In this document: one piece after another, positions 1 through 64,000 of the stretch | Position numbering within the stretch: the stretch's first letter is position 1 | How the letters are laid out: every line of letters starts with the position of its first letter | From: Olsenella sp. An293 | Lineage (GTDB): Bacteria; Actinomycetota; Coriobacteriia; Coriobacteriales; Atopobiaceae | Direction: 5' to 3' | Assembly: GCF_002159495.1 (NCBI RefSeq) | Contig: NZ_NFIT01000006.1 | Location: forward strand, 62,001-126,000 | Length of the DNA stretch: 64,000 nt | Made by a program: the position numbers and the translations under genes | The notes under the pieces: model-generated | The model's database searches: none | What the model was told of the DNA's origin: nothing | Seen by the model: only the letters and a program-made list of their open reading frames with translations

Positions 1-104
1 GCCATGACGACCGTGTTGGCGGTCTCGCCGCGGGCGTCGGACAACACGAAGATGAGGGGGACGACCTGACCGAAGATGTCGTCATCCAAATCGAGCTTGG
101 CCAT
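1..104 (-). CDS. PPDK regulatory protein (kinase/pyrophosphorylase), 5' part only
   Basis: Only the first 34 codons are in the window; the gene continues past base 1. The visible N-terminus has an acidic lead-in followed by FVLSDARGETANTVV, which resembles the conserved opening (VSDSTGETA-like) of the DUF299 family. Those bifunctional proteins phosphorylate and dephosphorylate pyruvate,phosphate dikinase or PEP synthase. A strong ribosome site (AGGAGG) precedes the ATG. It follows glyS by 59 bases on the same strand; a glyQ-glyS-DUF299 order is also known in Firmicutes, which supports the call. The family identification is inference from a short segment. Confidence 0.65.
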   Translation of the reverse strand, partial: MAKLDLDDDIFGQVVPLIFVLSDARGETANTVVM

Positions 105-163
105 CACGAGACCTCCTATGCTTCTCGGCTCTTTCGGGGATGGTACCCGCTGTCGTACGTATC

Positions 164-2260
164 TTACTTCTTTTTCGAGAGCGCGCCGATGTCCGCGACG
201 CCGGCAAAGACGCTGACGAAGCGATTGAGCAGGCGAAGGCGGTTCTCTCTTACCGCAGTATCCTCGTCCATGACAAGAACGTCATCGAAGAATCGGTCGA
301 TGGGCGCCCTGAGTTCGGCAAGGGCGGTGACGGCGCCCGCGTAGTCGTCGCGCCCGAGCGCCTCGTCCACGCAAACGCGACCCTGCTCGCAGGCATCAAA
401 GAGGCTCTTCTCGGCAGGTCCGAGAAGGGCGGTGTCGACCTCGGAGCCCAGCTCCGGGTCGCCCAGGTGGGCGGCGCGGGCGTAGGCGACGGCGAGGTCC
501 TCGAAGAGCTCGGGGCTCTGGGAGCGGGCGTCCTCGAGGGCGTGCGCGCGGGCCATGAACTCGGTCGGGTCGATGACGCCGACGGCGGAGACGGCCTCGA
601 TGGTGTCGGGGCGCAGGCCCTCGTCGCGGGCGATGCCGACGAGGCGGCCCTGGAAGAAGCGCACGACCGCGCAGGCGACGGACTCGAGGTCGAACTCGAG
701 GCCCTGCGCCTGGTAGGCGCCCAGCGAGAGCCCGACGAGCTGGCGCAGGTCGGTGCCGGGCATCGTGCGCAGCATGGCGATGATGCCGATGGCCGCGCGG
801 CGCACGGCGTAGGGGTCGGAGGAGCCGGTGGGCGGCTCGTCGATGGCGAAGATGCCGCAGACGGTGTCGAGCTTGTCGGCCACCGCGACGCAGCGCCCGC
901 AGACGCCCGACGGCAGCTCGTCGCCGGCGAAGCGCGGGCGATAGTGCTCGCGGATCGCGTCGCAGACCTCCGGCGCCTCGCCGGCGGCCGCGGCGTAGTA
1001 GCCGCCCATGACGCCCTGCTGGTTGGTGAACTCCACGACGGCCTGGGAGACGAGGTCGGCCTTGGCGAGGTGCGCCGCGCGGGCCGCGGCGGCCACGCCC
1101 GCCTCGCTCTCCCCCGCCTGCCTGGCGACGGCGGCGGCGAGGCCCTCCATGCGCTCGACCTTCTGGAGCACCGTGCCCAGGCGCTCCTGGAAGGTCACGG
1201 TGCCGAGGCGCTCGACGAACTCCTCCATCGGGCGCTTGAGGTCCTCGTCATAGAAGAACTTGGCGTCGTCGAGGCGCGCGCGCACCACGCGCTCGTTGCC
1301 CGAGACGACGGTGTCAGAGACGCGCGGGTCGGCGTTGGAGACCACGATGAACTCGCGGGTGAGCTCGCCGGCGGCGTCGTAGATCGGGAAGTAGCGCTGG
1401 TTGGAGAGCATCGACTCGCAGATGATCTCGTGCGGGACCTCGAGGAAGGACTCGTCGAAGGTGCCCACGAGCACCGTCGGCCACTCGCAGAGGTTGACGA
1501 CCTCGTCGAAGATTTTCTTGGGGGTGTCGACGTGGGCGCCGCCGCGCTGTCGCTCGACCTCGGCGATGCCGGCGCGGATCTTCTCGGCGCGACGCTCGGC
1601 CGAGAGGACGAAGGCCCGCTCGAGCGTGGCCTCGTAGTCGGCCGGGGAGCTCACGACGTGGTCGCCGGGCGCCAGGACGCGGTGGCCGCGCGTGGTGTTG
1701 CCGGAGGTGACGTCGGCGTAGGTCACGGGGACGACCTCGGTTCCGAGAAGCGCGCAGATCCAGCGGATCGGGCGCACGAAGGTGGCGTGCTCGGAGCCCC
1801 AGCGCTGGCTGCGGTAGTTGGGCCACTGGAGCCCGCCGATGACCTCGGCGCCGAGCTCGGAGAGGATGGGGGCCGCCGGGCGCGAGGGGACGTTGCGCTC
1901 CGCGAAGACGTACTCGTTGCCGTCGGAGTCGACGCGGCGCACGAGGCTCGCGGCGTCGGCGCCGAGCTTGCGCGCGAAGCCGAGCGCGGCCTTGGTGGGC
2001 TGGCCGGACTCGTCGAAGGCGATGGCCGCCTTGGGGCCGCGCCTCACCTCGTGGACCTCGTCGGTGGCGACGGCGACGTCTGCCACCAGGGCGGCGAGGC
2101 GCCTGGGGGTGGAGATGACGCGAACCTCGCCGCGGGAGAGCCCGGCGGCGTCGAGGCCCTTGGCCACGAGCCCGCCGAGCTGCTGGGCGGCGTTCATGAG
2201 CGGCGCGGAGGGCATCTCCTCGCAGCCGATCTCGAGCAGGAAGTCACGGGTCTCGGCCAT
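164..2260 (-). CDS. glyS: Glycyl-tRNA synthetase, beta subunit
   Basis: This 698-residue protein is the beta chain of the alpha2beta2 bacterial glycyl-tRNA synthetase, which attaches glycine to tRNA-Gly. It opens with the family signature LLEIGCEEMPSAPL, has the usual length (about 690), and carries the central HD-like region and the C-terminal anticodon-recognition region rich in Leu and Ala. The ATG directly abuts the glyQ stop codon with no spacer, so the two subunits are probably translationally coupled. It is the penultimate visible gene of a minus-strand run starting at rpsP. No T-box leader is present before glyQ. Confidence 0.96.
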   Translation of the reverse strand: MAETRDFLLEIGCEEMPSAPLMNAAQQLGGLVAKGLDAAGLSRGEVRVISTPRRLAALVADVAVATDEVHEVRRGPKAAIAFDESGQPTKAALGFARKLGADAASLVRRVDSDGNEYVFAERNVPSRPAAPILSELGAEVIGGLQWPNYRSQRWGSEHATFVRPIRWICALLGTEVVPVTYADVTSGNTTRGHRVLAPGDHVVSSPADYEATLERAFVLSAERRAEKIRAGIAEVERQRGGAHVDTPKKIFDEVVNLCEWPTVLVGTFDESFLEVPHEIICESMLSNQRYFPIYDAAGELTREFIVVSNADPRVSDTVVSGNERVVRARLDDAKFFYDEDLKRPMEEFVERLGTVTFQERLGTVLQKVERMEGLAAAVARQAGESEAGVAAAARAAHLAKADLVSQAVVEFTNQQGVMGGYYAAAAGEAPEVCDAIREHYRPRFAGDELPSGVCGRCVAVADKLDTVCGIFAIDEPPTGSSDPYAVRRAAIGIIAMLRTMPGTDLRQLVGLSLGAYQAQGLEFDLESVACAVVRFFQGRLVGIARDEGLRPDTIEAVSAVGVIDPTEFMARAHALEDARSQSPELFEDLAVAYARAAHLGDPELGSEVDTALLGPAEKSLFDACEQGRVCVDEALGRDDYAGAVTALAELRAPIDRFFDDVLVMDEDTAVRENRLRLLNRFVSVFAGVADIGALSKKK

Positions 2261-3172
2261 CTAGGCCACCTCCCCCTTCTTGGCATCGTCGTCCGTCTTG
2301 GAGGCCACCTCCGCGAGGTAGGACTCGCAGCAGAGCTTGGCGATGGTGCGGACTCGCAGGATGTAGTTGGCGCGCTCGGTGGCCGAGATGGCGCCGCGGG
2401 CGTCGAGCAGGTTGAAGGCGTGGGAGCACTTCATCACGCAGTCGTAGGCGGGAAGCGGCAGGTGCGCGTCGAGGCAGGCGTGGCACTCGCGCTCGTAGTC
2501 GTCAAACTTCTGGCGCATCATCTCGACGTTGGCGACCTCGAAGTTGTAGGTCGAGAACTCGTACTCGTTCTCATGGAAGACGTCGCCGTAGGTCATCGGG
2601 GTGCCGTCGGGCAGGTAGGACCAGATGACGTCATAGACCGAGTCGACGCCCTGGGCGTACATGGCGATGCGCTCGAGGCCGTAGGTGATCTCGACGGGCA
2701 CCGGGTCGACCTCGATGCCGCCCACCTGCTGGAAGTAGGTGTACTGGGTGACCTCCATGCCGTCCATCCAGACCTCCCAGCCAAGCCCCCAGGCGCCCAG
2801 CGTGGGGCTCTCCCAGTCGTCCTCGACGAAGCGGACGTCATGCTCGGCCGGGTCGAGGCCGATGGCCGCGAGCGAGCCCAGGTAGAGCTCCTGGGAGTCG
2901 GCCGGGCACGGCTTGAGGATGACCTGGAACTGGTAGTAGTGCTGCATGCGGTTGGGGTTCTCTCCGTAGCGGCCGTCCGCGGGGCGGCGGCAGGGCTGCG
3001 GGTAGCAGGTGCGCCAGGCGCCGGGCCCGAGCGAGCGCAGCGTCGTGGCGGTGTGGAACGTGCCGGCGCCGACCTCGGAGTCATAGGGCTGCATGACGGT
3101 GCAGCCCTGGTCCGCCCAGTAGCGCTCGAGCGCGAGGATCATGTCCTGGAACGTAAGCGCGTCTTCCCTCAT
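2261..3172 (-). CDS. glyQ: Glycyl-tRNA synthetase, alpha subunit
   Basis: This 303-residue catalytic alpha chain forms glycyl-adenylate and works with GlyS. The start [19 protein letters not shown] is typical, followed by the motif [22 protein letters not shown] and the R-P[11 protein letters not shown] class II synthetase segment near residues 63-75. Length matches the family. The ATG at 3172 has an AAAGGA ribosome site. It sits 34 bases behind lepB and is followed immediately by glyS. The spacer upstream is too short for a T-box, so expression probably follows the rpsP operon promoter. Confidence 0.97.
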
Positions 3173-3206
3173 GTGTCCTTTGCCCTTCCTTCTTGCCTCG
3201 ACGGGG

Positions 3207-3776
3207 CTAGAGCGCCCCGACGTGGTCCAGCGGCCAGTAGATGAAAAGCGCCCTCGATGTTACGTCATCGAGGCTCACGGCGCCAAAGTAGCGCGAGTCC
3301 TTGGAGTCGGTGCGGTTGTCCCCCATCACCCAGACGCACCCCTCGGGGACCACGTAGGGGTAGGTGACGCCCGCGGAGCCCGGGAGGTCCGAGAGCGAGT
3401 AGGTGGGGCGGCCCTCGACGTAGGGCTCGTCGAGCGGCTCGCCGTCCACGTGGACGGCGCCGTCCACGAGCTCGATCGTCTGCCCGCCCACCGCGACGAC
3501 GCGCTTGATGAGCGTCTCGCCGTCGAGGGGGCTGTCGAAGGTGACGACGTCGCCGACCTCGGGATCGCCGAAGTAGAGGCTCACGCGCTCGCCGAGGAGC
3601 ACGTCCCCCTCCATGATGGTGTCCCGCATCGAGCCGGTGGGCACGACGTAGGGGGTGACGACGAAGGTCTTGACGACAAGCCCGACCGCCACGGCGGCGA
3701 CGAGCCACAGGGCGAACCAGCCCCAGCCGGAGCGCTCGCGCCTCTCGGTCGCGTCCGGCGCCTCATGCCTGGCCAT
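3207..3776 (-). CDS. lepB: Signal peptidase I
   Basis: This membrane serine/lysine peptidase removes signal peptides from secreted proteins. The 189-residue protein has a cytoplasmic N-terminus, one membrane segment at about 20-38, the catalytic serine in PTGSM (Ser49), the general base lysine in [10 protein letters not shown] (Lys91), and the box-E motif [11 protein letters not shown] near the C-terminus. It is a short Gram-positive-type enzyme. The start overlaps the trmD stop by 14 bases. The neighbourhood rpsP-rimM-trmD-lepB is a common arrangement that also carries rplS in many bacteria; rplS is absent here. Confidence 0.95.
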
Positions 3777-4548
3777 GGCAGGCCCCCTCTCCCTCTGCGT
3801 CCGCGCGGCGCGGGGACGGCCCCCTCGCCGCGATCTCGCGGGCGAACGCGCGCTCCTCGTCGCTCAGGTCCGCGCCCTCGATGAGGTCAGGGCGCCACAG
3901 CGCGGTCCGCTCGAGCGCGCTTCGCCTGCGCCAGGCGTCGACGCGCGCGTGGTCGCCCGAGAGCAGCACCTCGGGCACGTCCATGCCCCGGAAGCTCGCG
4001 GGCCTCGTGTACTGGGCGTACTCGAGCAGCCCGGCGGACGAGAAGGACTCGTCGACCGCGCTCATCTCGTCGCCGAGCGCTCCGGGCAGAAGGCGGCAGA
4101 CCGCGTCGATCACGACGAGCGCGGCGAGCTCCCCGCCCGTCAGGACGTAGTCGCCGAGGGAGAGGACCTCGTCGGCGAGCGCGTAGGCCCGCTCGTCCAT
4201 CCCCTCGTAGCGACCGCAGACGAGCAGCAGCCGCTCCATGCCGGAGAGGCGCTCGGCGAGGCGCTGGTCGAAGCGACGTCCGCAGGGCGAGAAGAACACG
4301 ACGTGTGGCCTCGGCCCGGAGCCGGCGATGTCCTCGACCGCCTCGAAGATGGGCTCGGGCTTCATGAGCATGCCCTGGCCGCCCCCGAACGGGGCGTCGT
4401 CGACCGTGCGGTGACGGTCGTGGGTCCAGTCGCGCAGGTCGTGGGCGCAAAAGTCGAACACGCCCGCGCGGCGCGCCCGCCCGAGGACCGAGACGCCCAG
4501 GTAGGGCTCGAAGACCTCGGGAAAGACGGAGAGCGTCTCACAGAGCAT
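3763..4548 (-). CDS. trmD: tRNA (guanine37-N1)-methyltransferase
   Basis: TrmD uses SAM to methylate G37 next to the anticodon, preventing +1 frameshifts. I place the start at the ATG of MLCETLSVF (4548), giving 261 residues; the longer open frame upstream is rimM read out of frame. The trefoil-knot signatures are visible: FGGGQGMLMKPEPIFEA, LLVCGRYEGMDERAY and the catalytic-aspartate segment SLGDYVLTGGELAA. It overlaps the rimM stop by 11 bases and the lepB start by 14, so the genes are tightly coupled. A short charged tail follows the usual C-terminal domain. Confidence 0.95.
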   Translation of the reverse strand: MLCETLSVFPEVFEPYLGVSVLGRARRAGVFDFCAHDLRDWTHDRHRTVDDAPFGGGQGMLMKPEPIFEAVEDIAGSGPRPHVVFFSPCGRRFDQRLAERLSGMERLLLVCGRYEGMDERAYALADEVLSLGDYVLTGGELAALVVIDAVCRLLPGALGDEMSAVDESFSSAGLLEYAQYTRPASFRGMDVPEVLLSGDHARVDAWRRRSALERTALWRPDLIEGADLSDEERAFAREIAARGPSPRRADAEGEGACHGQA

Positions 4549-5071
4549 CTTTGGCCCCCTTAGGCTCGAGGCCGGCGGGCACGCGGACCGTGACGGGCCC
4601 GCTCTCCCCCACCTCGCCCACGACGTCGTCGATGACGGGCAGAAGCGTCTCGCCCGCGGCGCCCCGCACGACCCAGACGTCGTTGGCGGGCCCGCGCATG
4701 ACCTCCTCGATCGAGCCGAGCGCCCCGAGGCGCTCGTCCACGACCTCGCGGCCGATGAGGGAGCGGGGGTCGTGGAGCTCGAGGTCCTCCGGAAGGTCCG
4801 ATCGGCGCGCGAGCAGGGTCTTTCCGACGAGCAGCTCCGCCTGGGAGATGTCGTCGACCCCCGAGAGCGCGACGAGCTGGCCGCCCCGGTCGTCGGACGT
4901 GCACGAGACGACGGTGCGCCAGCGCGGCCCGGTGAGCTCCGGGGGCAGGGGCGCCACCTCGAGGCCCTCGCGCACAAGAGAGGGAAGGCCGTGGACGGAA
5001 ACCGTCACGACCTCCCCTCGCCTCCCGTGGGCCTTCGCCACACGGGCTATGGTTCTGTAGCGCTCGCGCAT
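4538..5071 (-). CDS. rimM: 16S rRNA processing protein RimM
   Basis: RimM binds ribosomal protein S19 and assists maturation of the 30S head. The 177-residue protein starts with the family pattern RYRTIARVAKAHGRRGEVVT, has an N-terminal beta-barrel domain to about residue 95 and a PRC-barrel-like C-terminal half beginning near DPRSLIGREVVDERLG. It lies four bases behind the KH-domain gene and overlaps trmD, the classical rimM-trmD pair. Length and architecture are normal. Confidence 0.93.
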   Translation of the reverse strand: MRERYRTIARVAKAHGRRGEVVTVSVHGLPSLVREGLEVAPLPPELTGPRWRTVVSCTSDDRGGQLVALSGVDDISQAELLVGKTLLARRSDLPEDLELHDPRSLIGREVVDERLGALGSIEEVMRGPANDVWVVRGAAGETLLPVIDDVVGEVGESGPVTVRVPAGLEPKGAKDAL

Positions 5072-5075
5072 GAGC

Positions 5076-5366
5076 CTAGCCCACGACCTCGACCTCGACC
5101 GAGGTGCCCACGCGCTGTCCGAGCGCGCGGGCGAGCGTCCTGATGGCCTTGATCGTACGACCCTTGCGGCCGATGACCCGGCCCGCGTCCTCCTCGGAGC
5201 AGCTGACCTCGATCAGCGAGGAGCCCTCGCTGTCGGTCACGTCGAGGGAGACGGAGTCCTCGTCGTCCACGAGGCCGCAGACGATGTACTCGACCAGGTC
5301 CGCAACGCGGTCAGAGGGGAGCTCGGTCTCGTCGACCGTGGCGAGCGTGCCCTTCTCGGCCTCCAT
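5076..5366 (-). CDS. khpA: KH-domain RNA-binding protein (KhpA/YlqC type)
   Basis: This small RNA-binding protein usually pairs with KhpB (Jag) and affects cell division and mRNA stability in Gram-positives. It has a single KH fold. The signature GXXG loop is seen in EEDAGRVIGRKGRTIKAIRTL (GRKG), and the N-terminal LVEYIVCGLVDDEDSVSL segment is characteristic. At 96 residues it is about 15-20 longer than usual because of an acidic N-terminal extension. It sits between rpsP (7 bases upstream) and rimM (4 bases downstream), its standard position. Confidence 0.92.
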   Translation of the reverse strand: MEAEKGTLATVDETELPSDRVADLVEYIVCGLVDDEDSVSLDVTDSEGSSLIEVSCSEEDAGRVIGRKGRTIKAIRTLARALGQRVGTSVEVEVVG

Positions 5367-5373
5367 GGGACGC

Positions 5374-5736
5374 CTACTCGGCGTCGGCCTCGGCCTCGGC
5401 GGCCTCAGCGGCGGCCTCAGCGGCGGCCTCGGCGGCAGCGGCGGCCTTGGCAGCGGCCTTCTTCGAAATCTTGGCCTTCTTCTCGACGACGGGCTGACCG
5501 TTGCGGACGACGTCGATGAGGTGGGCGACGGCGTTGGTGGGCTGGGCGCCCTTGGCGATCCACTCGTCGACCTTCTCGAGGTTGATGTCGATGACCTTGG
5601 GGTTGGTCAGCGGGTTGTAGCGGCCGACGAGCTCGATGTAGCGGCCGTCGCGGGGCATGCGGCCGTCAGCGACGACGACGCGGTAGTACGGACGCTTCTT
5701 GGCACCGTGACGGGCCAGGCGAATCTTGACTGCCAA
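5374..5736 (-). CDS. rpsP: 30S ribosomal protein S16
   Basis: S16 is a primary binder of 16S rRNA. I choose a TTG start at 5736 because GGAGGAG lies just upstream and the translation then begins with the canonical [20 protein letters not shown]; the longer open frame upstream lacks a site. The core covers about 80 residues; the rest of the 120-residue protein is a low-complexity Ala/Glu/Lys tail (residues ~88-120) of the kind seen in some actinobacterial ribosomal proteins. It is the first gene of the operon and has a predicted sigma-70-type promoter about 75 bases upstream. Confidence 0.94.
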
Positions 5737-5810
5737 TGAAAACTCCTCCGTTCGGGCGGTGCGCGGGGTAGTTGGGTTGGCCGCACCGCAGAGCCACAAA
5801 ACGACTATTC

Positions 5811-5838
5811 ATCATACGACTCTTGCTCGTGGCCGCAA
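5811..5838 (-). promoter_or_regulatory. Predicted promoter of the rpsP operon
   Basis: Reading the minus strand, TTGCGG (5838-5833) and TATGAT (5816-5811) are separated by 16 bases. The -10 matches five of six consensus positions and the -35 matches its first three. Transcription would start near 5804, giving a leader of about 68 bases before the TTG of rpsP. Confidence 0.55.
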
Positions 5839-5887
5839 GGTGCAGTTTTTGTGAACGTGCATTGTCAACTTCCTGAATGGGCCCCTG

Positions 5888-5919
5888 TTCAGGAGATATT
5901 CAGGGCCGGTGGGTAGGAT
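5888..5919 (+). promoter_or_regulatory. Direct-repeat operator and -10 ahead of the two-component genes
   Basis: TTCAGG occurs at 5888 and again at 5899, exactly 11 bases apart (one helical turn), the arrangement bound by PhoB/OmpR-type regulators. A -10-like TAGGAT follows at 5914-5919, nine bases after the second repeat. A reversed copy (CCTGAA, 5872-5877) lies further upstream. No good -35 is present, so the repeats may substitute for it. I infer autoregulation by the response regulator that starts at 5970. Confidence 0.45.
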
Positions 5920-5969
5920 AGGCGTCGAGGCGGCCCTCCTGCCGCCCGCGACCGCAAGGGAGTCCACCC

Positions 5970-6644
<675 letters not shown>

Positions 6645-6653
6645 GGGGCGCCC

Positions 6654-7925
6654 ATGCTCAGGCGGCTCCGCCGACAGTTCATCGCCATCACGATGCTGCT
6701 CGTGGGACTGGTCCTCGCGGGCGTGCTCGGCTCGTCGTTCTTCTCGAGCGCCCTGACCCAGCGCGGCATCGTCACGCAGATCCTCGAGCGCGCCCTCTCC
6801 GACGGGGTCGCCGCCGCCACCATCGGCGACTCGTCGGGCGAGCAGAGCGCCGAGCTCATGCTGGCCGTCGTCGTCGACGTCTCGCCGGACGGGGCCGTCT
6901 ACGACCGCACGAGCCTGTTTGCCAGCGTCTCCGACGAGACCCTTCGGGCCGTCGTCAGCGACGCGCTCTCGAGCGGGGACAGTTCGGGCCGCTGCGCCGA
7001 CTACCCCATCGCCTGGATGAGGACGCAGACCGCCTGGGGCTGGCGCATCGCCTTCGTGGACACCTACCTCAGGGGCGCGACCCTGAGGGCGCAGGCGCTG
7101 AGCAGCCTGCTGATCTTCGCCATCTCGATGGGGGCACTCTTCGTCGTGTCCTACGTTCTCTCCGGCTGGGCGCTGCGCCCCGTGCAGCGCGCCTGGGAGC
7201 AGCAGCGCCGCTTCGTGTCCGACGCCTCCCACGAGCTCAAGACGCCGCTCGCGGTGATCTTGGCCAACGCGCAGATCCTCGAGGACGAGAGGGACCTCCC
7301 CGAGGGGGCGCGGCGCTGGGTCGAGAGCACCTCGGACGAGGCGCGCCACATGAAGGAGCTCGTCGAGGACCTGCTGACCCTCGCCCGCGCCGACGAGCAG
7401 GAGGCGACGGGCGGGCCGGGAGCCGTGGCGCTCTCGCCCGTCGAGCTCTCCGGCCTGGTCTCGGGGTGCGCCCTCGAGTTCGACGCCGTGGCCTTCGAGC
7501 GGGGATGCTCGCTTTCGTGCGAGCTCGAGGGGGACGTGCGCGTGATGGCAGAGCCCGACCGCACGCGCCGCGTGGTGCGGACGCTGCTCGACAACGCGAC
7601 CAAGTACGCCGAGGAGGGCACCGAGGTCCGCGTCCTTCTCGCCCGCGAGGGGAAGCTGGCGAGGCTCGCCGTGACCAACCGCGGGGAGGTCATCTCCCCC
7701 GAGGCGCTCGAGCACCTCTTCGACCGCTTCTATCGCACCGACGACGCGCGCGAGCGGCAGGCCTCGGGCGGCTTTGGCCTGGGGCTCGCCATTGCCAAGA
7801 GCCTCGTGGAGTCCATGGGCGGCACGATCGGCGCCGCCTCCTCGGAGCGAGACGGGACTACCTTCACGGTGAGCCTGCCGCTCGCCGGCAGGGCCTCCGA
7901 GCCCCCGCGCCTCCCCCAGCCTTGA
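6654..7925 (+). CDS. Membrane sensor histidine kinase
   Basis: Cognate kinase of the preceding regulator, 423 residues. Membrane segments are predicted at about 8-30 and 145-168, enclosing a roughly 115-residue extracytoplasmic sensor region with no recognisable fold. The H-box FVSDASHELKTPLAV carries the phosphorylated His193; the N-box reads LLDNATKYAEEG, and the ATP-lid glycines are in ASGGFGLGLAIAKSLVE. There is almost no HAMP linker between the second membrane segment and the H-box. The C-terminal tail is short and proline-rich. The gene ends at the edge of a TTGACAAT repeat cluster. Confidence 0.92.
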   Translation: MLRRLRRQFIAITMLLVGLVLAGVLGSSFFSSALTQRGIVTQILERALSDGVAAATIGDSSGEQSAELMLAVVVDVSPDGAVYDRTSLFASVSDETLRAVVSDALSSGDSSGRCADYPIAWMRTQTAWGWRIAFVDTYLRGATLRAQALSSLLIFAISMGALFVVSYVLSGWALRPVQRAWEQQRRFVSDASHELKTPLAVILANAQILEDERDLPEGARRWVESTSDEARHMKELVEDLLTLARADEQEATGGPGAVALSPVELSGLVSGCALEFDAVAFERGCSLSCELEGDVRVMAEPDRTRRVVRTLLDNATKYAEEGTEVRVLLAREGKLARLAVTNRGEVISPEALEHLFDRFYRTDDARERQASGGFGLGLAIAKSLVESMGGTIGAASSERDGTTFTVSLPLAGRASEPPRLPQP

Positions 7926-7977
7926 CAATGTCGTCAGGTTATATTGTCAACCCGCCTGCTTGACAATCTCGTCAGGT
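7922..7977 (+). repeat. TTGACAAT repeat cluster between convergent genes
   Basis: An 18-base sequence TTGACAATNTCGTCAGGT occurs at 7922-7939 and 7960-7977 with one difference. Between them lies ATTGTCAA (7943-7950), the exact reverse complement of TTGACAAT. The block is AT-richer than its surroundings and lies between the kinase stop and the dinB stop. It looks like a protein-binding cluster rather than a terminator (no T run); no gene start faces it. Confidence 0.5.
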
Positions 7978-8001
7978 CGTTGCGCCAACCAAGAGACCCG
8001 C

Positions 8002-9291
8002 TCACGCGTCCTTGTGCATCGGGGCGGTGTCCGAGGTCCTGTCCTTGAAGCGAAGATCACGCCCGTATCCCACGGCGTCGTCCCCAAAGCGCTCGCGCAG
8101 TGCGTCGGCGACCCGCCCGAGGGCCGAGCGGTCGCGCCCCTCCCCTGCCTCGTCCGCCCCGCCGCCGAAGAGGCTCATCTGCGCCGGGCGGTCGTCGTCG
8201 AAGCCCGAGACGCCCACGCCGAGCAGGCGCACGCGCATGCCCGGCTGCCACAGCTCGTCGAGAAGCGCCAACGCGACGCGCCCGAAGACGCGCTCGTCGT
8301 CTGTGGGCTCCGCAAGGGGGCGCTGAGCGGTGCGCGCGTGGGTCGCGTCGTACTTGACCTTGAGCGTCACCGTGCGCCCGCGCAGGCCCTTGCGCCGCAG
8401 GCGCCGGCCCACCATCTCCGAGACGTGCGCCACGCCGGCGCGGACCTGGTCGCGCTCCGTGAGGTCCTCTGAGAACGTGCGCTCGTTGGAGACGGACTTC
8501 ACGTCCTCCGGGGCGGCGGCCTCCGCCACGGAGCTGCGCTCGAGCCCGGCCGCTCGCAGCGCCATCCGCGGCCCCAGCACCCCGAAGGTCCGCTCAAGCT
8601 CGGCGGCGTCCGCGCGCGAGAGCTCCCCGAGCGTGCGTATTCCCATCCTCCTCAGGCGCTCCTGCGTCGCGGGCCCCACCCCGCTCATCGCGCCGACCGG
8701 CAGCGGGGCGAGAAACGCGCGCTCCGTGCCCGGGAGCACGGCGGTAAGCCCGCGGGGCTTCTCGCGCTCCGAGGCGATCTTTGCCACGGTCTTGTTGACG
8801 CCGAGGCCGATCGAGCAGGTCACGCCGAGCTCCGCCACGCGCCGCTGGACGCGCCGGCAGATCTCGATGGGGCTCTCGCGCGAGTAGCGGCCCGGCGTCA
8901 CGTCGAAGAACGCCTCGTCGATGGAGACCTGCTCCACGAGCGGCGTCTCGTCGCCGAGGATGGCCATCACCTGCGCGCTCATCTCGCGGTAGCGCGCGAA
9001 GTTGCCCCTGGTCCAGATGGCGTCGGGGCAGAGGCGCCGCGCCGTCGCCGAGGGCATGGCGGAGTGCACGCCATAGCGGCGCGCCTCGTAGGAAGCCGTC
9101 GAGACCACGCCGCGACGGTCGGCCGAGCCGCCCACGATCACGGGGCGCCCGCGCCACTCCGGATGGTCGAGCTGCTCGACCGAGGCGAAGAAGGCGTCGA
9201 GGTCGAGAAGTCCCACGGCCGGTCCGTCCCACGCGAGCGGGTCGGGACTCTGTAAGTTGGGGACTGTCCCCAATTTACAGACGTCGGACAT
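8002..9291 (-). CDS. dinB: DNA polymerase IV (Y family)
   Basis: This is an error-prone translesion polymerase. The catalytic motifs are LLDLDAFFASVEQ (metal-binding aspartates), the AVxxxASYEARRYGV-like segment VVSTASYEARRYGVHSAM, and VSIDEAFFDV (SIDE). A helix-hairpin-helix follows (GVGPATQERLRRMGI), then the little-finger domain. The ATG at 9291, one base after the rsfS stop, gives 429 residues. However, codons 5-14 (KLGTVPNLQ...) are a palindromic repeat, and a GTG at 9216 (VGLLDLDAFF, 404 residues) is where the family normally begins. The true start is uncertain. Confidence 0.93.
   Translation of the reverse strand: MSDVCKLGTVPNLQSPDPLAWDGPAVGLLDLDAFFASVEQLDHPEWRGRPVIVGGSADRRGVVSTASYEARRYGVHSAMPSATARRLCPDAIWTRGNFARYREMSAQVMAILGDETPLVEQVSIDEAFFDVTPGRYSRESPIEICRRVQRRVAELGVTCSIGLGVNKTVAKIASEREKPRGLTAVLPGTERAFLAPLPVGAMSGVGPATQERLRRMGIRTLGELSRADAAELERTFGVLGPRMALRAAGLERSSVAEAAAPEDVKSVSNERTFSEDLTERDQVRAGVAHVSEMVGRRLRRKGLRGRTVTLKVKYDATHARTAQRPLAEPTDDERVFGRVALALLDELWQPGMRVRLLGVGVSGFDDDRPAQMSLFGGGADEAGEGRDRSALGRVADALRERFGDDAVGYGRDLRFKDRTSDTAPMHKDA
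9249..9281. repeat. AATTGGGGAC-type palindrome inside the 5' end of dinB
   Basis: Arms of 16 bases (TCTGTAAGTTGGGGAC and its near-complement ending TTTACAGA) flank a single central T, with one G-T mismatch. The same 33-base unit recurs at 53005-53039, and its outer part borders the long inverted repeat at 52487-52596. It is translated in frame as KLGTVPNLQ if dinB starts at 9291. Confidence 0.75.
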
Positions 9292-9292
9292 G

Positions 9293-9652
9293 CTAGGGCT
9301 CGAGGTCGAGCTCGACGCGGGGCGCGTCCCCCCAGAGCGCCTCGAGGCGGTAGAAGTCCCTGGTCTCGGGCTTGAAGACGTGCACGACGACGCTGCCGTA
9401 GTCAATGAGGACCCACGAGAGCCCCTCGCGCCCCTCGCAGGACAGCGGGGAGACGCCGCAGTTGGCGCCGACCTTCTCGCGAATCTCGTCGACGATCGCG
9501 TCGACCTGGCGCGGGTTGGCGCCCGTGCAGATGAGGAAGTAGTCGCAGACGTCGGTCTTGGACGAGAGGTCGAGAAGAACGAGGTCGGTGGCCTTCTTGT
9601 CGTCGGCCGCGTAGGCGGCGACCTTTGCGAGCTCGAGCGGGGTTACGGTCAT
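9293..9652 (-). CDS. rsfS: Ribosomal silencing factor RsfS
   Basis: RsfS binds ribosomal protein L14 and blocks subunit joining when nutrients are short. The 119-residue protein has the DUF143 signatures ATDLVLLDLSSKTDVCDYFLICTG, the DAIVDEIREKVG helix, and the WVLIDYGSVVVHVF strand with the conserved DYG. The stop lies one base before the dinB ATG, and its start overlaps the yqeK stop by four bases. The nadD-yqeK-rsfS order is a conserved bacterial arrangement. Confidence 0.95.
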   Translation of the reverse strand: MTVTPLELAKVAAYAADDKKATDLVLLDLSSKTDVCDYFLICTGANPRQVDAIVDEIREKVGANCGVSPLSCEGREGLSWVLIDYGSVVVHVFKPETRDFYRLEALWGDAPRVELDLEP

Positions 9653-10305
9653 GCTTTCTCCTTAGCTGCGCGCCTGGCGCGCCGTGCCGCGAGGGCGTTG
9701 TAGACGTCGATGGTGCCGGGATAGAGGTAGCGGCCCCCCTCCAGCACATAGGTTATACCCCCGACGAACGACTCCCAGAACAGGTCGTCGAGGGAGGCCT
9801 TGCCCACGAGCGAGCGGCTGCGCTCGATGCCGGGGGTGCGGGGGCGCAAAGGCTCGATTCCGTCGGCGACGAAGAGGACCTCGTCGAGGGCGCTCATGTC
9901 GGCGCAGGCGGAGGTGTGGACGGCGATGGCGTGCCACACGGCGGGCGGGAGCTCCGGGTAGCGCGCCGGGAGCTCCCGGGCCGCGATCATGCCGTGCAGG
10001 AGCGAGTGCACGAGCTCGAGCTCGACGCCGAGGTCGATGCCGAGCTCGCGGGCGCGGGCGAGCTGCTCGGAGGTCGAGCGGGCCTTCTCCCAGTCGTGGA
10101 GGATGCCGGCGGCGCGCGCGAGGAAGGGGTCCGCCCCGTAGGTCAGCGCGAGCCGCTCGGCCGTCCGCGCGACCGAGAGCGAGTGCGCCAGGCGCTTGGG
10201 CTTGGCGCTGAGCTGGACCGCGAGGTCCGCCTCGAGCTTGCCGAGAAGGACCTCCTGCTCGGGCGTGTAGGAGGCCTTTGCCTCGCGCTCCCTCTTCCTG
10301 CCCAT
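9649..10305 (-). CDS. yqeK: HD-domain Ap4A hydrolase, YqeK type
   Basis: YqeK enzymes cleave diadenosine tetraphosphate symmetrically to ADP. The 218-residue protein shows the HD metal-binding pattern RLAHSLSVARTAERLA, AGILHDWEKA (HD pair), SLLHGMIAARE, and HTSACADMSALDEVLFVADGIEP. A basic N-terminal stretch of about 30 residues precedes the domain. It sits between nadD and rsfS, the standard location, abutting nadD without a gap. The function is from the family; the motifs themselves are visible. Confidence 0.9.
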   Translation of the reverse strand: MGRKREREAKASYTPEQEVLLGKLEADLAVQLSAKPKRLAHSLSVARTAERLALTYGADPFLARAAGILHDWEKARSTSEQLARARELGIDLGVELELVHSLLHGMIAARELPARYPELPPAVWHAIAVHTSACADMSALDEVLFVADGIEPLRPRTPGIERSRSLVGKASLDDLFWESFVGGITYVLEGGRYLYPGTIDVYNALAARRARRAAKEKA

Positions 10306-11007
10306 CTAGTCGACCGCCTCCCCCGTCTGCCCGTAACGGCTTCTGCGCGCCCCGTAGAGCCCGTGCTTGTGGAGGTAGCCCGTCACCTGGTCGGGCGTGA
10401 GGTAGCGCAGGCTCTGGCCCGCCTCCACGCGCTCGCGCAGGTAGCTCGAGGAGATTGCGAGCGCGGGGACGGAGAGGTAGGTGACGTCGAAGTCTATGCC
10501 CGACGAGTCGATGATGTCCCAGGCGCGGTCGAGGTCGTAGCCGGGTCGCGTCGCCGCGACGAGGTGCGCGAGGCGGGCGATGTCGGCGGCGTCTCGCCAG
10601 GTCACGATCTCGGTGATGGCGTCGGCGCCGGTGATGAAGTAGAACTCGACGTTGTCAGGGTAGAGCGAGTGCAGCAGGCGCAGGGTGTCGGCGGTGTAGG
10701 TGACGCCCTCGCGGTCGATCTCGAATCGGGAGGTCACGAAGTGGGGGTTGTCCGCCGTCGCGAGCAGCGTCATCGCGAAGCGCTCCTCCCCCGAGGTGAC
10801 GCGCTTGTCCTGCTTGAAGGCCGGTCGCCCGGCGGGCATGAAGACGACGAGGTCAAGGCCCAGGTCGTCGAAGGCCTGCTCCGCCGCCACGAGGTGCCCG
10901 TTGTGGATGGGATCGAAGGTGCCGCCCATGATGCCCAGGCGATAGGTGCGCGACGGGTCCGCTCCGAGCGGCGGGAGGTCGTGTTCCCTCAGGGCGTCGA
11001 GGTCCAT
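10306..11007 (-). CDS. nadD: Nicotinate-nucleotide adenylyltransferase
   Basis: NadD makes deamido-NAD from nicotinate mononucleotide and ATP. The nucleotidyltransferase signature GIMGGTFDPIHNGHLVAAE lies near residues 25-43, with a 22-residue N-terminal extension before it. The second ATP motif appears as ISSSYLRERV close to the C-terminus. Length is 233 residues, slightly above the usual 200-215 because of both ends. It lies two bases behind proA and abuts yqeK, within the obg-proBA-nadD-rsfS cluster. Confidence 0.95.
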   Translation of the reverse strand: MDLDALREHDLPPLGADPSRTYRLGIMGGTFDPIHNGHLVAAEQAFDDLGLDLVVFMPAGRPAFKQDKRVTSGEERFAMTLLATADNPHFVTSRFEIDREGVTYTADTLRLLHSLYPDNVEFYFITGADAITEIVTWRDAADIARLAHLVAATRPGYDLDRAWDIIDSSGIDFDVTYLSVPALAISSSYLRERVEAGQSLRYLTPDQVTGYLHKHGLYGARRSRYGQTGEAVD

Positions 11008-11009
11008 GC

Positions 11010-12272
11010 CTACCTCACCTGCCCGCTCCCGCGCACCACGTACTTGACCGAGGTGAGCTCGCCGGCCCCCATGGGCCCGCGGGCGTGGAGCTTCTGCGTG
11101 GAGATGCCGATCTCGGCGCCCAGCCCGAAGACCCCCCCGTCGGTGAAGCGCGTCGAGGCGTTGGCGTAGACCACCGCGGCGTCGACGCCGGCGAGAAACG
11201 TCTCGCAGGCGTCATAGGAGTCGGCGACGATGGCCTCGGAGTGACCGGTGCCGTAGCGGTTGACGTGCGCGATGGCCTCGTCGAGCCCCGAGACCACGCG
11301 GACGCTCATCTCGAGGGCGAGATACTCCGTGCCCCAGTCACGCTCGGTGGCCGCGACGGCGCTGCCGTCGGGAAGCCCTCCCGCGAGCGCGAGGGACTCC
11401 TCGTCGCAGTGGAGAAGGACGCCGGCCCCGGCGAGCTCGGCGAGCATGACGGGGAGAAACGCGGGCGCCACCGCGCGGTCCACGAGCAGCGACTCCGCCG
11501 CGTTGCAGACGCCGACGCGCTGGGTCTTGGCGTTCATGACGATGGCGCGCGCCCGGTCGAGGTCGGCGGACTCGTGGACGTAGACGTGGCAGTTGCCGGT
11601 GCCCGTCTCGATGACCGGGACCTTGGCTCCCTCGACGCAGGCGCGGATCAGGGCCGCCCCGCCGCGGGGGATGAGCACGTCGACCAGCCCGGTCGCCTCG
11701 AGGAGCTCGGCGGTCTGGGCGTGGACGGCGTCGTCGTCCACGTACTGGAGCGCGTCCTCGGGAAGCCCCGCCTCCCTGAGCGCCTCGCGGCACGCTCCGA
11801 CGATGGCCAGGCACGACTCGCGCGCGGCGGAGCCGCCCTTGAGCACGCAGGCGTTGCCGGAGCGCACGCACAGGCCGAAGGCGTCGGCGGTGACGTTGGG
11901 GCGCGCCTCGTAGACCATGGCGACGACGCCGAGCGGCACGGTGACCTTATCGATGCGAAGCCCGTTTCCGAGCGTCGAGCCGCCCACGACGCGACCAAGC
12001 GGGTCGTCCTGGCGGGCGATGTCCTCGAGCGACCCCGCGATGGCGCAGAGGCGCGCGTCGTCGAGCAGGAGGCGGTCCTGAAGCGGCGCGCTCATGCCCG
12101 CCTCGCGCGCTCGGGCGAGGTCCCGCGCGTTGGCCTCGAGGATCTGGTCCGCCCGGGACCGGACGGACTCGGCGGCGAGCAGAAGCGCCCGCTCCCGCTG
12201 CCCGCGCGAGGCGGCGGCGAGCGCGGGCGCGGCGGCCTTGGCGAGCGATGCCTTCGTTCGTGCCTCACCCAT
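11010..12272 (-). CDS. proA: Gamma-glutamyl phosphate reductase
   Basis: ProA reduces gamma-glutamyl phosphate to the semialdehyde in proline synthesis using NADPH. The 420-residue protein belongs to the aldehyde dehydrogenase superfamily; the catalytic cysteine is in NAKTQRVGVCNAAESLLV, and the C-terminal STRFTDGGVFGLGAEIGIS segment is typical. I use the ATG at 12272, preceded by AAAGGGGA, instead of an in-frame TTG six codons upstream. It follows proB by 21 bases, so the two pathway enzymes are co-expressed. Confidence 0.96.
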   Translation of the reverse strand: MGEARTKASLAKAAAPALAAASRGQRERALLLAAESVRSRADQILEANARDLARAREAGMSAPLQDRLLLDDARLCAIAGSLEDIARQDDPLGRVVGGSTLGNGLRIDKVTVPLGVVAMVYEARPNVTADAFGLCVRSGNACVLKGGSAARESCLAIVGACREALREAGLPEDALQYVDDDAVHAQTAELLEATGLVDVLIPRGGAALIRACVEGAKVPVIETGTGNCHVYVHESADLDRARAIVMNAKTQRVGVCNAAESLLVDRAVAPAFLPVMLAELAGAGVLLHCDEESLALAGGLPDGSAVAATERDWGTEYLALEMSVRVVSGLDEAIAHVNRYGTGHSEAIVADSYDACETFLAGVDAAVVYANASTRFTDGGVFGLGAEIGISTQKLHARGPMGAGELTSVKYVVRGSGQVR

Positions 12273-12293
12273 GGTGTCCCCTTTCCTCAAAGA

Positions 12294-13406
12294 CTAGAAG
12301 ACGAGAAGGTCGTCGCGGTGCACGGCGGGCTGGGCGCGGTCCTGCCCGAGGAAGCGCGCCACGACGTCGAGGTGCACCCCCCGGACGCGGGCCATGTCGT
12401 CGGAGGAGTAGCGCGCGATGCCGCGCCCGATGACGTCGCCCGTCGACGCCCTGACGTTCACGACGTCGCCGGCGGCGTAGGTGCCCGTGGTCGAGATGAC
12501 GCCCACGGGAAGGATGGAGGCCCCTCGCTCGAGGACGGCGCGCGTGGCGCCCTCGTCGAGCGCGATGGTCCCGCGCGGGACCTCGGCGAGGCCGATCCAG
12601 AGCTTGCGCCCTCCCTCGTGCGCCGCGCCCGCCGGGGCCTCGAAGCGCGTGCCCACCGCCTCGCCGTGCGCGACGTCGAGAAGGACGCGCTCCCGCCGCC
12701 CCCTGCAGATGGCCGTGGGGATGCCGGCGGCGAGCATCGCCCGGGCGGCGCGCAGCTTGGAGGACATGCCCCCGGTCCCGAAGGAGGTGCCGGCACCTCC
12801 CGCCATGGCGGACAGGCGCGCGTCGACCTCGCTCACGCGCTCGATGAGGCGCGCGTCCGGGTCCTCCTGGGGGTTGGCGGTGAAGAGCCCGTCCACGTCC
12901 GAGCAGATCACGTAGAGGTCGGCTCCGGCGAGGGCGGCCACGAGGGCGCCGAGCATGTCGTTGTCGCCGAAGGCGAACTCGGCGGTCGATACGGTGTCGT
13001 TCTCGTTGACCACGGGCACGGCGCCGAGCTCGAGCAGGCGTGCGAGCGTGGTGCGGGCGTTCAGGAAGCCGTCCCGGTCCATGACGTCGCGGCGGGTGAG
13101 CAGGACCTGGGCGCAGGGGATGCCGCGCTCCGCGAGGACGTCGGCGTAGGCCTGCGTGAGGCGGGCCTGCCCGGCCGCGGCGCAGGCCTGCAGCGTCGCG
13201 ATGTCGGAGGGGCGCTCGGTGAAGCCGAGTATGTCGCGGCCGGCGGCCGCGGCGCCGGAGGAGACCACGATGACCCGCGTCCCCTCGGAGACGAGCTGGG
13301 CCACCTGGTCGCAGAGGCTCCGGATGAAGCGGCGGTCGAGGGCCCCCTCGCCGTCGACGAGGGTCGAGGAGCCGATCTTGGCAACGAGGAGCCTCGGCGG
13401 GGTCAT
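12294..13406 (-). CDS. proB: Glutamate 5-kinase with PUA domain
   Basis: ProB phosphorylates glutamate, the first and feedback-inhibited step of proline synthesis. The amino-acid-kinase domain runs from LLVAKIGSSTLVD to about residue 260, with the VVSSGAAAAGRDILG loop, VNENDTVSTAEFAFGDND, and the GGMSSKLRAARAMLAAG motif. A C-terminal PUA domain occupies about 275-365. The start at 13406 (MTPPRLL) gives 370 residues; the longer open frame upstream overlaps obg and is spurious. It begins one base after the obg stop and precedes proA. Confidence 0.95.
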   Translation of the reverse strand: MTPPRLLVAKIGSSTLVDGEGALDRRFIRSLCDQVAQLVSEGTRVIVVSSGAAAAGRDILGFTERPSDIATLQACAAAGQARLTQAYADVLAERGIPCAQVLLTRRDVMDRDGFLNARTTLARLLELGAVPVVNENDTVSTAEFAFGDNDMLGALVAALAGADLYVICSDVDGLFTANPQEDPDARLIERVSEVDARLSAMAGGAGTSFGTGGMSSKLRAARAMLAAGIPTAICRGRRERVLLDVAHGEAVGTRFEAPAGAAHEGGRKLWIGLAEVPRGTIALDEGATRAVLERGASILPVGVISTTGTYAAGDVVNVRASTGDVIGRGIARYSSDDMARVRGVHLDVVARFLGQDRAQPAVHRDDLLVF

Positions 13407-13407
13407 G

Positions 13408-14889
<1,482 letters not shown>

Positions 14890-14898
14890 TCAAGACAC

Positions 14899-14925
14899 AA
14901 AAAGAGCCCCGGTCGAAACCGGGGC
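14899..14925 (-). terminator. Rho-independent terminator after rpmA
   Basis: On the minus strand an eight-base-pair stem GCCCCGGT/ACCGGGGC with a TCGA-type loop (14925-14906) is followed by CTCTTTTTG. The strong stem and T run fit an intrinsic terminator ending the rplU-rpmA transcript. Confidence 0.85.
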
Positions 14926-14960
14926 CCGAATCGTGCGAGTTGTGGGACGAGACCGAGCGG

Positions 14961-15209
14961 TTACGCCTCGCGGACGTGAACGCGGTGCTTGACGCCCTTG
15001 GTGAACTCGACGGTGCCGGCGGTGAGGGCGAAGAGGGTGTCGTCCTTGCCGATGCCGACGTTGTCGCCGGGGTGGATGTGCGTGCCGCGCTGGCGGACGA
15101 GAATCTCGCCGGCCTTGACGGTCTGGCCGCCGTAACGCTTGGTGCCGAGACGCTGGGCGTTGGAGTCACGACCGTTTCGGGACGAGCCGAGGCCCTTCTT
15201 GTGTGCCAT
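14961..15209 (-). CDS. rpmA: 50S ribosomal protein L27
   Basis: L27 lies near the peptidyl-transferase centre. The 82-residue sequence begins [20 protein letters not shown], without the cleavable N-terminal extension seen in many Firmicutes, and contains [18 protein letters not shown] and [18 protein letters not shown], the hallmark segments. It follows rplU by 36 bases and is followed by a strong terminator. Confidence 0.98.
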
Positions 15210-15245
15210 GGTGGTACCTGCCTTCTGTATGCCGAGAGAGGGGAA

Positions 15246-15554
15246 CTACGCGGGAAGCTCGACGACCTTGATCTTCGTCAGGCTCTGACGGTGGCCGTTG
15301 GCGCGGTGATAGCGCTTGCGCTTCTTGAGCTTGAAGACGAGGACCTTCTCGCCCCTGAACTGCTCGAGAACCTCGGCGGTGACGGTCTTGTCCTGAAGCG
15401 GGGCAGAGCCAACGATGGTCTTGTCGCCGTCGTTGAGGAGAAGGACGGGGAGCTGGACCTTGTCGCCAGGCTGCGCGTCGAGCTTCTCGACGTCGATGAC
15501 GTCGCCCTTGGCAACCTTATACTGCTTGCCACCAGTTGCTACGATTGCGTACAT
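15246..15554 (-). CDS. rplU: 50S ribosomal protein L21
   Basis: L21 is a 23S rRNA-binding protein of the large subunit. The 102-residue protein opens MYAIVATGGKQYKVAKGDV and closes with the KKRKRYHRANGHRQSLTKIKV basic tract, both diagnostic. It is the first gene of the rplU-rpmA transcript and has a near-consensus promoter about 43-71 bases upstream. Confidence 0.98.
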   Translation of the reverse strand: MYAIVATGGKQYKVAKGDVIDVEKLDAQPGDKVQLPVLLLNDGDKTIVGSAPLQDKTVTAEVLEQFRGEKVLVFKLKKRKRYHRANGHRQSLTKIKVVELPA

Positions 15555-15596
15555 GTGCGAAACCCTTCATTGCTGGCGTGAATGCAACAGTTGCTT

Positions 15597-15625
15597 ATAT
15601 TACTAGCAGCGCCTTGGCTCGTCAA
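15597..15625 (-). promoter_or_regulatory. Near-consensus sigma-70-type promoter of rplU-rpmA
   Basis: On the minus strand TTGACG (15625-15620) and TAATAT (15602-15597) are separated by exactly 17 bases. Transcription should begin near 15590, about 35 bases before the ATG. The 78 bases between this promoter and the upstream gene hold only a short GCGGATTCCGC palindrome with no obvious role. Confidence 0.8.
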
Positions 15626-15703
15626 CAGGATAGTTGCCGTGACCTGCGGATTCCGCAAGGGAAAAGACGGATCGCAGGCCGCGCCGAGGTGATGCGACCT
15701 TGC

Positions 15704-16477
15704 TCAGGATAATGGTGTCCCGTCCTTCTCGCAAAAGGGTCCAAAAGGTTCCACAAGACGCCCATTTTCCTCGTGCGCCTGGCGCACGCGACGCACGCGC
15801 AGCGCCGACGCGCGGGGCAGGCCCAGGGCGTCGGTCGCGGCGTCGAGAAGGACCTGGGGGCGCAGCGCGCAGCCGGCGAGGCGCGTCTCGAGGCAGACCT
15901 CGACGCCGCCCTCGACGTCGCGGGCCTCGAACCCCACGAGCGTGGAGGCCACGTCGACGCGCTTGGCCTTCTCCCCTCTCATATACGTGAGCTCCCCTCG
16001 CTCGCGCACCGCCTCGACGCCCCGCGCGATCTGCGCCGCGTCAAGGCCCGCGCCCGGGACGAGAAGCTCCCAGCTCGAGCGGTCGAGCCACGCCTCGAGC
16101 GCGGGGAGCCGGCCGGGGACGTAGGCGGCGCGGACGGGCCTGAGGGCGGAAGGCGTGGCGCCGCGCAGGGCGCAGAGCGCCTCGTTGGGGTCCACGTGCT
16201 CGGTGAGACGCAGGTCAAAGTACTCGCACGCGGAGCTCGCGCCCACGGGAAGGGCGCTCGTGAACTGAATGCGCACGCGGCGGGCGAAGCCGTTTCCCAC
16301 CGAGAAGGGCAGGCCCGCGCGCCGGATGCAGCGCTCGACGGTGGCGATGAGGTCCAGATGGCCGAGAAACGCGAGCCGGCTGTCCTTGACGTACTCCACG
16401 CGCAGGCGCGGGAGCTCCGCCTTGACGGGTAGGTCCTGGGGCCTGGCGTCGGTGGGCTGAGGCCGCGATCCGCTCAT
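15704..16477 (-). CDS. Radical-SAM-linked protein (TIGR03936/DUF2344)
   Basis: This family of unknown biochemical role is always linked or fused to the TIGR03960 radical-SAM protein. The start at 16477 (ATGA overlap with the upstream stop) gives 257 residues. The family signature near the N-terminus is clear: RLRVEYVKDSRLAFLGHLDLIATVERCIRRAGLP, then FSVGNGFARRVRIQFTSALPVG and ASACEYFDLRL-like text. Such pairs usually precede rng (RNase E/G) and rplU. Here rplU follows after 149 bases, but RNase G is missing. A role in RNA or ribosome modification is speculation. Confidence 0.88.
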   Translation of the reverse strand: MSGSRPQPTDARPQDLPVKAELPRLRVEYVKDSRLAFLGHLDLIATVERCIRRAGLPFSVGNGFARRVRIQFTSALPVGASSACEYFDLRLTEHVDPNEALCALRGATPSALRPVRAAYVPGRLPALEAWLDRSSWELLVPGAGLDAAQIARGVEAVRERGELTYMRGEKAKRVDVASTLVGFEARDVEGGVEVCLETRLAGCALRPQVLLDAATDALGLPRASALRVRRVRQAHEENGRLVEPFGPFCEKDGTPLS

Positions 16478-18351
16478 GAGCGCACCCCCTGGATGACGTT
16501 GTGGACGCGAAGCGCCGGGCAGACGCCGCAGTCGGCGCAGGTGTCGCGCGTGCAGTCGGGGGTCGTGACGCCCTCGGCCGCGCGGAGCCACTCGCGCTGC
16601 AGATATCCCTTGGAGACGCCCGGGGAGGTGTGGTCCCAGGGCAGGGCCGCGGCGAGCGGGAAGTGCTCGCAGGCGACGTCGGCGAGGTCGAGTCCGCACT
16701 CGGCGGCGGCGCGCTCCCAGAGGTCGAACCTGAACTCGCTCGTCCAGGCGTCGAAGGAGCACCCGAGCTCCCAGGCGCGCCGCACGAGCGAAAAGCCCGC
16801 GCGCCCCATCTTGGAGAGCGCCCCCTCGACGAGCGAGACGCTGGCATCGTGGTAGGAGACGCGGATGGCGCGGTCGCGGATCTCGGAGAGCAGGAGCTGC
16901 TGGCGGCGGCGCACCTCGTCGGGGTCGAGCTGGCCGCACCACTGGAAGGGGGTGAAGGCCTTGGGCACGAGCACGGCGACGGATATCGAGACCGAGACGC
17001 CGCTCTTTGGCCCGCGGCCCACGACCTCTCGGCCGATCTCGAGCACGTGCTTGGCCATGCGCGCGATGCCGACGACGTCCTCGTCGGTCTCGGTGGGAAG
17101 GCCCATCATGAAGTAGAGCTTCATCCGGCGCCACCCCGCCTCGAAGGCGTTGCGCGCGGCGGCCTCGAGGTCCTGCTCGGTCACGTTCTTGTTGATGACG
17201 TCGCGAAGCCGCTGGCTGCCGGCCTCGGGGGCAAAGGTGAGGCCGCCGCGCTTGCCGCCCGCCACGGCGGCCGCCATCTCGACGCCAAAGGAGTCGAGCC
17301 GCTGCGAGGGTATGGAGACGCGGATGCCCTTGCCCTCGAGCTCGGAGTTCATGCGATTCAAGATCTGGGCGCACTGTGAGTGGTCGGTCGTGGAGAGCGA
17401 GGTGAGCGAGATCTCGTTGTGACCGCTGGCTAGAAGCCCCTCCACGCTGCAGCGAACGACCTGGTCGGCGGGGCGCTCGCGCACGGGGCGGTAGGTCATG
17501 CCCGCCTGGCAGAAGCGGCACCCCCGCGCGCAGCCGCGCAGGACCTCGACGGAGAGGCGGTCCTGGACGATGCCCATGTACGGGACGATGCGCTGCGCCA
17601 CGGCCGGGGTGGCCGCGAAGTCATTCACGCAGCGCTTGAGGACGACCTCGGGGACGTCCTCCCCCGCGCGCGGGACGGCGCGACCCCAGCGCGTGGTCGA
17701 CTCGTCGACCACGACGTCGTAGAGGGAGGGGACGTAGGTGCCCGGGACGCGCGCGAGCCGTCGCAGGGTCTCGAGGCGCGTGAGCCCGCGGGCGCGGGCG
17801 TCGCGTATGCAGGCGCAGGCCTCGACGATCGACTCCTCACCGTCGCCGAGAAGGACGGCGTCGAAGACCGGGGCGAGCGGCTCGCAGTTCCAGGCCGAGG
17901 GGCCGCCTGCGAGGATGATGGGGTCGTCCTCGTCGCGCTCGGCCGAGGTGAGGGCGATGCCGGCGAGGTCGAGGGTCTCGAGGACGTTGGTGGCGATCAG
18001 CTCGTGGGCGAGCGTGAACCCGATGGCGTCAAAGGAGGCGAGCGGCGAGGCCGACTCGAGGGAGAGCAGCGGCACTTCGTTCTCGCGCATGAGGGCGGCC
18101 ATGTCCTTCCACGGCAGGTAGCAGCGCTCGCAGCTCATGCCCTCCTGGGCGTTCACCTGGTTGTAGAGGATGGCGACGCCGAGGTTGGGCTGGCCGACCT
18201 CGTAGACGTCGGCATAGACCATGCAGAGGTGGAAGGGACCGTCCTGCTCCTGGACGGAGCCCCACTCGTGATCGAGGTAGCGGGCGGGGTGCTCCACGTG
18301 GGCGAGCAGCGGCTCGAGCAGGTGGAAGAGGCTCTCGCGTCTCGCCCTCAT
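16474..18351 (-). CDS. B12-binding-domain radical SAM protein (TIGR03960 family)
   Basis: This 625-residue protein has an N-terminal cobalamin-binding-like region (about 30-180) and a radical SAM barrel. The [4Fe-4S] cluster motif CxxxCxxC is seen in LRGCARGCRFCQAGMTYRPVR. The C-terminal segment contains a second cysteine cluster, CTRDTCADCGVCPALRVHN. Substrate is unknown for the family. It overlaps its partner gene downstream by four bases and the DUF697-like gene upstream by four. The order with rplU-rpmA-obg downstream matches other Gram-positives. Confidence 0.88.
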   Translation of the reverse strand: MRARRESLFHLLEPLLAHVEHPARYLDHEWGSVQEQDGPFHLCMVYADVYEVGQPNLGVAILYNQVNAQEGMSCERCYLPWKDMAALMRENEVPLLSLESASPLASFDAIGFTLAHELIATNVLETLDLAGIALTSAERDEDDPIILAGGPSAWNCEPLAPVFDAVLLGDGEESIVEACACIRDARARGLTRLETLRRLARVPGTYVPSLYDVVVDESTTRWGRAVPRAGEDVPEVVLKRCVNDFAATPAVAQRIVPYMGIVQDRLSVEVLRGCARGCRFCQAGMTYRPVRERPADQVVRCSVEGLLASGHNEISLTSLSTTDHSQCAQILNRMNSELEGKGIRVSIPSQRLDSFGVEMAAAVAGGKRGGLTFAPEAGSQRLRDVINKNVTEQDLEAAARNAFEAGWRRMKLYFMMGLPTETDEDVVGIARMAKHVLEIGREVVGRGPKSGVSVSISVAVLVPKAFTPFQWCGQLDPDEVRRRQQLLLSEIRDRAIRVSYHDASVSLVEGALSKMGRAGFSLVRRAWELGCSFDAWTSEFRFDLWERAAAECGLDLADVACEHFPLAAALPWDHTSPGVSKGYLQREWLRAAEGVTTPDCTRDTCADCGVCPALRVHNVIQGVRS

Positions 18352-19277
18352 GCGCGCCCCCCGCCGATGGTGACGTAGTCGTCGGCGGGTGCCGGGGCGC
18401 CGAGGCCGGCTGCCGGGCGGCGCTCGGGCGCCGGCGAGGCCGCGCGGTCGGGCGCGGGACGGTCCTCGAGCTCAAAGCGCAGGCGCAGCGCGTTTCCGAT
18501 GGCGATGGTGCCCCCGTAGCCAATGCCCGCCTTGAGCAGCGCGCCGACGCCCGGGACCGCGCCCGCCGCCGCGCGGGCGATCGCGCGCCAGCCGAGCCCG
18601 CCCGCCACGACGCCGCAGAGCTCGAGCGCGCGGGCGGGGTCGAGATCGCGCCCGTAGGCGGCGGCGAGGTCGAGGGCGAGCTTCGCCTGGTTGGCGGTCA
18701 TGATCGGAAAGTCGGAGCCGGGGATGAGGCTCACGGCGCCGACGACGGCGTTCTCGGTCGCGCAGCGGGAGATGAGCGCCTGGGCGACGGCCGCGCGGCA
18801 GAAGGGCAGGCCCGCCGCGAGGGCGAGCGACTTGTCGCTGGACGAGGCGAGCCAGGCGGCGAGCCGGTCCGGGACGTCCCCGGCGTCGGCGCAGGCCACG
18901 ACGCCGACGAGCCGCTCGGCCTGCTCCGGCAGATCGAGCCGGGGCGCGTCGAGGGCCCCCTCGACGACCAGGCAGACGGAGACTCCCGCGCGGGCGTAGG
19001 ACTCGACCAGCGCGGCGCAGCTCGCGGGACCCACGAGCACGACGGCGACGTCGGGGAGCTCCCCGGCGGGCGCCTGCTGGCGGAGCCCGAGCACCTCGAC
19101 GACGACGCCGGGGCGCTCGGGGACGAGCGCGCCCTTGACGGCGAGGGCGACCTCGCGCGGGCAGTCCGGGTCAACGTGGACGCGGACGACGACCCGCTCG
19201 TCCCTGCCGCGCAGGGCGCTTCTTCCCGAGGCGAGCACCTCGAGGATGCGCCCGGCGGATACGTTTCTCGAAGCCAT
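18348..19277 (-). CDS. DUF697-like (YcjF-type) protein
   Basis: This 309-residue protein has no identifiable catalytic motif. The C-terminal half (about 150-275) resembles the DUF697 fold: repeated alanine-rich helices, SLIPGSDFPIMTANQAKLALDLAAAYG, and a glycine-rich GVGALLKAGIGYGGTIAIGNAL segment that could insert in or lie on the membrane. The N-terminal half is predicted Rossmann-like, with alternating hydrophobic strands but no P-loop. It sits 30 bases after rodA and overlaps the radical-SAM gene, so it may connect to elongation, but this is only context. The C-terminus is proline/alanine-rich. Confidence 0.65.
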   Translation of the reverse strand: MASRNVSAGRILEVLASGRSALRGRDERVVVRVHVDPDCPREVALAVKGALVPERPGVVVEVLGLRQQAPAGELPDVAVVLVGPASCAALVESYARAGVSVCLVVEGALDAPRLDLPEQAERLVGVVACADAGDVPDRLAAWLASSSDKSLALAAGLPFCRAAVAQALISRCATENAVVGAVSLIPGSDFPIMTANQAKLALDLAAAYGRDLDPARALELCGVVAGGLGWRAIARAAAGAVPGVGALLKAGIGYGGTIAIGNALRLRFELEDRPAPDRAASPAPERRPAAGLGAPAPADDYVTIGGGRA

Positions 19278-19307
19278 GGCGGCCTCCTCCTCGCGGCGAG
19301 CGCCGCG

Positions 19308-20522
19308 CTAAGCGACCTTCTGACGATGATGCCACACGGACTGTACCACGCCGACGGCCGCGAGCTGGGTGACCATCGAGGAGGAGCCGTAGGTCATGAA
19401 CGGGAGCGGGATGCCGGTGATGGGCATGATGCCGATGCACATGCCCACGCTCTCGAGCACCTGGAAGGTCCAGAGGGCAGCGCATCCCACCAGCACGAGC
19501 TTCGAGAAGGTCGACTCGACCTTCATCGCGAGCAGGATCGTGGCGATGATCATCCACGCAAACAGCGCGAGCAGGACGACGGACCCGAGAAAGCCAAACT
19601 GCTCGGCAAAGGTGGCAAAGATGAAGTCGGTCTGGGCGGCGGGCAGAAACCCCGAGAGCGCCTGGGAGGCGTTCCCGAAGCCCTTGCCGAGCAGGCCGCC
19701 CGAGCCGATGGCGATCATGGCCTGCTGGAGGTTGTAGCCGTCCTCGGAGGCCGTGCCCTCGGGGTCGAGAAAGACCGTGAGTCGGTTGAGCTGGTACTCC
19801 TGGAGGATGTGCGGGAGCCCCTCGATCTGCGAGGTGATGATCACGAGGGCCGCGACGCCCACGATCAAGGCTATGGTCGCCAAGATCCAGGAGCGGGGCG
19901 CGCCGCTGCAGATGATGATCGTGGCCCCGGTGAAAAAGATCATGAGGCCGGTGCCGAGGTCGGTGACCAGGATGATGAGCAGCGGCACGAGCAGCGTCGC
20001 GCACAGGCGGGCATAGTCCCTGAAGGTCTCGATCTTGCCGTTGTACTGGCCGCAGGCCGACGCCATGAGCGCGATCACGACGAGCTTGGCGGGCTCGGAG
20101 GGCTGGAAGCGGAACGGCCCGATGCGCGCCCAGCCGAGTCCTCCCAGGCCGCCCTCGACGCCGATGCCCGGGATGAGAGGCAGGGCGAGAAGGACGCAGG
20201 CCAGCACGAACAGCGCCGTGGTGAGGTTCGCGAGGTTGCGATGGTCGTAGCGCCACACCACGACGCCCGCGGCGATGCCGATCACGATGCCGGCGAGGTG
20301 GCTCGTGAAGCTGACCGCGTCGAGTGCGAGGGCGCAGGACCACATCGTGATGACGCTCAGGATGAGGATGAGCAGGGTCGGGATGAGCTGCGTGAGGTAG
20401 ACGCCCTCGAGCGGACCCTTCTTTCCGACGTGCGAGCCCCCGGAGGATGTCCCGGTGACGCGCTGCGCGATGCCTGCGAGTGGCCCCTGGGCGGTGCCGG
20501 GGCCGGTCATCTCACGTGCCAA
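19308..20522 (-). CDS. rodA: Peptidoglycan polymerase RodA (SEDS family)
   Basis: RodA polymerises glycan strands during cell elongation with its partner PBP2. The 404-residue protein has about ten membrane segments starting near residue 45. The SEDS signatures are FRFQPSEPAKLVVIALMA, VTDLGTGLMIFF, the catalytic-aspartate region PAAQTDFIFATFAEQFGF, and ITGIPLPFMTYGSSSM near the end. A 40-residue polar N-terminus precedes the first membrane helix. It follows mrdA by 12 bases. Confidence 0.95.
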   Translation of the reverse strand: MAREMTGPGTAQGPLAGIAQRVTGTSSGGSHVGKKGPLEGVYLTQLIPTLLILILSVITMWSCALALDAVSFTSHLAGIVIGIAAGVVVWRYDHRNLANLTTALFVLACVLLALPLIPGIGVEGGLGGLGWARIGPFRFQPSEPAKLVVIALMASACGQYNGKIETFRDYARLCATLLVPLLIILVTDLGTGLMIFFTGATIIICSGAPRSWILATIALIVGVAALVIITSQIEGLPHILQEYQLNRLTVFLDPEGTASEDGYNLQQAMIAIGSGGLLGKGFGNASQALSGFLPAAQTDFIFATFAEQFGFLGSVVLLALFAWMIIATILLAMKVESTFSKLVLVGCAALWTFQVLESVGMCIGIMPITGIPLPFMTYGSSSMVTQLAAVGVVQSVWHHRQKVA

Positions 20523-20534
20523 GCCTGCTCCTCC

Positions 20535-22580
20535 CTAGTCGACGGATGTCGAGACGCCCGTTGCGGTGTCGGGCTGGTCGTAGATGGCTCCAAAGACGTC
20601 GCGGACCACGAGCAGCGACGAGGAGCCGCCGGAGACGACGCCGTCCATGTTCGCAACGACGACGTAGCGCGGGGTCTCACCCTCCCCTGCCGGCCCGTAC
20701 GCGCCGAACCAGCCGATGGCGCGGTCCAGGCTGATCTGCTCGCCGGTTCCGGTCTTTCCGCGGACGGTGACGTCGAGGTTGGTCCAGTGCTGCGTCTGGG
20801 TGGGGTCCTCCTCGTAGACGACGCCCCACATGCCCCGTGCGACAATGTCGCGGTAGGCCTCGTCCTCCTCGACGTCGCGGATCTGCTCGCAGCGGTACTC
20901 GGAGACGTAGCCGTCGCCCATGCGGGAGCGCACACCGCGCATCACGTGTGGGCGCCAGACGGGGCCCTTGTTGGCGAGGCTGCAGTAGGCGCAGGCCATC
21001 TGGATGCAGGTCACGAGCAGGTCGCCCTGGCCGATGGCGAGGTTGCAGTTCTCGCCGCCCTGCCAGACGGCGTCCTCCTCGGAATAGCCCATGCTCTTGT
21101 AGTACTCGCGCTTCCAGGCGGCGTCGGGGACGCGTCCCACCTCCTCGCCGGGAAGGTCGATCCCGGTGGCGGAGCCGAGCCCGTAGCGGCGGAAGGTCTC
21201 CTGCATGCCCTCGGAGTTCTGGTTGTAGAACCCCTTTCCGATCTCGTAGAACACGACGTCGCAGGAATAGGTGATGCCGCTCACGAGGTCCACGTCGTAG
21301 TGCGTGCTCCAGCAGCCCATGCCGTTACGGTCGTTCTGGTCCCCCGACCAGCTCCACCAGCCGCTGCAGTACCAGGAGTCGGAGGCGGTGGCGATGCCGT
21401 AGTCGAGCGCCGCCATCGTGGTGAGCGGCTTGATGATCGAGCCTGAGGGGTACTGTCCCGAGATGGCGCGATTGAGCATGGGGAAGTTGGCGTCCTCGGC
21501 CTGGAGGGCGTCCCAGTCGGCCGTGGAGATGCCGCCGACGAACGAGCTCGGCGTGAACGTGGGGTAGCTCGCCATGGCGATGACCTCGCCGTTGGTGCAG
21601 TCGAGCGCGACTACCGAGGCGCCGGCGGCCACCTTGCCGAGGTCGCGCTGCTGCTGGATGACCTTCACGAGCGACTCCTCGGCGGCGCGCTGGACCTTGA
21701 TGTCGAGCGTGAGCTCGAGGTCCGAGCCGCTCTGGGGCTCGAAGCCGGAGGACTGCTGGCCGGTCACGTTGCCGTGGGCGTCGACGTAGACGACCTGCTC
21801 GCCGCGCACGCCCTGCAGCACGCTCTCATAGCGCTTCTCCACGCCCGTCTGACCGACGATGTCGCCGGAGCGGTAGGTGATCTGCCCGTCCTCGGCGTTC
21901 TCGCTCTCCTCGAGCTGCTCCTGGGTCACGGTGCCGGTGTAGCCGACCACGTGGGCCGCGAGCGAGCCGTGCGGGTAGGAGCGCTGGGCGCGGGTCTCGA
22001 CGGAGACGCCCGGGAACACCTCGGGGTGCTCCCCGATGTAGGCCACGACGCGGCGCGAGACGTCGACCGAGACGGTCCTCAGGCTCTGGTAGCCCTGTGT
22101 GGTGTCCTGGAGCTTCCTGCGGACGGCCTGGGGGGGCATGCCGATGAGGTTGGCGAGCAGCGTGACCTCGACCTCGTCGTCAAGGACGTCGGCCTGGCCG
22201 GTGACGGTGAGGCTGCTGCGGTTGGTCACGATCTCGTCGCCGTTGCGGTCGAGGATGCGCCCGCGCGGGGCCTGGGTGTAGATCGTGCTCGTGCGGTTTG
22301 ACTCGGCCTGCTCGGCGTACTCCTCGCTCGAGACGAGCTGCATCGTCCAGAGGCGCGCGACCAGAAGCGAGAAGATGCCTCCCACCGCGGCGGCGAAGCC
22401 GATGAGGCGCGAGGAGAGGGTCTTCTCGGACGAGGAGTCGGAGCCGCCCGAGGCGCGCGGCGAGGCTCCGCCGATGTCGAGCGTGAAGGCGCCCTCGGAG
22501 CGGCCGAAGACGATGAAGACCACGATGAGCGCAACGGCGAGCACCGCGCAGACGATGACGATGATCAGGGAGAGGTCCAT
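20535..22580 (-). CDS. mrdA: Penicillin-binding protein 2 (elongation transpeptidase)
   Basis: This class B PBP crosslinks peptidoglycan in the elongasome. The 681-residue protein has one N-terminal anchor at about 5-26, another hydrophobic stretch near 60-80, a pedestal domain, and the transpeptidase domain. The active-site motifs are SIIK in YPSGSIIKPLT, SCD in ITYSCDVVFYEIGKG (the SxN position, as usual for PBP2), and KTGTGE. It is encoded between mreD and rodA, which confirms the elongation rather than division role. Confidence 0.95.
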   Translation of the reverse strand: MDLSLIIVIVCAVLAVALIVVFIVFGRSEGAFTLDIGGASPRASGGSDSSSEKTLSSRLIGFAAAVGGIFSLLVARLWTMQLVSSEEYAEQAESNRTSTIYTQAPRGRILDRNGDEIVTNRSSLTVTGQADVLDDEVEVTLLANLIGMPPQAVRRKLQDTTQGYQSLRTVSVDVSRRVVAYIGEHPEVFPGVSVETRAQRSYPHGSLAAHVVGYTGTVTQEQLEESENAEDGQITYRSGDIVGQTGVEKRYESVLQGVRGEQVVYVDAHGNVTGQQSSGFEPQSGSDLELTLDIKVQRAAEESLVKVIQQQRDLGKVAAGASVVALDCTNGEVIAMASYPTFTPSSFVGGISTADWDALQAEDANFPMLNRAISGQYPSGSIIKPLTTMAALDYGIATASDSWYCSGWWSWSGDQNDRNGMGCWSTHYDVDLVSGITYSCDVVFYEIGKGFYNQNSEGMQETFRRYGLGSATGIDLPGEEVGRVPDAAWKREYYKSMGYSEEDAVWQGGENCNLAIGQGDLLVTCIQMACAYCSLANKGPVWRPHVMRGVRSRMGDGYVSEYRCEQIRDVEEDEAYRDIVARGMWGVVYEEDPTQTQHWTNLDVTVRGKTGTGEQISLDRAIGWFGAYGPAGEGETPRYVVVANMDGVVSGGSSSLLVVRDVFGAIYDQPDTATGVSTSVD

Positions 22581-22589
22581 GGCGCCACC

Positions 22590-23165
22590 CTAGAGGCCGC
22601 GCCTGGTGAAGTGCGTGCCGCCGTGGCCGCTGCCGCGCGTGAGCGTGCCCGGGCCGCCGATCCCCGCCCCCGTCGCGCGGACGCGCGAGTAGTAGTAGGC
22701 GAAGGGGACGAAGAAGACGATGGTGAGGAAGGCGGTGGGCAGGGTGCGGAAGACGATGACGTCGATCAGCGACCCGCCCTGGCCCACGAGCAGCATGGCG
22801 AGGTGGTAGACGAGCGAGACGGCAAGCGCCGAGGCGCAGAAGTGGGCCATGGATGAGGCGAGGTCGCCGGCCATGCGGTTGCGCTGCTCGATGCCGAGCA
22901 CAAACGACGAGACCGTGAGGCAGAAGGCCATGAGGCCGACGGGAGAGGTCGCGGAGAGATCAAAGACCAGCCCGGCGAGAAAGCCCGCGACGACGCCGCG
23001 CGAGCCGCCCGTCTGAAGCGCGACGCACGCGGAGAAGATCATGGCGAAGTTGGCGTGACCGTTTCCGAGGGCGACGTTGGGGGCGACGGCAAGCTGGAGC
23101 ACGAGGCAGACGGCGGCCAGAATGACCGTGCCGCGAACGTCCCTGCCCTTGTCTGCGACCTGCAT
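22590..23165 (-). CDS. mreD: Rod shape-determining protein MreD
   Basis: This integral membrane scaffold of the elongasome is small (191 residues) with five or six predicted membrane helices from about residue 10 to 150, including FLAGLVFDLSATSPVGLMAFCLTV, a pattern typical of MreD. The basic, glycine-rich C-terminal 30 residues are cytoplasmic. Position between mreC and mrdA supports the assignment more strongly than sequence, since the family diverges fast. Confidence 0.88.
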   Translation of the reverse strand: MQVADKGRDVRGTVILAAVCLVLQLAVAPNVALGNGHANFAMIFSACVALQTGGSRGVVAGFLAGLVFDLSATSPVGLMAFCLTVSSFVLGIEQRNRMAGDLASSMAHFCASALAVSLVYHLAMLLVGQGGSLIDVIVFRTLPTAFLTIVFFVPFAYYYSRVRATGAGIGGPGTLTRGSGHGGTHFTRRGL

Positions 23166-23177
23166 GCTCTCCCCTCC

Positions 23178-24167
23178 CTACTCGCTCGTTCCGTCGGTCT
23201 GGTCGGTCTCTCCGGTATCGCTCGCGTCGTCGGCGGAGCCGTCGTCTTGCCCCTGCTGGTCCTGGGCGTCGGCCGCGGCGATGTCCTCGGCGGTCGCGCG
23301 CTGCTCCTCGGTGAGCGAGGTGATGACGAGCACCTCCTCGTAGTTCTCGGCGTGCGAGAAGGGCTCCACGACGATGTCGAGGAAAAGCGCCCCCGGCGCG
23401 CTCTCGACGCTCGTGACCTCGCCGAGCGGCAGGCCCTTGGGAAACACGCCGCCCAGCCCGCTCGTGACCACGACGTCACCGACGTTGACCTCCTGCTCGG
23501 TGCCGATGAGCGTGAGGTTGAGCTGGCCGGTGACAGATCCCGTCAGCATGCCCTGGACCCGGCTCGACTGAATCATCGCCGATATGGAGGAGTTCTCGTC
23601 GGTCAGCATGCGCACGGTGGAGGTGGTGGCGCCGCTGTCGATGACCTGCCCCACCACGCCGCTCGACGCGGTGACGGGCATGCCCGCGGTGACCCCCGAC
23701 GAGGTGCCCTTGTCGATGGTGACCGTGGTGCTCCACGAGTCGGAGGCCCCCGAGATGATGCGGGCGGCCGTGGACTGGAGGTCGTTGGCGTCCTGCAGGT
23801 CGAGCAGTCCCTGGAGGCGCTCGGCGGTCTGCGCCGCCTCCTCGAGCTCGACGTTTCTGGCGCGCAGCTCGTCGTTTTCCGCGCGCAGCTCCGAGAGGGT
23901 CTGCTGGTCGGCGGTGAGGTTGGTCACGACGTTGCCGATGCCGCGAAACGGCGCCGCGACCGTGGCCCCGAGGTAGCGGACCGGCGAGGTGACCGTCTGG
24001 AAGGCGCCGCGCACGGCGCCGAGCGGGCCCTCGTCGCCCATCCTGCTGCTCGCGGTGAACAGGGCGATCGAGATGATGACGCAGGCGACGAGGGCGCGGC
24101 CGCCGCTCGACTGCCTGCTTGTTGAGAGTGCCGACCTCGGCTGTCGGCGCGAAGGGGTGAGCGGCAT
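23178..24167 (-). CDS. mreC: Rod shape-determining protein MreC
   Basis: MreC links MreB filaments to the periplasmic/extracytoplasmic synthesis machinery and activates PBP2. The 329-residue protein has a basic cytoplasmic start, one membrane helix at about 25-42, a coiled coil (about 80-120, NLTADQQTLSELRAENDEL), and the beta-barrel core with TIDKGTSSGVTAGMPV and VTSGLGGVFPKGLPLGEV. The C-terminal 45 residues are an Asp/Gln/Thr-rich disordered tail. It starts six bases after the mreB stop. Confidence 0.94.
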   Translation of the reverse strand: MPLTPSRRQPRSALSTSRQSSGGRALVACVIISIALFTASSRMGDEGPLGAVRGAFQTVTSPVRYLGATVAAPFRGIGNVVTNLTADQQTLSELRAENDELRARNVELEEAAQTAERLQGLLDLQDANDLQSTAARIISGASDSWSTTVTIDKGTSSGVTAGMPVTASSGVVGQVIDSGATTSTVRMLTDENSSISAMIQSSRVQGMLTGSVTGQLNLTLIGTEQEVNVGDVVVTSGLGGVFPKGLPLGEVTSVESAPGALFLDIVVEPFSHAENYEEVLVITSLTEEQRATAEDIAAADAQDQQGQDDGSADDASDTGETDQTDGTSE

Positions 24168-24172
24168 GCTCG

Positions 24173-25213
24173 CTAGTTCGCCGTCTGGACGAAGCCGCCG
24201 GAGAGCGCGTTGGCCTCGAGGACCTTGGCGCAGCCGTTGACGACGTTTTCCAGCGCGGTGGGGCTCACGTTGACCGGGACGCCGGTCTCCTCGCGCAGGC
24301 GCTGGTCGAGGCCGCGGAGCAGGCCACCGCCACCGGTGAGGAGGATGCCGTAGTACATGAGGTCGGAGGCGAGGTCGGGGGGCGTCACGTCGAGCGCGTC
24401 CTTGACGGCCTTGGTCACCTCGTCGAGCGGGCGGTCGAGGGCGCGGCGGATCTCCTCGCTCTCGATGCGCACGGACTTGGGCAGGCCGCTCATGACGTCG
24501 CGGCCGTTGACCTCGACGTCGAGCTCCTCGGCGAGCGGCGCCGCGGAGCCGACCTTGATCTTGATGTCCTCGGCCGTCCTCTCGCCGATGGAGAGGTTGT
24601 AGGCGTCACGGACGTGCTGGAGGATGGTCTGGTCGAACTCGTCGCCGGCGGTCCTGATGGACTGGGAGACGACGATGCCGCCCATCGAGATGACGGCGAC
24701 CTCGGTGGTGCCGCCGCCGATGTCGACGACCATCGAGCCCGTCGGGTCCTCGATGGGCAGGTCGGCGCCGATGGCCGCGGCCATCGGCTCCTCGATGAGG
24801 TAGGCCTGGCGGGCGCCGGCCGAGATCGTGGCCTCGAAGACCGCGCGCTTCTCGACGGAGGTCACGCCCGAGGGGACGCACACGACGACGCGCGGGCGCG
24901 GGGACCAGGGGTAGTGGTTGCCGCGAGCCTTCTCGATGAAGTAGCGCAGCATCACCTCGGTCACGTCGAAGTCGGCGATGACGCCGTCCTTGAGCGGGCG
25001 CTCGGCGATGATCGAGCCGGGCGTGCGGCCGATCATGCGCTTGGCGTCGGCGCCTACGGCCAGGACGCGGCTCTCGCTCTTGTCGATGGCGACGACGGAG
25101 GGCTCGTTGATGACGATGCCCTGACCGCGCACGGCGACGAGCGTGTTGGCGGTGCCGAGGTCGATGGCGAGGTCGCCGCCATACTCCCCGAACAGTGAGT
25201 CAAAAAGTGACAT
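24173..25213 (-). CDS. mreB: Actin-like rod shape protein MreB
   Basis: MreB is the membrane-associated actin homologue that orients lateral wall synthesis. The 346-residue protein shows the phosphate-1 loop YGGDLAIDLGTANTLVAV, the phosphate-2 loop SMVVDIGGGTTEVAVIS, and the adenosine motif GILLTGGGGLLRGLDQRL. Length is normal. It leads the mreBCD-mrdA-rodA series and lies eight bases after the TPR gene. Rod morphology is the expected phenotype. Confidence 0.97.
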   Translation of the reverse strand: MSLFDSLFGEYGGDLAIDLGTANTLVAVRGQGIVINEPSVVAIDKSESRVLAVGADAKRMIGRTPGSIIAERPLKDGVIADFDVTEVMLRYFIEKARGNHYPWSPRPRVVVCVPSGVTSVEKRAVFEATISAGARQAYLIEEPMAAAIGADLPIEDPTGSMVVDIGGGTTEVAVISMGGIVVSQSIRTAGDEFDQTILQHVRDAYNLSIGERTAEDIKIKVGSAAPLAEELDVEVNGRDVMSGLPKSVRIESEEIRRALDRPLDEVTKAVKDALDVTPPDLASDLMYYGILLTGGGGLLRGLDQRLREETGVPVNVSPTALENVVNGCAKVLEANALSGGFVQTAN

Positions 25214-25221
25214 GGGACACC

Positions 25222-26526
25222 CTAGTTCTGAGTGGTGGTATCGGCCAGGTCCTGCGAGCGGTACTCGGGCGTGACGTCGACGACCTTCCAGCCGATGCCG
25301 TCACGACGCATGGTGATGGTGTAGTCCACCTCCCCGCCGGCGGAGAGCTTGGCGGTGAGGTAGACGGTGGACTCGCTCATCGAGCGGTCGCAGGCGTTGA
25401 CCTGGATGGTGGCGTCGGTCGGCAGGACGTCGGAGATCTCCTGGATGACGGCGTCAGAGGTGCCCTCGACGAGGTACTCGGAGAGGTCGACGCCGTCGCC
25501 CTTGGCGTCGAAGAGGCGCTCGGCGACGGTCTCCTGCGTGGGCCAGCCGTAGCCGCGGACGTAGGCGAAGACGCCGGCGCCGACGACGAGGATGAGCACC
25601 ACGAGGATGGCGATGAAGACCTTGAGGCCGGTGTGGCGGTGCTTGCGGCGCACCTTGCGCTCCTGCTTGTCCGCCTCCATGAGGTCGGCCTCGGTGACGG
25701 AGAAAAAGCCCGTGTCCTCGGGCGAGGGCATGAGCTCGCCGGACTCGCCGGTGGGGTCGAGCGGGTCGTAGCCGCCGTAGCCGGCCGCGGCGAGCAGCGC
25801 GTCGGTCTCGGAGGGGCGACGCTCGGCGAGGGTCGCCATGGCCTTGCGGGCGGCGTCGTAGGAGGCCTGGGCCTCGGGGGAAAGGACGTAGGTCCCGTCC
25901 GCGGTGGCGTGCGCGAAGGCGTCGACGGCCTCGCCCATGCGGTTGGCGGCGACGTAGGCGAGGCCCAGGTCGCACCAGATCCTGTTCTGGCTCTCGAGCG
26001 GGGTCGTGAAGTCGAGGGCCGTGCGGTAGGCCTCGACGGCGTCGACGGCGCGGCCGAGCCTCATGAAGCAGCTCCCGAGGTTCGAGAGGGCGACCGACGG
26101 GGCCGGGTTGGACTCGTCGATGGCGGCGCTGCGATACGCCATGCCGGCGCGCCTGATGTCGCCGAGCTGCTCGTAGGCTGAGCCGAGCGCCATGTAGGCC
26201 TTGTAGGGGGTGGAGTAGTCGGGGTCGCCGGCGGCGTCGGAGAGCGCCTGGGCGGCGTCCTGGGGCTTGCCGGCGGCGAGCAGGGCGCGGCCGCGGTTGC
26301 ACTGCAGGGCTCCGCGCTTTCCGTAGGCGGCGTCGGCGAGCGCGCCCTCGTAGGCACGGGCGGCGGCGTCGAACTGGCCGAGCTTCATGTACGCGTTGCC
26401 GCGCAGGTGGTCGACCTCGCCCGAGACCTCGCCGGGGGCGAGGGCGTCGGAGAGCTGCGTGACGGCGCCGAGCCAATCGGAGTTCTGGTATGCGAGCTTG
26501 CCCGCGTCAAAAGCCTGCTGGTTCAC
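25222..26526 (-). CDS. TPR-repeat membrane protein
   Basis: This 434-residue protein contains about six tetratricopeptide-like repeats in residues 5-240 (for example QFDAAARAYEGALADAAYGKRG and GRAVDAVEAYRTALDFTTPLE). A polar linker follows, then one membrane helix at about 302-324 (FIAILVVLILVVGAGVFAYV) and a roughly 110-residue outer domain resembling NTF2/DUF4878-like folds. The repeats are cytoplasmic if the helix is a type II-like anchor. It lies between cyclophilin and mreB, suggesting a scaffold in envelope growth, though this is inference. No exact family was recognised. Confidence 0.7.
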   Translation of the reverse strand: MNQQAFDAGKLAYQNSDWLGAVTQLSDALAPGEVSGEVDHLRGNAYMKLGQFDAAARAYEGALADAAYGKRGALQCNRGRALLAAGKPQDAAQALSDAAGDPDYSTPYKAYMALGSAYEQLGDIRRAGMAYRSAAIDESNPAPSVALSNLGSCFMRLGRAVDAVEAYRTALDFTTPLESQNRIWCDLGLAYVAANRMGEAVDAFAHATADGTYVLSPEAQASYDAARKAMATLAERRPSETDALLAAAGYGGYDPLDPTGESGELMPSPEDTGFFSVTEADLMEADKQERKVRRKHRHTGLKVFIAILVVLILVVGAGVFAYVRGYGWPTQETVAERLFDAKGDGVDLSEYLVEGTSDAVIQEISDVLPTDATIQVNACDRSMSESTVYLTAKLSAGGEVDYTITMRRDGIGWKVVDVTPEYRSQDLADTTTQN

Positions 26527-26557
26527 TGTGCTCCTCCAAGAGTCCGCGGATGGGCGG

Positions 26558-27106
26558 CTAGTTGCCGGAGTGCTCTATCCTGACCGAGTTGATGACGTCC
26601 CCCGCACGGAGCTCGCCGATGACGTCGGCGCCCTCGAGGGTGGTTCCAAAGACCGTGTAGCCGGAGTCGAGGCCGTGCTGCGGGCCGAGGCAGAAGTAGA
26701 ACTGCGACCCGGCGGAGTCGGGGTCGGCAGAGCGCGCCATCGCGAGCGCGCGATCAACGTGAGCGTTGTTGGGGTTGGTGGTGAACTCCTGACGGATCCG
26801 GTAGCCGGGGCCTCCCGTGCCCGGGCGGCCGGTGGGCCCCACGCGGCCGGCGGCGACCTCGGCGGGGGTCATGTCGCGCGTGTTGGGGCAGCCGCCCTGG
26901 ATCACGAAACCCGGGACGTAGCGGTGAAACTTCAGCCCGTCATAGAAGCCGGAGGAGGCCAGCTCGCAGAAGTTGGCCACGTGCACGGGGGCTCCCGCGC
27001 CGTCAAGTTGGACCCTGATGGTCCCCTTGGCGGTGTCGAACACGGCGACCTCGTCGCCCACGACCTGATAGGACGGGGTGTAGAGCGGGTCCGCGATGAA
27101 GCCCAT
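26558..27106 (-). CDS. Cyclophilin-type peptidyl-prolyl isomerase
   Basis: This enzyme catalyses cis-trans isomerisation of proline peptide bonds. The start at 27106 (MGFIADP), with GGAGGG upstream, gives 182 residues; the open frame extends further but without a ribosome site. Cyclophilin signatures are visible: FYDGLKFHRYVPGFVIQGG, the SAGSQFYFCLGPQ active-site segment and TVFGTTLEGADVI. There is no signal peptide, so it is cytoplasmic. It is the first gene of the run into the TPR and mre genes, 31 bases before the TPR gene. Confidence 0.9.
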   Translation of the reverse strand: MGFIADPLYTPSYQVVGDEVAVFDTAKGTIRVQLDGAGAPVHVANFCELASSGFYDGLKFHRYVPGFVIQGGCPNTRDMTPAEVAAGRVGPTGRPGTGGPGYRIRQEFTTNPNNAHVDRALAMARSADPDSAGSQFYFCLGPQHGLDSGYTVFGTTLEGADVIGELRAGDVINSVRIEHSGN

Positions 27107-27208
27107 GTGCCCTCCAAACTCACGTTCCGACGCAAAGGTCGGCTTCCTACAACTCAATGATTTTAGCAGGAAGCGTTCCGTTTCACATATTCGGCAGAGA
27201 AGGAGGCC

Positions 27209-28186
27209 CTAATCCTGAGGTTGTGACCCCTCGGGCGTCCAGAGGTCGTATTGCTGCTCGAAACGACGGGCGTAGTCGCGCGACGAGCTCAGCTCGGAGA
27301 CGATCGCGGCGGCGTCGGACTCGATGTCGTCAGAGGCGGCCGCGAGCTCCCACGCCGACGTCAGGATGTCGCAGCGGTTTCTCAGCCAGCTCCCGAGGGT
27401 CACGAGGGAGTCGACCGCCTCCGTGTTGGTGCCGTCATCAAGCGAGCTCACCTCGGAGATGAGGTTCGAGACCTCGATCGAGACCTCCTCGGCCTCGTCG
27501 AGCCACTCGGCGCGCTGCTCGTCGGTCGACTCCGCGGAGACGCCGTCGGACTTGAGGAGCTCCTCGCTCTCCCCCACGCTCTCGGCGAGCTCGCCGAGCC
27601 GCTCGTGCTCCTGGGAGAGCAGCTCGGCGGCAGAGGTGACCTCGCCGCCGCCCGCGCTGTCCTGTCCCGTCAGGCTCTCGAGAAAGCCGGGGAAGCCCTG
27701 CATGGAGGTGTCGGCCGGCGTCGTCGCCGAGATGCGCGTGGCCTCCGGGTTCCAGGGGTGCGTGATCAGGAGGGCCGCGCCGCCCACGACGACCACGGCG
27801 AGAAGGGCGGCGAGGACGATGGCCCGGGTGCGCGGGAGCCGGTCGACCCTCCTCGTCCCGAGCGCGGCGTCGTCCTCGGGGGGAATGGCGCTCTCGATGC
27901 GGGTCATGGCCCCGGTCTCCCCCGGCGCCCCGAGCGCGTCCATCATGCCGGTGTTGCCGATGTCCGGGAGGTCGATCTCGCGACGCCTGCGCTCGGGGCG
28001 CTGCTCGCGGACCGTGGTCCCGCACTTGGGGCACTCGCTCACCCCGGGCGCGACGAGCGCCCCGCAGGCGGGGCACCAGGTCGCCCCCGTGAGGGAGAGC
28101 TTGCGCGTCACGTCGAGCGAGGCGTGGCACGAGGGGCAGGTGATGGCTTCGTCGGGCACGCGGCGACCGCAGGAGGGGCAGATCAT
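27209..28186 (-). CDS. Zinc-ribbon membrane protein of unknown function
   Basis: The 325-residue protein starts with two zinc ribbons: CPSC...CPSC (residues 3-20) and CPAC...CPKC (about 38-55). A basic linker leads to one membrane helix at about 123-143 (RAIVLAALLAVVVVGGAALLI). The rest is an acidic, Ser/Glu-rich helical outer region, probably coiled coil, with no signature I recognise. The ATG overlaps the aconitase stop (ATGA), so it is co-translated with acnA, although no functional link is obvious. Related zinc-ribbon/membrane proteins in Gram-positives are mostly uncharacterised. Confidence 0.72.
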   Translation of the reverse strand: MICPSCGRRVPDEAITCPSCHASLDVTRKLSLTGATWCPACGALVAPGVSECPKCGTTVREQRPERRRREIDLPDIGNTGMMDALGAPGETGAMTRIESAIPPEDDAALGTRRVDRLPRTRAIVLAALLAVVVVGGAALLITHPWNPEATRISATTPADTSMQGFPGFLESLTGQDSAGGGEVTSAAELLSQEHERLGELAESVGESEELLKSDGVSAESTDEQRAEWLDEAEEVSIEVSNLISEVSSLDDGTNTEAVDSLVTLGSWLRNRCDILTSAWELAAASDDIESDAAAIVSELSSSRDYARRFEQQYDLWTPEGSQPQD

Positions 28187-30870
28187 GCGCGACCCTCGCC
28201 CGAGCGCCCGATGAGGCTCTCGAGGACGTACGGGAGGATGCCCCCCTGCGCGAGGAAGCTCCCCTCCATCGGGGTGTCGACGCGGACGACGCACGTGAAG
28301 CGGACCTCGGTGCCGTCGGCGCGCGTGGCGGTGACGCGGGCCCGGCGGGGGGTAGGAAGCCCGCCCGAGAGGTCGATGGGCTCGACTTCGAAGGTCTCCT
28401 CGCCCGTGAGGCCGAGGGTCTCGGCGCTCTCGCCCTCCGCGAACTGCAGCGGCAGCACGCCCATCTGAACGAGGTTCGAGCGGTGGATGCGCTCGAAGCT
28501 CTCGGCGATGACCGCGCGGACCCCCAGCAGCAGCGGGCCCTTGCCCGCCCAGTCGCGGCTGGAGCCCGAGCCGTAGAGCTTGCCGGCCACAACCACGAGC
28601 GGCACGCCCGCAGCGCGATAGGCCTCGGCGGCGTCGAAGATGGGCTCGACCTCGCCGGTCAGGAGGTTCTTGGTCCACCCGCCGACGCGGCCGCCGGCGA
28701 GCGCGTTTCTCAGCTTCACGTTGGCGAAGGTGCCGCGCGCCATGACCTCGTGGTTGCCGCGGCGCGCGCCGTAGGTGTTGAAGTCTTCGCGGGCCACGCC
28801 GCGCTCCTCGAGGTAGCGCGCCGCCGGGGAGCTTGCGGCGATCGAGCCTGCCGGAGAGATGTGGTCGGTCGTCACGAAGTCGCCGAGCAGGGCGAGCGCA
28901 CGGGCGCCGGAGACGCCAAAGGTCGCGCTCGGGCGGGCGATCTCGAAGTAGGGCGCGCGGCGCACGTAGGTGGAGTCAGGGTCCCAGGCAAAGGTCGAGG
29001 AGCTCGAGGACTCGATGGCCTGCCAGGTCTTGGAGCCCTCGAGCAGGCCCTCGGAGCCCTCGGTAAACAGGCTCGCGTCGCAGTGGGCGGCGAGAAGCGC
29101 CTCGATCTCGGCGTCGTCGGGCATGATGTCGGCGAGCATGACGGGCGTGCCGTCGGCGGCCAGGCCGACGGGCTCGGTCGTGAGGTCGACGTCCATGGTG
29201 CCGACGAGCGAGTACGCGACGACGAGCGCGGGCTGGCAGAGGTAGTTCTGGCTGACGTCGGGCGAGATGCGCCCCTCGAAGTTGCGGTTTCCGGAGAGGA
29301 CGCTCGTCAGCTCGAGCTCGCTGGCGTGCGGCTTGAGGCAGGACTTGATCTCTCCGGAGTTGCCGATGCAGCTCATGCAGCCGAAGCCGCACGTGAAGAA
29401 GCCGAGCTGGCGGAGCGGCTCGGCGAGGCCGCAGCGCTCGAGCAGAAGCTGAGTGGCGTGGCTGCCCGGGGCGAGGACCTTCTTGACCCAGGGGCGCGGA
29501 GCGAGTCCGCGCTCGACCGCGTGGCGGGCGACGAGGCCGGCGGCGACCATCATGGCAGGGTCCGTGGCGGTGGTGCAGCTCGTGATCGCGGCGATGGCTA
29601 TGGCGCCGTGGCGCAGCGCGCCGACACCCTCGACCTCGACGGCCTGCGCGAGGTTGCGCCCGGCCTCGCGGGCGCTGGACTCGAACCGCTCCTTGAGGCC
29701 GGAGACGGGCACGCGGTCGTGCGGCCGCGAGGGGCCGGCGAGCGAGGGCTCGACGGAGCCGAGGTCGAGCTCGAGCGTGCGCGCGTAGGCGCGGCCGTCG
29801 GTCGCGCCAAAGACGCCCTGGGCCTCGAGGTAGGCGCGGGCGAAGGCGAGCTCGCCGCCGTCGCGGCCCGCGAGCGCGAGGTAGCCGAGCGTCTCGTCGT
29901 CAACGGGGAAGAGGGTCGCCGTCGCGCCGTACTCGGGCGTCATGTTGGCGACGCAGGCGCGCTGCGTGGCGCTGAGGCCCGCGACGCCCGCACCCGTCAC
30001 CTCGACGATGGTCCCGACGACGCCCTCGCGGCGCAGGAGCTGCGCCACGGTCAGGGCGAGGTCCATGCCCGAGACGCCCGCGCGGAGCGCGCCGGAGAGG
30101 CGCAGCTCGACGACGGGGGGCACGAGCATCGAGATGGGCTGACCGAGCGCGGCGGCCTCGGCCTCGATGCCGCCCACGCCCCAGCCGAGCACGCCCACGC
30201 CGTTGGCCGTCGTGGTGTGCGAGTCGGTCCCGACGAGCGTGTCGAAGCAGGCATGGGCGCCTTCCGCACAGAGCGCGTCGGTGGTCACGACGTCGCAGAA
30301 GCGCTCGATGTTGAGCTGGTGGCAGATGCCGCCGCCGGGGGGCACGATCTCGACGTTTTGGAAGGAGCGGCTCGCCCACTTGAGGAAGGCGAAGCGCTCG
30401 CGGTTGCGCGCGGCCTCGATCTGCTGGTTCTTCTCGACCGCGCAGGGGGTCTCCGCCTCGTCGGCGATGACCGAGTGGTCGACGACGAGGGTGCAGGGGA
30501 TCTGGGGGTTCACGAGCATGGGGTCGCCGCCGCGCTCGACCATCGCGTCGCGCATCGCGGCGAAGTCGACGAACACGGGAACGCCCGTGAAGTCCTGGAA
30601 GAGCACGCGCGCGGGCATGAACTCGATCTCGTCGCCCGCGCGGCCCGCGAGGCCCGCCTCGACGACGGCGGACGCCATGCGCACGGCGTCGTCGTCGGTC
30701 GCCGCGCGGCGCACGACGTTCTCGAGCAGCGTCACGAGGGCGCGGGGCAGGCGCTCGGCGCCGGGGATGCCGGAGACGACGGTCGCGAGGCGGCTCACGC
30801 CGTTTGCCTCGAGGGTGACGGGGCGGCGCGCGTGGGCGACGGCGCTCCGGAAGTCAGCGGTCACGGTCAT
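28183..30870 (-). CDS. acnA: Aconitate hydratase
   Basis: Aconitase isomerises citrate to isocitrate through a [4Fe-4S] cluster. The 895-residue protein is the AcnA/IRP type. Cluster cysteines appear in ITSCTTATDP and CGFGCMSCIGNSG; the substrate serine is in KLYGSGSSRDWAGKGPLLLG; DSHTTTANGVGVLGWGVGGIEAEAA and the swivel domain at the C-terminus are complete. It overlaps the P-type ATPase gene by 17 bases and the zinc-ribbon gene by four. No other TCA-cycle gene lies in the window, so it may serve glutamate synthesis. Confidence 0.96.
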   Translation of the reverse strand: MTVTADFRSAVAHARRPVTLEANGVSRLATVVSGIPGAERLPRALVTLLENVVRRAATDDDAVRMASAVVEAGLAGRAGDEIEFMPARVLFQDFTGVPVFVDFAAMRDAMVERGGDPMLVNPQIPCTLVVDHSVIADEAETPCAVEKNQQIEAARNRERFAFLKWASRSFQNVEIVPPGGGICHQLNIERFCDVVTTDALCAEGAHACFDTLVGTDSHTTTANGVGVLGWGVGGIEAEAAALGQPISMLVPPVVELRLSGALRAGVSGMDLALTVAQLLRREGVVGTIVEVTGAGVAGLSATQRACVANMTPEYGATATLFPVDDETLGYLALAGRDGGELAFARAYLEAQGVFGATDGRAYARTLELDLGSVEPSLAGPSRPHDRVPVSGLKERFESSAREAGRNLAQAVEVEGVGALRHGAIAIAAITSCTTATDPAMMVAAGLVARHAVERGLAPRPWVKKVLAPGSHATQLLLERCGLAEPLRQLGFFTCGFGCMSCIGNSGEIKSCLKPHASELELTSVLSGNRNFEGRISPDVSQNYLCQPALVVAYSLVGTMDVDLTTEPVGLAADGTPVMLADIMPDDAEIEALLAAHCDASLFTEGSEGLLEGSKTWQAIESSSSSTFAWDPDSTYVRRAPYFEIARPSATFGVSGARALALLGDFVTTDHISPAGSIAASSPAARYLEERGVAREDFNTYGARRGNHEVMARGTFANVKLRNALAGGRVGGWTKNLLTGEVEPIFDAAEAYRAAGVPLVVVAGKLYGSGSSRDWAGKGPLLLGVRAVIAESFERIHRSNLVQMGVLPLQFAEGESAETLGLTGEETFEVEPIDLSGGLPTPRRARVTATRADGTEVRFTCVVRVDTPMEGSFLAQGGILPYVLESLIGRSGEGRA

Positions 30871-33250
30871 GCTTTCCCTCCACTAGTCGCACGAGACGGG
30901 AGAAGCGCTCGCTGTTCTCATAGGTGGCGAGCGAGCGCCGATAGAGCAGGTTGAACGCCGCGACCGCGAGAAGGCCCGCCGCGACGATCACGACACCCAT
31001 GCTAGCGTCAAAGGACACGATCTCGAAGAAAGAACCAAAGACCGTACACCCAAGCGCAACAATGCCGATGACGACGACGAGCAGCGCGGCTCGAAGTGGC
31101 GTCAGGGGCTGCGAGATCCTCCAGATGAGCGCGATGCCCACGAAGGCGACGAGCGCGGTGCAGACCGTGGAGATCTCGTCGAAGGAGTGGCCGAGCGCCC
31201 GGCCGACGATCAGCTCCGCGAGAAGCGCCGCGACGATCGCGGCGGAGGCGGGCAGCGACCGGGCGAGCACGTTGGCGAGGAAGCTCCCGCGGACGAGGTC
31301 GTGGTTGGGCTCGAGCGCGAGCACAAACGACGGGATCCCGATGATCGCCGTGGAGAGCAGCGACATCTGGATCGGGATGAAGGGGTACGGCGGCATGACG
31401 ATGCACACGAGCGCGAGCACCGCCGTGAAGACGGTCTTGACGAGGAAGAGCGAGGCGGAGCGCTGGAGGTTGTTGATGGAGCGCCGGCCCTCGGCCACGA
31501 CCTCGGGCATGTGGGAGAAGTCGTTGTCCGCGAGCACGATCTCCGAGACGTTGCGCGCCGCGGCCGACCCCGACGCCATCGCGACCGAGCAGTCGGCCTC
31601 GCGCAGGGCGAGCACGTCGTTCACGCCGTCGCCGGTCATGGCCACCGTGCGGCCGCGACGATGCAGGGCGCGGACGAGCTCGCGCTTCTGCTGCGGCGTG
31701 ACGCGCCCGAAGACGCGCGCCTCGTCGACGGCGGCGTCGAGCTTCTCGGGCGTGTCGAGGGTCGCGGCGTCGACGTAGCGCTCGGCGAGCGGGACGCCGG
31801 CACGCGCGGCGATGGCCGACACGGTGCGGGGGTCGTCGCCGGAGATGACGCGCAGCTCGACGCCCTGCTCGAGGAAGAAGCGCATGGTGTCGGGGGCGGT
31901 CGCGCGGATCTCGTCTCGGATGGCCACGCACCCGATCAGGCGGACGTCGCCGAGAAGGGCGTTCTCCTCGTCAAACCCCGCGGCCTGGCCCACCACCAGC
32001 ACGCGCTCCGTGGCGTCGAAGGCGACGGCGAGGGCGTCGGCCTCCCGGGCGCGATCGCGGCCCAGGACGAAGGCGGCCGCGCCCATCACGAGGGCCCGCC
32101 CGTCCGCGGTGACGCAGCCGGAGTACTTGCGGGCCGAGTCGAAGGGCACCGCGCGGGCCGTCTCCCCGGGCGTCACGCCGACGTCGCGGGCGTGGCGCAG
32201 CAGCGCGAGCGCGGTCTCGTTGGCGTCCTGCGCGTTGGCGGCCGCGATGGCGGCCATGGCGGCCTCGACGTCGCCCGGCGAGAAACCGGGCGCGGCGGCG
32301 ACTGAGGAGAGCTCCATCTCGCCGGAGGTGATGGTGCCGGTCTTGTCGAGGCACAGCGTGTCCACGCGCGCAAGCGTCTCGACGCAGTAGGCCTGCTGCA
32401 CGAGCACCATGCGTCTGCCCAGACGGAAGGTCGCGATCGCGAGCACCGACGAGGTGAGCAGGACGAGGCCCTGTGGGATCATGCCGATGACCGCGGCGAC
32501 GGAGGTGAGGATCGCGTCGTCGAGCGTGCCTCCGTCCATGAGGAGGCTTCGCAGGAACAGCCCCAGCCCGAGCGGCACGAGGACGACCGTGCCCAGGCGG
32601 ATGATCGCCTTGAGGGTGGTCTGGATCTCGGAGCGGACGGCCTTGACGTACTTGGCCTCGGCGTTGATGCGCGCCGCGTAGCCCTCCGCGCCCACGCACC
32701 TCACGCGCGCGACGAGGCTGCCCGCGTCGACGAAGCTCCCCGAGAGCAGCTCGTCTCCCGGGCCCTTGGAGACGGGCTTCGCCTCGCCGGTGAGCAGGCT
32801 CTCGTTCATGGAGACGTTGCCGGAGACGATGACGGCGTCGGCGGGGACCTGGTCTCCGTGGGCGAGCCGCATGAGGTCGTCGACGACGAGCTCGGAGGGC
32901 GGAAGCGTGCGCTCCCCCGAGACGCGGATGACCGTGACCTCCTTCTGCGTGAGGATCGTGAGCTTGTCCACCATGCGCTTGGCGCGGATCTCCTGCGTCA
33001 CGCCGATCACGAGGTTGGCGCCCACCACGCACATGAAGAGCATGTTGCGGTACTGGCCCGTGAGCAGCACCAGGAGCGCGAGCGCGAGGTTCACGCCGTT
33101 GAAGAGGGTGAGGGCGTGCTCGGCCAGGATCTGGCCCACGGACTTGGTCTTGACGTCGGTGTTGGCGTTGGTGAGGCCCGCGGCGACGCGCTCGGCGACC
33201 TCCGCGTCCGTGAGCCCGCGCGTCCCCGCGTCCTTCTCGTCTTGCGTCAT
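30854..33250 (-). CDS. P-type cation-transporting ATPase (CtpE/SP1551-like)
   Basis: This 798-residue ATP-driven cation pump has the actuator motif SLLTGEAKPV, the phosphorylated aspartate in CLDKTGTITSG, KYSGCVTADG in the nucleotide domain, and TGDGVNDVLALREADCSVAMASG. About ten membrane helices are predicted. The M4 ion-binding motif reads IPQGL where most relatives have IPEGL, so a carboxylate ligand may be replaced. The nearest group I recognise is the CtpE/Exp7-like class, implicated in Ca2+ handling; specificity here is uncertain. A strong GGAGGGGAG site precedes the ATG. Confidence 0.88.
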   Translation of the reverse strand: MTQDEKDAGTRGLTDAEVAERVAAGLTNANTDVKTKSVGQILAEHALTLFNGVNLALALLVLLTGQYRNMLFMCVVGANLVIGVTQEIRAKRMVDKLTILTQKEVTVIRVSGERTLPPSELVVDDLMRLAHGDQVPADAVIVSGNVSMNESLLTGEAKPVSKGPGDELLSGSFVDAGSLVARVRCVGAEGYAARINAEAKYVKAVRSEIQTTLKAIIRLGTVVLVPLGLGLFLRSLLMDGGTLDDAILTSVAAVIGMIPQGLVLLTSSVLAIATFRLGRRMVLVQQAYCVETLARVDTLCLDKTGTITSGEMELSSVAAAPGFSPGDVEAAMAAIAAANAQDANETALALLRHARDVGVTPGETARAVPFDSARKYSGCVTADGRALVMGAAAFVLGRDRAREADALAVAFDATERVLVVGQAAGFDEENALLGDVRLIGCVAIRDEIRATAPDTMRFFLEQGVELRVISGDDPRTVSAIAARAGVPLAERYVDAATLDTPEKLDAAVDEARVFGRVTPQQKRELVRALHRRGRTVAMTGDGVNDVLALREADCSVAMASGSAAARNVSEIVLADNDFSHMPEVVAEGRRSINNLQRSASLFLVKTVFTAVLALVCIVMPPYPFIPIQMSLLSTAIIGIPSFVLALEPNHDLVRGSFLANVLARSLPASAAIVAALLAELIVGRALGHSFDEISTVCTALVAFVGIALIWRISQPLTPLRAALLVVVIGIVALGCTVFGSFFEIVSFDASMGVVIVAAGLLAVAAFNLLYRRSLATYENSERFSRLVRLVEGKHDRDR

Positions 33251-33372
33251 CGCTCCCCTCCCGGCGGTGAGTCATACGTTGGTCATTGTGCCACGGGGGC
33301 GCGACCCGTATTCAAACCTTACGAAAAAGTGAGAAGCGCCCTGCGGGCCCGCCGCAGCCGTCGCGCGCGTTT

Positions 33373-33381
33373 TGCTATACT
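33373..33381 (+). promoter_or_regulatory. Extended -10 promoter element of tRNA-Arg
   Basis: TGCTATACT is an extended -10 (TG plus one base, then TATACT), placing the start site about five bases before the mature tRNA. No consensus -35 is seen, which is common for extended -10 promoters. Confidence 0.55.
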
Positions 33382-33392
33382 GTCCCGTGCGC

Positions 33393-33469
33393 GCGCCCAT
33401 AGCTCAGTGGATGAGAGCGTCTGCCTCCGGAGCAGAAGGTCGTGGGTTCGAATCCCCCTGGGCGCACCA
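33393..33469 (+). tRNA. tRNA-Arg (anticodon CCG)
   Basis: A 77-base cloverleaf. The acceptor stem pairs GCGCCCA (33393-33399) with TGGGCGC (33459-33465), discriminator A, and CCA is encoded (33467-33469). The D arm carries AGCTCAGTGG; the anticodon stem TCTGC/GCAGA encloses CTCCGGA (anticodon CCG, reading CGG); the T arm has GGTTCGAATCC. It is isolated between the ATPase and aro genes and has its own promoter and terminator. Confidence 0.98.
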
Positions 33470-33479
33470 TCGCACGTCC

Positions 33480-33512
33480 GGCCCGGCCCGCCCCATGGCG
33501 GCCGGGCCTTAT
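33480..33512 (+). terminator. Terminator after tRNA-Arg
   Basis: A GC-rich hairpin pairs GGCCCGG plus CCGCC with GGCGG plus CCGGGCC (one bulged C) around a CCAT loop, followed by TTATT. The stem is very strong and the T tract short. Confidence 0.6.
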
Positions 33513-33547
33513 TCATGAGCGGGCGTAACCGTCCGGTCACACGCCCG

Positions 33548-33556
33548 TGGTATCAT
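33548..33556 (+). promoter_or_regulatory. Extended -10 promoter element of the aro operon
   Basis: TGGTATCAT is an extended -10 motif with TATCAT as the hexamer; the start site would be near 33563, leaving a leader of about 37 bases before the aroF ATG. No consensus -35 is visible. The same TG-N-TATCAT pattern is found before ppk. Confidence 0.5.
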
Positions 33557-33599
33557 CACGCGACCTTTTTCGCACCGACGGACCTCACGGGAGGCCAGC

Positions 33600-34625
33600 A
33601 TGATAGCGGTAGTCAAGAGCTCAGCCACCACCGAGCAGCTCGACCACTTCGTCAAGTGGATCGAGGACCGGGGCTTCAGGACCAACGTCTCCCAGGGAGA
33701 CAACGAGACGCTCGTCGGCATCATCGGCGACACCACGCGGATCGACCCCTTCATCCTCGAGAGCATGGACCTCGTCGAGCGCGTCCAGCGCGTCTCCGAG
33801 CCCTTCAAGCTCGCCAACCGCAAGTTCCACCCCGAGGACACGGTCGTCGACTGCGGTCACGGCGTCCTCGTGGGCGGGGGCAACTTCCAGGTCATCGCCG
33901 GGCCCTGCTCGGTGGAGGGCGAGAACCTCATCGGGATCGCCCGCGCGGTCAAGGCCGCCGGCGCCACGATGCTGCGCGGCGGCGCCTTCAAGCCCCGCAC
34001 CTCCCCCTACTCATACCAGGGCATGGGCGAGAAGGGCCTCGACCTGCTCATGGAGGCCGGCGGCGAGCTCGACATGCCGGTCGTGACCGAGGTCATGGAC
34101 CCGCGCGACGTGGAGTTGTTCGTGAGCCGCGGCGTCGACGTGATGCAGGTCGGCGCGAGAAACGCGCAGAACTTCCCGCTGCTGCGCGAGCTCGGCCGCA
34201 CGCAGACCCCGGTGCTGCTCAAGCGCGGCATGTCCCAGACCATCGACGAGCTCGTCATGAGCGCCGAGTACGTGATGAGCGAGGGCAACGCCAACGTGAT
34301 GCTGTGCGAGCGCGGGATCCGCACCTTCGAGACCCGCACGAGAAACACCTTCGACGTGAACGCGCTGCCGGTCCTGCGCCACCTCACGCACCTGCCGGTC
34401 GTCGCCGACCCGAGCCACTCCACCGGCTACACCCGCTACGTGCGCGCAGCCGCCTACGCCGCCACCGCCGCCGGCGCGGACGCGCTCGAGATCGAGGTCC
34501 ACGACTGCCCGTCGCAGGCCTGGTCCGACGGCGCCCAGGCCCTCACGCCCGAGCAGTTCGGCGACGCCATGCGCCGCATCGCCCTCATCCGCGACGCCGT
34601 CACGGCACCGATCGAGGAGGCGTAG
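33600..34625 (+). CDS. aroF: 3-deoxy-7-phosphoheptulonate (DAHP) synthase, type I-beta
   Basis: First step of the shikimate pathway: PEP plus erythrose 4-phosphate to DAHP. The 341-residue protein has an N-terminal ferredoxin-like (FL) regulatory domain (1-70, IAVVKSSATTEQLDHFVKWIEDRG), typical of feedback-sensitive type I-beta enzymes. The barrel follows: VIAGPCSVEG, LRGGAFKPRTSPYSYQG, VGARNAQNF, LLKRGM and the metal-binding DPSHSTG. A GGGAGG site precedes the ATG. It heads the co-linear set aroF-tyrA-aroB-aroA-aroC, with the tyrA ATG immediately following its stop. Confidence 0.97.
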   Translation: MIAVVKSSATTEQLDHFVKWIEDRGFRTNVSQGDNETLVGIIGDTTRIDPFILESMDLVERVQRVSEPFKLANRKFHPEDTVVDCGHGVLVGGGNFQVIAGPCSVEGENLIGIARAVKAAGATMLRGGAFKPRTSPYSYQGMGEKGLDLLMEAGGELDMPVVTEVMDPRDVELFVSRGVDVMQVGARNAQNFPLLRELGRTQTPVLLKRGMSQTIDELVMSAEYVMSEGNANVMLCERGIRTFETRTRNTFDVNALPVLRHLTHLPVVADPSHSTGYTRYVRAAAYAATAAGADALEIEVHDCPSQAWSDGAQALTPEQFGDAMRRIALIRDAVTAPIEEA

Positions 34626-35510
34626 ATGGCAGACGAGAAGGACGTGGCCCCCGAGTCGACCTTCGTCCCCGGACGCTGCGGCGTCGTGAGCCTCGGCCTC
34701 ATGGGCGGCTCGTTCGCGAAGGCGTTCGCCGCGGCGGGCGCCGAGGTCTTCGCCTGGAACCGCACGCGCTCGACGCTCGAGCTCGCCATGATCGAGACCG
34801 TCACCGGCGAGCTCGAAGAGTCCACGATCCCCACCTGCGAGCTCATCGTTCTCGCCGGATACCCCGCCTCCACGATCGATTGGCTCGAGCGCTACGCGCC
34901 GCTCGTATCCCCCGGCGCCATCGTCATCGACACCGTGGGCGTCAAGCGCGTCATCTGCGAGCGCTGCGAGGCGCTCTGCGCGGGCCTTCCCTTCACCTTC
35001 GTGGGCTGCCACCCGATGGCGGGCACGCAGTTCTCGGGCTTCGCCCACGCGCGCGCCACGATGTTCAAGGGCGCCCCGATGGTCGTGGTGCCGCCCAAGA
35101 TGGACGACCTCGCGCGCGCGAGCGTCCTCGAGCGCCTCAAGGAGCTGCTCGCCCCCTGCGGCTTTGGCAGCTTCACGCTCGCCACGGCCGCCGAGCACGA
35201 CCGCGTCATCGCCTACACCTCCCAGCTCGCGCACGTGGTCTCCAACGCCTACGTCAAGAGCCCCACGGCCCGCAGCCACAAGGGCTTCTCGGCCGGGTCC
35301 TACAAGGACCTCACCCGCGTGGCGCGGCTGAACGCCCCCATGTGGACCGAGCTCTTCCTGGACAACGCCGACAACCTGAGCGCCGAGCTCGGCTGCGTCA
35401 TCGAGAGCCTCCAGGCCTACAAGGACGCGATCGACGCCGCCGACGCCGACCGGCTCGAGGCCCTGCTCGCCGAGGGGGACCGCATCAAGAGGGAGGTCGA
35501 GGGCAGATGA
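34626..35510 (+). CDS. tyrA: Prephenate dehydrogenase
   Basis: TyrA oxidatively decarboxylates prephenate to 4-hydroxyphenylpyruvate for tyrosine. The 294-residue monofunctional enzyme has an N-terminal Rossmann domain (GVVSLGLMGGSFAKAFAAAG), the conserved GCHPMAGT motif, and the helical dimerisation domain with YTSQLAHVVSNAYV. There is no ACT domain, so tyrosine feedback may act weakly or elsewhere. Its stop overlaps the aroB start (ATGA). An arogenate-specific activity cannot be excluded from sequence. Confidence 0.93.
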   Translation: MADEKDVAPESTFVPGRCGVVSLGLMGGSFAKAFAAAGAEVFAWNRTRSTLELAMIETVTGELEESTIPTCELIVLAGYPASTIDWLERYAPLVSPGAIVIDTVGVKRVICERCEALCAGLPFTFVGCHPMAGTQFSGFAHARATMFKGAPMVVVPPKMDDLARASVLERLKELLAPCGFGSFTLATAAEHDRVIAYTSQLAHVVSNAYVKSPTARSHKGFSAGSYKDLTRVARLNAPMWTELFLDNADNLSAELGCVIESLQAYKDAIDAADADRLEALLAEGDRIKREVEGR

Positions 35511-36625
35511 GCGAGAAGGACCGTGAGGTCGCGACGCGCGTCGTGCGCGTGAGTGCCGCCTCGGGCGCCTACGACGTGCACGTGGGCGCCGGCATCCTCG
35601 GGCGGGTGGGCGCCGTGGCGCGCGCGGCCGCGGGCGGCGGGCGCTGCTGCGTCATCACCGAGACCAACGTCGGGCCCCTTTATGCGGAGGGCGTCGAGGC
35701 GTCGCTCGCCTCGGCCGGCTATCACGTGGCCGAGCGCCTGGTCTTTCCCGCGGGCGAGGAGCATAAGACGCTTGAGACGCTCGGGACCCTGCTCGAGGGC
35801 CTCGCCGAGCGCGAGCTCACGCGCGACGACGTCGTGGTGGCGCTCGGCGGCGGCGTCACCGGCGACATGGGCGGCCTCGCCGCCGCGCTCTACCTGCGCG
35901 GCTGCCCCGTCGTCCAGGTGCCCACGTCGCTGCTCGCCATGGTGGACTCCTCCGTCGGCGGCAAGACCGCCGTCGACCTGGCCGCGGGCAAGAACCTCGT
36001 CGGGGCCTTCTGGCAGCCCGCCGCCGTCGTGGCGGACGTCCGCTGCCTGCGCACGGTCCCGCGCGAGCAGCTCAGCGACTCCGTCGGTGAGGTCGTCAAG
36101 CACGCCGTGCTCGCCGACCCGGCCATGCTCGAGGAGCTCACGCGCGAGCCGGTCGCCGACGGGACCCTCGACGACGCGCGCCTGGTCGGCGTCGTCGCGA
36201 GAAACGTCGAGATCAAGCGCGACGTCGTGAACGCCGACGAGCGCGAGTCCGGGCTCAGGCAGACCCTCAACCTCGGTCACACGATCGGCCACGCAATCGA
36301 GGCCGCGAGCGACTTTTCGCTCGGGCACGGCTCGTGCGTCGCCGCCGGCCTGTGCATCGTCGCCCGCGCGTGCGCCCGAGCGGGCTGGTGCTCCGCGGAG
36401 ACCGCCGCGCGCATCGAAGCGGCGGTGCGGGCGCAGGGCCTGCCCACCGGCACCGAGCTCGGCGCCGACGAGCTGATGGGGTTCGTCGCCCATGACAAGA
36501 AGCGCCACGACGACGCCGTCAACCTCGTCGTGCCGGAGGCCCTGGGGTCGGCCGTCGTGAGGCGCGTCCCGCTCGCCGACCTTCGCTCGCTTATCGAGCG
36601 CGACCTCGTGGGGAGGCCCTCGTGA
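35507..36625 (+). CDS. aroB: 3-dehydroquinate synthase
   Basis: AroB converts DAHP to 3-dehydroquinate with NAD and a divalent metal. The real start is the ATG at 35507 overlapping the tyrA stop, giving 372 residues; a much longer frame upstream is a shadow of neighbouring genes. Signatures: FPAGEEHKTLETL, ALGGGVTGDMGGLAAALYLRG, QVPTSLLAMVDSSVGGKTAVD, the metal ligands E in SVGEVVKHAVL and H in LNLGHTIGHAIE. It overlaps aroA by four bases (GTGA). Confidence 0.97.
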   Translation: MSEKDREVATRVVRVSAASGAYDVHVGAGILGRVGAVARAAAGGGRCCVITETNVGPLYAEGVEASLASAGYHVAERLVFPAGEEHKTLETLGTLLEGLAERELTRDDVVVALGGGVTGDMGGLAAALYLRGCPVVQVPTSLLAMVDSSVGGKTAVDLAAGKNLVGAFWQPAAVVADVRCLRTVPREQLSDSVGEVVKHAVLADPAMLEELTREPVADGTLDDARLVGVVARNVEIKRDVVNADERESGLRQTLNLGHTIGHAIEAASDFSLGHGSCVAAGLCIVARACARAGWCSAETAARIEAAVRAQGLPTGTELGADELMGFVAHDKKRHDDAVNLVVPEALGSAVVRRVPLADLRSLIERDLVGRPS

Positions 36626-37938
36626 ACGTGATCGTAGAGCCCGGCGCGCTCTCCGGGGAGATCGCCGCCCCCTCCTCGAAGTCCGAGGCCCATCGCCTGC
36701 TCATCTGTGCCGCCCTCGCCCCCGGGACGACCGACGTGGACTGCACCACCTCCTCGGACGACATCGACGCGACCATCGCCTGCCTCGAGGCGCTCGGGGC
36801 CCGCGTGGCGCGCACGCGGCGCGGCTTTCGCGTGCGCCCCGTCCCCGGAACCTCGGCGAGCGACAACGTGCCCGAGCCTCGGCCGGGTGCCGTCCTCGCG
36901 TGCGGCGAGTCCGGCTCGACGCTGCGCTTTCTGCTTCCCGTCGTCTGCGCCCTTGGCTGCGGCGGGCGGTTCGAGATGCTCGGGCGGCTGCCCGAGCGCC
37001 CGCTCTCCCCGCTCTACGAGGAGCTCGTCGCGCACGGCGCGGTCCTCGGGCCCCAGGGGCGCTCGCCGCTCGAGGTCTCGGGTCGGCTCGAGGCCGGCCG
37101 CTACGCCCTGCCCGGCAACGTGTCCTCTCAGTACGTGAGCGGCCTGCTCATGGCCGCCCCGCTGCTCGGCGGCCCCGTCGAGGTGCTCGTCAGCGAGCCG
37201 GTCGAGTCGCGACCCTACATCGACCTCACGATCGCCGCGCTCTCGCGCTTTGGCGTCTCGGTCTCGGAGGCACCCGCCCGGACCGAGGACGGGGCGCCGG
37301 CCGTCTCGTTCGTCGTCGCGCCCGGATGCCTCAGGTCCCCGGGGACGGTCGCCGTGGGCGGCGACTGGTCCGGCGCGGCCTTCTGGCTCGCGGCGGGCGC
37401 GCTCAGCCCCGAGGGCGTCTCTGTGTCCGGGCTCGACCTCGCGAGCACGCAGGGCGACCGACAGGTGCTCGCCGCGCTCGCCCTCCTCGGCGCCCGCGTC
37501 CTCAGGAGGCCGGGCGGGGCCGCGTGTGTGCGCGACGCCTCCCGCGGCACCACGCTCTCGGTCGAGAGCTGCCCCGACCTCGTCCCGCCGCTCGCCGCCG
37601 TCGCCTCGCTCGCCGAGGGGACGACCAGGATAACCGGCGCCGCACGCCTGCGCCTCAAGGAGTCGGACCGCCTCGCCACCGTCTCGGCCGCCATATGCGC
37701 CCTCGGGGGCTCCGCCCGCGTGGAGGGCGACGACCTCGTCATCGACGGGTCCCGCTCGCTGGCCGGCGGCACGGTCGACGCCGCGGGCGACCACCGCATC
37801 GCGATGATGGCCGCCGTGCTCGCCGCCCGCTGCGAGGCCCCCGTGAAGATCCTCGGCGCAGAGTGCGTCTCCAAGTCCTACCCCGCATTCTTCGAGGACC
37901 TCGCCGCGCTCGGCGGCGTCGTCAGAGAGGAGTCCTGA
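36622..37938 (+). CDS. aroA: 5-enolpyruvylshikimate-3-phosphate synthase
   Basis: AroA condenses shikimate 3-phosphate with PEP; it is the target of glyphosate. The 438-residue protein starts with GTG in the GTGA overlap with aroB. Signatures: the PSSKSEAHRLLICAALAPG substrate loop, LACGESGSTLRFLLPV, and RLKESDRLATVSAAI. The PEP-site loop reads CGESGSTLRF, with Ser where many bacterial enzymes have a second Ala/Gly, so its glyphosate class should not be guessed. It overlaps the aroC ATG by one base. Confidence 0.96.
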   Translation: MNVIVEPGALSGEIAAPSSKSEAHRLLICAALAPGTTDVDCTTSSDDIDATIACLEALGARVARTRRGFRVRPVPGTSASDNVPEPRPGAVLACGESGSTLRFLLPVVCALGCGGRFEMLGRLPERPLSPLYEELVAHGAVLGPQGRSPLEVSGRLEAGRYALPGNVSSQYVSGLLMAAPLLGGPVEVLVSEPVESRPYIDLTIAALSRFGVSVSEAPARTEDGAPAVSFVVAPGCLRSPGTVAVGGDWSGAAFWLAAGALSPEGVSVSGLDLASTQGDRQVLAALALLGARVLRRPGGAACVRDASRGTTLSVESCPDLVPPLAAVASLAEGTTRITGAARLRLKESDRLATVSAAICALGGSARVEGDDLVIDGSRSLAGGTVDAAGDHRIAMMAAVLAARCEAPVKILGAECVSKSYPAFFEDLAALGGVVREES

Positions 37939-39053
37939 TGCCCTCGTCGTTTGGAAGCGCCCTCAGGGTGAGCGTCTTCGGCCAGTCCCACTCCCCCGCC
38001 GTCGGCTGCGTCGTCGAGGGGCTGCCCGCGGGACTTTCGCTCGACCTCGACGAGCTGCGCGCCTTCGTCGCCCGCCGCGCCCCGGGCAACGACCCCTGGT
38101 CGACGCCGCGCAGGGAGCCCGACGAGCCGCGCATCGTCTCGGGGCTCAACGTCCGCGGCGAGACCTGCGGCGCCCCGCTCGCCGCGATCATCGAGAACAC
38201 CAACACGCGCTCGGCCGATTACGACAACCTCACCGGCGTGCCCCGCCCGGGCCACGCCGACTTCACCGCCTGGGCCAAGTGGCACGGTGCCCAGGACGTC
38301 CCCGGCGGCGGCCACTTCTCCGGCCGGCTCACCGGCCCGCTCTGCGTCGCGGGCGGCGTCGCCCTGCAGTGGCTGCGCACGCGCGGCGTCACCGTGCGCG
38401 CGCACGTGGCCGAGCTCGCCGGCATCCCCGACGAGCCGCTCTGCGCCCTCGACAACACTCCCGAGGCGGCCGAGCGGCTCTCCGCCCAGATGGCCGCCCT
38501 CGCCGACGGCCGCCGCGTGCCCGTCATCGACGAGGCGGCCGGCGAGCGCATGGTCGAGGCGGTCATGGCGGCGCGGGCCCAGAAGGACACCGTCGGCGGT
38601 ATCGTCGAGTGCGTCGCCTGCGGCCTGCCCGCGGGCGCGGGCTCGCCGATGTTCGACGGCATCGAGAACGTCATGGCGCGCGCCCTGTTTGGCGTGCCCG
38701 CGGTCAAGGGCGTCGAGTTCGGCCGCGGCTTCGAGGTCGCCCGCCTGCGCGGCACCGAGAACAACGACCCCTACGAGGTCCGCGACGGAGCCTGCGTCCC
38801 CGTGACCAACAACGCCGGCGGCATCCTCGGCGGCATCACGACGGGGGCGCCGGTCCTCGTCCGCTGCGCGGTCAAGCCCATATCGAGCGTCATGGTGGAG
38901 CAGGACTCCGTCGACCTCGACCGCATGGAGCCCGCCCGCCTCAAGGTCCACGGCCGCCACGACACCACGGCCGTGATCCGCGCGGTCCCCGTCGTCGAGG
39001 CCGTCTGCGCCCTCTCCCTCGCCGACGCCCTCCTCGCCTGGCCGGCGCAGTGA
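37938..39053 (+). CDS. aroC: Chorismate synthase
   Basis: The last common step: EPSP to chorismate, with reduced FMN. The 371-residue protein starts at the ATG overlapping the aroA stop (TGATG). Signatures: GSALRVSVFGQSHSPAVGCVVEGLPAG, RRAPGNDPWSTPRREPDEPRI, RPGHADFTAWAKWHG followed by GGGHFSGRLT, and the C-terminal RHDTTAVIRAVPVVEA. It ends the tight five-gene run; the spacer behind it carries long hairpin repeats. Confidence 0.97.
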   Translation: MPSSFGSALRVSVFGQSHSPAVGCVVEGLPAGLSLDLDELRAFVARRAPGNDPWSTPRREPDEPRIVSGLNVRGETCGAPLAAIIENTNTRSADYDNLTGVPRPGHADFTAWAKWHGAQDVPGGGHFSGRLTGPLCVAGGVALQWLRTRGVTVRAHVAELAGIPDEPLCALDNTPEAAERLSAQMAALADGRRVPVIDEAAGERMVEAVMAARAQKDTVGGIVECVACGLPAGAGSPMFDGIENVMARALFGVPAVKGVEFGRGFEVARLRGTENNDPYEVRDGACVPVTNNAGGILGGITTGAPVLVRCAVKPISSVMVEQDSVDLDRMEPARLKVHGRHDTTAVIRAVPVVEAVCALSLADALLAWPAQ

Positions 39054-39063
39054 GGTAGCCAGG

Positions 39064-39169
39064 GTCGGTGGCTGAGGGGCGAGAAAGTCCGGCGCTCAGA
39101 CAGTCCTCGCGCGCAGAGGACGCGCGCTGCGGAACTCGCGGCGGACCTTCACGCCCCTCAGCCACCGAC
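39064..39169. repeat. Nested hairpin element enclosing 60-bp repeat copy 1
   Basis: An exact 18-base inverted repeat, GTCGGTGGCTGAGGGGCG (39064-39081) with its complement at 39152-39169, encloses repeat copy 1 (39087-39147, GTCCGGCGCTCAGACAG ... GAACTCGCGGCGGACC). Within the copy a CGCGCG/CGCGCG stem lies at the apex. It starts ten bases after the aroC stop and may act as a transcript end. Confidence 0.8.
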
Positions 39170-39210
39170 GTGCACGCCATCTCCCATTCAGGTGAGAAAT
39201 GGCGACGGGA

Positions 39211-39298
39211 GCGCGCGGGTCGTGAGGTCCGCCGCGAGTTCTTGCCGAGCGTTCTTCTCGGCAAGCTGTCTGAGCGCCGGACCTCACGACCCGCGCGC
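39211..39298. repeat. Nested hairpin element enclosing 60-bp repeat copy 2 (inverted)
   Basis: A perfect 20-base inverted repeat (39211-39230 with 39279-39298) encloses copy 2 of the repeat in opposite orientation (39226-39283). At its apex CTTGCCGAG and CTCGGCAAG (39241-39249, 39257-39265) form a nine-base stem with loop CGTTCTT. It ends 47 bases before pheA, so it lies in the pheA promoter/leader zone. Confidence 0.8.
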
Positions 39299-39345
39299 CC
39301 GGTACCATAGCGTCTGGACGACGGAGCAACCACAAGGAGGAAGCC

Positions 39346-40497
39346 ATGGCCGAGCTCTCGGAGCTGAGGCAAGAGATTGACAGGATCGACCGCGAGATCT
39401 TCGCGCTCTTCTCCGAGCGGGCGAAGGTCTCCGAGGGGGTCGCGGCGTACAAGCGCGAGCATGGGATGCGCGTCTTCGACCCGGCGCGGGAGCGCGCGAA
39501 GGTCGCGGCGGCCGCCGAGGCGGCGCCGGAGGACCTCGCCACGTACGCGCAGGTCCTGATGGAGCTGCTCATGGAGGCCTCCCGCTCGCGCCAGCACGCG
39601 CTTCTCGGCGACGCGTCGGACGACGGGCTGCTTGCCGGCATTCGCCGCGCGCGCGAGGCCACGCCCGAGGTCTTCCCCCGCTCGGCGCACGTGAGCTGCC
39701 AGGGCGTCGAGGGCGCCTACTCGCAGATCGCGGCCGAGAAGATCTTCCGTCGGCCCACGATCGCCTACTCACCCACCTTCGACGGCGTGTTCCGCACCGT
39801 CGAGCAGGGGCTCGCCGACTACGGGGTGCTCCCGCTCGAGAACTCCACGGCGGGCTCGGTCAACCAGGTCTTCGACCTGATGATGGAGCACTCCTTCTAT
39901 GTCGTGCGCACCACGCGCGTGAAGGTCGACCACAGCCTGCTCGCCCTTCCCGGCGCCGAGCTCTCCGGCATTCGTGACATCTACAGCCACCAGCAGGCCA
40001 TCAGTCAGTGCGCCGAGTTCCTCTCCGGGCTGCCCGACGTGCGCGTGCACGTCTGCGAGAACACGGCCGCCGCGGCCCGCAGCGTCGCCGAGTCCGGGCG
40101 CACCGACGTCGCGGCGCTCGCCTCCCACGCCTGCGCCGCGCTCTACGGCCTCGCCGCGCTCTCCTCGGGCGTGCAGGACCGTGACAACAACTACACGCGC
40201 TTCGCCTGCATCTCCCGCAGCCTCGAGGTCTACCCCGGCGCCGACCGGGCCTCCTTCATGGCCGTGCTCCCGCACCAGCCCGGCTCCCTCTACAAGCTGC
40301 TCGCGAAGCTCTACGCGCTCGACGTCAACCTCCTCAAGCTCGAGAGCCGCCCGATCCCCGAGCGCGACTTCGAGTTCATGTTCTACTTCGACATCGAGTG
40401 CCCCGCGGCCTCGCCGGAGTTTGCCTCGCTCGTCACGACGCTCGGGAGCCTCTGCCAGGAGCTGCGCTACCTCGGCAGCTACTCGGAGGTGCTCTAG
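39346..40497 (+). CDS. pheA: Bifunctional chorismate mutase / prephenate dehydratase
   Basis: Converts chorismate to prephenate and on to phenylpyruvate. The 383-residue protein has an AroQ-type chorismate mutase (1-88, LRQEIDRIDREIFALFSERAKVSE), a prephenate dehydratase domain (about 105-285) with GVEGAYSQIAAEKIF, LPLENSTAGSVNQVFDL and the catalytic TRFACISR, and an ACT domain with the phenylalanine-binding ESRPIPERDFEFMF. Feedback by phenylalanine is therefore expected. An AAGGAGG site precedes the ATG. Its stop overlaps the GTG start of the aroE-aroK fusion. Confidence 0.95.
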   Translation: MAELSELRQEIDRIDREIFALFSERAKVSEGVAAYKREHGMRVFDPARERAKVAAAAEAAPEDLATYAQVLMELLMEASRSRQHALLGDASDDGLLAGIRRAREATPEVFPRSAHVSCQGVEGAYSQIAAEKIFRRPTIAYSPTFDGVFRTVEQGLADYGVLPLENSTAGSVNQVFDLMMEHSFYVVRTTRVKVDHSLLALPGAELSGIRDIYSHQQAISQCAEFLSGLPDVRVHVCENTAAAARSVAESGRTDVAALASHACAALYGLAALSSGVQDRDNNYTRFACISRSLEVYPGADRASFMAVLPHQPGSLYKLLAKLYALDVNLLKLESRPIPERDFEFMFYFDIECPAASPEFASLVTTLGSLCQELRYLGSYSEVL

Positions 40498-41789
40498 TGG
40501 CGGGCGAGAGGGGCGCGGCGGCGACCGCTCCCTACGGGCTCGTGGGGCACCCGCTCGGGCACAGCTGGTCGCCGAAGATTCACGAGCGTCTGGGATCTTT
40601 CCCCTACGCCCTGCACGACCTCGACCGGGACGAGGTCGAGCCGTTCGTCCGTGACGGCGCGTGGCGCGGCCTCAACGTCACCATCCCCTACAAGCGGCTC
40701 GCGGCCGAGCTCGCCGACGTGCGCTCGCCCGCCGTGGAGCGGCTCGGGGCCGCCAACACGCTCGTGAGGGACCGGGACGGCCGCATCGTCGCCGAGAACA
40801 CCGACGTGCTGGGGTTTGCCTGGATGCTCGCGCGCTTCTGCCGCGAGCGGCTGAGCGAGTCGCCGCGCGGTCTGCTCGAGGGTAGGAAGGCGCTCGTGCT
40901 TGGGAGCGGCGGCGCGGCCGCGGCGGTCCGCGACGCCCTGGAGCACGCGGCCGGGGCGCGCGTCGTCACCATCTCGCGCTCCGGCGACGAGACCTATGCG
41001 ACCCTCGCCGAGCGGCACGCCGACGCCGTTCTTCTCGTCAACACCACGCCGGTGGGCATGTTCCCGCGCTGCCCGGACTCCCCCGTCGACGAGGGCACGC
41101 TTTCTCGGCTCACGGGGCTGCGCGGCGTGCTCGACGTCGTCTACAACCCCACGCGCACGGGGCTGTGCCTTTCCGCCGAGCGCCTGGGGCTGCCCACCGA
41201 GAGCGGCCTTGCCATGCTCGTGGCGCAGGCGCTCTTTGCGAGCGGGCTCTTCCAGGGGCGCGACCTCGACGACGCCCTCGTGGGCACAATCGAGCGCGAG
41301 ATTTACTTTCAGACGGAAAACGTCGTGCTCATCGGCATGCCCGGCGCCGGCAAGACCACCTGCGGGCGGGCGCTCGCGCGCGTGCTCGGCCGGCCCTTCG
41401 TCGACCTCGACGAGGCGATCGCGCTCGAGACCGGCCGCGGCGCGGCGCAGATCATCCGCGAGGACGGGGAGGACGCCTTCCGCGCGGTCGAGACGCGCGT
41501 CACCGCCGACTACGCCGCGCGCTCGGGACTCGTCATCGCCTGCGGCGGCGGCGTGGTCACGAGGCCGGAGAACCGCGACCTGCTGCGCCAGAACGGCCGC
41601 GTCGTCTTTCTCGATCGCCCCGTCTCCGAGCTCAGCTCTGCGGGTCGCCCGGTCTCCCAGGCCAAGGGCGTCGAGCGGATCGCCGCGGAGCGCATGGGGC
41701 TCTACCGCGCCTGGGCGGACGTGACGCTGCCCTGCACCGGCTCCGCCGCAGGGGACGCGGAGCTCGCGCGCGAGCTCCTCGGGCTCTAG
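40497..41789 (+). CDS. aroE-aroK: Fused shikimate dehydrogenase - shikimate kinase
   Basis: A 430-residue fusion of two consecutive pathway enzymes, starting at GTG inside TAGTG after pheA. Residues 1-268 are AroE: YGLVGHPLGHSWSPKIHE, GLNVTIPYKRLAAEL with the catalytic lysine, ENTDVLGF, and the NADP-binding VLGSGGAAAAVRDAL. Residues about 272-430 are shikimate kinase: VVLIGMPGAGKTTCGRALA (P-loop), FVDLDEAIALETG, VIACGGGVVTRPEN (shikimate-binding glycines) and a lid arginine region SSAGRPVS. Both halves look intact. There is no linker to speak of between them. Usually these are separate genes. Confidence 0.93.
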   Translation: MAGERGAAATAPYGLVGHPLGHSWSPKIHERLGSFPYALHDLDRDEVEPFVRDGAWRGLNVTIPYKRLAAELADVRSPAVERLGAANTLVRDRDGRIVAENTDVLGFAWMLARFCRERLSESPRGLLEGRKALVLGSGGAAAAVRDALEHAAGARVVTISRSGDETYATLAERHADAVLLVNTTPVGMFPRCPDSPVDEGTLSRLTGLRGVLDVVYNPTRTGLCLSAERLGLPTESGLAMLVAQALFASGLFQGRDLDDALVGTIEREIYFQTENVVLIGMPGAGKTTCGRALARVLGRPFVDLDEAIALETGRGAAQIIREDGEDAFRAVETRVTADYAARSGLVIACGGGVVTRPENRDLLRQNGRVVFLDRPVSELSSAGRPVSQAKGVERIAAERMGLYRAWADVTLPCTGSAAGDAELARELLGL

Positions 41790-41958
41790 GACCTCCCCGT
41801 CCGCCGACGCTCCCGTCCCCACGGGCGTCGGGGGACGCAGCGGGTCAACAAGTCTCGCGAGCGTCGCCGCTCAAGGTGAAAACATGGGCGTTTGCTGGAA
41901 GGTCCCGCCGTCCGCGGCGCCGCTCGGCGGAATGGGCCGCACCGGCTTGCGCGCCCCG

Positions 41959-41964
41959 TATACT
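41959..41964 (+). promoter_or_regulatory. Possible -10 element ahead of aroQ
   Basis: TATACT matches five of six -10 positions and lies 87 bases before the chosen GTG start; no -35 or TG extension is recognisable. The 261-base gap from aroE-aroK to aroQ contains otherwise only GC-rich imperfect repeats (a GTCCCC/GGGGAC pairing near 41816), suggesting that aroQ is transcribed separately. Confidence 0.35.
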
Positions 41965-42050
41965 GTGCTTTCGATTACACGGCAGTCGGCAGATGATGAG
42001 TGTGGAGACGGGGCTCCAGCTCGCGATTCGACGACGGGAAGGGTCGCGAA

Positions 42051-43010
42051 GTGGACAGAGATCAGATCGCGCAGGAGGTTCTCGCCGCAGTGGGCGGCAA
42101 GGGCAACGTCACCGCGAACGACATCTGCATGACCCGCCTGAGGATTCTCACCGAGGACCCCTCGCTCGTCGACACCGACCAGCTCTCCTCCGCCCGCGGC
42201 GTGCTCGGCTTCGTGAAGCGCGGCGCCAACGGCATCGAGGTCGTCTTTGGCCCCGGCAAGGTCGAGGCCGTGCACGAGGCGCTGGTTCGCCTCACGGGCA
42301 TCGAGGGCAACGAGGAGGCCTTCGACGAGGCCTCGGCCATGCCCTCCCCCATTCACGTGCACATCTCCCGCAACCCGCTTCGCAGCGCCGCACTCGCGCA
42401 GAGCGAGGGCGACGTCGACGCCGCGCCCGAGGGACCCTCCGAGGAGGATGCCGAGGACGCGTCGGTCGAGGACCTCGTGAGCCTGCTCGACGTCATGGAG
42501 CCCGCGGACGCTTCGCCCGACGAGACGACGGACGTCGACGTCGACGTCGAGGACCAGCTCCCGGAGAGCCCCGTGCGCGCGCTCGTCATCAACGGGCCCA
42601 ACATCAACATGCTGGGCATCCGCGAGCCCGACATCTACGGGCACGACTCGTACCGCGCGATGCTGCGCATCTGCCACGACGCCGCGCTCGAGGCCGGCTT
42701 TGCTGACTGCACCTGCTTCCAGTCCAACCACGAGGGCGACCTCATCGACGCCATCCAGGACGCGTACGGCACCTATGCCGGCATCATCATCAACCCCGGC
42801 GCCTACACGCACACCTCTATCGCAATCCTCGACGCCGCCAAGGCCGTGGGCCTGCCCATGATCGAGGTGCACATCTCCAAGCTCGAGGATCGCGAGGACT
42901 TCCGCCAGGTGTCCTACATCCGCGCCGCCTGCTTCGAGACCATCACGGGCCTGGGCGTCGAGGGCTATCGCAAGGCGCTGTTCGACATGGCCGCGCACCT
43001 GGGCCTGTAG
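42051..43010 (+). CDS. aroQ: PTS EIIB-like domain fused to type II 3-dehydroquinate dehydratase
   Basis: The C-terminal part (about 175-319) is a type II dehydroquinase: VINGPNINMLGIREPDIYG (catalytic Arg and Tyr), FQSNHEGDLIDAI, IINPGAYTHTSIAI and MIEVHISKLEDREDF. It dehydrates 3-dehydroquinate. Residues 1-85 instead resemble a glucose-type PTS EIIB domain: EVLAAVGGKGNVTANDIC-MTRLRI with the phospho-accepting cysteine (Cys26) and the TRLR motif, then GVLGFVKRGANGIEVVFGPG. An acidic 90-residue linker joins them. I chose GTG 42051 (GGAAGGG upstream); an in-frame GTG at 42000 would add 17 residues. No EIIC or EIIA is nearby. Confidence 0.88.
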   Translation: MDRDQIAQEVLAAVGGKGNVTANDICMTRLRILTEDPSLVDTDQLSSARGVLGFVKRGANGIEVVFGPGKVEAVHEALVRLTGIEGNEEAFDEASAMPSPIHVHISRNPLRSAALAQSEGDVDAAPEGPSEEDAEDASVEDLVSLLDVMEPADASPDETTDVDVDVEDQLPESPVRALVINGPNINMLGIREPDIYGHDSYRAMLRICHDAALEAGFADCTCFQSNHEGDLIDAIQDAYGTYAGIIINPGAYTHTSIAILDAAKAVGLPMIEVHISKLEDREDFRQVSYIRAACFETITGLGVEGYRKALFDMAAHLGL

Positions 43011-43061
43011 CGCCGTCGGCTGGCACGAACCCAAGCTCTCGTTTGGGTGCGCGCGGGCCCT

Positions 43062-43240
43062 GCCCGCACTTCTCAGCATTCTTCGGGATCCCGCCCGCAC
43101 TTCTCGGCTGTCGCTTCCGGTGCGGGCTGGAGCGCACTCGATGCGCGCACTCCGGGGCATTGGCCGAGAAGGACCGCGCACTCGATGCAGTCTATGCCCA
43201 AAACCGCCCGCACCTGTTGCCCGCACTCACGAGTGCGGGC
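43062..43240. repeat. Degenerate GCCCGCAC-type repeat tract
   Basis: The spacer after aroQ is built from short repeats. GCCCGCACTTCTC occurs at 43062 and 43093; GCGCACTCGATGC occurs exactly at 43132 and 43176; and a perfect ten-base hairpin GCCCGCACTC/GAGTGCGGGC lies at 43219-43240. The upstream part (43029-43048) has an ACCCAA/TTGGGT hairpin. No coding frame is convincing; the nearest gene ends at 43289 on the other strand. Confidence 0.6.
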
Positions 43241-43288
43241 GCCGAGCGCAGATGCGCCAGGTCAGGGCCTGATGGCGGATGCCCGTCG

Positions 43289-43693
43289 TCATGCGCCGCG
43301 GCGCCGCGCCCTGAGCGCCCTCACGCCCGCACCGAACCCAAAGCCCACGGCCGAGACGGCACCGCCAAAGGCGAGCGCCGTCAGGTCGGGCGGGTGGACG
43401 TTGCCAAACGTCAGCGTGTTGGCCAAAAGAAACGTCAGGCTCGGGAGCAGCATGGACAGGACGGCCGCCACCGGGATGATGAGCCAGCTCCTCGTTCCGT
43501 AGGGCCTGAGAAGGCCCGCCGTGAGCGAGGTTCCCAGGACCGTCGCGGGCATGAGCCCGTAGAAGAAGATCAGCGCATAGCCCAGGGCGTCCGAGGGACC
43601 GATAACGCACCAGAAGACGAGAAGCGACAGGAGCCAGACGGCGAGAAGAACGGCGGGCACGGCGATCTTTGCGGTGCTTGCGGCGCGCTTCAT
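43289..43693 (-). CDS. Small four-helix membrane protein, unknown
   Basis: A 134-residue protein with four predicted membrane helices at roughly 9-30, 36-58, 66-88 and 98-120, and a very basic C-terminus (RALRARRRGA). The start at 43693 is chosen for the GGAGG site six bases upstream; an in-frame start ten codons earlier lacks one. I do not recognise the family. It lies 82 bases behind the LuxR-type gene on the same strand and may be co-transcribed with it, but no role can be assigned. Confidence 0.6.
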   Translation of the reverse strand: MKRAASTAKIAVPAVLLAVWLLSLLVFWCVIGPSDALGYALIFFYGLMPATVLGTSLTAGLLRPYGTRSWLIIPVAAVLSMLLPSLTFLLANTLTFGNVHPPDLTALAFGGAVSAVGFGFGAGVRALRARRRGA

Positions 43694-43775
43694 GGCAGCC
43701 TCCTTCCGAAGGGGTTGCCACAATGGTACCCAGTGCGGCGCGGGGCGTCTGTCAACCCCGGGGATGCGCGTCGGC

Positions 43776-45515
43776 TCAGCCTGTCAACCCGGCCCGACCC
43801 TCGAGGTATTCTCGCAGCTCGACGGCATTGTGGATGCCGAGCGCCCGATAGCAGCGCGTCCGCGCGGACTTGACCGTCCCTGGGGCCACGTGCAGGCGCT
43901 CGCAGATGGCACGCTCGCCCTCGCCGAGCGAGAGGAGCAGCGCGACGTTGGCCTGAAGCTCGCTCAGGCCGGCCCTTCTCAGGATGGCGACCTGCTCCTC
44001 GCGGTCATCGCGGGCGGCGGGGCGGAAGGCCACGCCAAAGACGAGCGCGCCGAGCGCCGCCACGAGGCACCACAGGCCCTCGACCACGCCGGGAAAAACC
44101 TCGAGAGGCGCGGTCAGGCAGGAGCCGAGCAGCAGGGAGAGCCCCGCGAGGGCCGTGACCTCACGTCCGCGGCACGCAAGCTCTCGCAGGCCGGAGACGG
44201 TCGAGCGCCGAAGCCACGTGCGGACGTCGATGCCCGGGTCCGCGCTGACCGGCCGCGCCCCGAGATACAGGACGCCGAGCGCAAGGACCAGCGCGGCGAG
44301 CGAGCGGCGCCCGGGGACGAGGGGCCATGAGGAGACGAAGAGCGGGGGCACGGCGACGGAGCAGAGCAGGCAGACGACGCCGCGCTCCCAGGAGGGGCGC
44401 ACGCCCGTCCGTTCCCGGAGCGCGCGACGGCCCCCGGTGTCGGGCGCAAGGACGAGAAAGGCGACGAGGGCGACGCACGAGAGCACGTCGCCCGCGAGGC
44501 AGGCCACGACGGGGCGGACCGGCCCCGCCCAGGGCGCGAGCAGCAGGGCGAGCAGCGCGGCGCCGAGAAGGGCGCGCGCCCACGATGGGACGCGACGGTG
44601 CCCGGAGCCGTCGGGGCGCAGACTGCCGGCGTCGCTCGTCCAGGAGCTCACGCGCGAGACGAGCTCGACCTTGGAGGACACGCCGAGCTTCTCGTAGCCG
44701 CGCGTGCGGTTGGTGCCGACGGTCGACTCCGAGACGTCGAGCGCCTGCGCGATGACGCGGCGCGGCTCTCCGCAGAGCGTCCGGACGAGGACCTCGCGCT
44801 CGCGGTCGCTGAGCTCGCGCTCCGCGAGGTCGTCGAGGGCGCGGCGCATCGTCGCCGCATAGTCCCCCTCGCCGCCGTCTGAGGCGAGCGAGGCGAGCAG
44901 CGGCACGCCGCAGGCGCTTAAGGCCACGAGCGAGGCCGTCGCAAGAACCACGAGCCCGGACTCGCCCGCCGCCATCGAGCAGCTAAGCAGCGCCGCGGGC
45001 GCGAGGGCGGCGAAGAGCTCGGGCTCCGAGAGCGAGCGTCCCGCGCGCGCCCTGGTGAGGACGGCAAGGGCAAAGAGCGCGCCGAGAAAGACGGCGGAGG
45101 CTACCCGGGGCACGGGAAGCAGCCATGCGGCGGCGAGCAGGGCGAGGACGGCGACGAGCTCGCCCGCCAGGGCGCCGGAGCGCGCGGCGCGTCGCTCGTC
45201 CTTCTCGCCAAGCGAGAGGCACACCCATCCGGCGAGCGCGAGCGCCCCGGGGATCGCGATGAGCCCGGGGGCGATCGCCCAAACGAGGGCGAGCGCGGGC
45301 GTGACCAGGAGGCCGACCACGGCTACGACCCTTCGGCACCGCTCCGCCGAGACGCGGTCCGCGGCGCCGAGGATCCTGCCGGCCATGAGGGCGGAGCCGG
45401 CGAGGAGGTAGGCGACGGGCGAGAGCCCGAGCGCGACGAGCCCCGCGAGCACGCCCGTCCAGAGCGGCCAGGCGACCGTTCGGCGGCGCTCGATAAGGGC
45501 GTAGGCGCGCAGCAT
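43776..45515 (-). CDS. Membrane protein with two LuxR-type HTH domains
   Basis: This 579-residue protein is built as two similar halves, each a block of hydrophobic helices followed by a LuxR-type helix-turn-helix. The first HTH is at about 233-290 (LSDREREVLVRTLCGEPRRVI ... VSESTVGTNRTRGYEKLGV), the second at 515-575 (ALLLSLGEGERAICERLHVAPGTVKSARTRCYRALGIHN). Both keep the family's recognition-helix pattern STVGTNRTR / GTVKSARTR. Single-HTH membrane LuxR proteins are common in Coriobacteriia; a double one is unusual. The ATG at 45515 is four bases behind the ygfA stop, suggesting coupling. Signal and targets are unknown. Confidence 0.8.
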   Translation of the reverse strand: MLRAYALIERRRTVAWPLWTGVLAGLVALGLSPVAYLLAGSALMAGRILGAADRVSAERCRRVVAVVGLLVTPALALVWAIAPGLIAIPGALALAGWVCLSLGEKDERRAARSGALAGELVAVLALLAAAWLLPVPRVASAVFLGALFALAVLTRARAGRSLSEPELFAALAPAALLSCSMAAGESGLVVLATASLVALSACGVPLLASLASDGGEGDYAATMRRALDDLAERELSDREREVLVRTLCGEPRRVIAQALDVSESTVGTNRTRGYEKLGVSSKVELVSRVSSWTSDAGSLRPDGSGHRRVPSWARALLGAALLALLLAPWAGPVRPVVACLAGDVLSCVALVAFLVLAPDTGGRRALRERTGVRPSWERGVVCLLCSVAVPPLFVSSWPLVPGRRSLAALVLALGVLYLGARPVSADPGIDVRTWLRRSTVSGLRELACRGREVTALAGLSLLLGSCLTAPLEVFPGVVEGLWCLVAALGALVFGVAFRPAARDDREEQVAILRRAGLSELQANVALLLSLGEGERAICERLHVAPGTVKSARTRCYRALGIHNAVELREYLEGRAGLTG

Positions 45516-45519
45516 GGCG

Positions 45520-46122
45520 TCAGAGGTTCTGGCTGCAGCCCCAGACGGTCCCCTCACTCACGAGGAAGTCGACCGGGACGTCGTGCCCCCCCACCGGGAG
45601 CGGGTTGGACGAAAGCTGCGTCACGCGGGCGAGGCCGATCTTGTTGCCGGGGTAGAACGCGAGGAAGCGGTCGTAGTAGCCGCCGCCGTAGCCCACGCGG
45701 TGCCCCGCGCCGTCAAAGACGAGGCCGGGCACGAGGCAGGCGGTGCGCACCATCTCGGGCACCGTGAGGGCCGGCGTGTCGCCGGGGGGCTCGAGGATGC
45801 CCATCGTTCCGGGGACGAGCCCCTCGAGCGACTCGATCTCGTGGAAGGCCATCTTGTGCGCCGCGCGGTCGACGCGCGGGACGGCGACGCGGCGGCCCTC
45901 GTCGAGCAGCTCCTCGATCAGGGCGCGTGTGTCGACCTCGGCGCCAAAGGAGACGTAGGTGAGCACGATGGGCGCGCGCCGGAAGACGTCGAAGGAGCGC
46001 AGCGCGCGGCGAATGGCCTCGTCCGAGGAGATTCGCAGGCGCGCGGGGACGGTGCGGCGAACGCGCAGGTAGTTGCTCCTGAGTGAGCTCTTGTCGGCGT
46101 CCGTGCCGTATGAGCTTGCCAC
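45520..46122 (-). CDS. 5-formyltetrahydrofolate cyclo-ligase family protein
   Basis: ATP-dependent conversion of 5-formyl-THF to 5,10-methenyl-THF. I choose the GTG at 46122, which has a strong GAGGAGGAG site, giving 200 residues; the longer frame lacks one. Family motifs: SSLRSNYLRVRRTV at the N-terminus, LTYVSFGAEVDTRALIEELL, VAVPRVDR, and the ATP-binding GHRVGYGGGYYDRFLAF. The final DFLVSEGTVW is conserved. It directly precedes the double-LuxR gene and has a likely extended -10 element just upstream. Confidence 0.92.
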   Translation of the reverse strand: MASSYGTDADKSSLRSNYLRVRRTVPARLRISSDEAIRRALRSFDVFRRAPIVLTYVSFGAEVDTRALIEELLDEGRRVAVPRVDRAAHKMAFHEIESLEGLVPGTMGILEPPGDTPALTVPEMVRTACLVPGLVFDGAGHRVGYGGGYYDRFLAFYPGNKIGLARVTQLSSNPLPVGGHDVPVDFLVSEGTVWGCSQNL

Positions 46123-46153
46123 CGCTCCTCCTCTTCTCGACCTCGACCAGATT

Positions 46154-46162
46154 ATTCTAACA
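46154..46162 (-). promoter_or_regulatory. Extended -10 element of the folate cyclo-ligase gene
   Basis: On the minus strand TGTTAGAAT is a TG-N-extended -10 hexamer (TAGAAT). The start site would be about 25 bases before the GTG at 46122. No -35 consensus is visible. Confidence 0.5.
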
Positions 46163-46259
46163 GGCTTTTGCGAGGACCCCGCGCACGAGGCCGCCGTTTG
46201 CCGTACCATAGGATGCCGTTGACCACATACGCGGGGGACCGCAAACGCGAGGAGGAACC

Positions 46260-47309
46260 ATGCCCAACGAGGGAAGCTACGAGGCGGCCAAGCGCAGGAG
46301 CGACGAGGTCCACGCCGACCTTCTCGTCCACCCCGAGAACTACACCATGCTCACCGGCGACCGCCCGACCGGCAGGCTCCACCTCGGCCACTACTTCGGC
46401 ACGCTCGTGGACCGCGTGCGCCTGCAGGACATGGGCGTGCGCACCAACGTCATCATCGCTGACTATCAGGTGATCACCGACCGCGACACGACCGAGCACA
46501 TCAAGGACAACGTCTACAACATGGTCATCGACTATCTGGCCTGCGGGCTCGACCCGGCCAAGACGATGATCTTCACGCACTCCGCGGTGCCCGAGCTCAA
46601 CCAGCTCATGCTGCCGTTCCTCAGCCTCGTCACCGAGGCCGAAATGGAGCGCAACCCCACGGTCAAGGCCGAGCAGGAGGCCTCCGGCCACGCCCTCACG
46701 GGACTTCTGCTCACCTACCCCGTGCACCAGGCGTGCGACATCCTCTTCTGCAAGGGCAACATCGTGCCCGTGGGCCGCGACCAGCTGCCGCACATCGAGA
46801 TCACCTCGAAGATCGCGCGTCGCTTCAACGAGCGCTACGGCCACGTCTTCCCGGACGTCACGGGGCTTCTCACCTCCACGCCGCTGCTTCCCGGCCTCGA
46901 CGGCCGCAAGATGAGCAAGTCCTACGGCAATGCGATCTCCATCTCCATGACCGCCGAGGAGACCGCCAAGCTCATCAAGAAGTCCAAGAGCGACTCCGAG
47001 CGCAACATCACCTTTGACCCCGAGAACCGCCCGGAGATCTCCGGTCTTCTCACCACGGCAGGCATCTGCACCGGCCGCGACCCGCGCGAGATCGCTGAGG
47101 AGATCGGCATGGGAGGCGCGGGCCAGCTCAAGAAGGTCGTGACCGAGGCCGTCAACGGCTACTTCGCCCCCATCCGCGAGCGCCGCGAGAAGATCGCCCA
47201 GGACATGGGATATGTCGCCGACGTCCTGCACGAGGGCAACCGCCGCGCTCGCGAGATCGCCGCGGCCACCCTCGACGAGGTGCGCGAGGCGATGGGGATG
47301 GTGTACTAG
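46260..47309 (+). CDS. trpS: Tryptophanyl-tRNA synthetase
   Basis: Class I enzyme charging tRNA-Trp. The 349-residue protein has the HIGH-equivalent GRLHLGHYFG and the KMSKS motif in GLDGRKMSKSYGN, plus the tryptophan-binding region (YPVHQACDILFCKGNIVPVGRDQLPHIE). A GAGGAGG site precedes the ATG. It is monocistronic: ygfA diverges upstream and the next plus-strand gene is ppk. No T-box or other leader structure is seen in the 137-base upstream spacer. Confidence 0.96.
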   Translation: MPNEGSYEAAKRRSDEVHADLLVHPENYTMLTGDRPTGRLHLGHYFGTLVDRVRLQDMGVRTNVIIADYQVITDRDTTEHIKDNVYNMVIDYLACGLDPAKTMIFTHSAVPELNQLMLPFLSLVTEAEMERNPTVKAEQEASGHALTGLLLTYPVHQACDILFCKGNIVPVGRDQLPHIEITSKIARRFNERYGHVFPDVTGLLTSTPLLPGLDGRKMSKSYGNAISISMTAEETAKLIKKSKSDSERNITFDPENRPEISGLLTTAGICTGRDPREIAEEIGMGGAGQLKKVVTEAVNGYFAPIRERREKIAQDMGYVADVLHEGNRRAREIAAATLDEVREAMGMVY

Positions 47310-47340
47310 CAGGCACTACGCACCCCTGTGGGGGCGATAA

Positions 47341-47400
47341 GGTCCGGCGCTCAGACAGCTTCGCGCGCAAGGGACGCGCGCTGCAGAACTCGCGCGGACC
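47341..47400 (+). repeat. 60-bp hairpin repeat copy 3
   Basis: GGTCCGGCGCTCAGACAG at the 5' end and GAACTCGCGCGGACC at the 3' end match copies 1 and 2 at 39 kb; the middle has a CGCGCG/CGCGCG stem. GGTCCG and CGGACC pair to close the unit. It begins 31 bases after the trpS stop, between convergent trpS and the carbamoyltransferase gene. Confidence 0.8.
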
Positions 47401-47448
47401 CTGTCCCCTCGCTCGACTTGCGCGTCGAATCCCTCGATATGGAAGTGC

Positions 47449-48447
47449 TTAGCGCAGCGTCGCGTACATCACCGCCTTGATCGAGTGCAGGCGGTTCTCG
47501 GCCTCGTCGAAGACGCGGCTGCGCGGACCCTCGAAGACCTCGTCGGTGACCTCGAGCTCGGCGAGGCCAAACTGCTGGTAGACCTCCTCGCCGATCGTGG
47601 TCTTGCGGTCGTGGAAGCTCGGCAGGCAGTGCATGAAGATCGCGTCTTTGGCCGCGAGCTTCATGAGCTCGGCGTTGACCTGGTAGGGAGACAGCAGGCG
47701 GATGCGCTCGCCCCAGAGCTCGGCGGGCTCGCCCATGGAGACCCAGATGTCGGTGTAGATCACGCTCGCGCCGGCGGCTCCCTCGGCGACGTCCGCCGTG
47801 AGCGTGATCGTGGCTCCCGTCTCGGCCGCGATCTCACGGCAGGTCTTTACGAGCTCGGCGTCGGGCATCTGCTCGGCGGGGCCGCACGCACAGAAGTCGA
47901 TGCCCAGCTTTGCGCAGACCACCATGAGCGAGTTGCCCACGTTGTTGCCCGCGTCGCCCATGAAGGTGACCTTGCGCCCGGCCATGCCGCCGCGGCCGAA
48001 CTCCTCCTCCATCGTGAGGACGTCCGCGATCATCTGCGTGGGGTGGAACTCGGTCGTGAGGCCGTTCCACACGGGCACGCCCGCGTACGCGGCGAGCTCC
48101 TCGACGCGCTCCTGGCCAAACCCGCGGTACTCGATGCCGTCGAACATGCGGCCGAGCACGCGCGCGGTGTCGGCGATGGACTCCTTCTTCCCGATCTGGG
48201 AGGCGCTCGGGTCAAGGTAGACCGCGTGCATGCCGAGGTCGGCCGCGCCCACCTCGAAGGCGCAGCGCGTGCGCGTGGAGGTCTTCTCGAAGATGAGCGC
48301 CACGTTTTTGCCCTCGAGGTAGCGGTGGGGCTCTCCCGCGCGCTTCTTGGCCTTGAGCTCGGCGGAGAGGTCGAGCAGGTGGCGGATCTCCTCGGGCGTG
48401 AAGTCGAGGAGCTTGAGGAAGTTGCGTCCGGAAAGGCTGACGGCCAT
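47449..48447 (-). CDS. arcB: Ornithine carbamoyltransferase (catabolic ArcB type)
   Basis: Interconverts ornithine plus carbamoyl phosphate with citrulline. I take the start at 48447, which has AAAGGAG, giving 332 residues, rather than the 1332-residue open frame that runs over neighbouring DNA. Motifs: [15 protein letters not shown] (carbamoyl-phosphate site), [35 protein letters not shown], and [10 protein letters not shown]. The length and the SQIGKKES segment fit the catabolic arginine-deiminase-pathway form, but arcA and arcC are not adjacent, so an anabolic argF role is possible. Confidence 0.9.
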
Positions 48448-48608
48448 GGGGCTCTCCTTTCGTGACCGGCGGGAACGCCGGGTTCTTCTCGGTGCTTTGA
48501 AAGCTGCATCGTAGCATGAGCCCGGGACGGTCCGCGGCCGCGCGGCCCCCGCTGGCCCGGCTCTTTTCACAACCTTAACCAACAGGGCCCGGCGGCCGGT
48601 CACGCGGC

Positions 48609-48617
48609 TGCTATCAT
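48609..48617 (+). promoter_or_regulatory. Extended -10 promoter element of ppk
   Basis: TGCTATCAT (TG-N-TATCAT) lies 55 bases before the ppk ATG. Upstream, ACAACC and ACCAAC half-sites (48569-48585) could be regulator sites; this is speculative. The remainder of the 225-base divergent spacer to arcB holds a CGAGAAGAAC word on the minus strand at 48482-48491. Confidence 0.45.
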
Positions 48618-48672
48618 CGTGGAGACATGCACCGCGGCACACGCTGCCGCACCTTCGTGAAAGGCTTTCGCG

Positions 48673-51168
48673 ATGAGCAAGGACAAGACCAAGGACGCCG
48701 TCGAGGAAGAGGCGCGCGGCAAGAAGGACGCCAAGGAGTCCCGCAAGGAGCAGGCCCTCAAGAAGGCAGCCGCCAAGTACGCGGGCGAGAAGGACGGCGA
48801 GGACAAGAAGCCCGAGCGCGACTTCTCCTACACCCAGAACCGCGAGCTGAGCTGGCTGCGCTTCGACGACCGCATCCTCGACGAGGCATACGACCCCGAG
48901 GTTCCCGCGTTCGAGCGCCTCAAGTTCTGCGAGATCGTCGAGTCCAACCTCGACGAGTGGTTCATGATCCGCGTGGGCGGCCTCTCCGACCTCGCCTCCC
49001 TCAAGAACCAGCCCAAGGACAACAAGTCCAACATGACGCCCGCCGAGCAGCTCACCGCGATCTTCGACGCCCTGCCCGCGCTCGTCGAGCGCCACGAGAA
49101 GGGCCTCGCCGAGGTCGAGGCGCTTCTCGCCGGGCACGGCCTTGTCCGCGTCTCCCCCGCCGACTACACCGAGGAGGACCGCGCCGCCGTCCAGCGCCAC
49201 TTCGAGCGCCGCCTCGCGCCGATCATCTCGCCGCTCATCGTGGACCCGCGCCACCCCTTCCCCAACCTGCGCAACGGGCGCCTGTTCGTGGCCTGCTCGC
49301 TCGACGGGGCCGAGGAGACCGGGCTTCTCGGCATCATCGAGGTGCCGCGCACCGAGCAGCGCGTCGTCGCGCTGCCCGCCACGGCCAAGGCCTGGCGCTA
49401 CACCCTGCTCGAGGACGTGCTCGAGACCTGCCTCGACCAGTGCTTCGGCGAGTACGCCCCCAAGCGCTCGGCCGTGCTGCGCGTGACGCGCAACGCCGAC
49501 ATCGACCCCGACGGCGAGGGCGTCGAGGAGGAGGAGGACTACCGCCAGCACATGAAGAAGGTCCTCAAGCTCCGCCAGCGCCTCCAGCCGGTGCGCCTCG
49601 AGATCCGCGGCAAGCTCGGCAAGACGCTCGAGACGCTCATCGCCGAGGAGCTCTCCCTCGAGCCGCGCCGCGTCTTCCGCCTCAACCGCCCGATCGACCT
49701 CGGCTACGTCTACGGGCTCGAGTCCCACATCCCCGACCACGAGCACGCCGCGTGCGTGTTCCGTCGCTTCGAGCCGCAGATCTCGCCGATGGTCGACCTG
49801 AGCCTGCCCATGCGCGGCCAGGTCGAGGACCACGACGTCCTTCTCACCTACCCGTACGAGTCCATGACGCCGCTGCTGCGCCTCGTGCGCGAGGCCTCCG
49901 CCGACGACGCGTGCATCTCGATCAAGATCACCCTCTACCGCGTGGCCAAGTCGAGCCACCTCTGCGAGAGCCTCATCAGCGCCGCGGAGGCGGGCAAGGA
50001 CGTCACCGTCCTCATGGAGCTGCGCGCGCGCTTCGACGAGGCCAACAACATCGCCTGGGCCGAGCGCCTCGAGGACGCCGGCTGCACCGTCATCTACGGC
50101 TCCGAGGGCTTCAAGTGCCACTCCAAGATCTGCCAGATCACCTATCACGACCGCGACGGCATCCGCCGCATCACGTGTCTGGGCACGGGCAACTTCAACG
50201 AGAAGACCGCCACGCTCTACTCCGACTTCATGCTGCTCACGGCCGACGAGGGCATCGGCGCGGACGGCAACACCTTCTTCCGCAACCTCTCGCTCGGCAA
50301 CCTCCGCGGCACCTATCGCCAGCTCGGCGTTGCCCCGGTCGGCCTCAAGCCGCTCGTGATGCGCGGGCTCGACCGAGAGATCGCCCGCGCGCGCGAGGGC
50401 GCACCGGCGCGCGTATTCTTCAAGATGAACTCGCTCACCGACCGCGACGTCATCGACAAGATCTCCGAGGCCTGCGAGGCGGGCGTCAAGGTCGTCATGA
50501 TCGTCCGCGGCATCTGCTGCATCAAGGCGGGCGTGCCGGGCAAGACCGACGGCCTCGTGATCCGCCAGATCGCCGGGCGCTTCCTCGAGCACGCCCGCAT
50601 CTACGCCTTTGGCGAGTACGCGGACACGATCTACCTCTCGAGCGCCGACATGATGACGCGCAACACCGAGCGCCGCGTCGAGATCGCCTACCCCGTGCGC
50701 GACTCCGCCTGCTGCGAGATCGTGCGCCACTTCATCGACCTCCAGCTCGCCGACAACGTCAAGGCGCGCCAGCTCACCGCCGAGGGCACCTGGGCCCGCG
50801 TCGAGACCGAGGAGGGCGCGCCGCGCGTCAACTGCCAGGAGGTGCTCCTGCGCGAGGCGTACGAGCGCGCCCGCGAGGCCGTCGAGGAGCGCGCGCGTGC
50901 CGCCAAGGCGCCGCGCGTCGAGCCGGCCCCCGAGGCAGTTCCCGAGCTCGCCGCAGAGGACATTGCCGAGAGGGACGAGGCCCCGGTCGCCGAGCCCGCG
51001 CCGGCGCCCGAGCCCGTCCCGACCCCGGCCCCCGCTCCGGCGCCCCAGCCGACTGCCGACCCCGCGCCCAGGAAGGCCGACCCGCGCCCCAAGCGCGGCC
51101 GCGTCTCCCGTGCGCTCGGCCTCTTTGGCCAGGCCTTCGGCACCCTCTTCGGCGGGGGTGACGAGTGA
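48673..51168 (+). CDS. ppk1: Polyphosphate kinase 1
   Basis: Makes polyphosphate from ATP. The 831-residue protein has a charged 50-residue N-terminal extension, then the PPK1 N-domain ([17 protein letters not shown]), the head domain, and the two phospholipase-D-like C-domains. The phosphorylated histidine region is [11 protein letters not shown] with the following [16 protein letters not shown]; the second is [22 protein letters not shown]. The core ends near residue 725; after it comes a Pro/Ala/Glu-rich linker of about 70 residues and a basic end ([17 protein letters not shown]) not seen in standard enzymes. It overlaps the following methyltransferase gene. Confidence 0.95.
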
Positions 51169-52496
51169 GCGGGACGCGTGAGATCGAGCTGACCTGCGAG
51201 CGCATGAGCTACGGCCCGGACGCCGTGGCCCGCGACGAGGGCGGGAAGACCGTCTTCGTCGCGGGCGGCGTGACCGGTGACCGCGTGCGCGCCGTCGTCG
51301 ACCGCGAGGAGGACCGCTGGGCGCACGCGCGCGTGGCGGAGGTGCTCGAGCCCTCCGCGGACCGCGTGGTCCCCGCCTGCCCGTTCGCCGGCGCCTGCGG
51401 CGGCTGCCCCTGGGCGGCGCTCTCCTACCCTGCCCAGGCCGCCGCAAAGCGCGCCGGGGTCGTCGACGCGCTCACGCGCATCGGGCACTTCTCGCCCGAG
51501 CGAGCGGAGGGGCTCGTGGCGCCGCTCGTCACCCCGAGCGATCAGTGGGGCTACCGCAACAAGGTCGAGCTCGCGGTGACCCGACAGAACGGCCGCGCGG
51601 TTCTCGGCATGCACGGGCGCGGCGAGGCCGACGTCGTCCGCGTGAAGAGCTGCATGCTGCTCGACAAGGCGCACGCAGGGGCGGTCAAGTCCGTCTCGGG
51701 CGCCCTCGCCTATCTCTCGAACAGCCACGACCTCGACCTCGAGCGCGTGGGCATCCGCGTGTCGCGGCGCACCAAGGACGTCGAGGTCGCCCTCTGGGAC
51801 CGTCCCGGCGCCTTCCCGCGCGCCCAGGCGGCCAAGGTGCTCGCTGACGCGCTGAGGCCCACCTCCGTCGTCCGCGTGATGCAGAAGGGCCCCGCCAAGG
51901 CCCGCCGCATCGCCGGCGTGGAGTGCCTCTCGGGGGCCGGCTCCTGGGGCGAGCTGGTGGGCGACGAGCGCATGCGCGTCTCGGCACCCTCCTTCTTCCA
52001 GGTCAACACCAAGGGGGCCGAGAAGCTCGTTGAGCTCGTGATGGAGGAGCTGAGCCCTCAGGAGGACGAGGAGGCCATGGACCTCTACTGCGGGGCCGGC
52101 ACCTTCACGCTGCCGCTCGCGCGCCGCGCGGGCTTTGTCTCGGCCGTGGAGTCCTACGGGCCCGCCGTGCGCGACCTGCGGCGCAACCTCGAGTCCGCGG
52201 GCCTCGACAACGTGGACCCCATCGGGGGCGACGCGGGTAGAGAGTTCCCGGACACCGACGCCGACGTCATCGTCGTGGACCCGCCGCGCGCGGGGCTTGC
52301 CGAGGACGTGGTGCGCAGGCTCTCCGAGCAGCCTGCCCGAGCGATCGCTTACGTGAGCTGCGACCCCGCGACGCTCGCGCGCGACCTCGCTCGCTTCGAG
52401 GCGGCGGGGACGTTCTCGCCCGCGCGCGTGACGCCCGTCGACCTCTTCCCGCAGACCTTCCACGTCGAGACCGTCACCCTCCTCCGGCGTCTGTGA
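51165..52496 (+). CDS. 23S rRNA / tRNA (uracil-5-)-methyltransferase, RlmD/TrmA family
   Basis: A 443-residue SAM enzyme that methylates C5 of a uracil. It starts at GTG overlapping the ppk stop. The TRAM domain is at 1-60; [20 protein letters not shown] holds cysteines that could bind an Fe-S cluster; the SAM site is [15 protein letters not shown]; the catalytic nucleophile is in [14 protein letters not shown], followed by a conserved glutamate region ([12 protein letters not shown]). Whether it acts on 23S rRNA or tRNA cannot be decided. The last codons overlap a long inverted repeat. Confidence 0.92.
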
Positions 52497-52596
52497 ATTG
52501 GGGACGTGTTATTTCGTGCAGACTTTTTGGGACAGGCCTTTGACGGCCTGTCCCAAAAAGTCTGCACGAAATAACACGTCCCCAATTCACAGACGC
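52487..52596. repeat. Perfect 52-bp inverted repeat
   Basis: Bases 52487-52538 are exactly reverse-complementary to 52545-52596, with a six-base loop (TTTGAC). The outer arm reads GCGTCTGTGAATTGGGGACG, matching the arms of the palindromes at 9249 and 53005; the inner part contains GCAGACTTTTTGGGACAG. It starts inside the last three codons of the methyltransferase gene. It lacks a poly-T tail, so it resembles a mobile miniature element more than a terminator. Confidence 0.85.
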
Positions 52597-52759
52597 TGAC
52601 CCTACGGTAATCCCCCTGAGCTGCTAGGAATAAACCGCAGCTCAGCACGGTGACCGACAATTTGGAACATATTGCCGCGACGGTTGCGCGCTCGCCGCGA
52701 AACGTGTACAAAGATAGGCAACTTGGGCGAAGGGCCCGAGCAAGAGAGAGGATTTCACC

Positions 52760-52945
52760 ATGAAGGCTACGGTCAACGAGGATTGCATCGGCTGCGGGCT
52801 CTGCGAGGGCACCTGCCCCGACGTCTTCTCCATCTCTGACGACGGCGTCGCCGTCGCCATCGAGGAGGACGTGCCGGAGGAGGCCGAGGACGCCGCCCAG
52901 GAGGCTGCCGACAACTGCCCCGTCTCCGCCATCGTGGTCGAGTAG
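52760..52945 (+). CDS. [4Fe-4S] ferredoxin
   Basis: A 61-residue electron carrier. Cysteines 9, 12, 15 and 19 form CIGCGLCEGTC, and Cys54 is in NCPVSAIVV, the pattern of a single-cluster ferredoxin, in which Cys19 may not ligate. The rest is strongly acidic, typical for electron-transfer docking. It stands alone between two palindromic elements, with its own GAGAGAGGA ribosome site and a terminator 30 bases downstream. A weak TTGCGC-17-TACAAA promoter may lie at 52684-52712. Confidence 0.95.
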   Translation: MKATVNEDCIGCGLCEGTCPDVFSISDDGVAVAIEEDVPEEAEDAAQEAADNCPVSAIVVE

Positions 52946-52975
52946 CACGCTCGACAACGCGTCACCAGACGTTGA

Positions 52976-53006
52976 GCGGGAGTCGCTAGAGGCGGCTCCC
53001 GCTTTT
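52976..53006 (+). terminator. Intrinsic terminator after ferredoxin
   Basis: GCGGGAGTCGC pairs with GCGGCTCCCGC (one T-G pair) around TAGAG and is followed by TTTT at 53003-53006. The T run merges into the palindromic repeat that starts at 53005. Confidence 0.8.
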
Positions 53007-53039
53007 CTGTAAATTGGGGACTGTCCCCAATTCACAGAA
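53005..53039. repeat. AATTGGGGAC-type palindrome between ferredoxin and maf
   Basis: Seventeen-base arms (TTCTGTAAATTGGGGAC and its near-complement) flank one central T, with a single mismatch. It is nearly identical to the copy at 9249-9281 and shares its arm with the long inverted repeat at 52487-52596. It ends 25 bases before the maf ATG. Confidence 0.8.
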
Positions 53040-53064
53040 CCCGCTCGATCCAGGAAGGACACGA

Positions 53065-53697
53065 ATGATTCTCGCCTCGCAATCGCCGCGTCGACGCGAG
53101 CTGCTCTCAGAGACCGGCTTCGACCTCGACATCCGCCCCGCCGACATCGACGAGGCCCGCCTGCCTGGCGAGTCCCCCATGGAGCTCGTGGCGCGCCTCG
53201 CCGCCGAGAAGGCGGAGGCGGCCCGCGCCACGCTCGACGCCTCCCCCTCCGACGGGCTGCTCGTCGCCGCGGACACCATCGTCTGGATGGGCGACGAGGC
53301 CCTCGGCAAGCCGGAGGGCCCCGAGGACGCCGCCCGCATGCTCCGCGAGCTCTCGGGCAGGACCCATCACGTCTCGACGGGCGTCTGCGTGCTGAGCCTT
53401 GCCGAGGACGGTTCCGCAGCGGAGCGGGCGAGCTTCGTCGAGACCACCGACGTCACCTTCTGGGAGCTCACGGACGCCGAGATCGCCGCCTACGTGTCGA
53501 CCGGCGAGCCGCTCGACAAGGCGGGCGCCTACGGCATCCAGGGCGCCGGCAGGCTGCTCGTCGAGAGGATCGACGGTGACTACTCCAACGTGGTGGGGCT
53601 GCCGGTGGCGCGCCTCGTGCGCGAGGTAACCCGCCTCATGGGAGACGAGAAGGACTATGTGGCCGAGGCCATCAGGATGGGAGGACCCCTTGCCTAG
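53065..53697 (+). CDS. maf: Maf-family nucleotide pyrophosphatase
   Basis: Hydrolyses non-canonical or modified nucleoside triphosphates (dTTP/UTP or m7GTP types). The start at 53065 (MILASQSPRRRELLSETG) with GGAAGGA upstream gives 210 residues; the upstream in-frame codons come from the palindrome. Motifs: SQSPRRRELL, RPADIDEARLPGESP, AADTIVWMGDEALGKPE and the catalytic-aspartate AGAYGIQG (DKAGAYGIQGAG). Which nucleotide subclass applies is not clear. It overlaps the next gene's TTG start by eight bases. Confidence 0.94.
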   Translation: MILASQSPRRRELLSETGFDLDIRPADIDEARLPGESPMELVARLAAEKAEAARATLDASPSDGLLVAADTIVWMGDEALGKPEGPEDAARMLRELSGRTHHVSTGVCVLSLAEDGSAAERASFVETTDVTFWELTDAEIAAYVSTGEPLDKAGAYGIQGAGRLLVERIDGDYSNVVGLPVARLVREVTRLMGDEKDYVAEAIRMGGPLA

Positions 53698-54667
53698 CGA
53701 CAAGAGCATCGAGAGCGTCACGCAGATTCCCGGCATCTATGCCGCCCACGCGACCAACGGGGCGGCCGGCACCGGCTGCACCGTCATCTGCTGCCCGTCG
53801 GGCGCCACCGGCGGCGTCGACGTGCGCGGCGGTGCCCCCGCGACGCGCGAGACCGACCTCCTGCGCCCCGAGGAGACGGTCGACGTCCTCCATGCCGTCG
53901 TGCTCTCGGGTGGCAGCGCGTACGGCCTCGCAGCCGCCTGCGGGGTGGCCGAGGAGCTCGAGCGCCGTGGCGTGGGCCTCGACGTCGGCGTCGCCAAGGT
54001 GCCCATCGTCTCGGGCGCCTGCCTGTTCGACCTCGCCTGCGGATGCCCCTCCGTGCGCCCCACGGCCGAGGACGGCCGCGCCGCCTGCGTCGCGGCGCTC
54101 GACGGCGACGGTGCCCCGCTTGCACGCGGCAACGTCGGCGCCGGCGCGGGCTGCACCGTGGGCAAGCTCGCGGGCCCGGAGCGCGCCATGAAGTCGGGCC
54201 TCGGCGAGGACGTCGAGCGCGCCGGGGAGCTCGTCTGCGGCGCCGTCGCGGCAGTCAACGCCTGCGGCGACGTCCTGGACCCGGACACGGGCGAGAAGAT
54301 AGCGGGCGTCCGCACCCCGGACGGATCCGCGATCGCCGACACCGTCGAGGTCCTTCTCGGCGGCTACGCGAAGATGCCCCTCGCGCGCACCAACACCACC
54401 ATCTCCTGCGTGGTCACCAACGCCCGCCTCACCAAGGCTCAGGCCACCAAGGTCGCCCAGATGTCCGCAGACGCCTACGCCCACGCCATCTCCCCCACCC
54501 ACACCACCAACGACGGCGACACCGTCTTCGTGATGGCCACGGGCGAGGTGGAGGCCCCTGTGGACGTCGTGGGCGCGCTCGCAACGAGGGCACTTGGGCG
54601 CGCCATCGCGGACGGCGCCCACCAGGCCGTGGGAGCGTACGGCTACCCTGCCGCGGCTGACCTGTGA
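53690..54667 (+). CDS. P1 family (DmpA-like) peptidase
   Basis: A 325-residue N-terminal nucleophile hydrolase of family S58, likely an aminopeptidase that self-cleaves. The TTG at 53690 with GGAGGAC upstream is preferred. Family motifs: VVLSGGSAYGLAAACGVAEEL, GNVGAGAGCTVGKL, and the autocleavage region ARTNTTISCVVTNARLTKAQATKVA followed by PTHTTNDGDTVFVMATG. The invariant asparagine-threonine before the beta chain is present (NTT). It is co-translated with maf. There is no signal peptide. Confidence 0.9.
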   Translation: MPSDKSIESVTQIPGIYAAHATNGAAGTGCTVICCPSGATGGVDVRGGAPATRETDLLRPEETVDVLHAVVLSGGSAYGLAAACGVAEELERRGVGLDVGVAKVPIVSGACLFDLACGCPSVRPTAEDGRAACVAALDGDGAPLARGNVGAGAGCTVGKLAGPERAMKSGLGEDVERAGELVCGAVAAVNACGDVLDPDTGEKIAGVRTPDGSAIADTVEVLLGGYAKMPLARTNTTISCVVTNARLTKAQATKVAQMSADAYAHAISPTHTTNDGDTVFVMATGEVEAPVDVVGALATRALGRAIADGAHQAVGAYGYPAAADL

Positions 54668-54805
54668 GGTTGCGGCCCGGCGCCCTGCATCGAGCCCAGC
54701 AATGACCGTGCGTTACGTCCCACCAACTTATAACAACCAAGATTTGACCTGAAGCTTGGCCTGGGTTTCTAGCTCAACCTTGCGGTGGGAGACGGCCTCG
54801 AGAGC

Positions 54806-54882
54806 GATGCCCCGCTGCACTTCTCGTCAGGCGATTTCTGCGCGAAGCACAATGAGCCAGACGAGAAGCGCAGCGGGGCATC
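54806..54882. repeat. Long hairpin between convergent genes
   Basis: A 23-base arm (54806-54828, GATGCCCCGCTGCACTTCTC...) pairs with 54860-54882 with one mismatch; the loop is 31 bases and contains AGGCGATTTC, a decamer also found in the hairpin at 63474-63553. The 239-base gap (54668-54906) also holds an AT-richer stretch near 54715-54760 without a gene. It may end transcription from both sides, though no T run is present. Confidence 0.7.
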
Positions 54883-54906
54883 CCGGCGCGCGAAAGGTCA
54901 GACGAG

Positions 54907-55959
54907 CTAGTTGAACTTGACCAGCTTCTGGGCCGCGCGGTACCCGGCGAGCGTGAGGGCCTTGCCGACGGTGCCGGGGAGGTTGGTGGCGAGGCCCACG
55001 ACGCCGTGACGGGCGCGGCGGTACATGCGCCTGTCGTAGGCGCGCAGCTCGTCCCAGAGGCGCTGGAGCTCGTCCATCGCGTCCGGGCGGTCGCTCTTCT
55101 TGGAGAAGACCGAGCAGATGGCCATGATGATCGTGAAGTAGTTCATCATGTAGCTGCGCAGCTTCGCGGAGTCGATGTCGTCGTAGACGTGATAGGCGTG
55201 CATCATCACGCGCGCGACGCGCCAGTAGTGGTCCACGCGGCTCGTGAGGACCTTGTCGTTGACGGACTGGTCCTCGCGGCCGATGAAGTAGCGATAGACG
55301 TCCACGTCGAGGTAGTAGATGCTGCGGCACTTGGGGAACGGTACGTAGGCGTAGATGTTGTCCACGTAGAAGGTGTGCGGGGGCATCTCGAGGCCGCACT
55401 CGCGCAGGACGTCCACGCGGTACGTGAGCGCGTGCATGAGCAGGTACTGCCACATCATGAAGTGGCCGATGTTGTTCCAGGTGAAGACCTTGTCCACCGG
55501 CAGCACGTGGCGGTAGTCGACGACGTTGCGCGTGTCGTCCTCCACGTGCTCGTAGACGTAGTTGGTGATGACGAGGTCGACGTGCTCGCCGAGCCCGATG
55601 AAGTAGCGCAGCTTCTCGAGGAGGGCCCGCACGGCTTCGGCGTCCACCCAGTCGTCGGAGTCGACGTTTTTGAAGTAGACGCCGCTCGCGTTGGCCACGG
55701 CCTTCATGACGGCGGCGCCGTGGCCGCCATTTTCCTGGTGGATTGCCTTGATGATGGTGGGGTGGCGCTCGGCCCAGGCGTCGGCCTTGGCGGCCGTGTC
55801 GTCCTTCACGGAGCCGTCGTCCACGATGACGATCTCGACGTCCTCGGCGTAGCCCGTGCCCTCGAGGATGGACTCGATGCAGTGGTCCATGTAAGCGGAC
55901 GAGTTGTAGCAGGGAATGCCAAAGGTGATGGTCTTGGGGGTGCTGACGGTCTTGCTCAT
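54907..55959 (-). CDS. Family 2 glycosyltransferase
   Basis: A 350-residue GT-A fold enzyme, without membrane segments, transferring a sugar from a nucleotide donor. Motifs: ITFGIPCYNSSAYMDHCIESIL, IVIVDDGSVKDDTA, HQENGGHGAAVMKAV and the metal-binding VDSDDWVDAEAV. The C-terminal half (tyrosine-rich helices) is variable and does not reveal the acceptor. It is 64 bases downstream of UDP-galactopyranose mutase, so it may build a galactofuranose-containing surface glycan; that link is inferred from context only. Confidence 0.88.
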   Translation of the reverse strand: MSKTVSTPKTITFGIPCYNSSAYMDHCIESILEGTGYAEDVEIVIVDDGSVKDDTAAKADAWAERHPTIIKAIHQENGGHGAAVMKAVANASGVYFKNVDSDDWVDAEAVRALLEKLRYFIGLGEHVDLVITNYVYEHVEDDTRNVVDYRHVLPVDKVFTWNNIGHFMMWQYLLMHALTYRVDVLRECGLEMPPHTFYVDNIYAYVPFPKCRSIYYLDVDVYRYFIGREDQSVNDKVLTSRVDHYWRVARVMMHAYHVYDDIDSAKLRSYMMNYFTIIMAICSVFSKKSDRPDAMDELQRLWDELRAYDRRMYRRARHGVVGLATNLPGTVGKALTLAGYRAAQKLVKFN

Positions 55960-55987
55960 CTGGTTTCCTTCTGTGCCCGCGCATGAA

Positions 55988-56010
55988 GCGAGCCCCTCAT
56001 CGGGGCTCGC
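55988..56010 (-). terminator. Hairpin between glf and the glycosyltransferase gene
   Basis: GCGAGCCCC and GGGGCTCGC (nine pairs, five-base loop) form a strong stem; on the minus strand it is followed by TTCATG rather than a full T run. It may reduce read-through from glf into the glycosyltransferase, or protect the 3' end. Confidence 0.4.
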
Positions 56011-56023
56011 CTGAGGCGCATCC

Positions 56024-57226
56024 TTAGCTGTGCTGCGAGACGATCTCGTCGGAGAGCTCGAGCGCCGAGGCCACGACGCCGTCCATGTCGTAGTAGCGGT
56101 ACTCGGCGAGGCGCCCGACGCAGTGGAAGTTCACCACGCCGTCGACGCGCTCGCGATAGCGGCGGTACAGCTCGAGGTTCTCGTCCTCGAGGATCGCGTA
56201 GTACGGGGTCTCGCCGCTGCCGGGGGTGTAGGCCTTGGAGTACTCGCGCATGATCGTGGTCTTGCCGGGAACCACCTGCCCGGTCATGTTCTTGAACTCA
56301 GTGATGCGGGTGAAGTCCTCGCTCGTGGTGTAGTTGACCGTGGCGACGGGCTGGAAGCGGTCCTGGTCGAGCGTCTCGAACCGCATGTCGAGCGTGCGGT
56401 ACGGCAGGGCCCCCAGGTCAAGCCCAAACAGCTCGTCGAGCGGGCCGGTGTAGATGACCTCGCCGCCGTACGGGCGCCCGCAGACCGAGACGCTCATGTC
56501 GGAGACCTTGATGACGTCGCGCGCGTCGACGCCCAGGAAGACGGAGATGAGGTCGTGCTCGAGCATGTGCTCGAACATGACGGTGTAGCCCTCCGCGGGC
56601 ATGCCTTGGTAGGGGGCGCCCGGGAAGTAGCGGTCGTCGTCGCCCACGAAGACGGGGACGCGCCCGGTGATGGAGGGGTCGATCTGGTCGGGCGTCTGGC
56701 CCCACTGCTTCATCGTGTAGTGAAGGAAGACGTTCTCGAAGACGTAGTCGGCGACCTCGACGAGCTCGGGGTCGTTCTTCTCGCGCAGCTCCATGATCGG
56801 CACCTTCTTGTTCTCGCCGAAGGTGGCCACGAGCTTGCGGTAGAGGCGCTCGCCCTTCTCCTCCCCAAAGGCGAGGAGCAGCGAGCGGTGGTTGAAGGGC
56901 ACCGGCATCAGCGTGCCGTGGATGTTGGCGAGGACCTTGTGCTGATAGTTCGTCCACTCGGTGAAGCGCGAGAGGAACTGGTTCACGCGCTCGTTGGTCG
57001 TGTGGTAGATGTGCGGCCCGAACTTGTGGACGAGAATCCCGGCGTCATCGACGTAGTCGTAGGCGTTACCGGCGATGTGGTCGCGACGCTCAAGGATGCA
57101 CACCTTGAATCCGCACGACTCGGCGAGGCGGCGCGCGCAGACGGCGCCGGCATAGCCCGCTCCCACGACGATGGCGTCATAGCTATCGGGGTTGAACCCC
57201 GCGGGCAGACCGTTCTCGATTCCCAT
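56024..57226 (-). CDS. glf: UDP-galactopyranose mutase
   Basis: FAD enzyme that interconverts UDP-galactopyranose and UDP-galactofuranose, the donor for furanose-containing glycans. The 400-residue protein has the dinucleotide fold DAIVVGAGYAGAVCARRLAE, ILERRDHIAGNAYDY, HKFGPHIYHTTNERVNQFL, and the C-terminal YYDMDGVVASALELSDE FAD region. All conserved parts are present. It forms a minus-strand pair with the family 2 glycosyltransferase. The other components of a galactan pathway are not in the window. Confidence 0.96.
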   Translation of the reverse strand: MGIENGLPAGFNPDSYDAIVVGAGYAGAVCARRLAESCGFKVCILERRDHIAGNAYDYVDDAGILVHKFGPHIYHTTNERVNQFLSRFTEWTNYQHKVLANIHGTLMPVPFNHRSLLLAFGEEKGERLYRKLVATFGENKKVPIMELREKNDPELVEVADYVFENVFLHYTMKQWGQTPDQIDPSITGRVPVFVGDDDRYFPGAPYQGMPAEGYTVMFEHMLEHDLISVFLGVDARDVIKVSDMSVSVCGRPYGGEVIYTGPLDELFGLDLGALPYRTLDMRFETLDQDRFQPVATVNYTTSEDFTRITEFKNMTGQVVPGKTTIMREYSKAYTPGSGETPYYAILEDENLELYRRYRERVDGVVNFHCVGRLAEYRYYDMDGVVASALELSDEIVSQHS

Positions 57227-57328
57227 ACCTGTCCTCTCAGCGTTTCTGCTTGCGGCCGCCCGTGGGCGGCGGGGCGAGAAGAACCGTGCGCTCGCCCAAT
57301 CGTTCGATAGATTCTAGCACCTCGACCG

Positions 57329-57334
57329 TATAAT
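57329..57334 (+). promoter_or_regulatory. Consensus -10 hexamer ahead of pta
   Basis: TATAAT is a perfect -10, flanked by the short inverted pair GACC/GGTC; the -35 region is not consensus. The start site would be near 57341, leaving a leader of about 89 bases. Upstream at 57272-57297, GGGCGAG/CTCGCCC form a seven-pair stem whose loop contains AAGAAC. Confidence 0.5.
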
Positions 57335-57429
57335 GGTCCCGTGCCCGTCGCCAACACCGCCGATAAGCACAGTTCGCGGGACGAGCGCACGCTATCAAGG
57401 GCTTTTTGTGAAGAGTCGAAAGGGATGCC

Positions 57430-58425
57430 ATGAGTGACTTTCTCGCACGAATGAAGGCGGCCGCCAAGGCCTACAAGAAGACGATCGTCCTGCCCGAGGG
57501 CGAGGACCCGCGCACCATCGAGGCCGCCCGCACAATCGTGGCCGAGGACCTCGCCAACCTCGTCATCCTGGGCGATCCGGCCAAGATCGACGTCGAGGGC
57601 GTGACCATCATCGACCCGACCTCCCCCACCGCCCCCAAGCACGAGGCCTACGCCCAGAAGTTCGCCGAGCTGCGCGCCAAGAAGGGCGTGACCATCGAGC
57701 AGGCCCGCGCCCAGATGATGGACGCCACCTATTACGGCACCATGATGGTCAAGATGGGCGACGCCGACGGCCTGGTCTCGGGCGCCTGCCACTCCACCGC
57801 CAACACGCTGCGCCCGGCCCTCCAGATCCTCAAGACCGCCCCCGGCACCAAGCTCGTCTCGGCCTTCATGGTCATGTGCACCCAGACGCCGGAGTTCGGC
57901 GCCGACGGCACGCTCGTCTTCGCCGACTGCGGCCTCAACATCGACCCGACATCCGACGAGCTCTCCGAGATTGCCATCGCCTCCGCCAACTCCTTCGCCA
58001 CCTTCATGGACGACGTCGAGCCGCGCGTGGCCATGCTCTCCTACTCCACGATGGGCTCCGCCGGCGGCGACACCGCCAAGAAGGTCCAGGAGGCCACCGC
58101 GTTTGCCAAGGAGAAGGCGCCCGAGCTCGCAATCGACGGCGACCTGCAGCTCGACGCCGCCATCGTGCCCGAGGTCGCGGCCCTCAAGGCCCCCGAGAGC
58201 AAGGTCGCGGGCCACGCCAACGTGCTCGTGTTCCCCAACCTCGAGACCGGCAACATCGGCTACAAGCTCGTCCAGCGCTTCGGTCGCGCCGAGGCCTACG
58301 GCCCGATTCTCCAGGGCATCGCCAAGCCGGTGAACGACCTGTCCCGAGGCTGCTCCGCCGACGACATCGTGGGCGTCGTCGCCATCACCGCCGTACAGGC
58401 CCAGATGGCCGAGATGCACGCGTAG
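57430..58425 (+). CDS. pta: Phosphate acetyltransferase
   Basis: Interconverts acetyl-CoA and acetyl phosphate for acetate production and ATP formation in fermentation. The 331-residue short form contains only the catalytic domain: FLARMKAAAKAYKKTIVLPEGEDPRTIEAA, DATYYGTMMVKMGDADGLVSGACHSTANTLRPALQI and LPEV-like APELAIDGDLQLDAAIVPEVAALKAP, then AHANVLVFPNLETGNIGYKL-type text. There is no N-terminal DRTGG regulatory domain. ackA, its usual partner, is not adjacent in this window. A terminator follows. Confidence 0.96.
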   Translation: MSDFLARMKAAAKAYKKTIVLPEGEDPRTIEAARTIVAEDLANLVILGDPAKIDVEGVTIIDPTSPTAPKHEAYAQKFAELRAKKGVTIEQARAQMMDATYYGTMMVKMGDADGLVSGACHSTANTLRPALQILKTAPGTKLVSAFMVMCTQTPEFGADGTLVFADCGLNIDPTSDELSEIAIASANSFATFMDDVEPRVAMLSYSTMGSAGGDTAKKVQEATAFAKEKAPELAIDGDLQLDAAIVPEVAALKAPESKVAGHANVLVFPNLETGNIGYKLVQRFGRAEAYGPILQGIAKPVNDLSRGCSADDIVGVVAITAVQAQMAEMHA

Positions 58426-58450
58426 CAGAGGCCTTCCTCACGCAAACGGG

Positions 58451-58485
58451 GCCCCGGCGTCACCAGGCGTCGGGGCTCTCATTTT
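58451..58485 (+). terminator. Terminator after pta
   Basis: GCCCCGGCG pairs with CGTCGGGGC (one G-T pair) with an eight-base loop; TCTCATTTT follows at 58477-58485. Confidence 0.75.
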
Positions 58486-58602
58486 GAGGGTGTGTACGCT
58501 CACCTATCCAGTGCACTCGATAAAGTCGCAGCTCAGAGGCATTGACGAGAAGAACGTGCCGTCCGTGGGGCGTACATACCCTCGCCAGGAGCGAGGCGTC
58601 GG

Positions 58603-58811
58603 CTAGGCCTCCGCAAGCGCGGCCCGTGCGACCTCGAGCGCGGACTCGGCGCGGACGAGCCACTCCAGGTCCCAGTCGACCTCGCTCCACCGGCTGTCGA
58701 CCTCGATCCAGGTGCCCCGGTCTTCTGGCTCGAGGGCGTGCTCGGCGCACAGCCCACGAGAAGCAGGGACAGCGCGATCGCAAGGACGGGCGCAACCTTG
58801 ATCGTACACAC
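58603..58811 (-). pseudogene. Frameshifted small lipoprotein gene
   Basis: A GTG start at 58811 with GAGGAG five bases upstream begins MCTIKVAPVLAIALSLLLVGCAP, a complete lipoprotein signal peptide with lipobox LVGC. After about 33 codons the frame loses coding character. Reading one frame back from the GGGG tract at 58718-58715 gives TWIEVDSRWSEVDWDLEW through to a TAG at 58603 with high third-position GC. One extra G in that tract would restore a 69-residue lipoprotein. It may be a decayed gene or a sequencing error. It lies 27 bases after the membrane protein gene on the same strand. Confidence 0.55.
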
Positions 58812-58838
58812 GGCATCTCCTCACTGGGAAAGCGAACG

Positions 58839-59234
58839 TCAGCGCTGCGGCGGGAGCGGCGGGTCGTAGCTGGGTGCGTCGCGCGGCGGGTACGCAAGGT
58901 CGTTTGGCAGGCATATCAGCACGGTGAGCATCCAGTTCCACAGTTCGTAGGCCCCCACGTGCACGTCGGCGATGATGGCTATCAACGTGAGGACTCCCCA
59001 GACGATCACGAGGGCGAGGTAGGCGCCTCGCGCCGCACCCGCAAGCCGCAGCCCGTCATCACCGCGACGCGATCGCAGGAGGTCGATGACGAGAATTGCG
59101 ACGATCGCAAGGTAGCACGCAAAATAGAAGGGATAAGCGGCGCCTTCCCCATCCAGAAGTGCGCAGCACCAGAAGACGCACGTGAACACCGCGAGGCCCG
59201 CGAGCCTTAAGACCTGACCAAGAGACAGCCGCAT
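58839..59234 (-). CDS. Small membrane protein, unknown
   Basis: A 131-residue protein with three or four hydrophobic helices at about 9-28, 35-52, 73-90 and possibly 97-110, ending in a proline-rich cytoplasmic or outer tail (YPPRDAPSYDPPLPPQ). The ATG at 59234 is used; two GTG codons just upstream are alternatives and the ribosome site is weak. I recognise no family. It shares the strand with the frameshifted lipoprotein and the toxin-antitoxin remnants, in a patch without housekeeping genes. Confidence 0.5.
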   Translation of the reverse strand: MRLSLGQVLRLAGLAVFTCVFWCCALLDGEGAAYPFYFACYLAIVAILVIDLLRSRRGDDGLRLAGAARGAYLALVIVWGVLTLIAIIADVHVGAYELWNWMLTVLICLPNDLAYPPRDAPSYDPPLPPQR

Positions 59235-59282
59235 CACGACCACCCGCCTTGACCGCTCTGAGAACCATGTTCTTATCGGCGC

Positions 59283-59800
59283 TTATACCCCGTTCGCATC
59301 GCGACCAGCCGCATGCTCGAGCTCCTCGCGCGTGACGCCGCCCATCCCCGTCGGCCCCACCTCGGTCTCGTTGCGGACGGTCCAGCGCTCGTCTCCGACG
59401 TCTAGACCGCAGACGCAGTTGACGCCGTTCTCTAGGCAGAGCTGCTGCAGGTGCCGGTCGAGCGTGCACATCGTCGCCGCGTTGCGGCGCGCCAGCACGA
59501 AGTAGAAGACGTCGTAGGAGGAGTGACCGAGCCGCAGGGACTCGGAGAGCGCCTCCAGAGCGAGCTCCTTCATCGGGATGAGCTCGTCAACCAAGCGCCA
59601 AGCCTTGCCGAAGAGCGTGACTCCGGTGGCGGCATTGACGTACTGCCCGCGTACATACTTCTCGACGGCATGTGCCATTTCAGCGACGTAGAGCTCAGGG
59701 GCGATGACCTTCTCGCCCTCATAGGTCAAGTGCGAAGCGTATCGGCCTCGGGTCGCTCAAACACCAGGGAAATCGCAGCGCTAGAGTCCAAGACGAGCAT
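59283..59800 (-). pseudogene. Frameshifted PIN-domain toxin (VapC/FitB type)
   Basis: The gene starts at 59800 (MLVLDSSAAISLVFERPEADTLRT), where Asp5 is the first catalytic residue of a PIN ribonuclease. A TGA then stops it at 59728-59726. In the -1 frame the protein continues directly (LTYEGEKVIAPELYVAEMAHAVEKY ...) with the expected acidic residues in EMAHAVEKY, SSYDVFYFVLARR and LDRHLQQL, to 59283. One missing T explains the break. The start overlaps the antitoxin stop by 20 bases, as in fitAB and vapBC operons. Probably inactive unless the frameshift is an error. Confidence 0.7.
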
Positions 59801-60113
59801 CGCGCTCTCGCCTCCCCTCATGAATGATCTCGACGGGGTCGGGGAAGTCTTCGGGAATCTCCACGCGACCGAGCACGTCGTGGATCTCAGCGAAGATTGC
59901 CTTGCGCTTGGCGATGCGAGCCTGGCGCTCCTGCTCCTCGGTGAGGGCCCGGCGCTCGTAGCCCATCATCTGCGGCTCTCCGGGCACGAGCTGCAGGTGG
60001 CGCTCGATGGCCACCGTCGCCTCCTGCGCGAGGCTGCGGTGCTCGCTCTCCGCACGCCACTTGAGGGCGTCGTAGGTTCCCTGCGGGAGGTCCCTGATCT
60101 GCAGTGCCGGCAT
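59781..60113 (-). CDS. Ribbon-helix-helix antitoxin (FitA/VapB-like)
   Basis: A 110-residue protein beginning MPALQIRDLPQGTYDALKWRAE, the FitA-type ribbon-helix-helix pattern (beta strand LQIRDLP, then two helices with SEHRSLAQEATVAIERHL). The C-terminal half is charged and helical, probably the part that inhibits the PIN toxin. The ATG at 60113 has an AGGAG site. It is intact, whereas the toxin gene it overlaps is broken. It likely also represses its own promoter, as in related systems. Confidence 0.82.
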   Translation of the reverse strand: MPALQIRDLPQGTYDALKWRAESEHRSLAQEATVAIERHLQLVPGEPQMMGYERRALTEEQERQARIAKRKAIFAEIHDVLGRVEIPEDFPDPVEIIHEGRRERDARLGL

Positions 60114-60270
60114 GACCGCTCCTTTCTCGAACGATGCACTCTGCATGCGGTATACATCATTCGAATCCTTGTCAACGTGAGGAGGAATAGAGCCAGCCGT
60201 CTCGCGGCACACGAAGGCGGGGCCGAGATGAACCTCGACCCCGCCCAGCGGATCTATCTGTGGGGACACC

Positions 60271-61872
60271 CTAGCCCATGATCGGCTTGGGGCCGGCGGC
60301 GCGGACCTCGGGCGCCATGGTCTGCAGGCGCTTCTCGGCGTTGTCGACGAACATCTTGGCGAGCTTCTCGGCCATCTCGTCGTAGGCGGCGCGGTCGGCC
60401 CAGGTGTTGCGGGCGTTGAGGAGCTCGGAGGGCACGCCCGGGCAGGACGTGGGCACGTCGAGGTTGAAGCGCTCGTCGTGGACGAACTCGGAGTCGTCGA
60501 TGATGCCGGACTGGGCGGCCTCGACCATCTTGCGGGTGTAGGCGAGCTTCATGCGCTTGCCGGTGCCGTAGGGGCCGCCGGTCCAGCCGGTGTTGATGAG
60601 GTAGACGCGCACGCCGCCCTTGTCGATCTTCTCGCCGAGCATCTGCGCGTAGACGTTGGGGTCGAGCGGCATGAACGGCTCGCCAAAGAGCGAGGAGAAC
60701 GTGGGCTGCGGCTCCTTGATGCCGCGCTCGGTGCCGGCGACCTTGGAGGTGAAGCCGGTCATGAAGTGGTACATGGCGGCGTTGCGGTCAAGCTTGGCGA
60801 TCGGGGGCAGCACGCCAAAGGCATCGGCCGTGAGGAAGATCACAACGTCCGGGGTGCGCTTGGCGCGGCCCTTCTTGACGGCGCCCGGCACGAAGTCGAC
60901 GGGGTAGGCCACGCGGCCGTTCTCGGTGAGCGAGGTGTCAAAGTAGTCGGCGACGCGGGTCTCGTCATCGACCATCACGTTCTCGCACATGGAGCCAAAG
61001 CGGATGGCGTTCCAGATCTGCGGCTCGGTCTCGGGCGTGATGTCGATGGTCTTGGCGTAGCAGCCGCCCTCGATGTTGAAGACCTTGTCCTCGGCCCAGC
61101 CGTGCTCGTCGTCGCCGATGAGCAGGCGGTCCTCGGCGGCGGAGAGGGTCGTCTTGCCGGTGCCGGAGAGGCCAAAGAAGACCGTGGTGCCGTGGGAGCG
61201 CGGGTTCATGTTGCAGGAGCAGTGCATCGTGAGCACGTGGTCCTCAACGGGGAGCAGGTAGTTCATGACCGAGAAGATCGACTTCTTGATCTCGCCGGAG
61301 TACTGGGTGCCCACCACGAGGATGATGCGCTCCTGGAAGTTGATGAGGACGGCGGCCTCGGAGTGGGTGCCGTAGACCTCCGGGTCGAGCTTGAGGGTGG
61401 GGGCGGCCATCACGACGAAGTCGGCCTCGCCGAAGTCGCGCAGCTCCTGGTCGGTCGGGCGGACGAGCATCTGATGGACGAAGAGCGCCTGGCTCGCAAG
61501 CTCGCAGATGGCGCAGATCTTGCGGGAGTAGCGGCGGTCGGCGCCGGCCAGGCCGTGCATAACGAAGAGGCGACGCTCGGAGAGGTGGCCGATGACCTCG
61601 GCCTTGATCTTCTGGTAGTTCTCCTCGGAGAAGGGCACGTTGACCTTGCCCCAGGCGATCTTGTCGTGGACGTCGGGCGTGTCGACGATGAAGCGGTCCT
61701 GCGGGGAGCGGCCGGTGTACTGGCCGGTGATGACGGAAAGGGAGCCCGTGCTCGTGAGCTCGCCCTCGCCGCGCTCGACGGCGGTCTCGATGAGAACGGC
61801 CGGCGACGCGTCGATGACCGTCTTCTCCTCGGTGTGGGCGATTCCGTAACGCAGCAGTTCCTCGATGATCAT
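60271..61872 (-). CDS. pckA: Phosphoenolpyruvate carboxykinase (ATP)
   Basis: Interconverts oxaloacetate plus ATP with PEP, CO2 and ADP; in fermenters it often runs in the carboxylating direction toward succinate. The 533-residue protein is the ATP-dependent type: TGRSPQDRFIVD, HCSCNMN, the P-loop FFGLSGTGKTTLSA, RLLIGDDEHGWAEDKVFNIEGGCYAK, and NTGWTGGPYGTGKRM. A clear AAGGAGG site precedes the ATG. It is transcribed alone, divergent from the epimerase gene. Confidence 0.97.
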   Translation of the reverse strand: MIIEELLRYGIAHTEEKTVIDASPAVLIETAVERGEGELTSTGSLSVITGQYTGRSPQDRFIVDTPDVHDKIAWGKVNVPFSEENYQKIKAEVIGHLSERRLFVMHGLAGADRRYSRKICAICELASQALFVHQMLVRPTDQELRDFGEADFVVMAAPTLKLDPEVYGTHSEAAVLINFQERIILVVGTQYSGEIKKSIFSVMNYLLPVEDHVLTMHCSCNMNPRSHGTTVFFGLSGTGKTTLSAAEDRLLIGDDEHGWAEDKVFNIEGGCYAKTIDITPETEPQIWNAIRFGSMCENVMVDDETRVADYFDTSLTENGRVAYPVDFVPGAVKKGRAKRTPDVVIFLTADAFGVLPPIAKLDRNAAMYHFMTGFTSKVAGTERGIKEPQPTFSSLFGEPFMPLDPNVYAQMLGEKIDKGGVRVYLINTGWTGGPYGTGKRMKLAYTRKMVEAAQSGIIDDSEFVHDERFNLDVPTSCPGVPSELLNARNTWADRAAYDEMAEKLAKMFVDNAEKRLQTMAPEVRAAGPKPIMG

Positions 61873-61945
61873 GCGTTCCTCCTTAGCGGACGCTGACAGG
61901 CGGCGCGCCGCCGCCGACGCCTCGACGCACGGATATGCTCCTTAC

Positions 61946-61962
61946 GACGCCGCTCGGGCGTC
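61946..61962. promoter_or_regulatory. Short palindrome upstream of pckA
   Basis: GACGCC-GCTCG-GGCGTC is a perfect six-base inverted repeat located 74 bases upstream of the pckA ATG. It sits in a TTGACT-containing region on the minus strand and could be an operator; no matching site was found elsewhere in the window. Confidence 0.3.
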
Positions 61963-62051
61963 AGTCAACGGTACATTATGACACAAACGCCCCGTTTGCC
62001 GCGACTTACGCCCCATTCGGCAAGACAAGCGCAACAAACACACGCACGGCA

Positions 62052-62057
62052 TATAAA
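62052..62057 (+). promoter_or_regulatory. Possible -10 of the epimerase-GNAT transcript
   Basis: TATAAA lies 35 bases before the ATG of the epimerase-like gene in an AT-richer patch (62031-62090). The -35 region is not consensus. A GAGGAGG ribosome site follows. Confidence 0.4.
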
Positions 62058-62091
62058 GTTTTGAGAGATAGGGACAACAGAGGAGGAACAC

Positions 62092-62976
62092 ATGGCAACG
62101 CTCACGACCATTTCCGACGGCACCGTCTCCGCGACCATCACCTCCGACGGCGCCGAGCTCATGAGCCTGCGCCTCGGCGAGGGCGAGTACCTGTGGCAGG
62201 GCGACGAGAAGTTCTGGCCTCGTCGCGCGCCGATCCTGTTCCCCATTGTGGGCGTCCTGCGCGACGGCCGCGCCGTGAGCGAGCAGGGCCCCGTGACGCT
62301 TGGGCGCCACGGCCTCGCGCGCGACTACGACCACGCGATCGTGGAACAGACGCCCACGAGCGTGACCTACGAGCTCGACTCCAGCGACGAGACCCGCGCC
62401 CGCTACCCGTACGACTTCCGTCTCAACATGACCTACGCCATCGTCGACGGCAGCCTCGCTCAGACCTTCAAGGTCACCAACACCGGCGACGTCGTCATGC
62501 CCTTCACCTTTGGCGGCCACCCCGCCTTCAACGTGCCCGTCCCGGGCGAGGAGGGCGCGTCCTTCTCGGACTACGAGCTCGTCTTCCCCAAGGCCTGGAC
62601 CGCCCGCGTGCCCCGCATCGACGAGGCCGGCATGCACGACTTCTCGCACATGACCGAGCTCTTCTGCGACTCCGACCGCATGAGGCTCTCGCACGAGAGA
62701 ATCGCCGAGCTCCTCACGATCGTGATGCTCGAGGTCCCCGGCCGCAGCGTGCGCCTGGAGGGTCCGGCGGGCCACGGCGTCGAGGTCGGGTTCGACGGCT
62801 TTGACTTCCTCGGCGTCTGGACGGCGAGCGAGGACGCGCCGTTTTTGGCCATCGAGCCCTGGATCGGCTGCGCGACGGCCTACGACGAGTCCGACGTCTT
62901 CGAGGAGAAGCGCGGCACCGTGAAGCTGGAGCCGGGCGCCTCCTTCGAGCGCACCTTCACCATGAGGCCGTTCTAG
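62092..62976 (+). CDS. Aldose 1-epimerase family protein (LacX-like)
   Basis: A 294-residue beta-sandwich of the galactose mutarotase superfamily. The LacX-like subgroup starts as here: ISDGTVSATITSDGAELMSLRL, EYLWQGDEKFWPRRAPILFPIVG, followed by LGRHGLARDYDH with a conserved histidine, and GGHPAFNVPV with the second catalytic-type histidine. A glutamate (IEPWIGCATAYDE) near the C-terminus completes the site. Substrate is unknown; a hexose or hexose 6-phosphate is usual. It is followed by a GNAT gene two bases later. Confidence 0.9.
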   Translation: MATLTTISDGTVSATITSDGAELMSLRLGEGEYLWQGDEKFWPRRAPILFPIVGVLRDGRAVSEQGPVTLGRHGLARDYDHAIVEQTPTSVTYELDSSDETRARYPYDFRLNMTYAIVDGSLAQTFKVTNTGDVVMPFTFGGHPAFNVPVPGEEGASFSDYELVFPKAWTARVPRIDEAGMHDFSHMTELFCDSDRMRLSHERIAELLTIVMLEVPGRSVRLEGPAGHGVEVGFDGFDFLGVWTASEDAPFLAIEPWIGCATAYDESDVFEEKRGTVKLEPGASFERTFTMRPF

Positions 62977-62978
62977 CC

Positions 62979-63467
62979 ATGGGCCAGATTCGCCCTGCAA
63001 CTGCAGACGACCTCGAGGCCGTCTGCCACATCTACGCCGCCGCGCGCTCCTTCATGCGCGCAAACGGCAACCCCACGCAGTGGCCCGGTGACTACCCCGG
63101 TCTCTTGGACGCCGAGAAGGACCTCGAGGCCGACGCCCTCTGGGTGCTTGACGAGGGGGCAGGCCCCATCGCCGTCATGAGCGTCCTTCCCGGACCGGAC
63201 CCCACCTACGCCGTGATCGAGGGTGACTCCTGGCTTAACGACGACCCCTACTGGGTCATGCACCGCCTCGCGGTCGCCCAGAGCGGTCGCGGCGCCGGCA
63301 CACGCATGCTCGCGTGGCTCTGTGCGGAGCACAGCAACGTCCGCGCCGACACCCACGCCGACAACGCCCCCATGCGGCGCACGCTCGAGAAGTACGGCTT
63401 CGTCCGCCGCGGCACGATCTGGGTCGAGGACGGCACCCCGCGGATCGCGTATCACTACGTCCGCTGA
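62979..63467 (+). CDS. GNAT-family N-acetyltransferase
   Basis: A 162-residue acetyltransferase. The fold is visible from the opening IRPATADDLEAVCHIYAAAR, the acetyl-CoA loop RLAVAQSGRGAGTRMLAWL (Q/RxxGxG/A), and the C-terminal ADNAPMRRTLEKYGFVRRGTIWV. Substrate is not predictable. It begins two bases after the epimerase stop with no strong ribosome site, implying translational coupling. Confidence 0.88.
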   Translation: MGQIRPATADDLEAVCHIYAAARSFMRANGNPTQWPGDYPGLLDAEKDLEADALWVLDEGAGPIAVMSVLPGPDPTYAVIEGDSWLNDDPYWVMHRLAVAQSGRGAGTRMLAWLCAEHSNVRADTHADNAPMRRTLEKYGFVRRGTIWVEDGTPRIAYHYVR

Positions 63468-63473
63468 CCGCGG

Positions 63474-63553
63474 GCCCTCGGCCTGTTTCGACAGGCGATT
63501 TCGCACAGCGCGCGAGAGAAGCGAGCGCTGAGCCTGTGAAACATGCCGAGGGC
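63474..63553. repeat. Long hairpin between convergent GNAT and amidotransferase genes
   Basis: GCCCTCGGC, TGTTTC and ACAGGC on the left pair with GCCTGT, GAAACA and GCCGAGGGC on the right (63532-63553), with one mismatch and one bulge. The interior contains AGGCGATTTC, shared with the hairpin at 54806. It probably blocks read-through in both directions. Confidence 0.7.
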
Positions 63554-63563
63554 TCACGGGCAC

Positions 63564-64000
63564 CTAGCGGCACGCGTCGACGAAGCTCTTCCAGAGGGCG
63601 CAGTCGGTCTCGACTGTGCGCCAGGTGTACTCGGGGTGCCACTGGACGCCCACACAGAAGCGCCTGCCGACAACCTCGATACCCTCGGGGACGCCGTCGG
63701 TCGCGCGCGCGACGAGTCTCACGCCCTCGCCGAGGCAGTCGATGCAGCAATGGTGCGCGGAGTTCGTCTGCACGAGCGCGGCGCCGCCGAGCGCGCGTGA
63801 CAGAAGGGAGCCCTCCTCCACCTCCACGGGGTGGCAGACGGTGTTCAGAATGCCGGTGTGGCGCCACTGGACCATGCCCTCGCGCGCGCCGAGGCTCGGC
63901 ACGTCCATGCAGAGCGTGCCACCGAGCGCGACGTTCAGGAGCTGCGTGCCGCGGCAGGTGGTGAGCAGGGGCTTGTCCGCGGCAACGACAGAGCGCAGAA
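63564..64000 (-). CDS. Class I glutamine amidotransferase-like hydrolase (peptidase C26, PuuD-like), 3' part
   Basis: About 145 C-terminal codons are present; the start lies beyond base 64000. The nucleophile elbow LLTTCRGTQLLNVALGGTL contains the catalytic cysteine, and the catalytic pair is in CVGVQWHPEYTW. The intermediate NSAHHCCIDCLGEGVRLVA is typical of gamma-glutamyl-GABA hydrolases, which degrade gamma-glutamylated compounds. An exact substrate is not assignable from the fragment. Confidence 0.85.
   Translation of the reverse strand, partial: LRSVVAADKPLLTTCRGTQLLNVALGGTLCMDVPSLGAREGMVQWRHTGILNTVCHPVEVEEGSLLSRALGGAALVQTNSAHHCCIDCLGEGVRLVARATDGVPEGIEVVGRRFCVGVQWHPEYTWRTVETDCALWKSFVDACR

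Follow-up and report, generated by a model that had tools for sequence, protein, structure and literature searches.

The nearest described kind of regulator to the protein analysed here is represented by DadR, HcdR and CadR of Eggerthella lenta, which are LuxR activators with 10-12 transmembrane (TM) helices that switch on enzyme genes when the substrate of the enzyme is present (Dong et al. 2022, PMC9734109). In the DadR type, one C-terminal helix-turn-helix (HTH) domain follows an unbroken membrane domain of 10-12 TM helices, the genes mostly lie near the enzyme genes that they control, and DadR shows hints of autoregulation (PMC9734109). A survey of transmembrane transcription regulators described the Coriobacteriia as rich in such regulators and in multi-pass forms, and its main text makes no mention of LuxR/GerE or of "two DNA-binding" (PMC10269533). 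The protein of interest is encoded in a window of 64,000 nucleotides from Olsenella sp. An293, by which we mean the whole stretch of DNA that was analysed. It resembles the DadR type in coming from the Coriobacteriia and in joining a multi-pass membrane domain and a LuxR/GerE HTH in one chain that has no receiver domain. Unlike the DadR type, it has a membrane domain that is split by a first HTH (HTH1), the order along the chain being about eight predicted TM helices, HTH1, six TM helices and a second HTH (HTH2), and no enzyme target is evident beside its gene. Since it departs from the layout that defines the DadR type, we do not place it among the DadR-type members; by analogy with them it may well work similarly. 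The Eggerthellaceae matches that we examined were single-HTH proteins with 10-12 TM helices, and inspection by eye of two Eggerthellaceae genomes revealed, among the matches listed, no two GerE matches in one frame. Both HTHs of the window protein share the four-helix fold of the LuxR domains of NarL, RcsB and FixJ, from which the protein differs in having membrane domains in place of the receiver and two HTHs per chain. ToxR and CadC are also membrane-located one-component regulators, but unlike the window protein they are single-pass and carry one winged HTH.

The frame of the regulator gene is uninterrupted from its ATG at 45515 to its stop at 43776 on the minus strand and encodes 579 residues (Table 1). 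The ATG lies 4 nt past the stop of the cyclo-ligase gene, which is a conserved neighbour, and an in-frame GTG at 45557 overlaps that gene. The neighbours are this gene (fthC), a divergent trpS and the gene of a small membrane protein, which is inverted in some relatives and for whose product no Pfam family was found. This neighbourhood is kept in orthologous loci while the regulator sequence diverges fast, and the context names no target gene. A counterpart in another species, 79% identical, has this architecture intact, as do those of further congeners with 57, 45, 44 and 41% identity over the aligned part; none contains an internal stop. Its recurrence in several species rules out both an artefact of assembly and an overlooked stop between two genes, and the two-HTH membrane architecture is confirmed as real in the window protein. 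The frameshift or lost stop between two ancestral genes that the earlier note had wanted checked is thus not seen in the open frame or in the relatives, nor did we find any relative in which the two halves are separate genes; the nearest case, in genome G016, is a decayed remnant.

Other observations were made in the same genome. In the window, a class II dehydroquinase (AroQ) with an N-terminal PTS EIIB-like fusion is encoded at 42000-43010 (+; Pfam PTS_EIIB, 41.6 bits), an unusual combination that sits in a shikimate gene cluster, and shikimate dehydrogenase and shikimate kinase are fused in a single frame at 40398-41789 (+). Two further loci (L004 and L006) each encode an apparently soluble protein with an excisionase-like HTH at the N-terminus and a GerE HTH at the C-terminus, adjoining a large predicted surface protein.

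Table 1. Features of the regulator gene, its protein and the adjoining genes (coordinates in the window)
Feature	Coordinates	Strand	Basis
Double-HTH membrane LuxR-type regulator P0001, 579 aa	43776..45515	-	Open frame and translation, two GerE domains, intact orthologs without stops
N-terminal membrane domain, residues 14-206, ~8 predicted TM, 4 hairpins	44898..45476	-	Hydropathy, AlphaFold2 helices, alignment
HTH1, residues 228-292, LuxR/GerE, "TxRxRGYEKLG" subtype	44640..44834	-	GerE 48.1 bits; RcsB fold match
Central membrane domain, residues 311-496, 6 predicted TM, 3 hairpins	44028..44585	-	Hydropathy, AlphaFold2 helices
HTH2, residues 509-573, LuxR/GerE, "ERLHVAPGTVK..R...YRALG(V/I)H" subtype	43797..43991	-	GerE 24.9 bits; NarL fold match
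5-Formyltetrahydrofolate cyclo-ligase, gene upstream of the regulator	45520..46209	-	Pfam 5-FTHF_cyc-lig; synteny in orthologous loci
Small membrane protein downstream of the regulator	43289..43723	-	Conserved neighbour, synteny

The Pfam GerE family (PF00196) matches the protein twice, with an overall score of 64.1 bits (cut-off 23.5), and when scored per domain each HTH exceeds that cut-off (Table 1), which bears out the earlier reading of two LuxR HTHs on one membrane-anchored chain. The LuxR-type four-helix DNA-binding fold is present in both; the best fold match of HTH1 is RcsB (Z 10.0, rmsd 1.3 over 63 residues) and that of HTH2 is NarL in its DNA-complex entry 1je8 (Z 9.6, rmsd 2.5 over 64 residues). 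Hydropathy places seven strong helices ahead of HTH1 and another six in the stretch from there to HTH2, and the first strong helix (residues 14-50) is two helices in the AlphaFold2 model, the models being of moderate confidence (mean pLDDT ~73). No match to the fold of the membrane domain was returned by Foldseek at E <= 0.001, and the VIA-align matches listed cover HTH1 and HTH2 only, not the membrane domain. A Pfam search up to E = 1 revealed neither the N-terminal receiver (REC) domain of two-component response regulators of the NarL family nor the N-terminal autoinducer-binding domain of quorum-sensing LuxR proteins, and membrane helices occupy the place of the latter. Lysine and arginine account for 24 of the 94 residues in the inner loops, with the HTHs left out of the count, versus 0 of 46 in the outer loops. 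Relatives L012-L014 lack residues ~104-163, which amount to two helices, an even number, and the side of HTH1 is unchanged by the loss. The charge bias, the even-numbered helix loss and the arrangement of the helices in hairpins together lead to the prediction that HTH1 and HTH2 are both cytoplasmic, so that neither falls outside the cell, an outcome that the earlier note had named as fatal to its reading.

Both HTHs are under purifying selection. In the comparison with the closest ortholog (L010), HTH1 is 94% and HTH2 92% identical versus 75% for each of the two membrane parts, and dN/dS is 0.16 for HTH1 and 0.10 for HTH2 versus 0.35 and 0.31 for the membrane parts. The gap between HTHs and membrane parts narrows in more distant comparisons, with every dN/dS still below 1. 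Over 71 distinct family proteins, the recognition helix of HTH1 conserves R193 (97%) and K197 (97%) and that of HTH2 conserves R191 (94%) and Y195 (94%), all in NarL numbering. The residues for DNA binding are thus kept in both domains, as had been claimed, and both HTHs look functional. The suggestion that one of them may be a dimerisation relic fares poorly, as both are kept in every intact relative with dN/dS well below 1.

We searched the genus (31 genomes), the order (247), the class (59) and a named genome collection for related proteins. Strong HTH2-type domains were found in the Atopobiaceae and the Coriobacteriaceae, including Collinsella, with family labels that are in part inferred, and outside the order no genome matched at E <= 1e-18. 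Every intact HTH2-type protein examined in these two families has an HTH1-type domain upstream, the only exceptions being truncated or decayed short frames (L015/L046 and L027). One of these is the decayed type A ortholog of G016 (L046:2402-3691, L015), in which a large internal deletion and a frameshift have left the first ~20 residues running into the C-terminal part and HTH2 alone whole. Four layouts carry the pair. Type A, that of the window protein, has ~6-8 TM helices, HTH1, ~6 TM helices and HTH2; type B is compact (440-510 aa), has its HTHs about 148 residues apart and is present in most of the genus; type C is large (820-925 aa) with 9-11 TM helices between the HTHs; and in type D an HTH1-HTH2 tandem is followed by a membrane helix and often by PASTA domains at the end. 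The linker between the HTHs is 7-16 aa in type D versus 142-447 aa (about 450 at most) in the other layouts, and the type D pair is either N-terminal or just before the last one or two membrane helices. PASTA domains are extracellular in known proteins. In five type D proteins (L028, L150, L152, L154 and L157) one to three C-terminal PASTA domains follow the membrane helix, which agrees with a cytoplasmic HTH pair; it is possible that these tandem proteins are direct cell-wall-to-transcription regulators. In about 10 loci (e.g., L049:6211-7548) the type B regulator is followed downstream by a gene of the acyltransferase-3 family. Our search of open-licence papers found no LuxR regulator with two HTH domains and no description of a double-HTH family, which is apparently undescribed and lies in one bacterial order.

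The earlier note took the protein for an internal duplication of hydrophobic helices plus HTH. The repeated layout and the HTHs, which are identical at 20 of 51 aligned residues, fit that description, but the membrane halves do not: no homology between them was detected (hhalign probability 0.2%; pairwise score 49 versus a shuffled mean of 52). A tree of 91 HTHs, built on 66 columns and with weak inner forks, has one branch (support 100/99) with all 39 HTH2 rows on one side and all 37 HTH1 rows on the other. HTH1 and HTH2 are therefore, as judged from this tree, old and distinct subtypes whose pairing is older than the layouts that now carry the pair. A recent internal duplication of the whole TM+HTH unit is ruled out, because the membrane halves lack homology and the two HTHs form separate groups in all layouts. 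The window protein, which is itself among the rows from which the models were built, scores 91.7 bits for HTH1 with the h1 model and 96.1 bits for HTH2 with the h2 model, whereas cross-model scores within the double-HTH family are 27-54 bits; it has both HTHs, each far better described by the model of its own subtype, and so belongs to that family.

Type B genes come after the rplT terminator, and a conserved element lies between the two (L048-L065 and relatives). In its best form it consists of a dyad, TGTCGCGG-N15-CCGCGACA, around GCATA, followed by a -10-like TACGAT. We scanned upstream of genes for the pattern [GT]CATA-N33..35-TANNNT and derived expectations from shuffling. The element is upstream of 21 of 24 type B genes (0.18 expected) and 7 of 10 type D genes (0.04 expected), or 28 of the 34 genes of both types with 0.2 expected, these expectations being ones that ignore kinship among the sequences. 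It was found upstream of 0 of 27 type A-like genes, the pattern has no match in the window, and it was found upstream of 0 of 10 type C genes, six of which come without upstream sequence. Each of seven whole genomes contains 2-4 matches to the N34 form, in every case fewer than to the reversed-pattern control (4-10), and in five of them one match is the site upstream of a double-HTH gene. The type D sites have different arm sequences at a similar spacing, e.g., GTGGCAAA-N15-TTTGCCAC in L028, and vary considerably from one to another. The mean score for the match between the dyad arms within a gene is 5.5 for type B and 5.0 for type D, against shuffled means of 3.0 and 3.1 and shuffled maxima of 3.5 and 4.1; matches of arms across types are lower than those within genes (3.9 and 3.3). 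If TANNNT is the -10 element, KCATA would span roughly -51 to -47, with the right arm abutting the -35 region, an activator-like position. Because the element is near-exclusive to double-HTH genes, we infer that the paired regulator itself is a candidate for binding it, which suggests autoregulation of the type B and type D genes by the HTH pair. In one species a ~1.5 kb insertion, possibly transposase-bearing, lies between the putative type B operator and the gene (L051, about 2900-4590).

The usual LuxR-type regulator has a single HTH in each chain and binds DNA as a dimer. Our favoured model, which we consider probable, is that the window protein is a membrane one-component regulator whose HTH1 and HTH2 act as an obligate pair on a composite site beside the promoter. 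The divergent membrane domains would hold the chain in the membrane and probably act as the sensor of a signal, and the two cytoplasmic HTHs, side by side, would read a composite DNA site next to the promoter and recruit RNA polymerase. They would do so as a pseudo-dimer within one chain or, if the protein dimerises, as two pairs. In types B and D the proteins would bind the element upstream of their own genes and activate from it. The HTHs are 7-16 residues apart in type D and ~148 in type B, yet the geometry of the element is the same, which argues for an adjacent pair on one composite site and makes plausible the idea, raised in the earlier note, of a single chain binding two half-sites. 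For type A, the model of DNA reading would follow from the homology of both HTHs.

An alternative explanation accepts the HTH pair but assigns the dyad to another regulator that controls the double-HTH genes, in which case autoregulation would be wrong. We consider this rather unlikely, although the element is defined by sequence alone and the genes of types A and C lack it. Against it, the element is nearly private to these genes, given the few genome matches relative to the control, and its arms differ between types B and D, a pattern that would follow from each protein recognising a site of its own. It is also unlikely that only one HTH reads DNA, the second having degenerated and been retained for dimerisation or as a spacer. 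LuxR HTHs are known to dimerise via their last helix, the C-terminal helix is more conserved in HTH2 than in HTH1, and HTH2 has the weaker GerE score (24.9 vs 48.1 bits), all of which would suit such a role; however, both recognition helices retain conserved basic or aromatic positions, purifying selection acts on both domains and is often stronger on HTH2, and neither HTH has been lost in any intact relative.

The ~350-450 residues and 9-11 helices that separate the HTHs in type C could be explained if each HTH bound a separate site, so that DNA was bridged or looped at the membrane, and the two shared no composite site. We regard this as quite improbable, since the tandem HTHs are only 7-16 residues apart and the equal spacing of the elements at tandem and compact genes favours one compact site. 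That the gene results from an assembly artefact, a missed frameshift or a recent in-frame fusion of two regulator genes is a negligible prospect, with nothing in its favour except the layout itself; the frames are intact in several species and collections, and the HTH1 and HTH2 subtypes are older than the split of the layouts.

Beyond the window protein, the favoured model of a pair on a composite site can be extended to the family as a whole, a step about which we are evenly divided. The two different LuxR HTHs would form an obligate pair in cis, a heterodimer built into one chain that binds a composite operator, and the sensor would be exchanged freely among 6+6 or 8+6 TM helices, a compact TM domain, a transporter-sized TM domain and a single-pass form with PASTA domains. 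The class would be an undescribed one, confined on present sampling to the Atopobiaceae and Coriobacteriaceae. If this is true, it shows how one polypeptide can incorporate a dimeric reader and yet work with sensors of very different kinds. The element upstream of two of the layouts offers a concrete DNA target, which makes the mechanism directly testable in these poorly understood gut bacteria.
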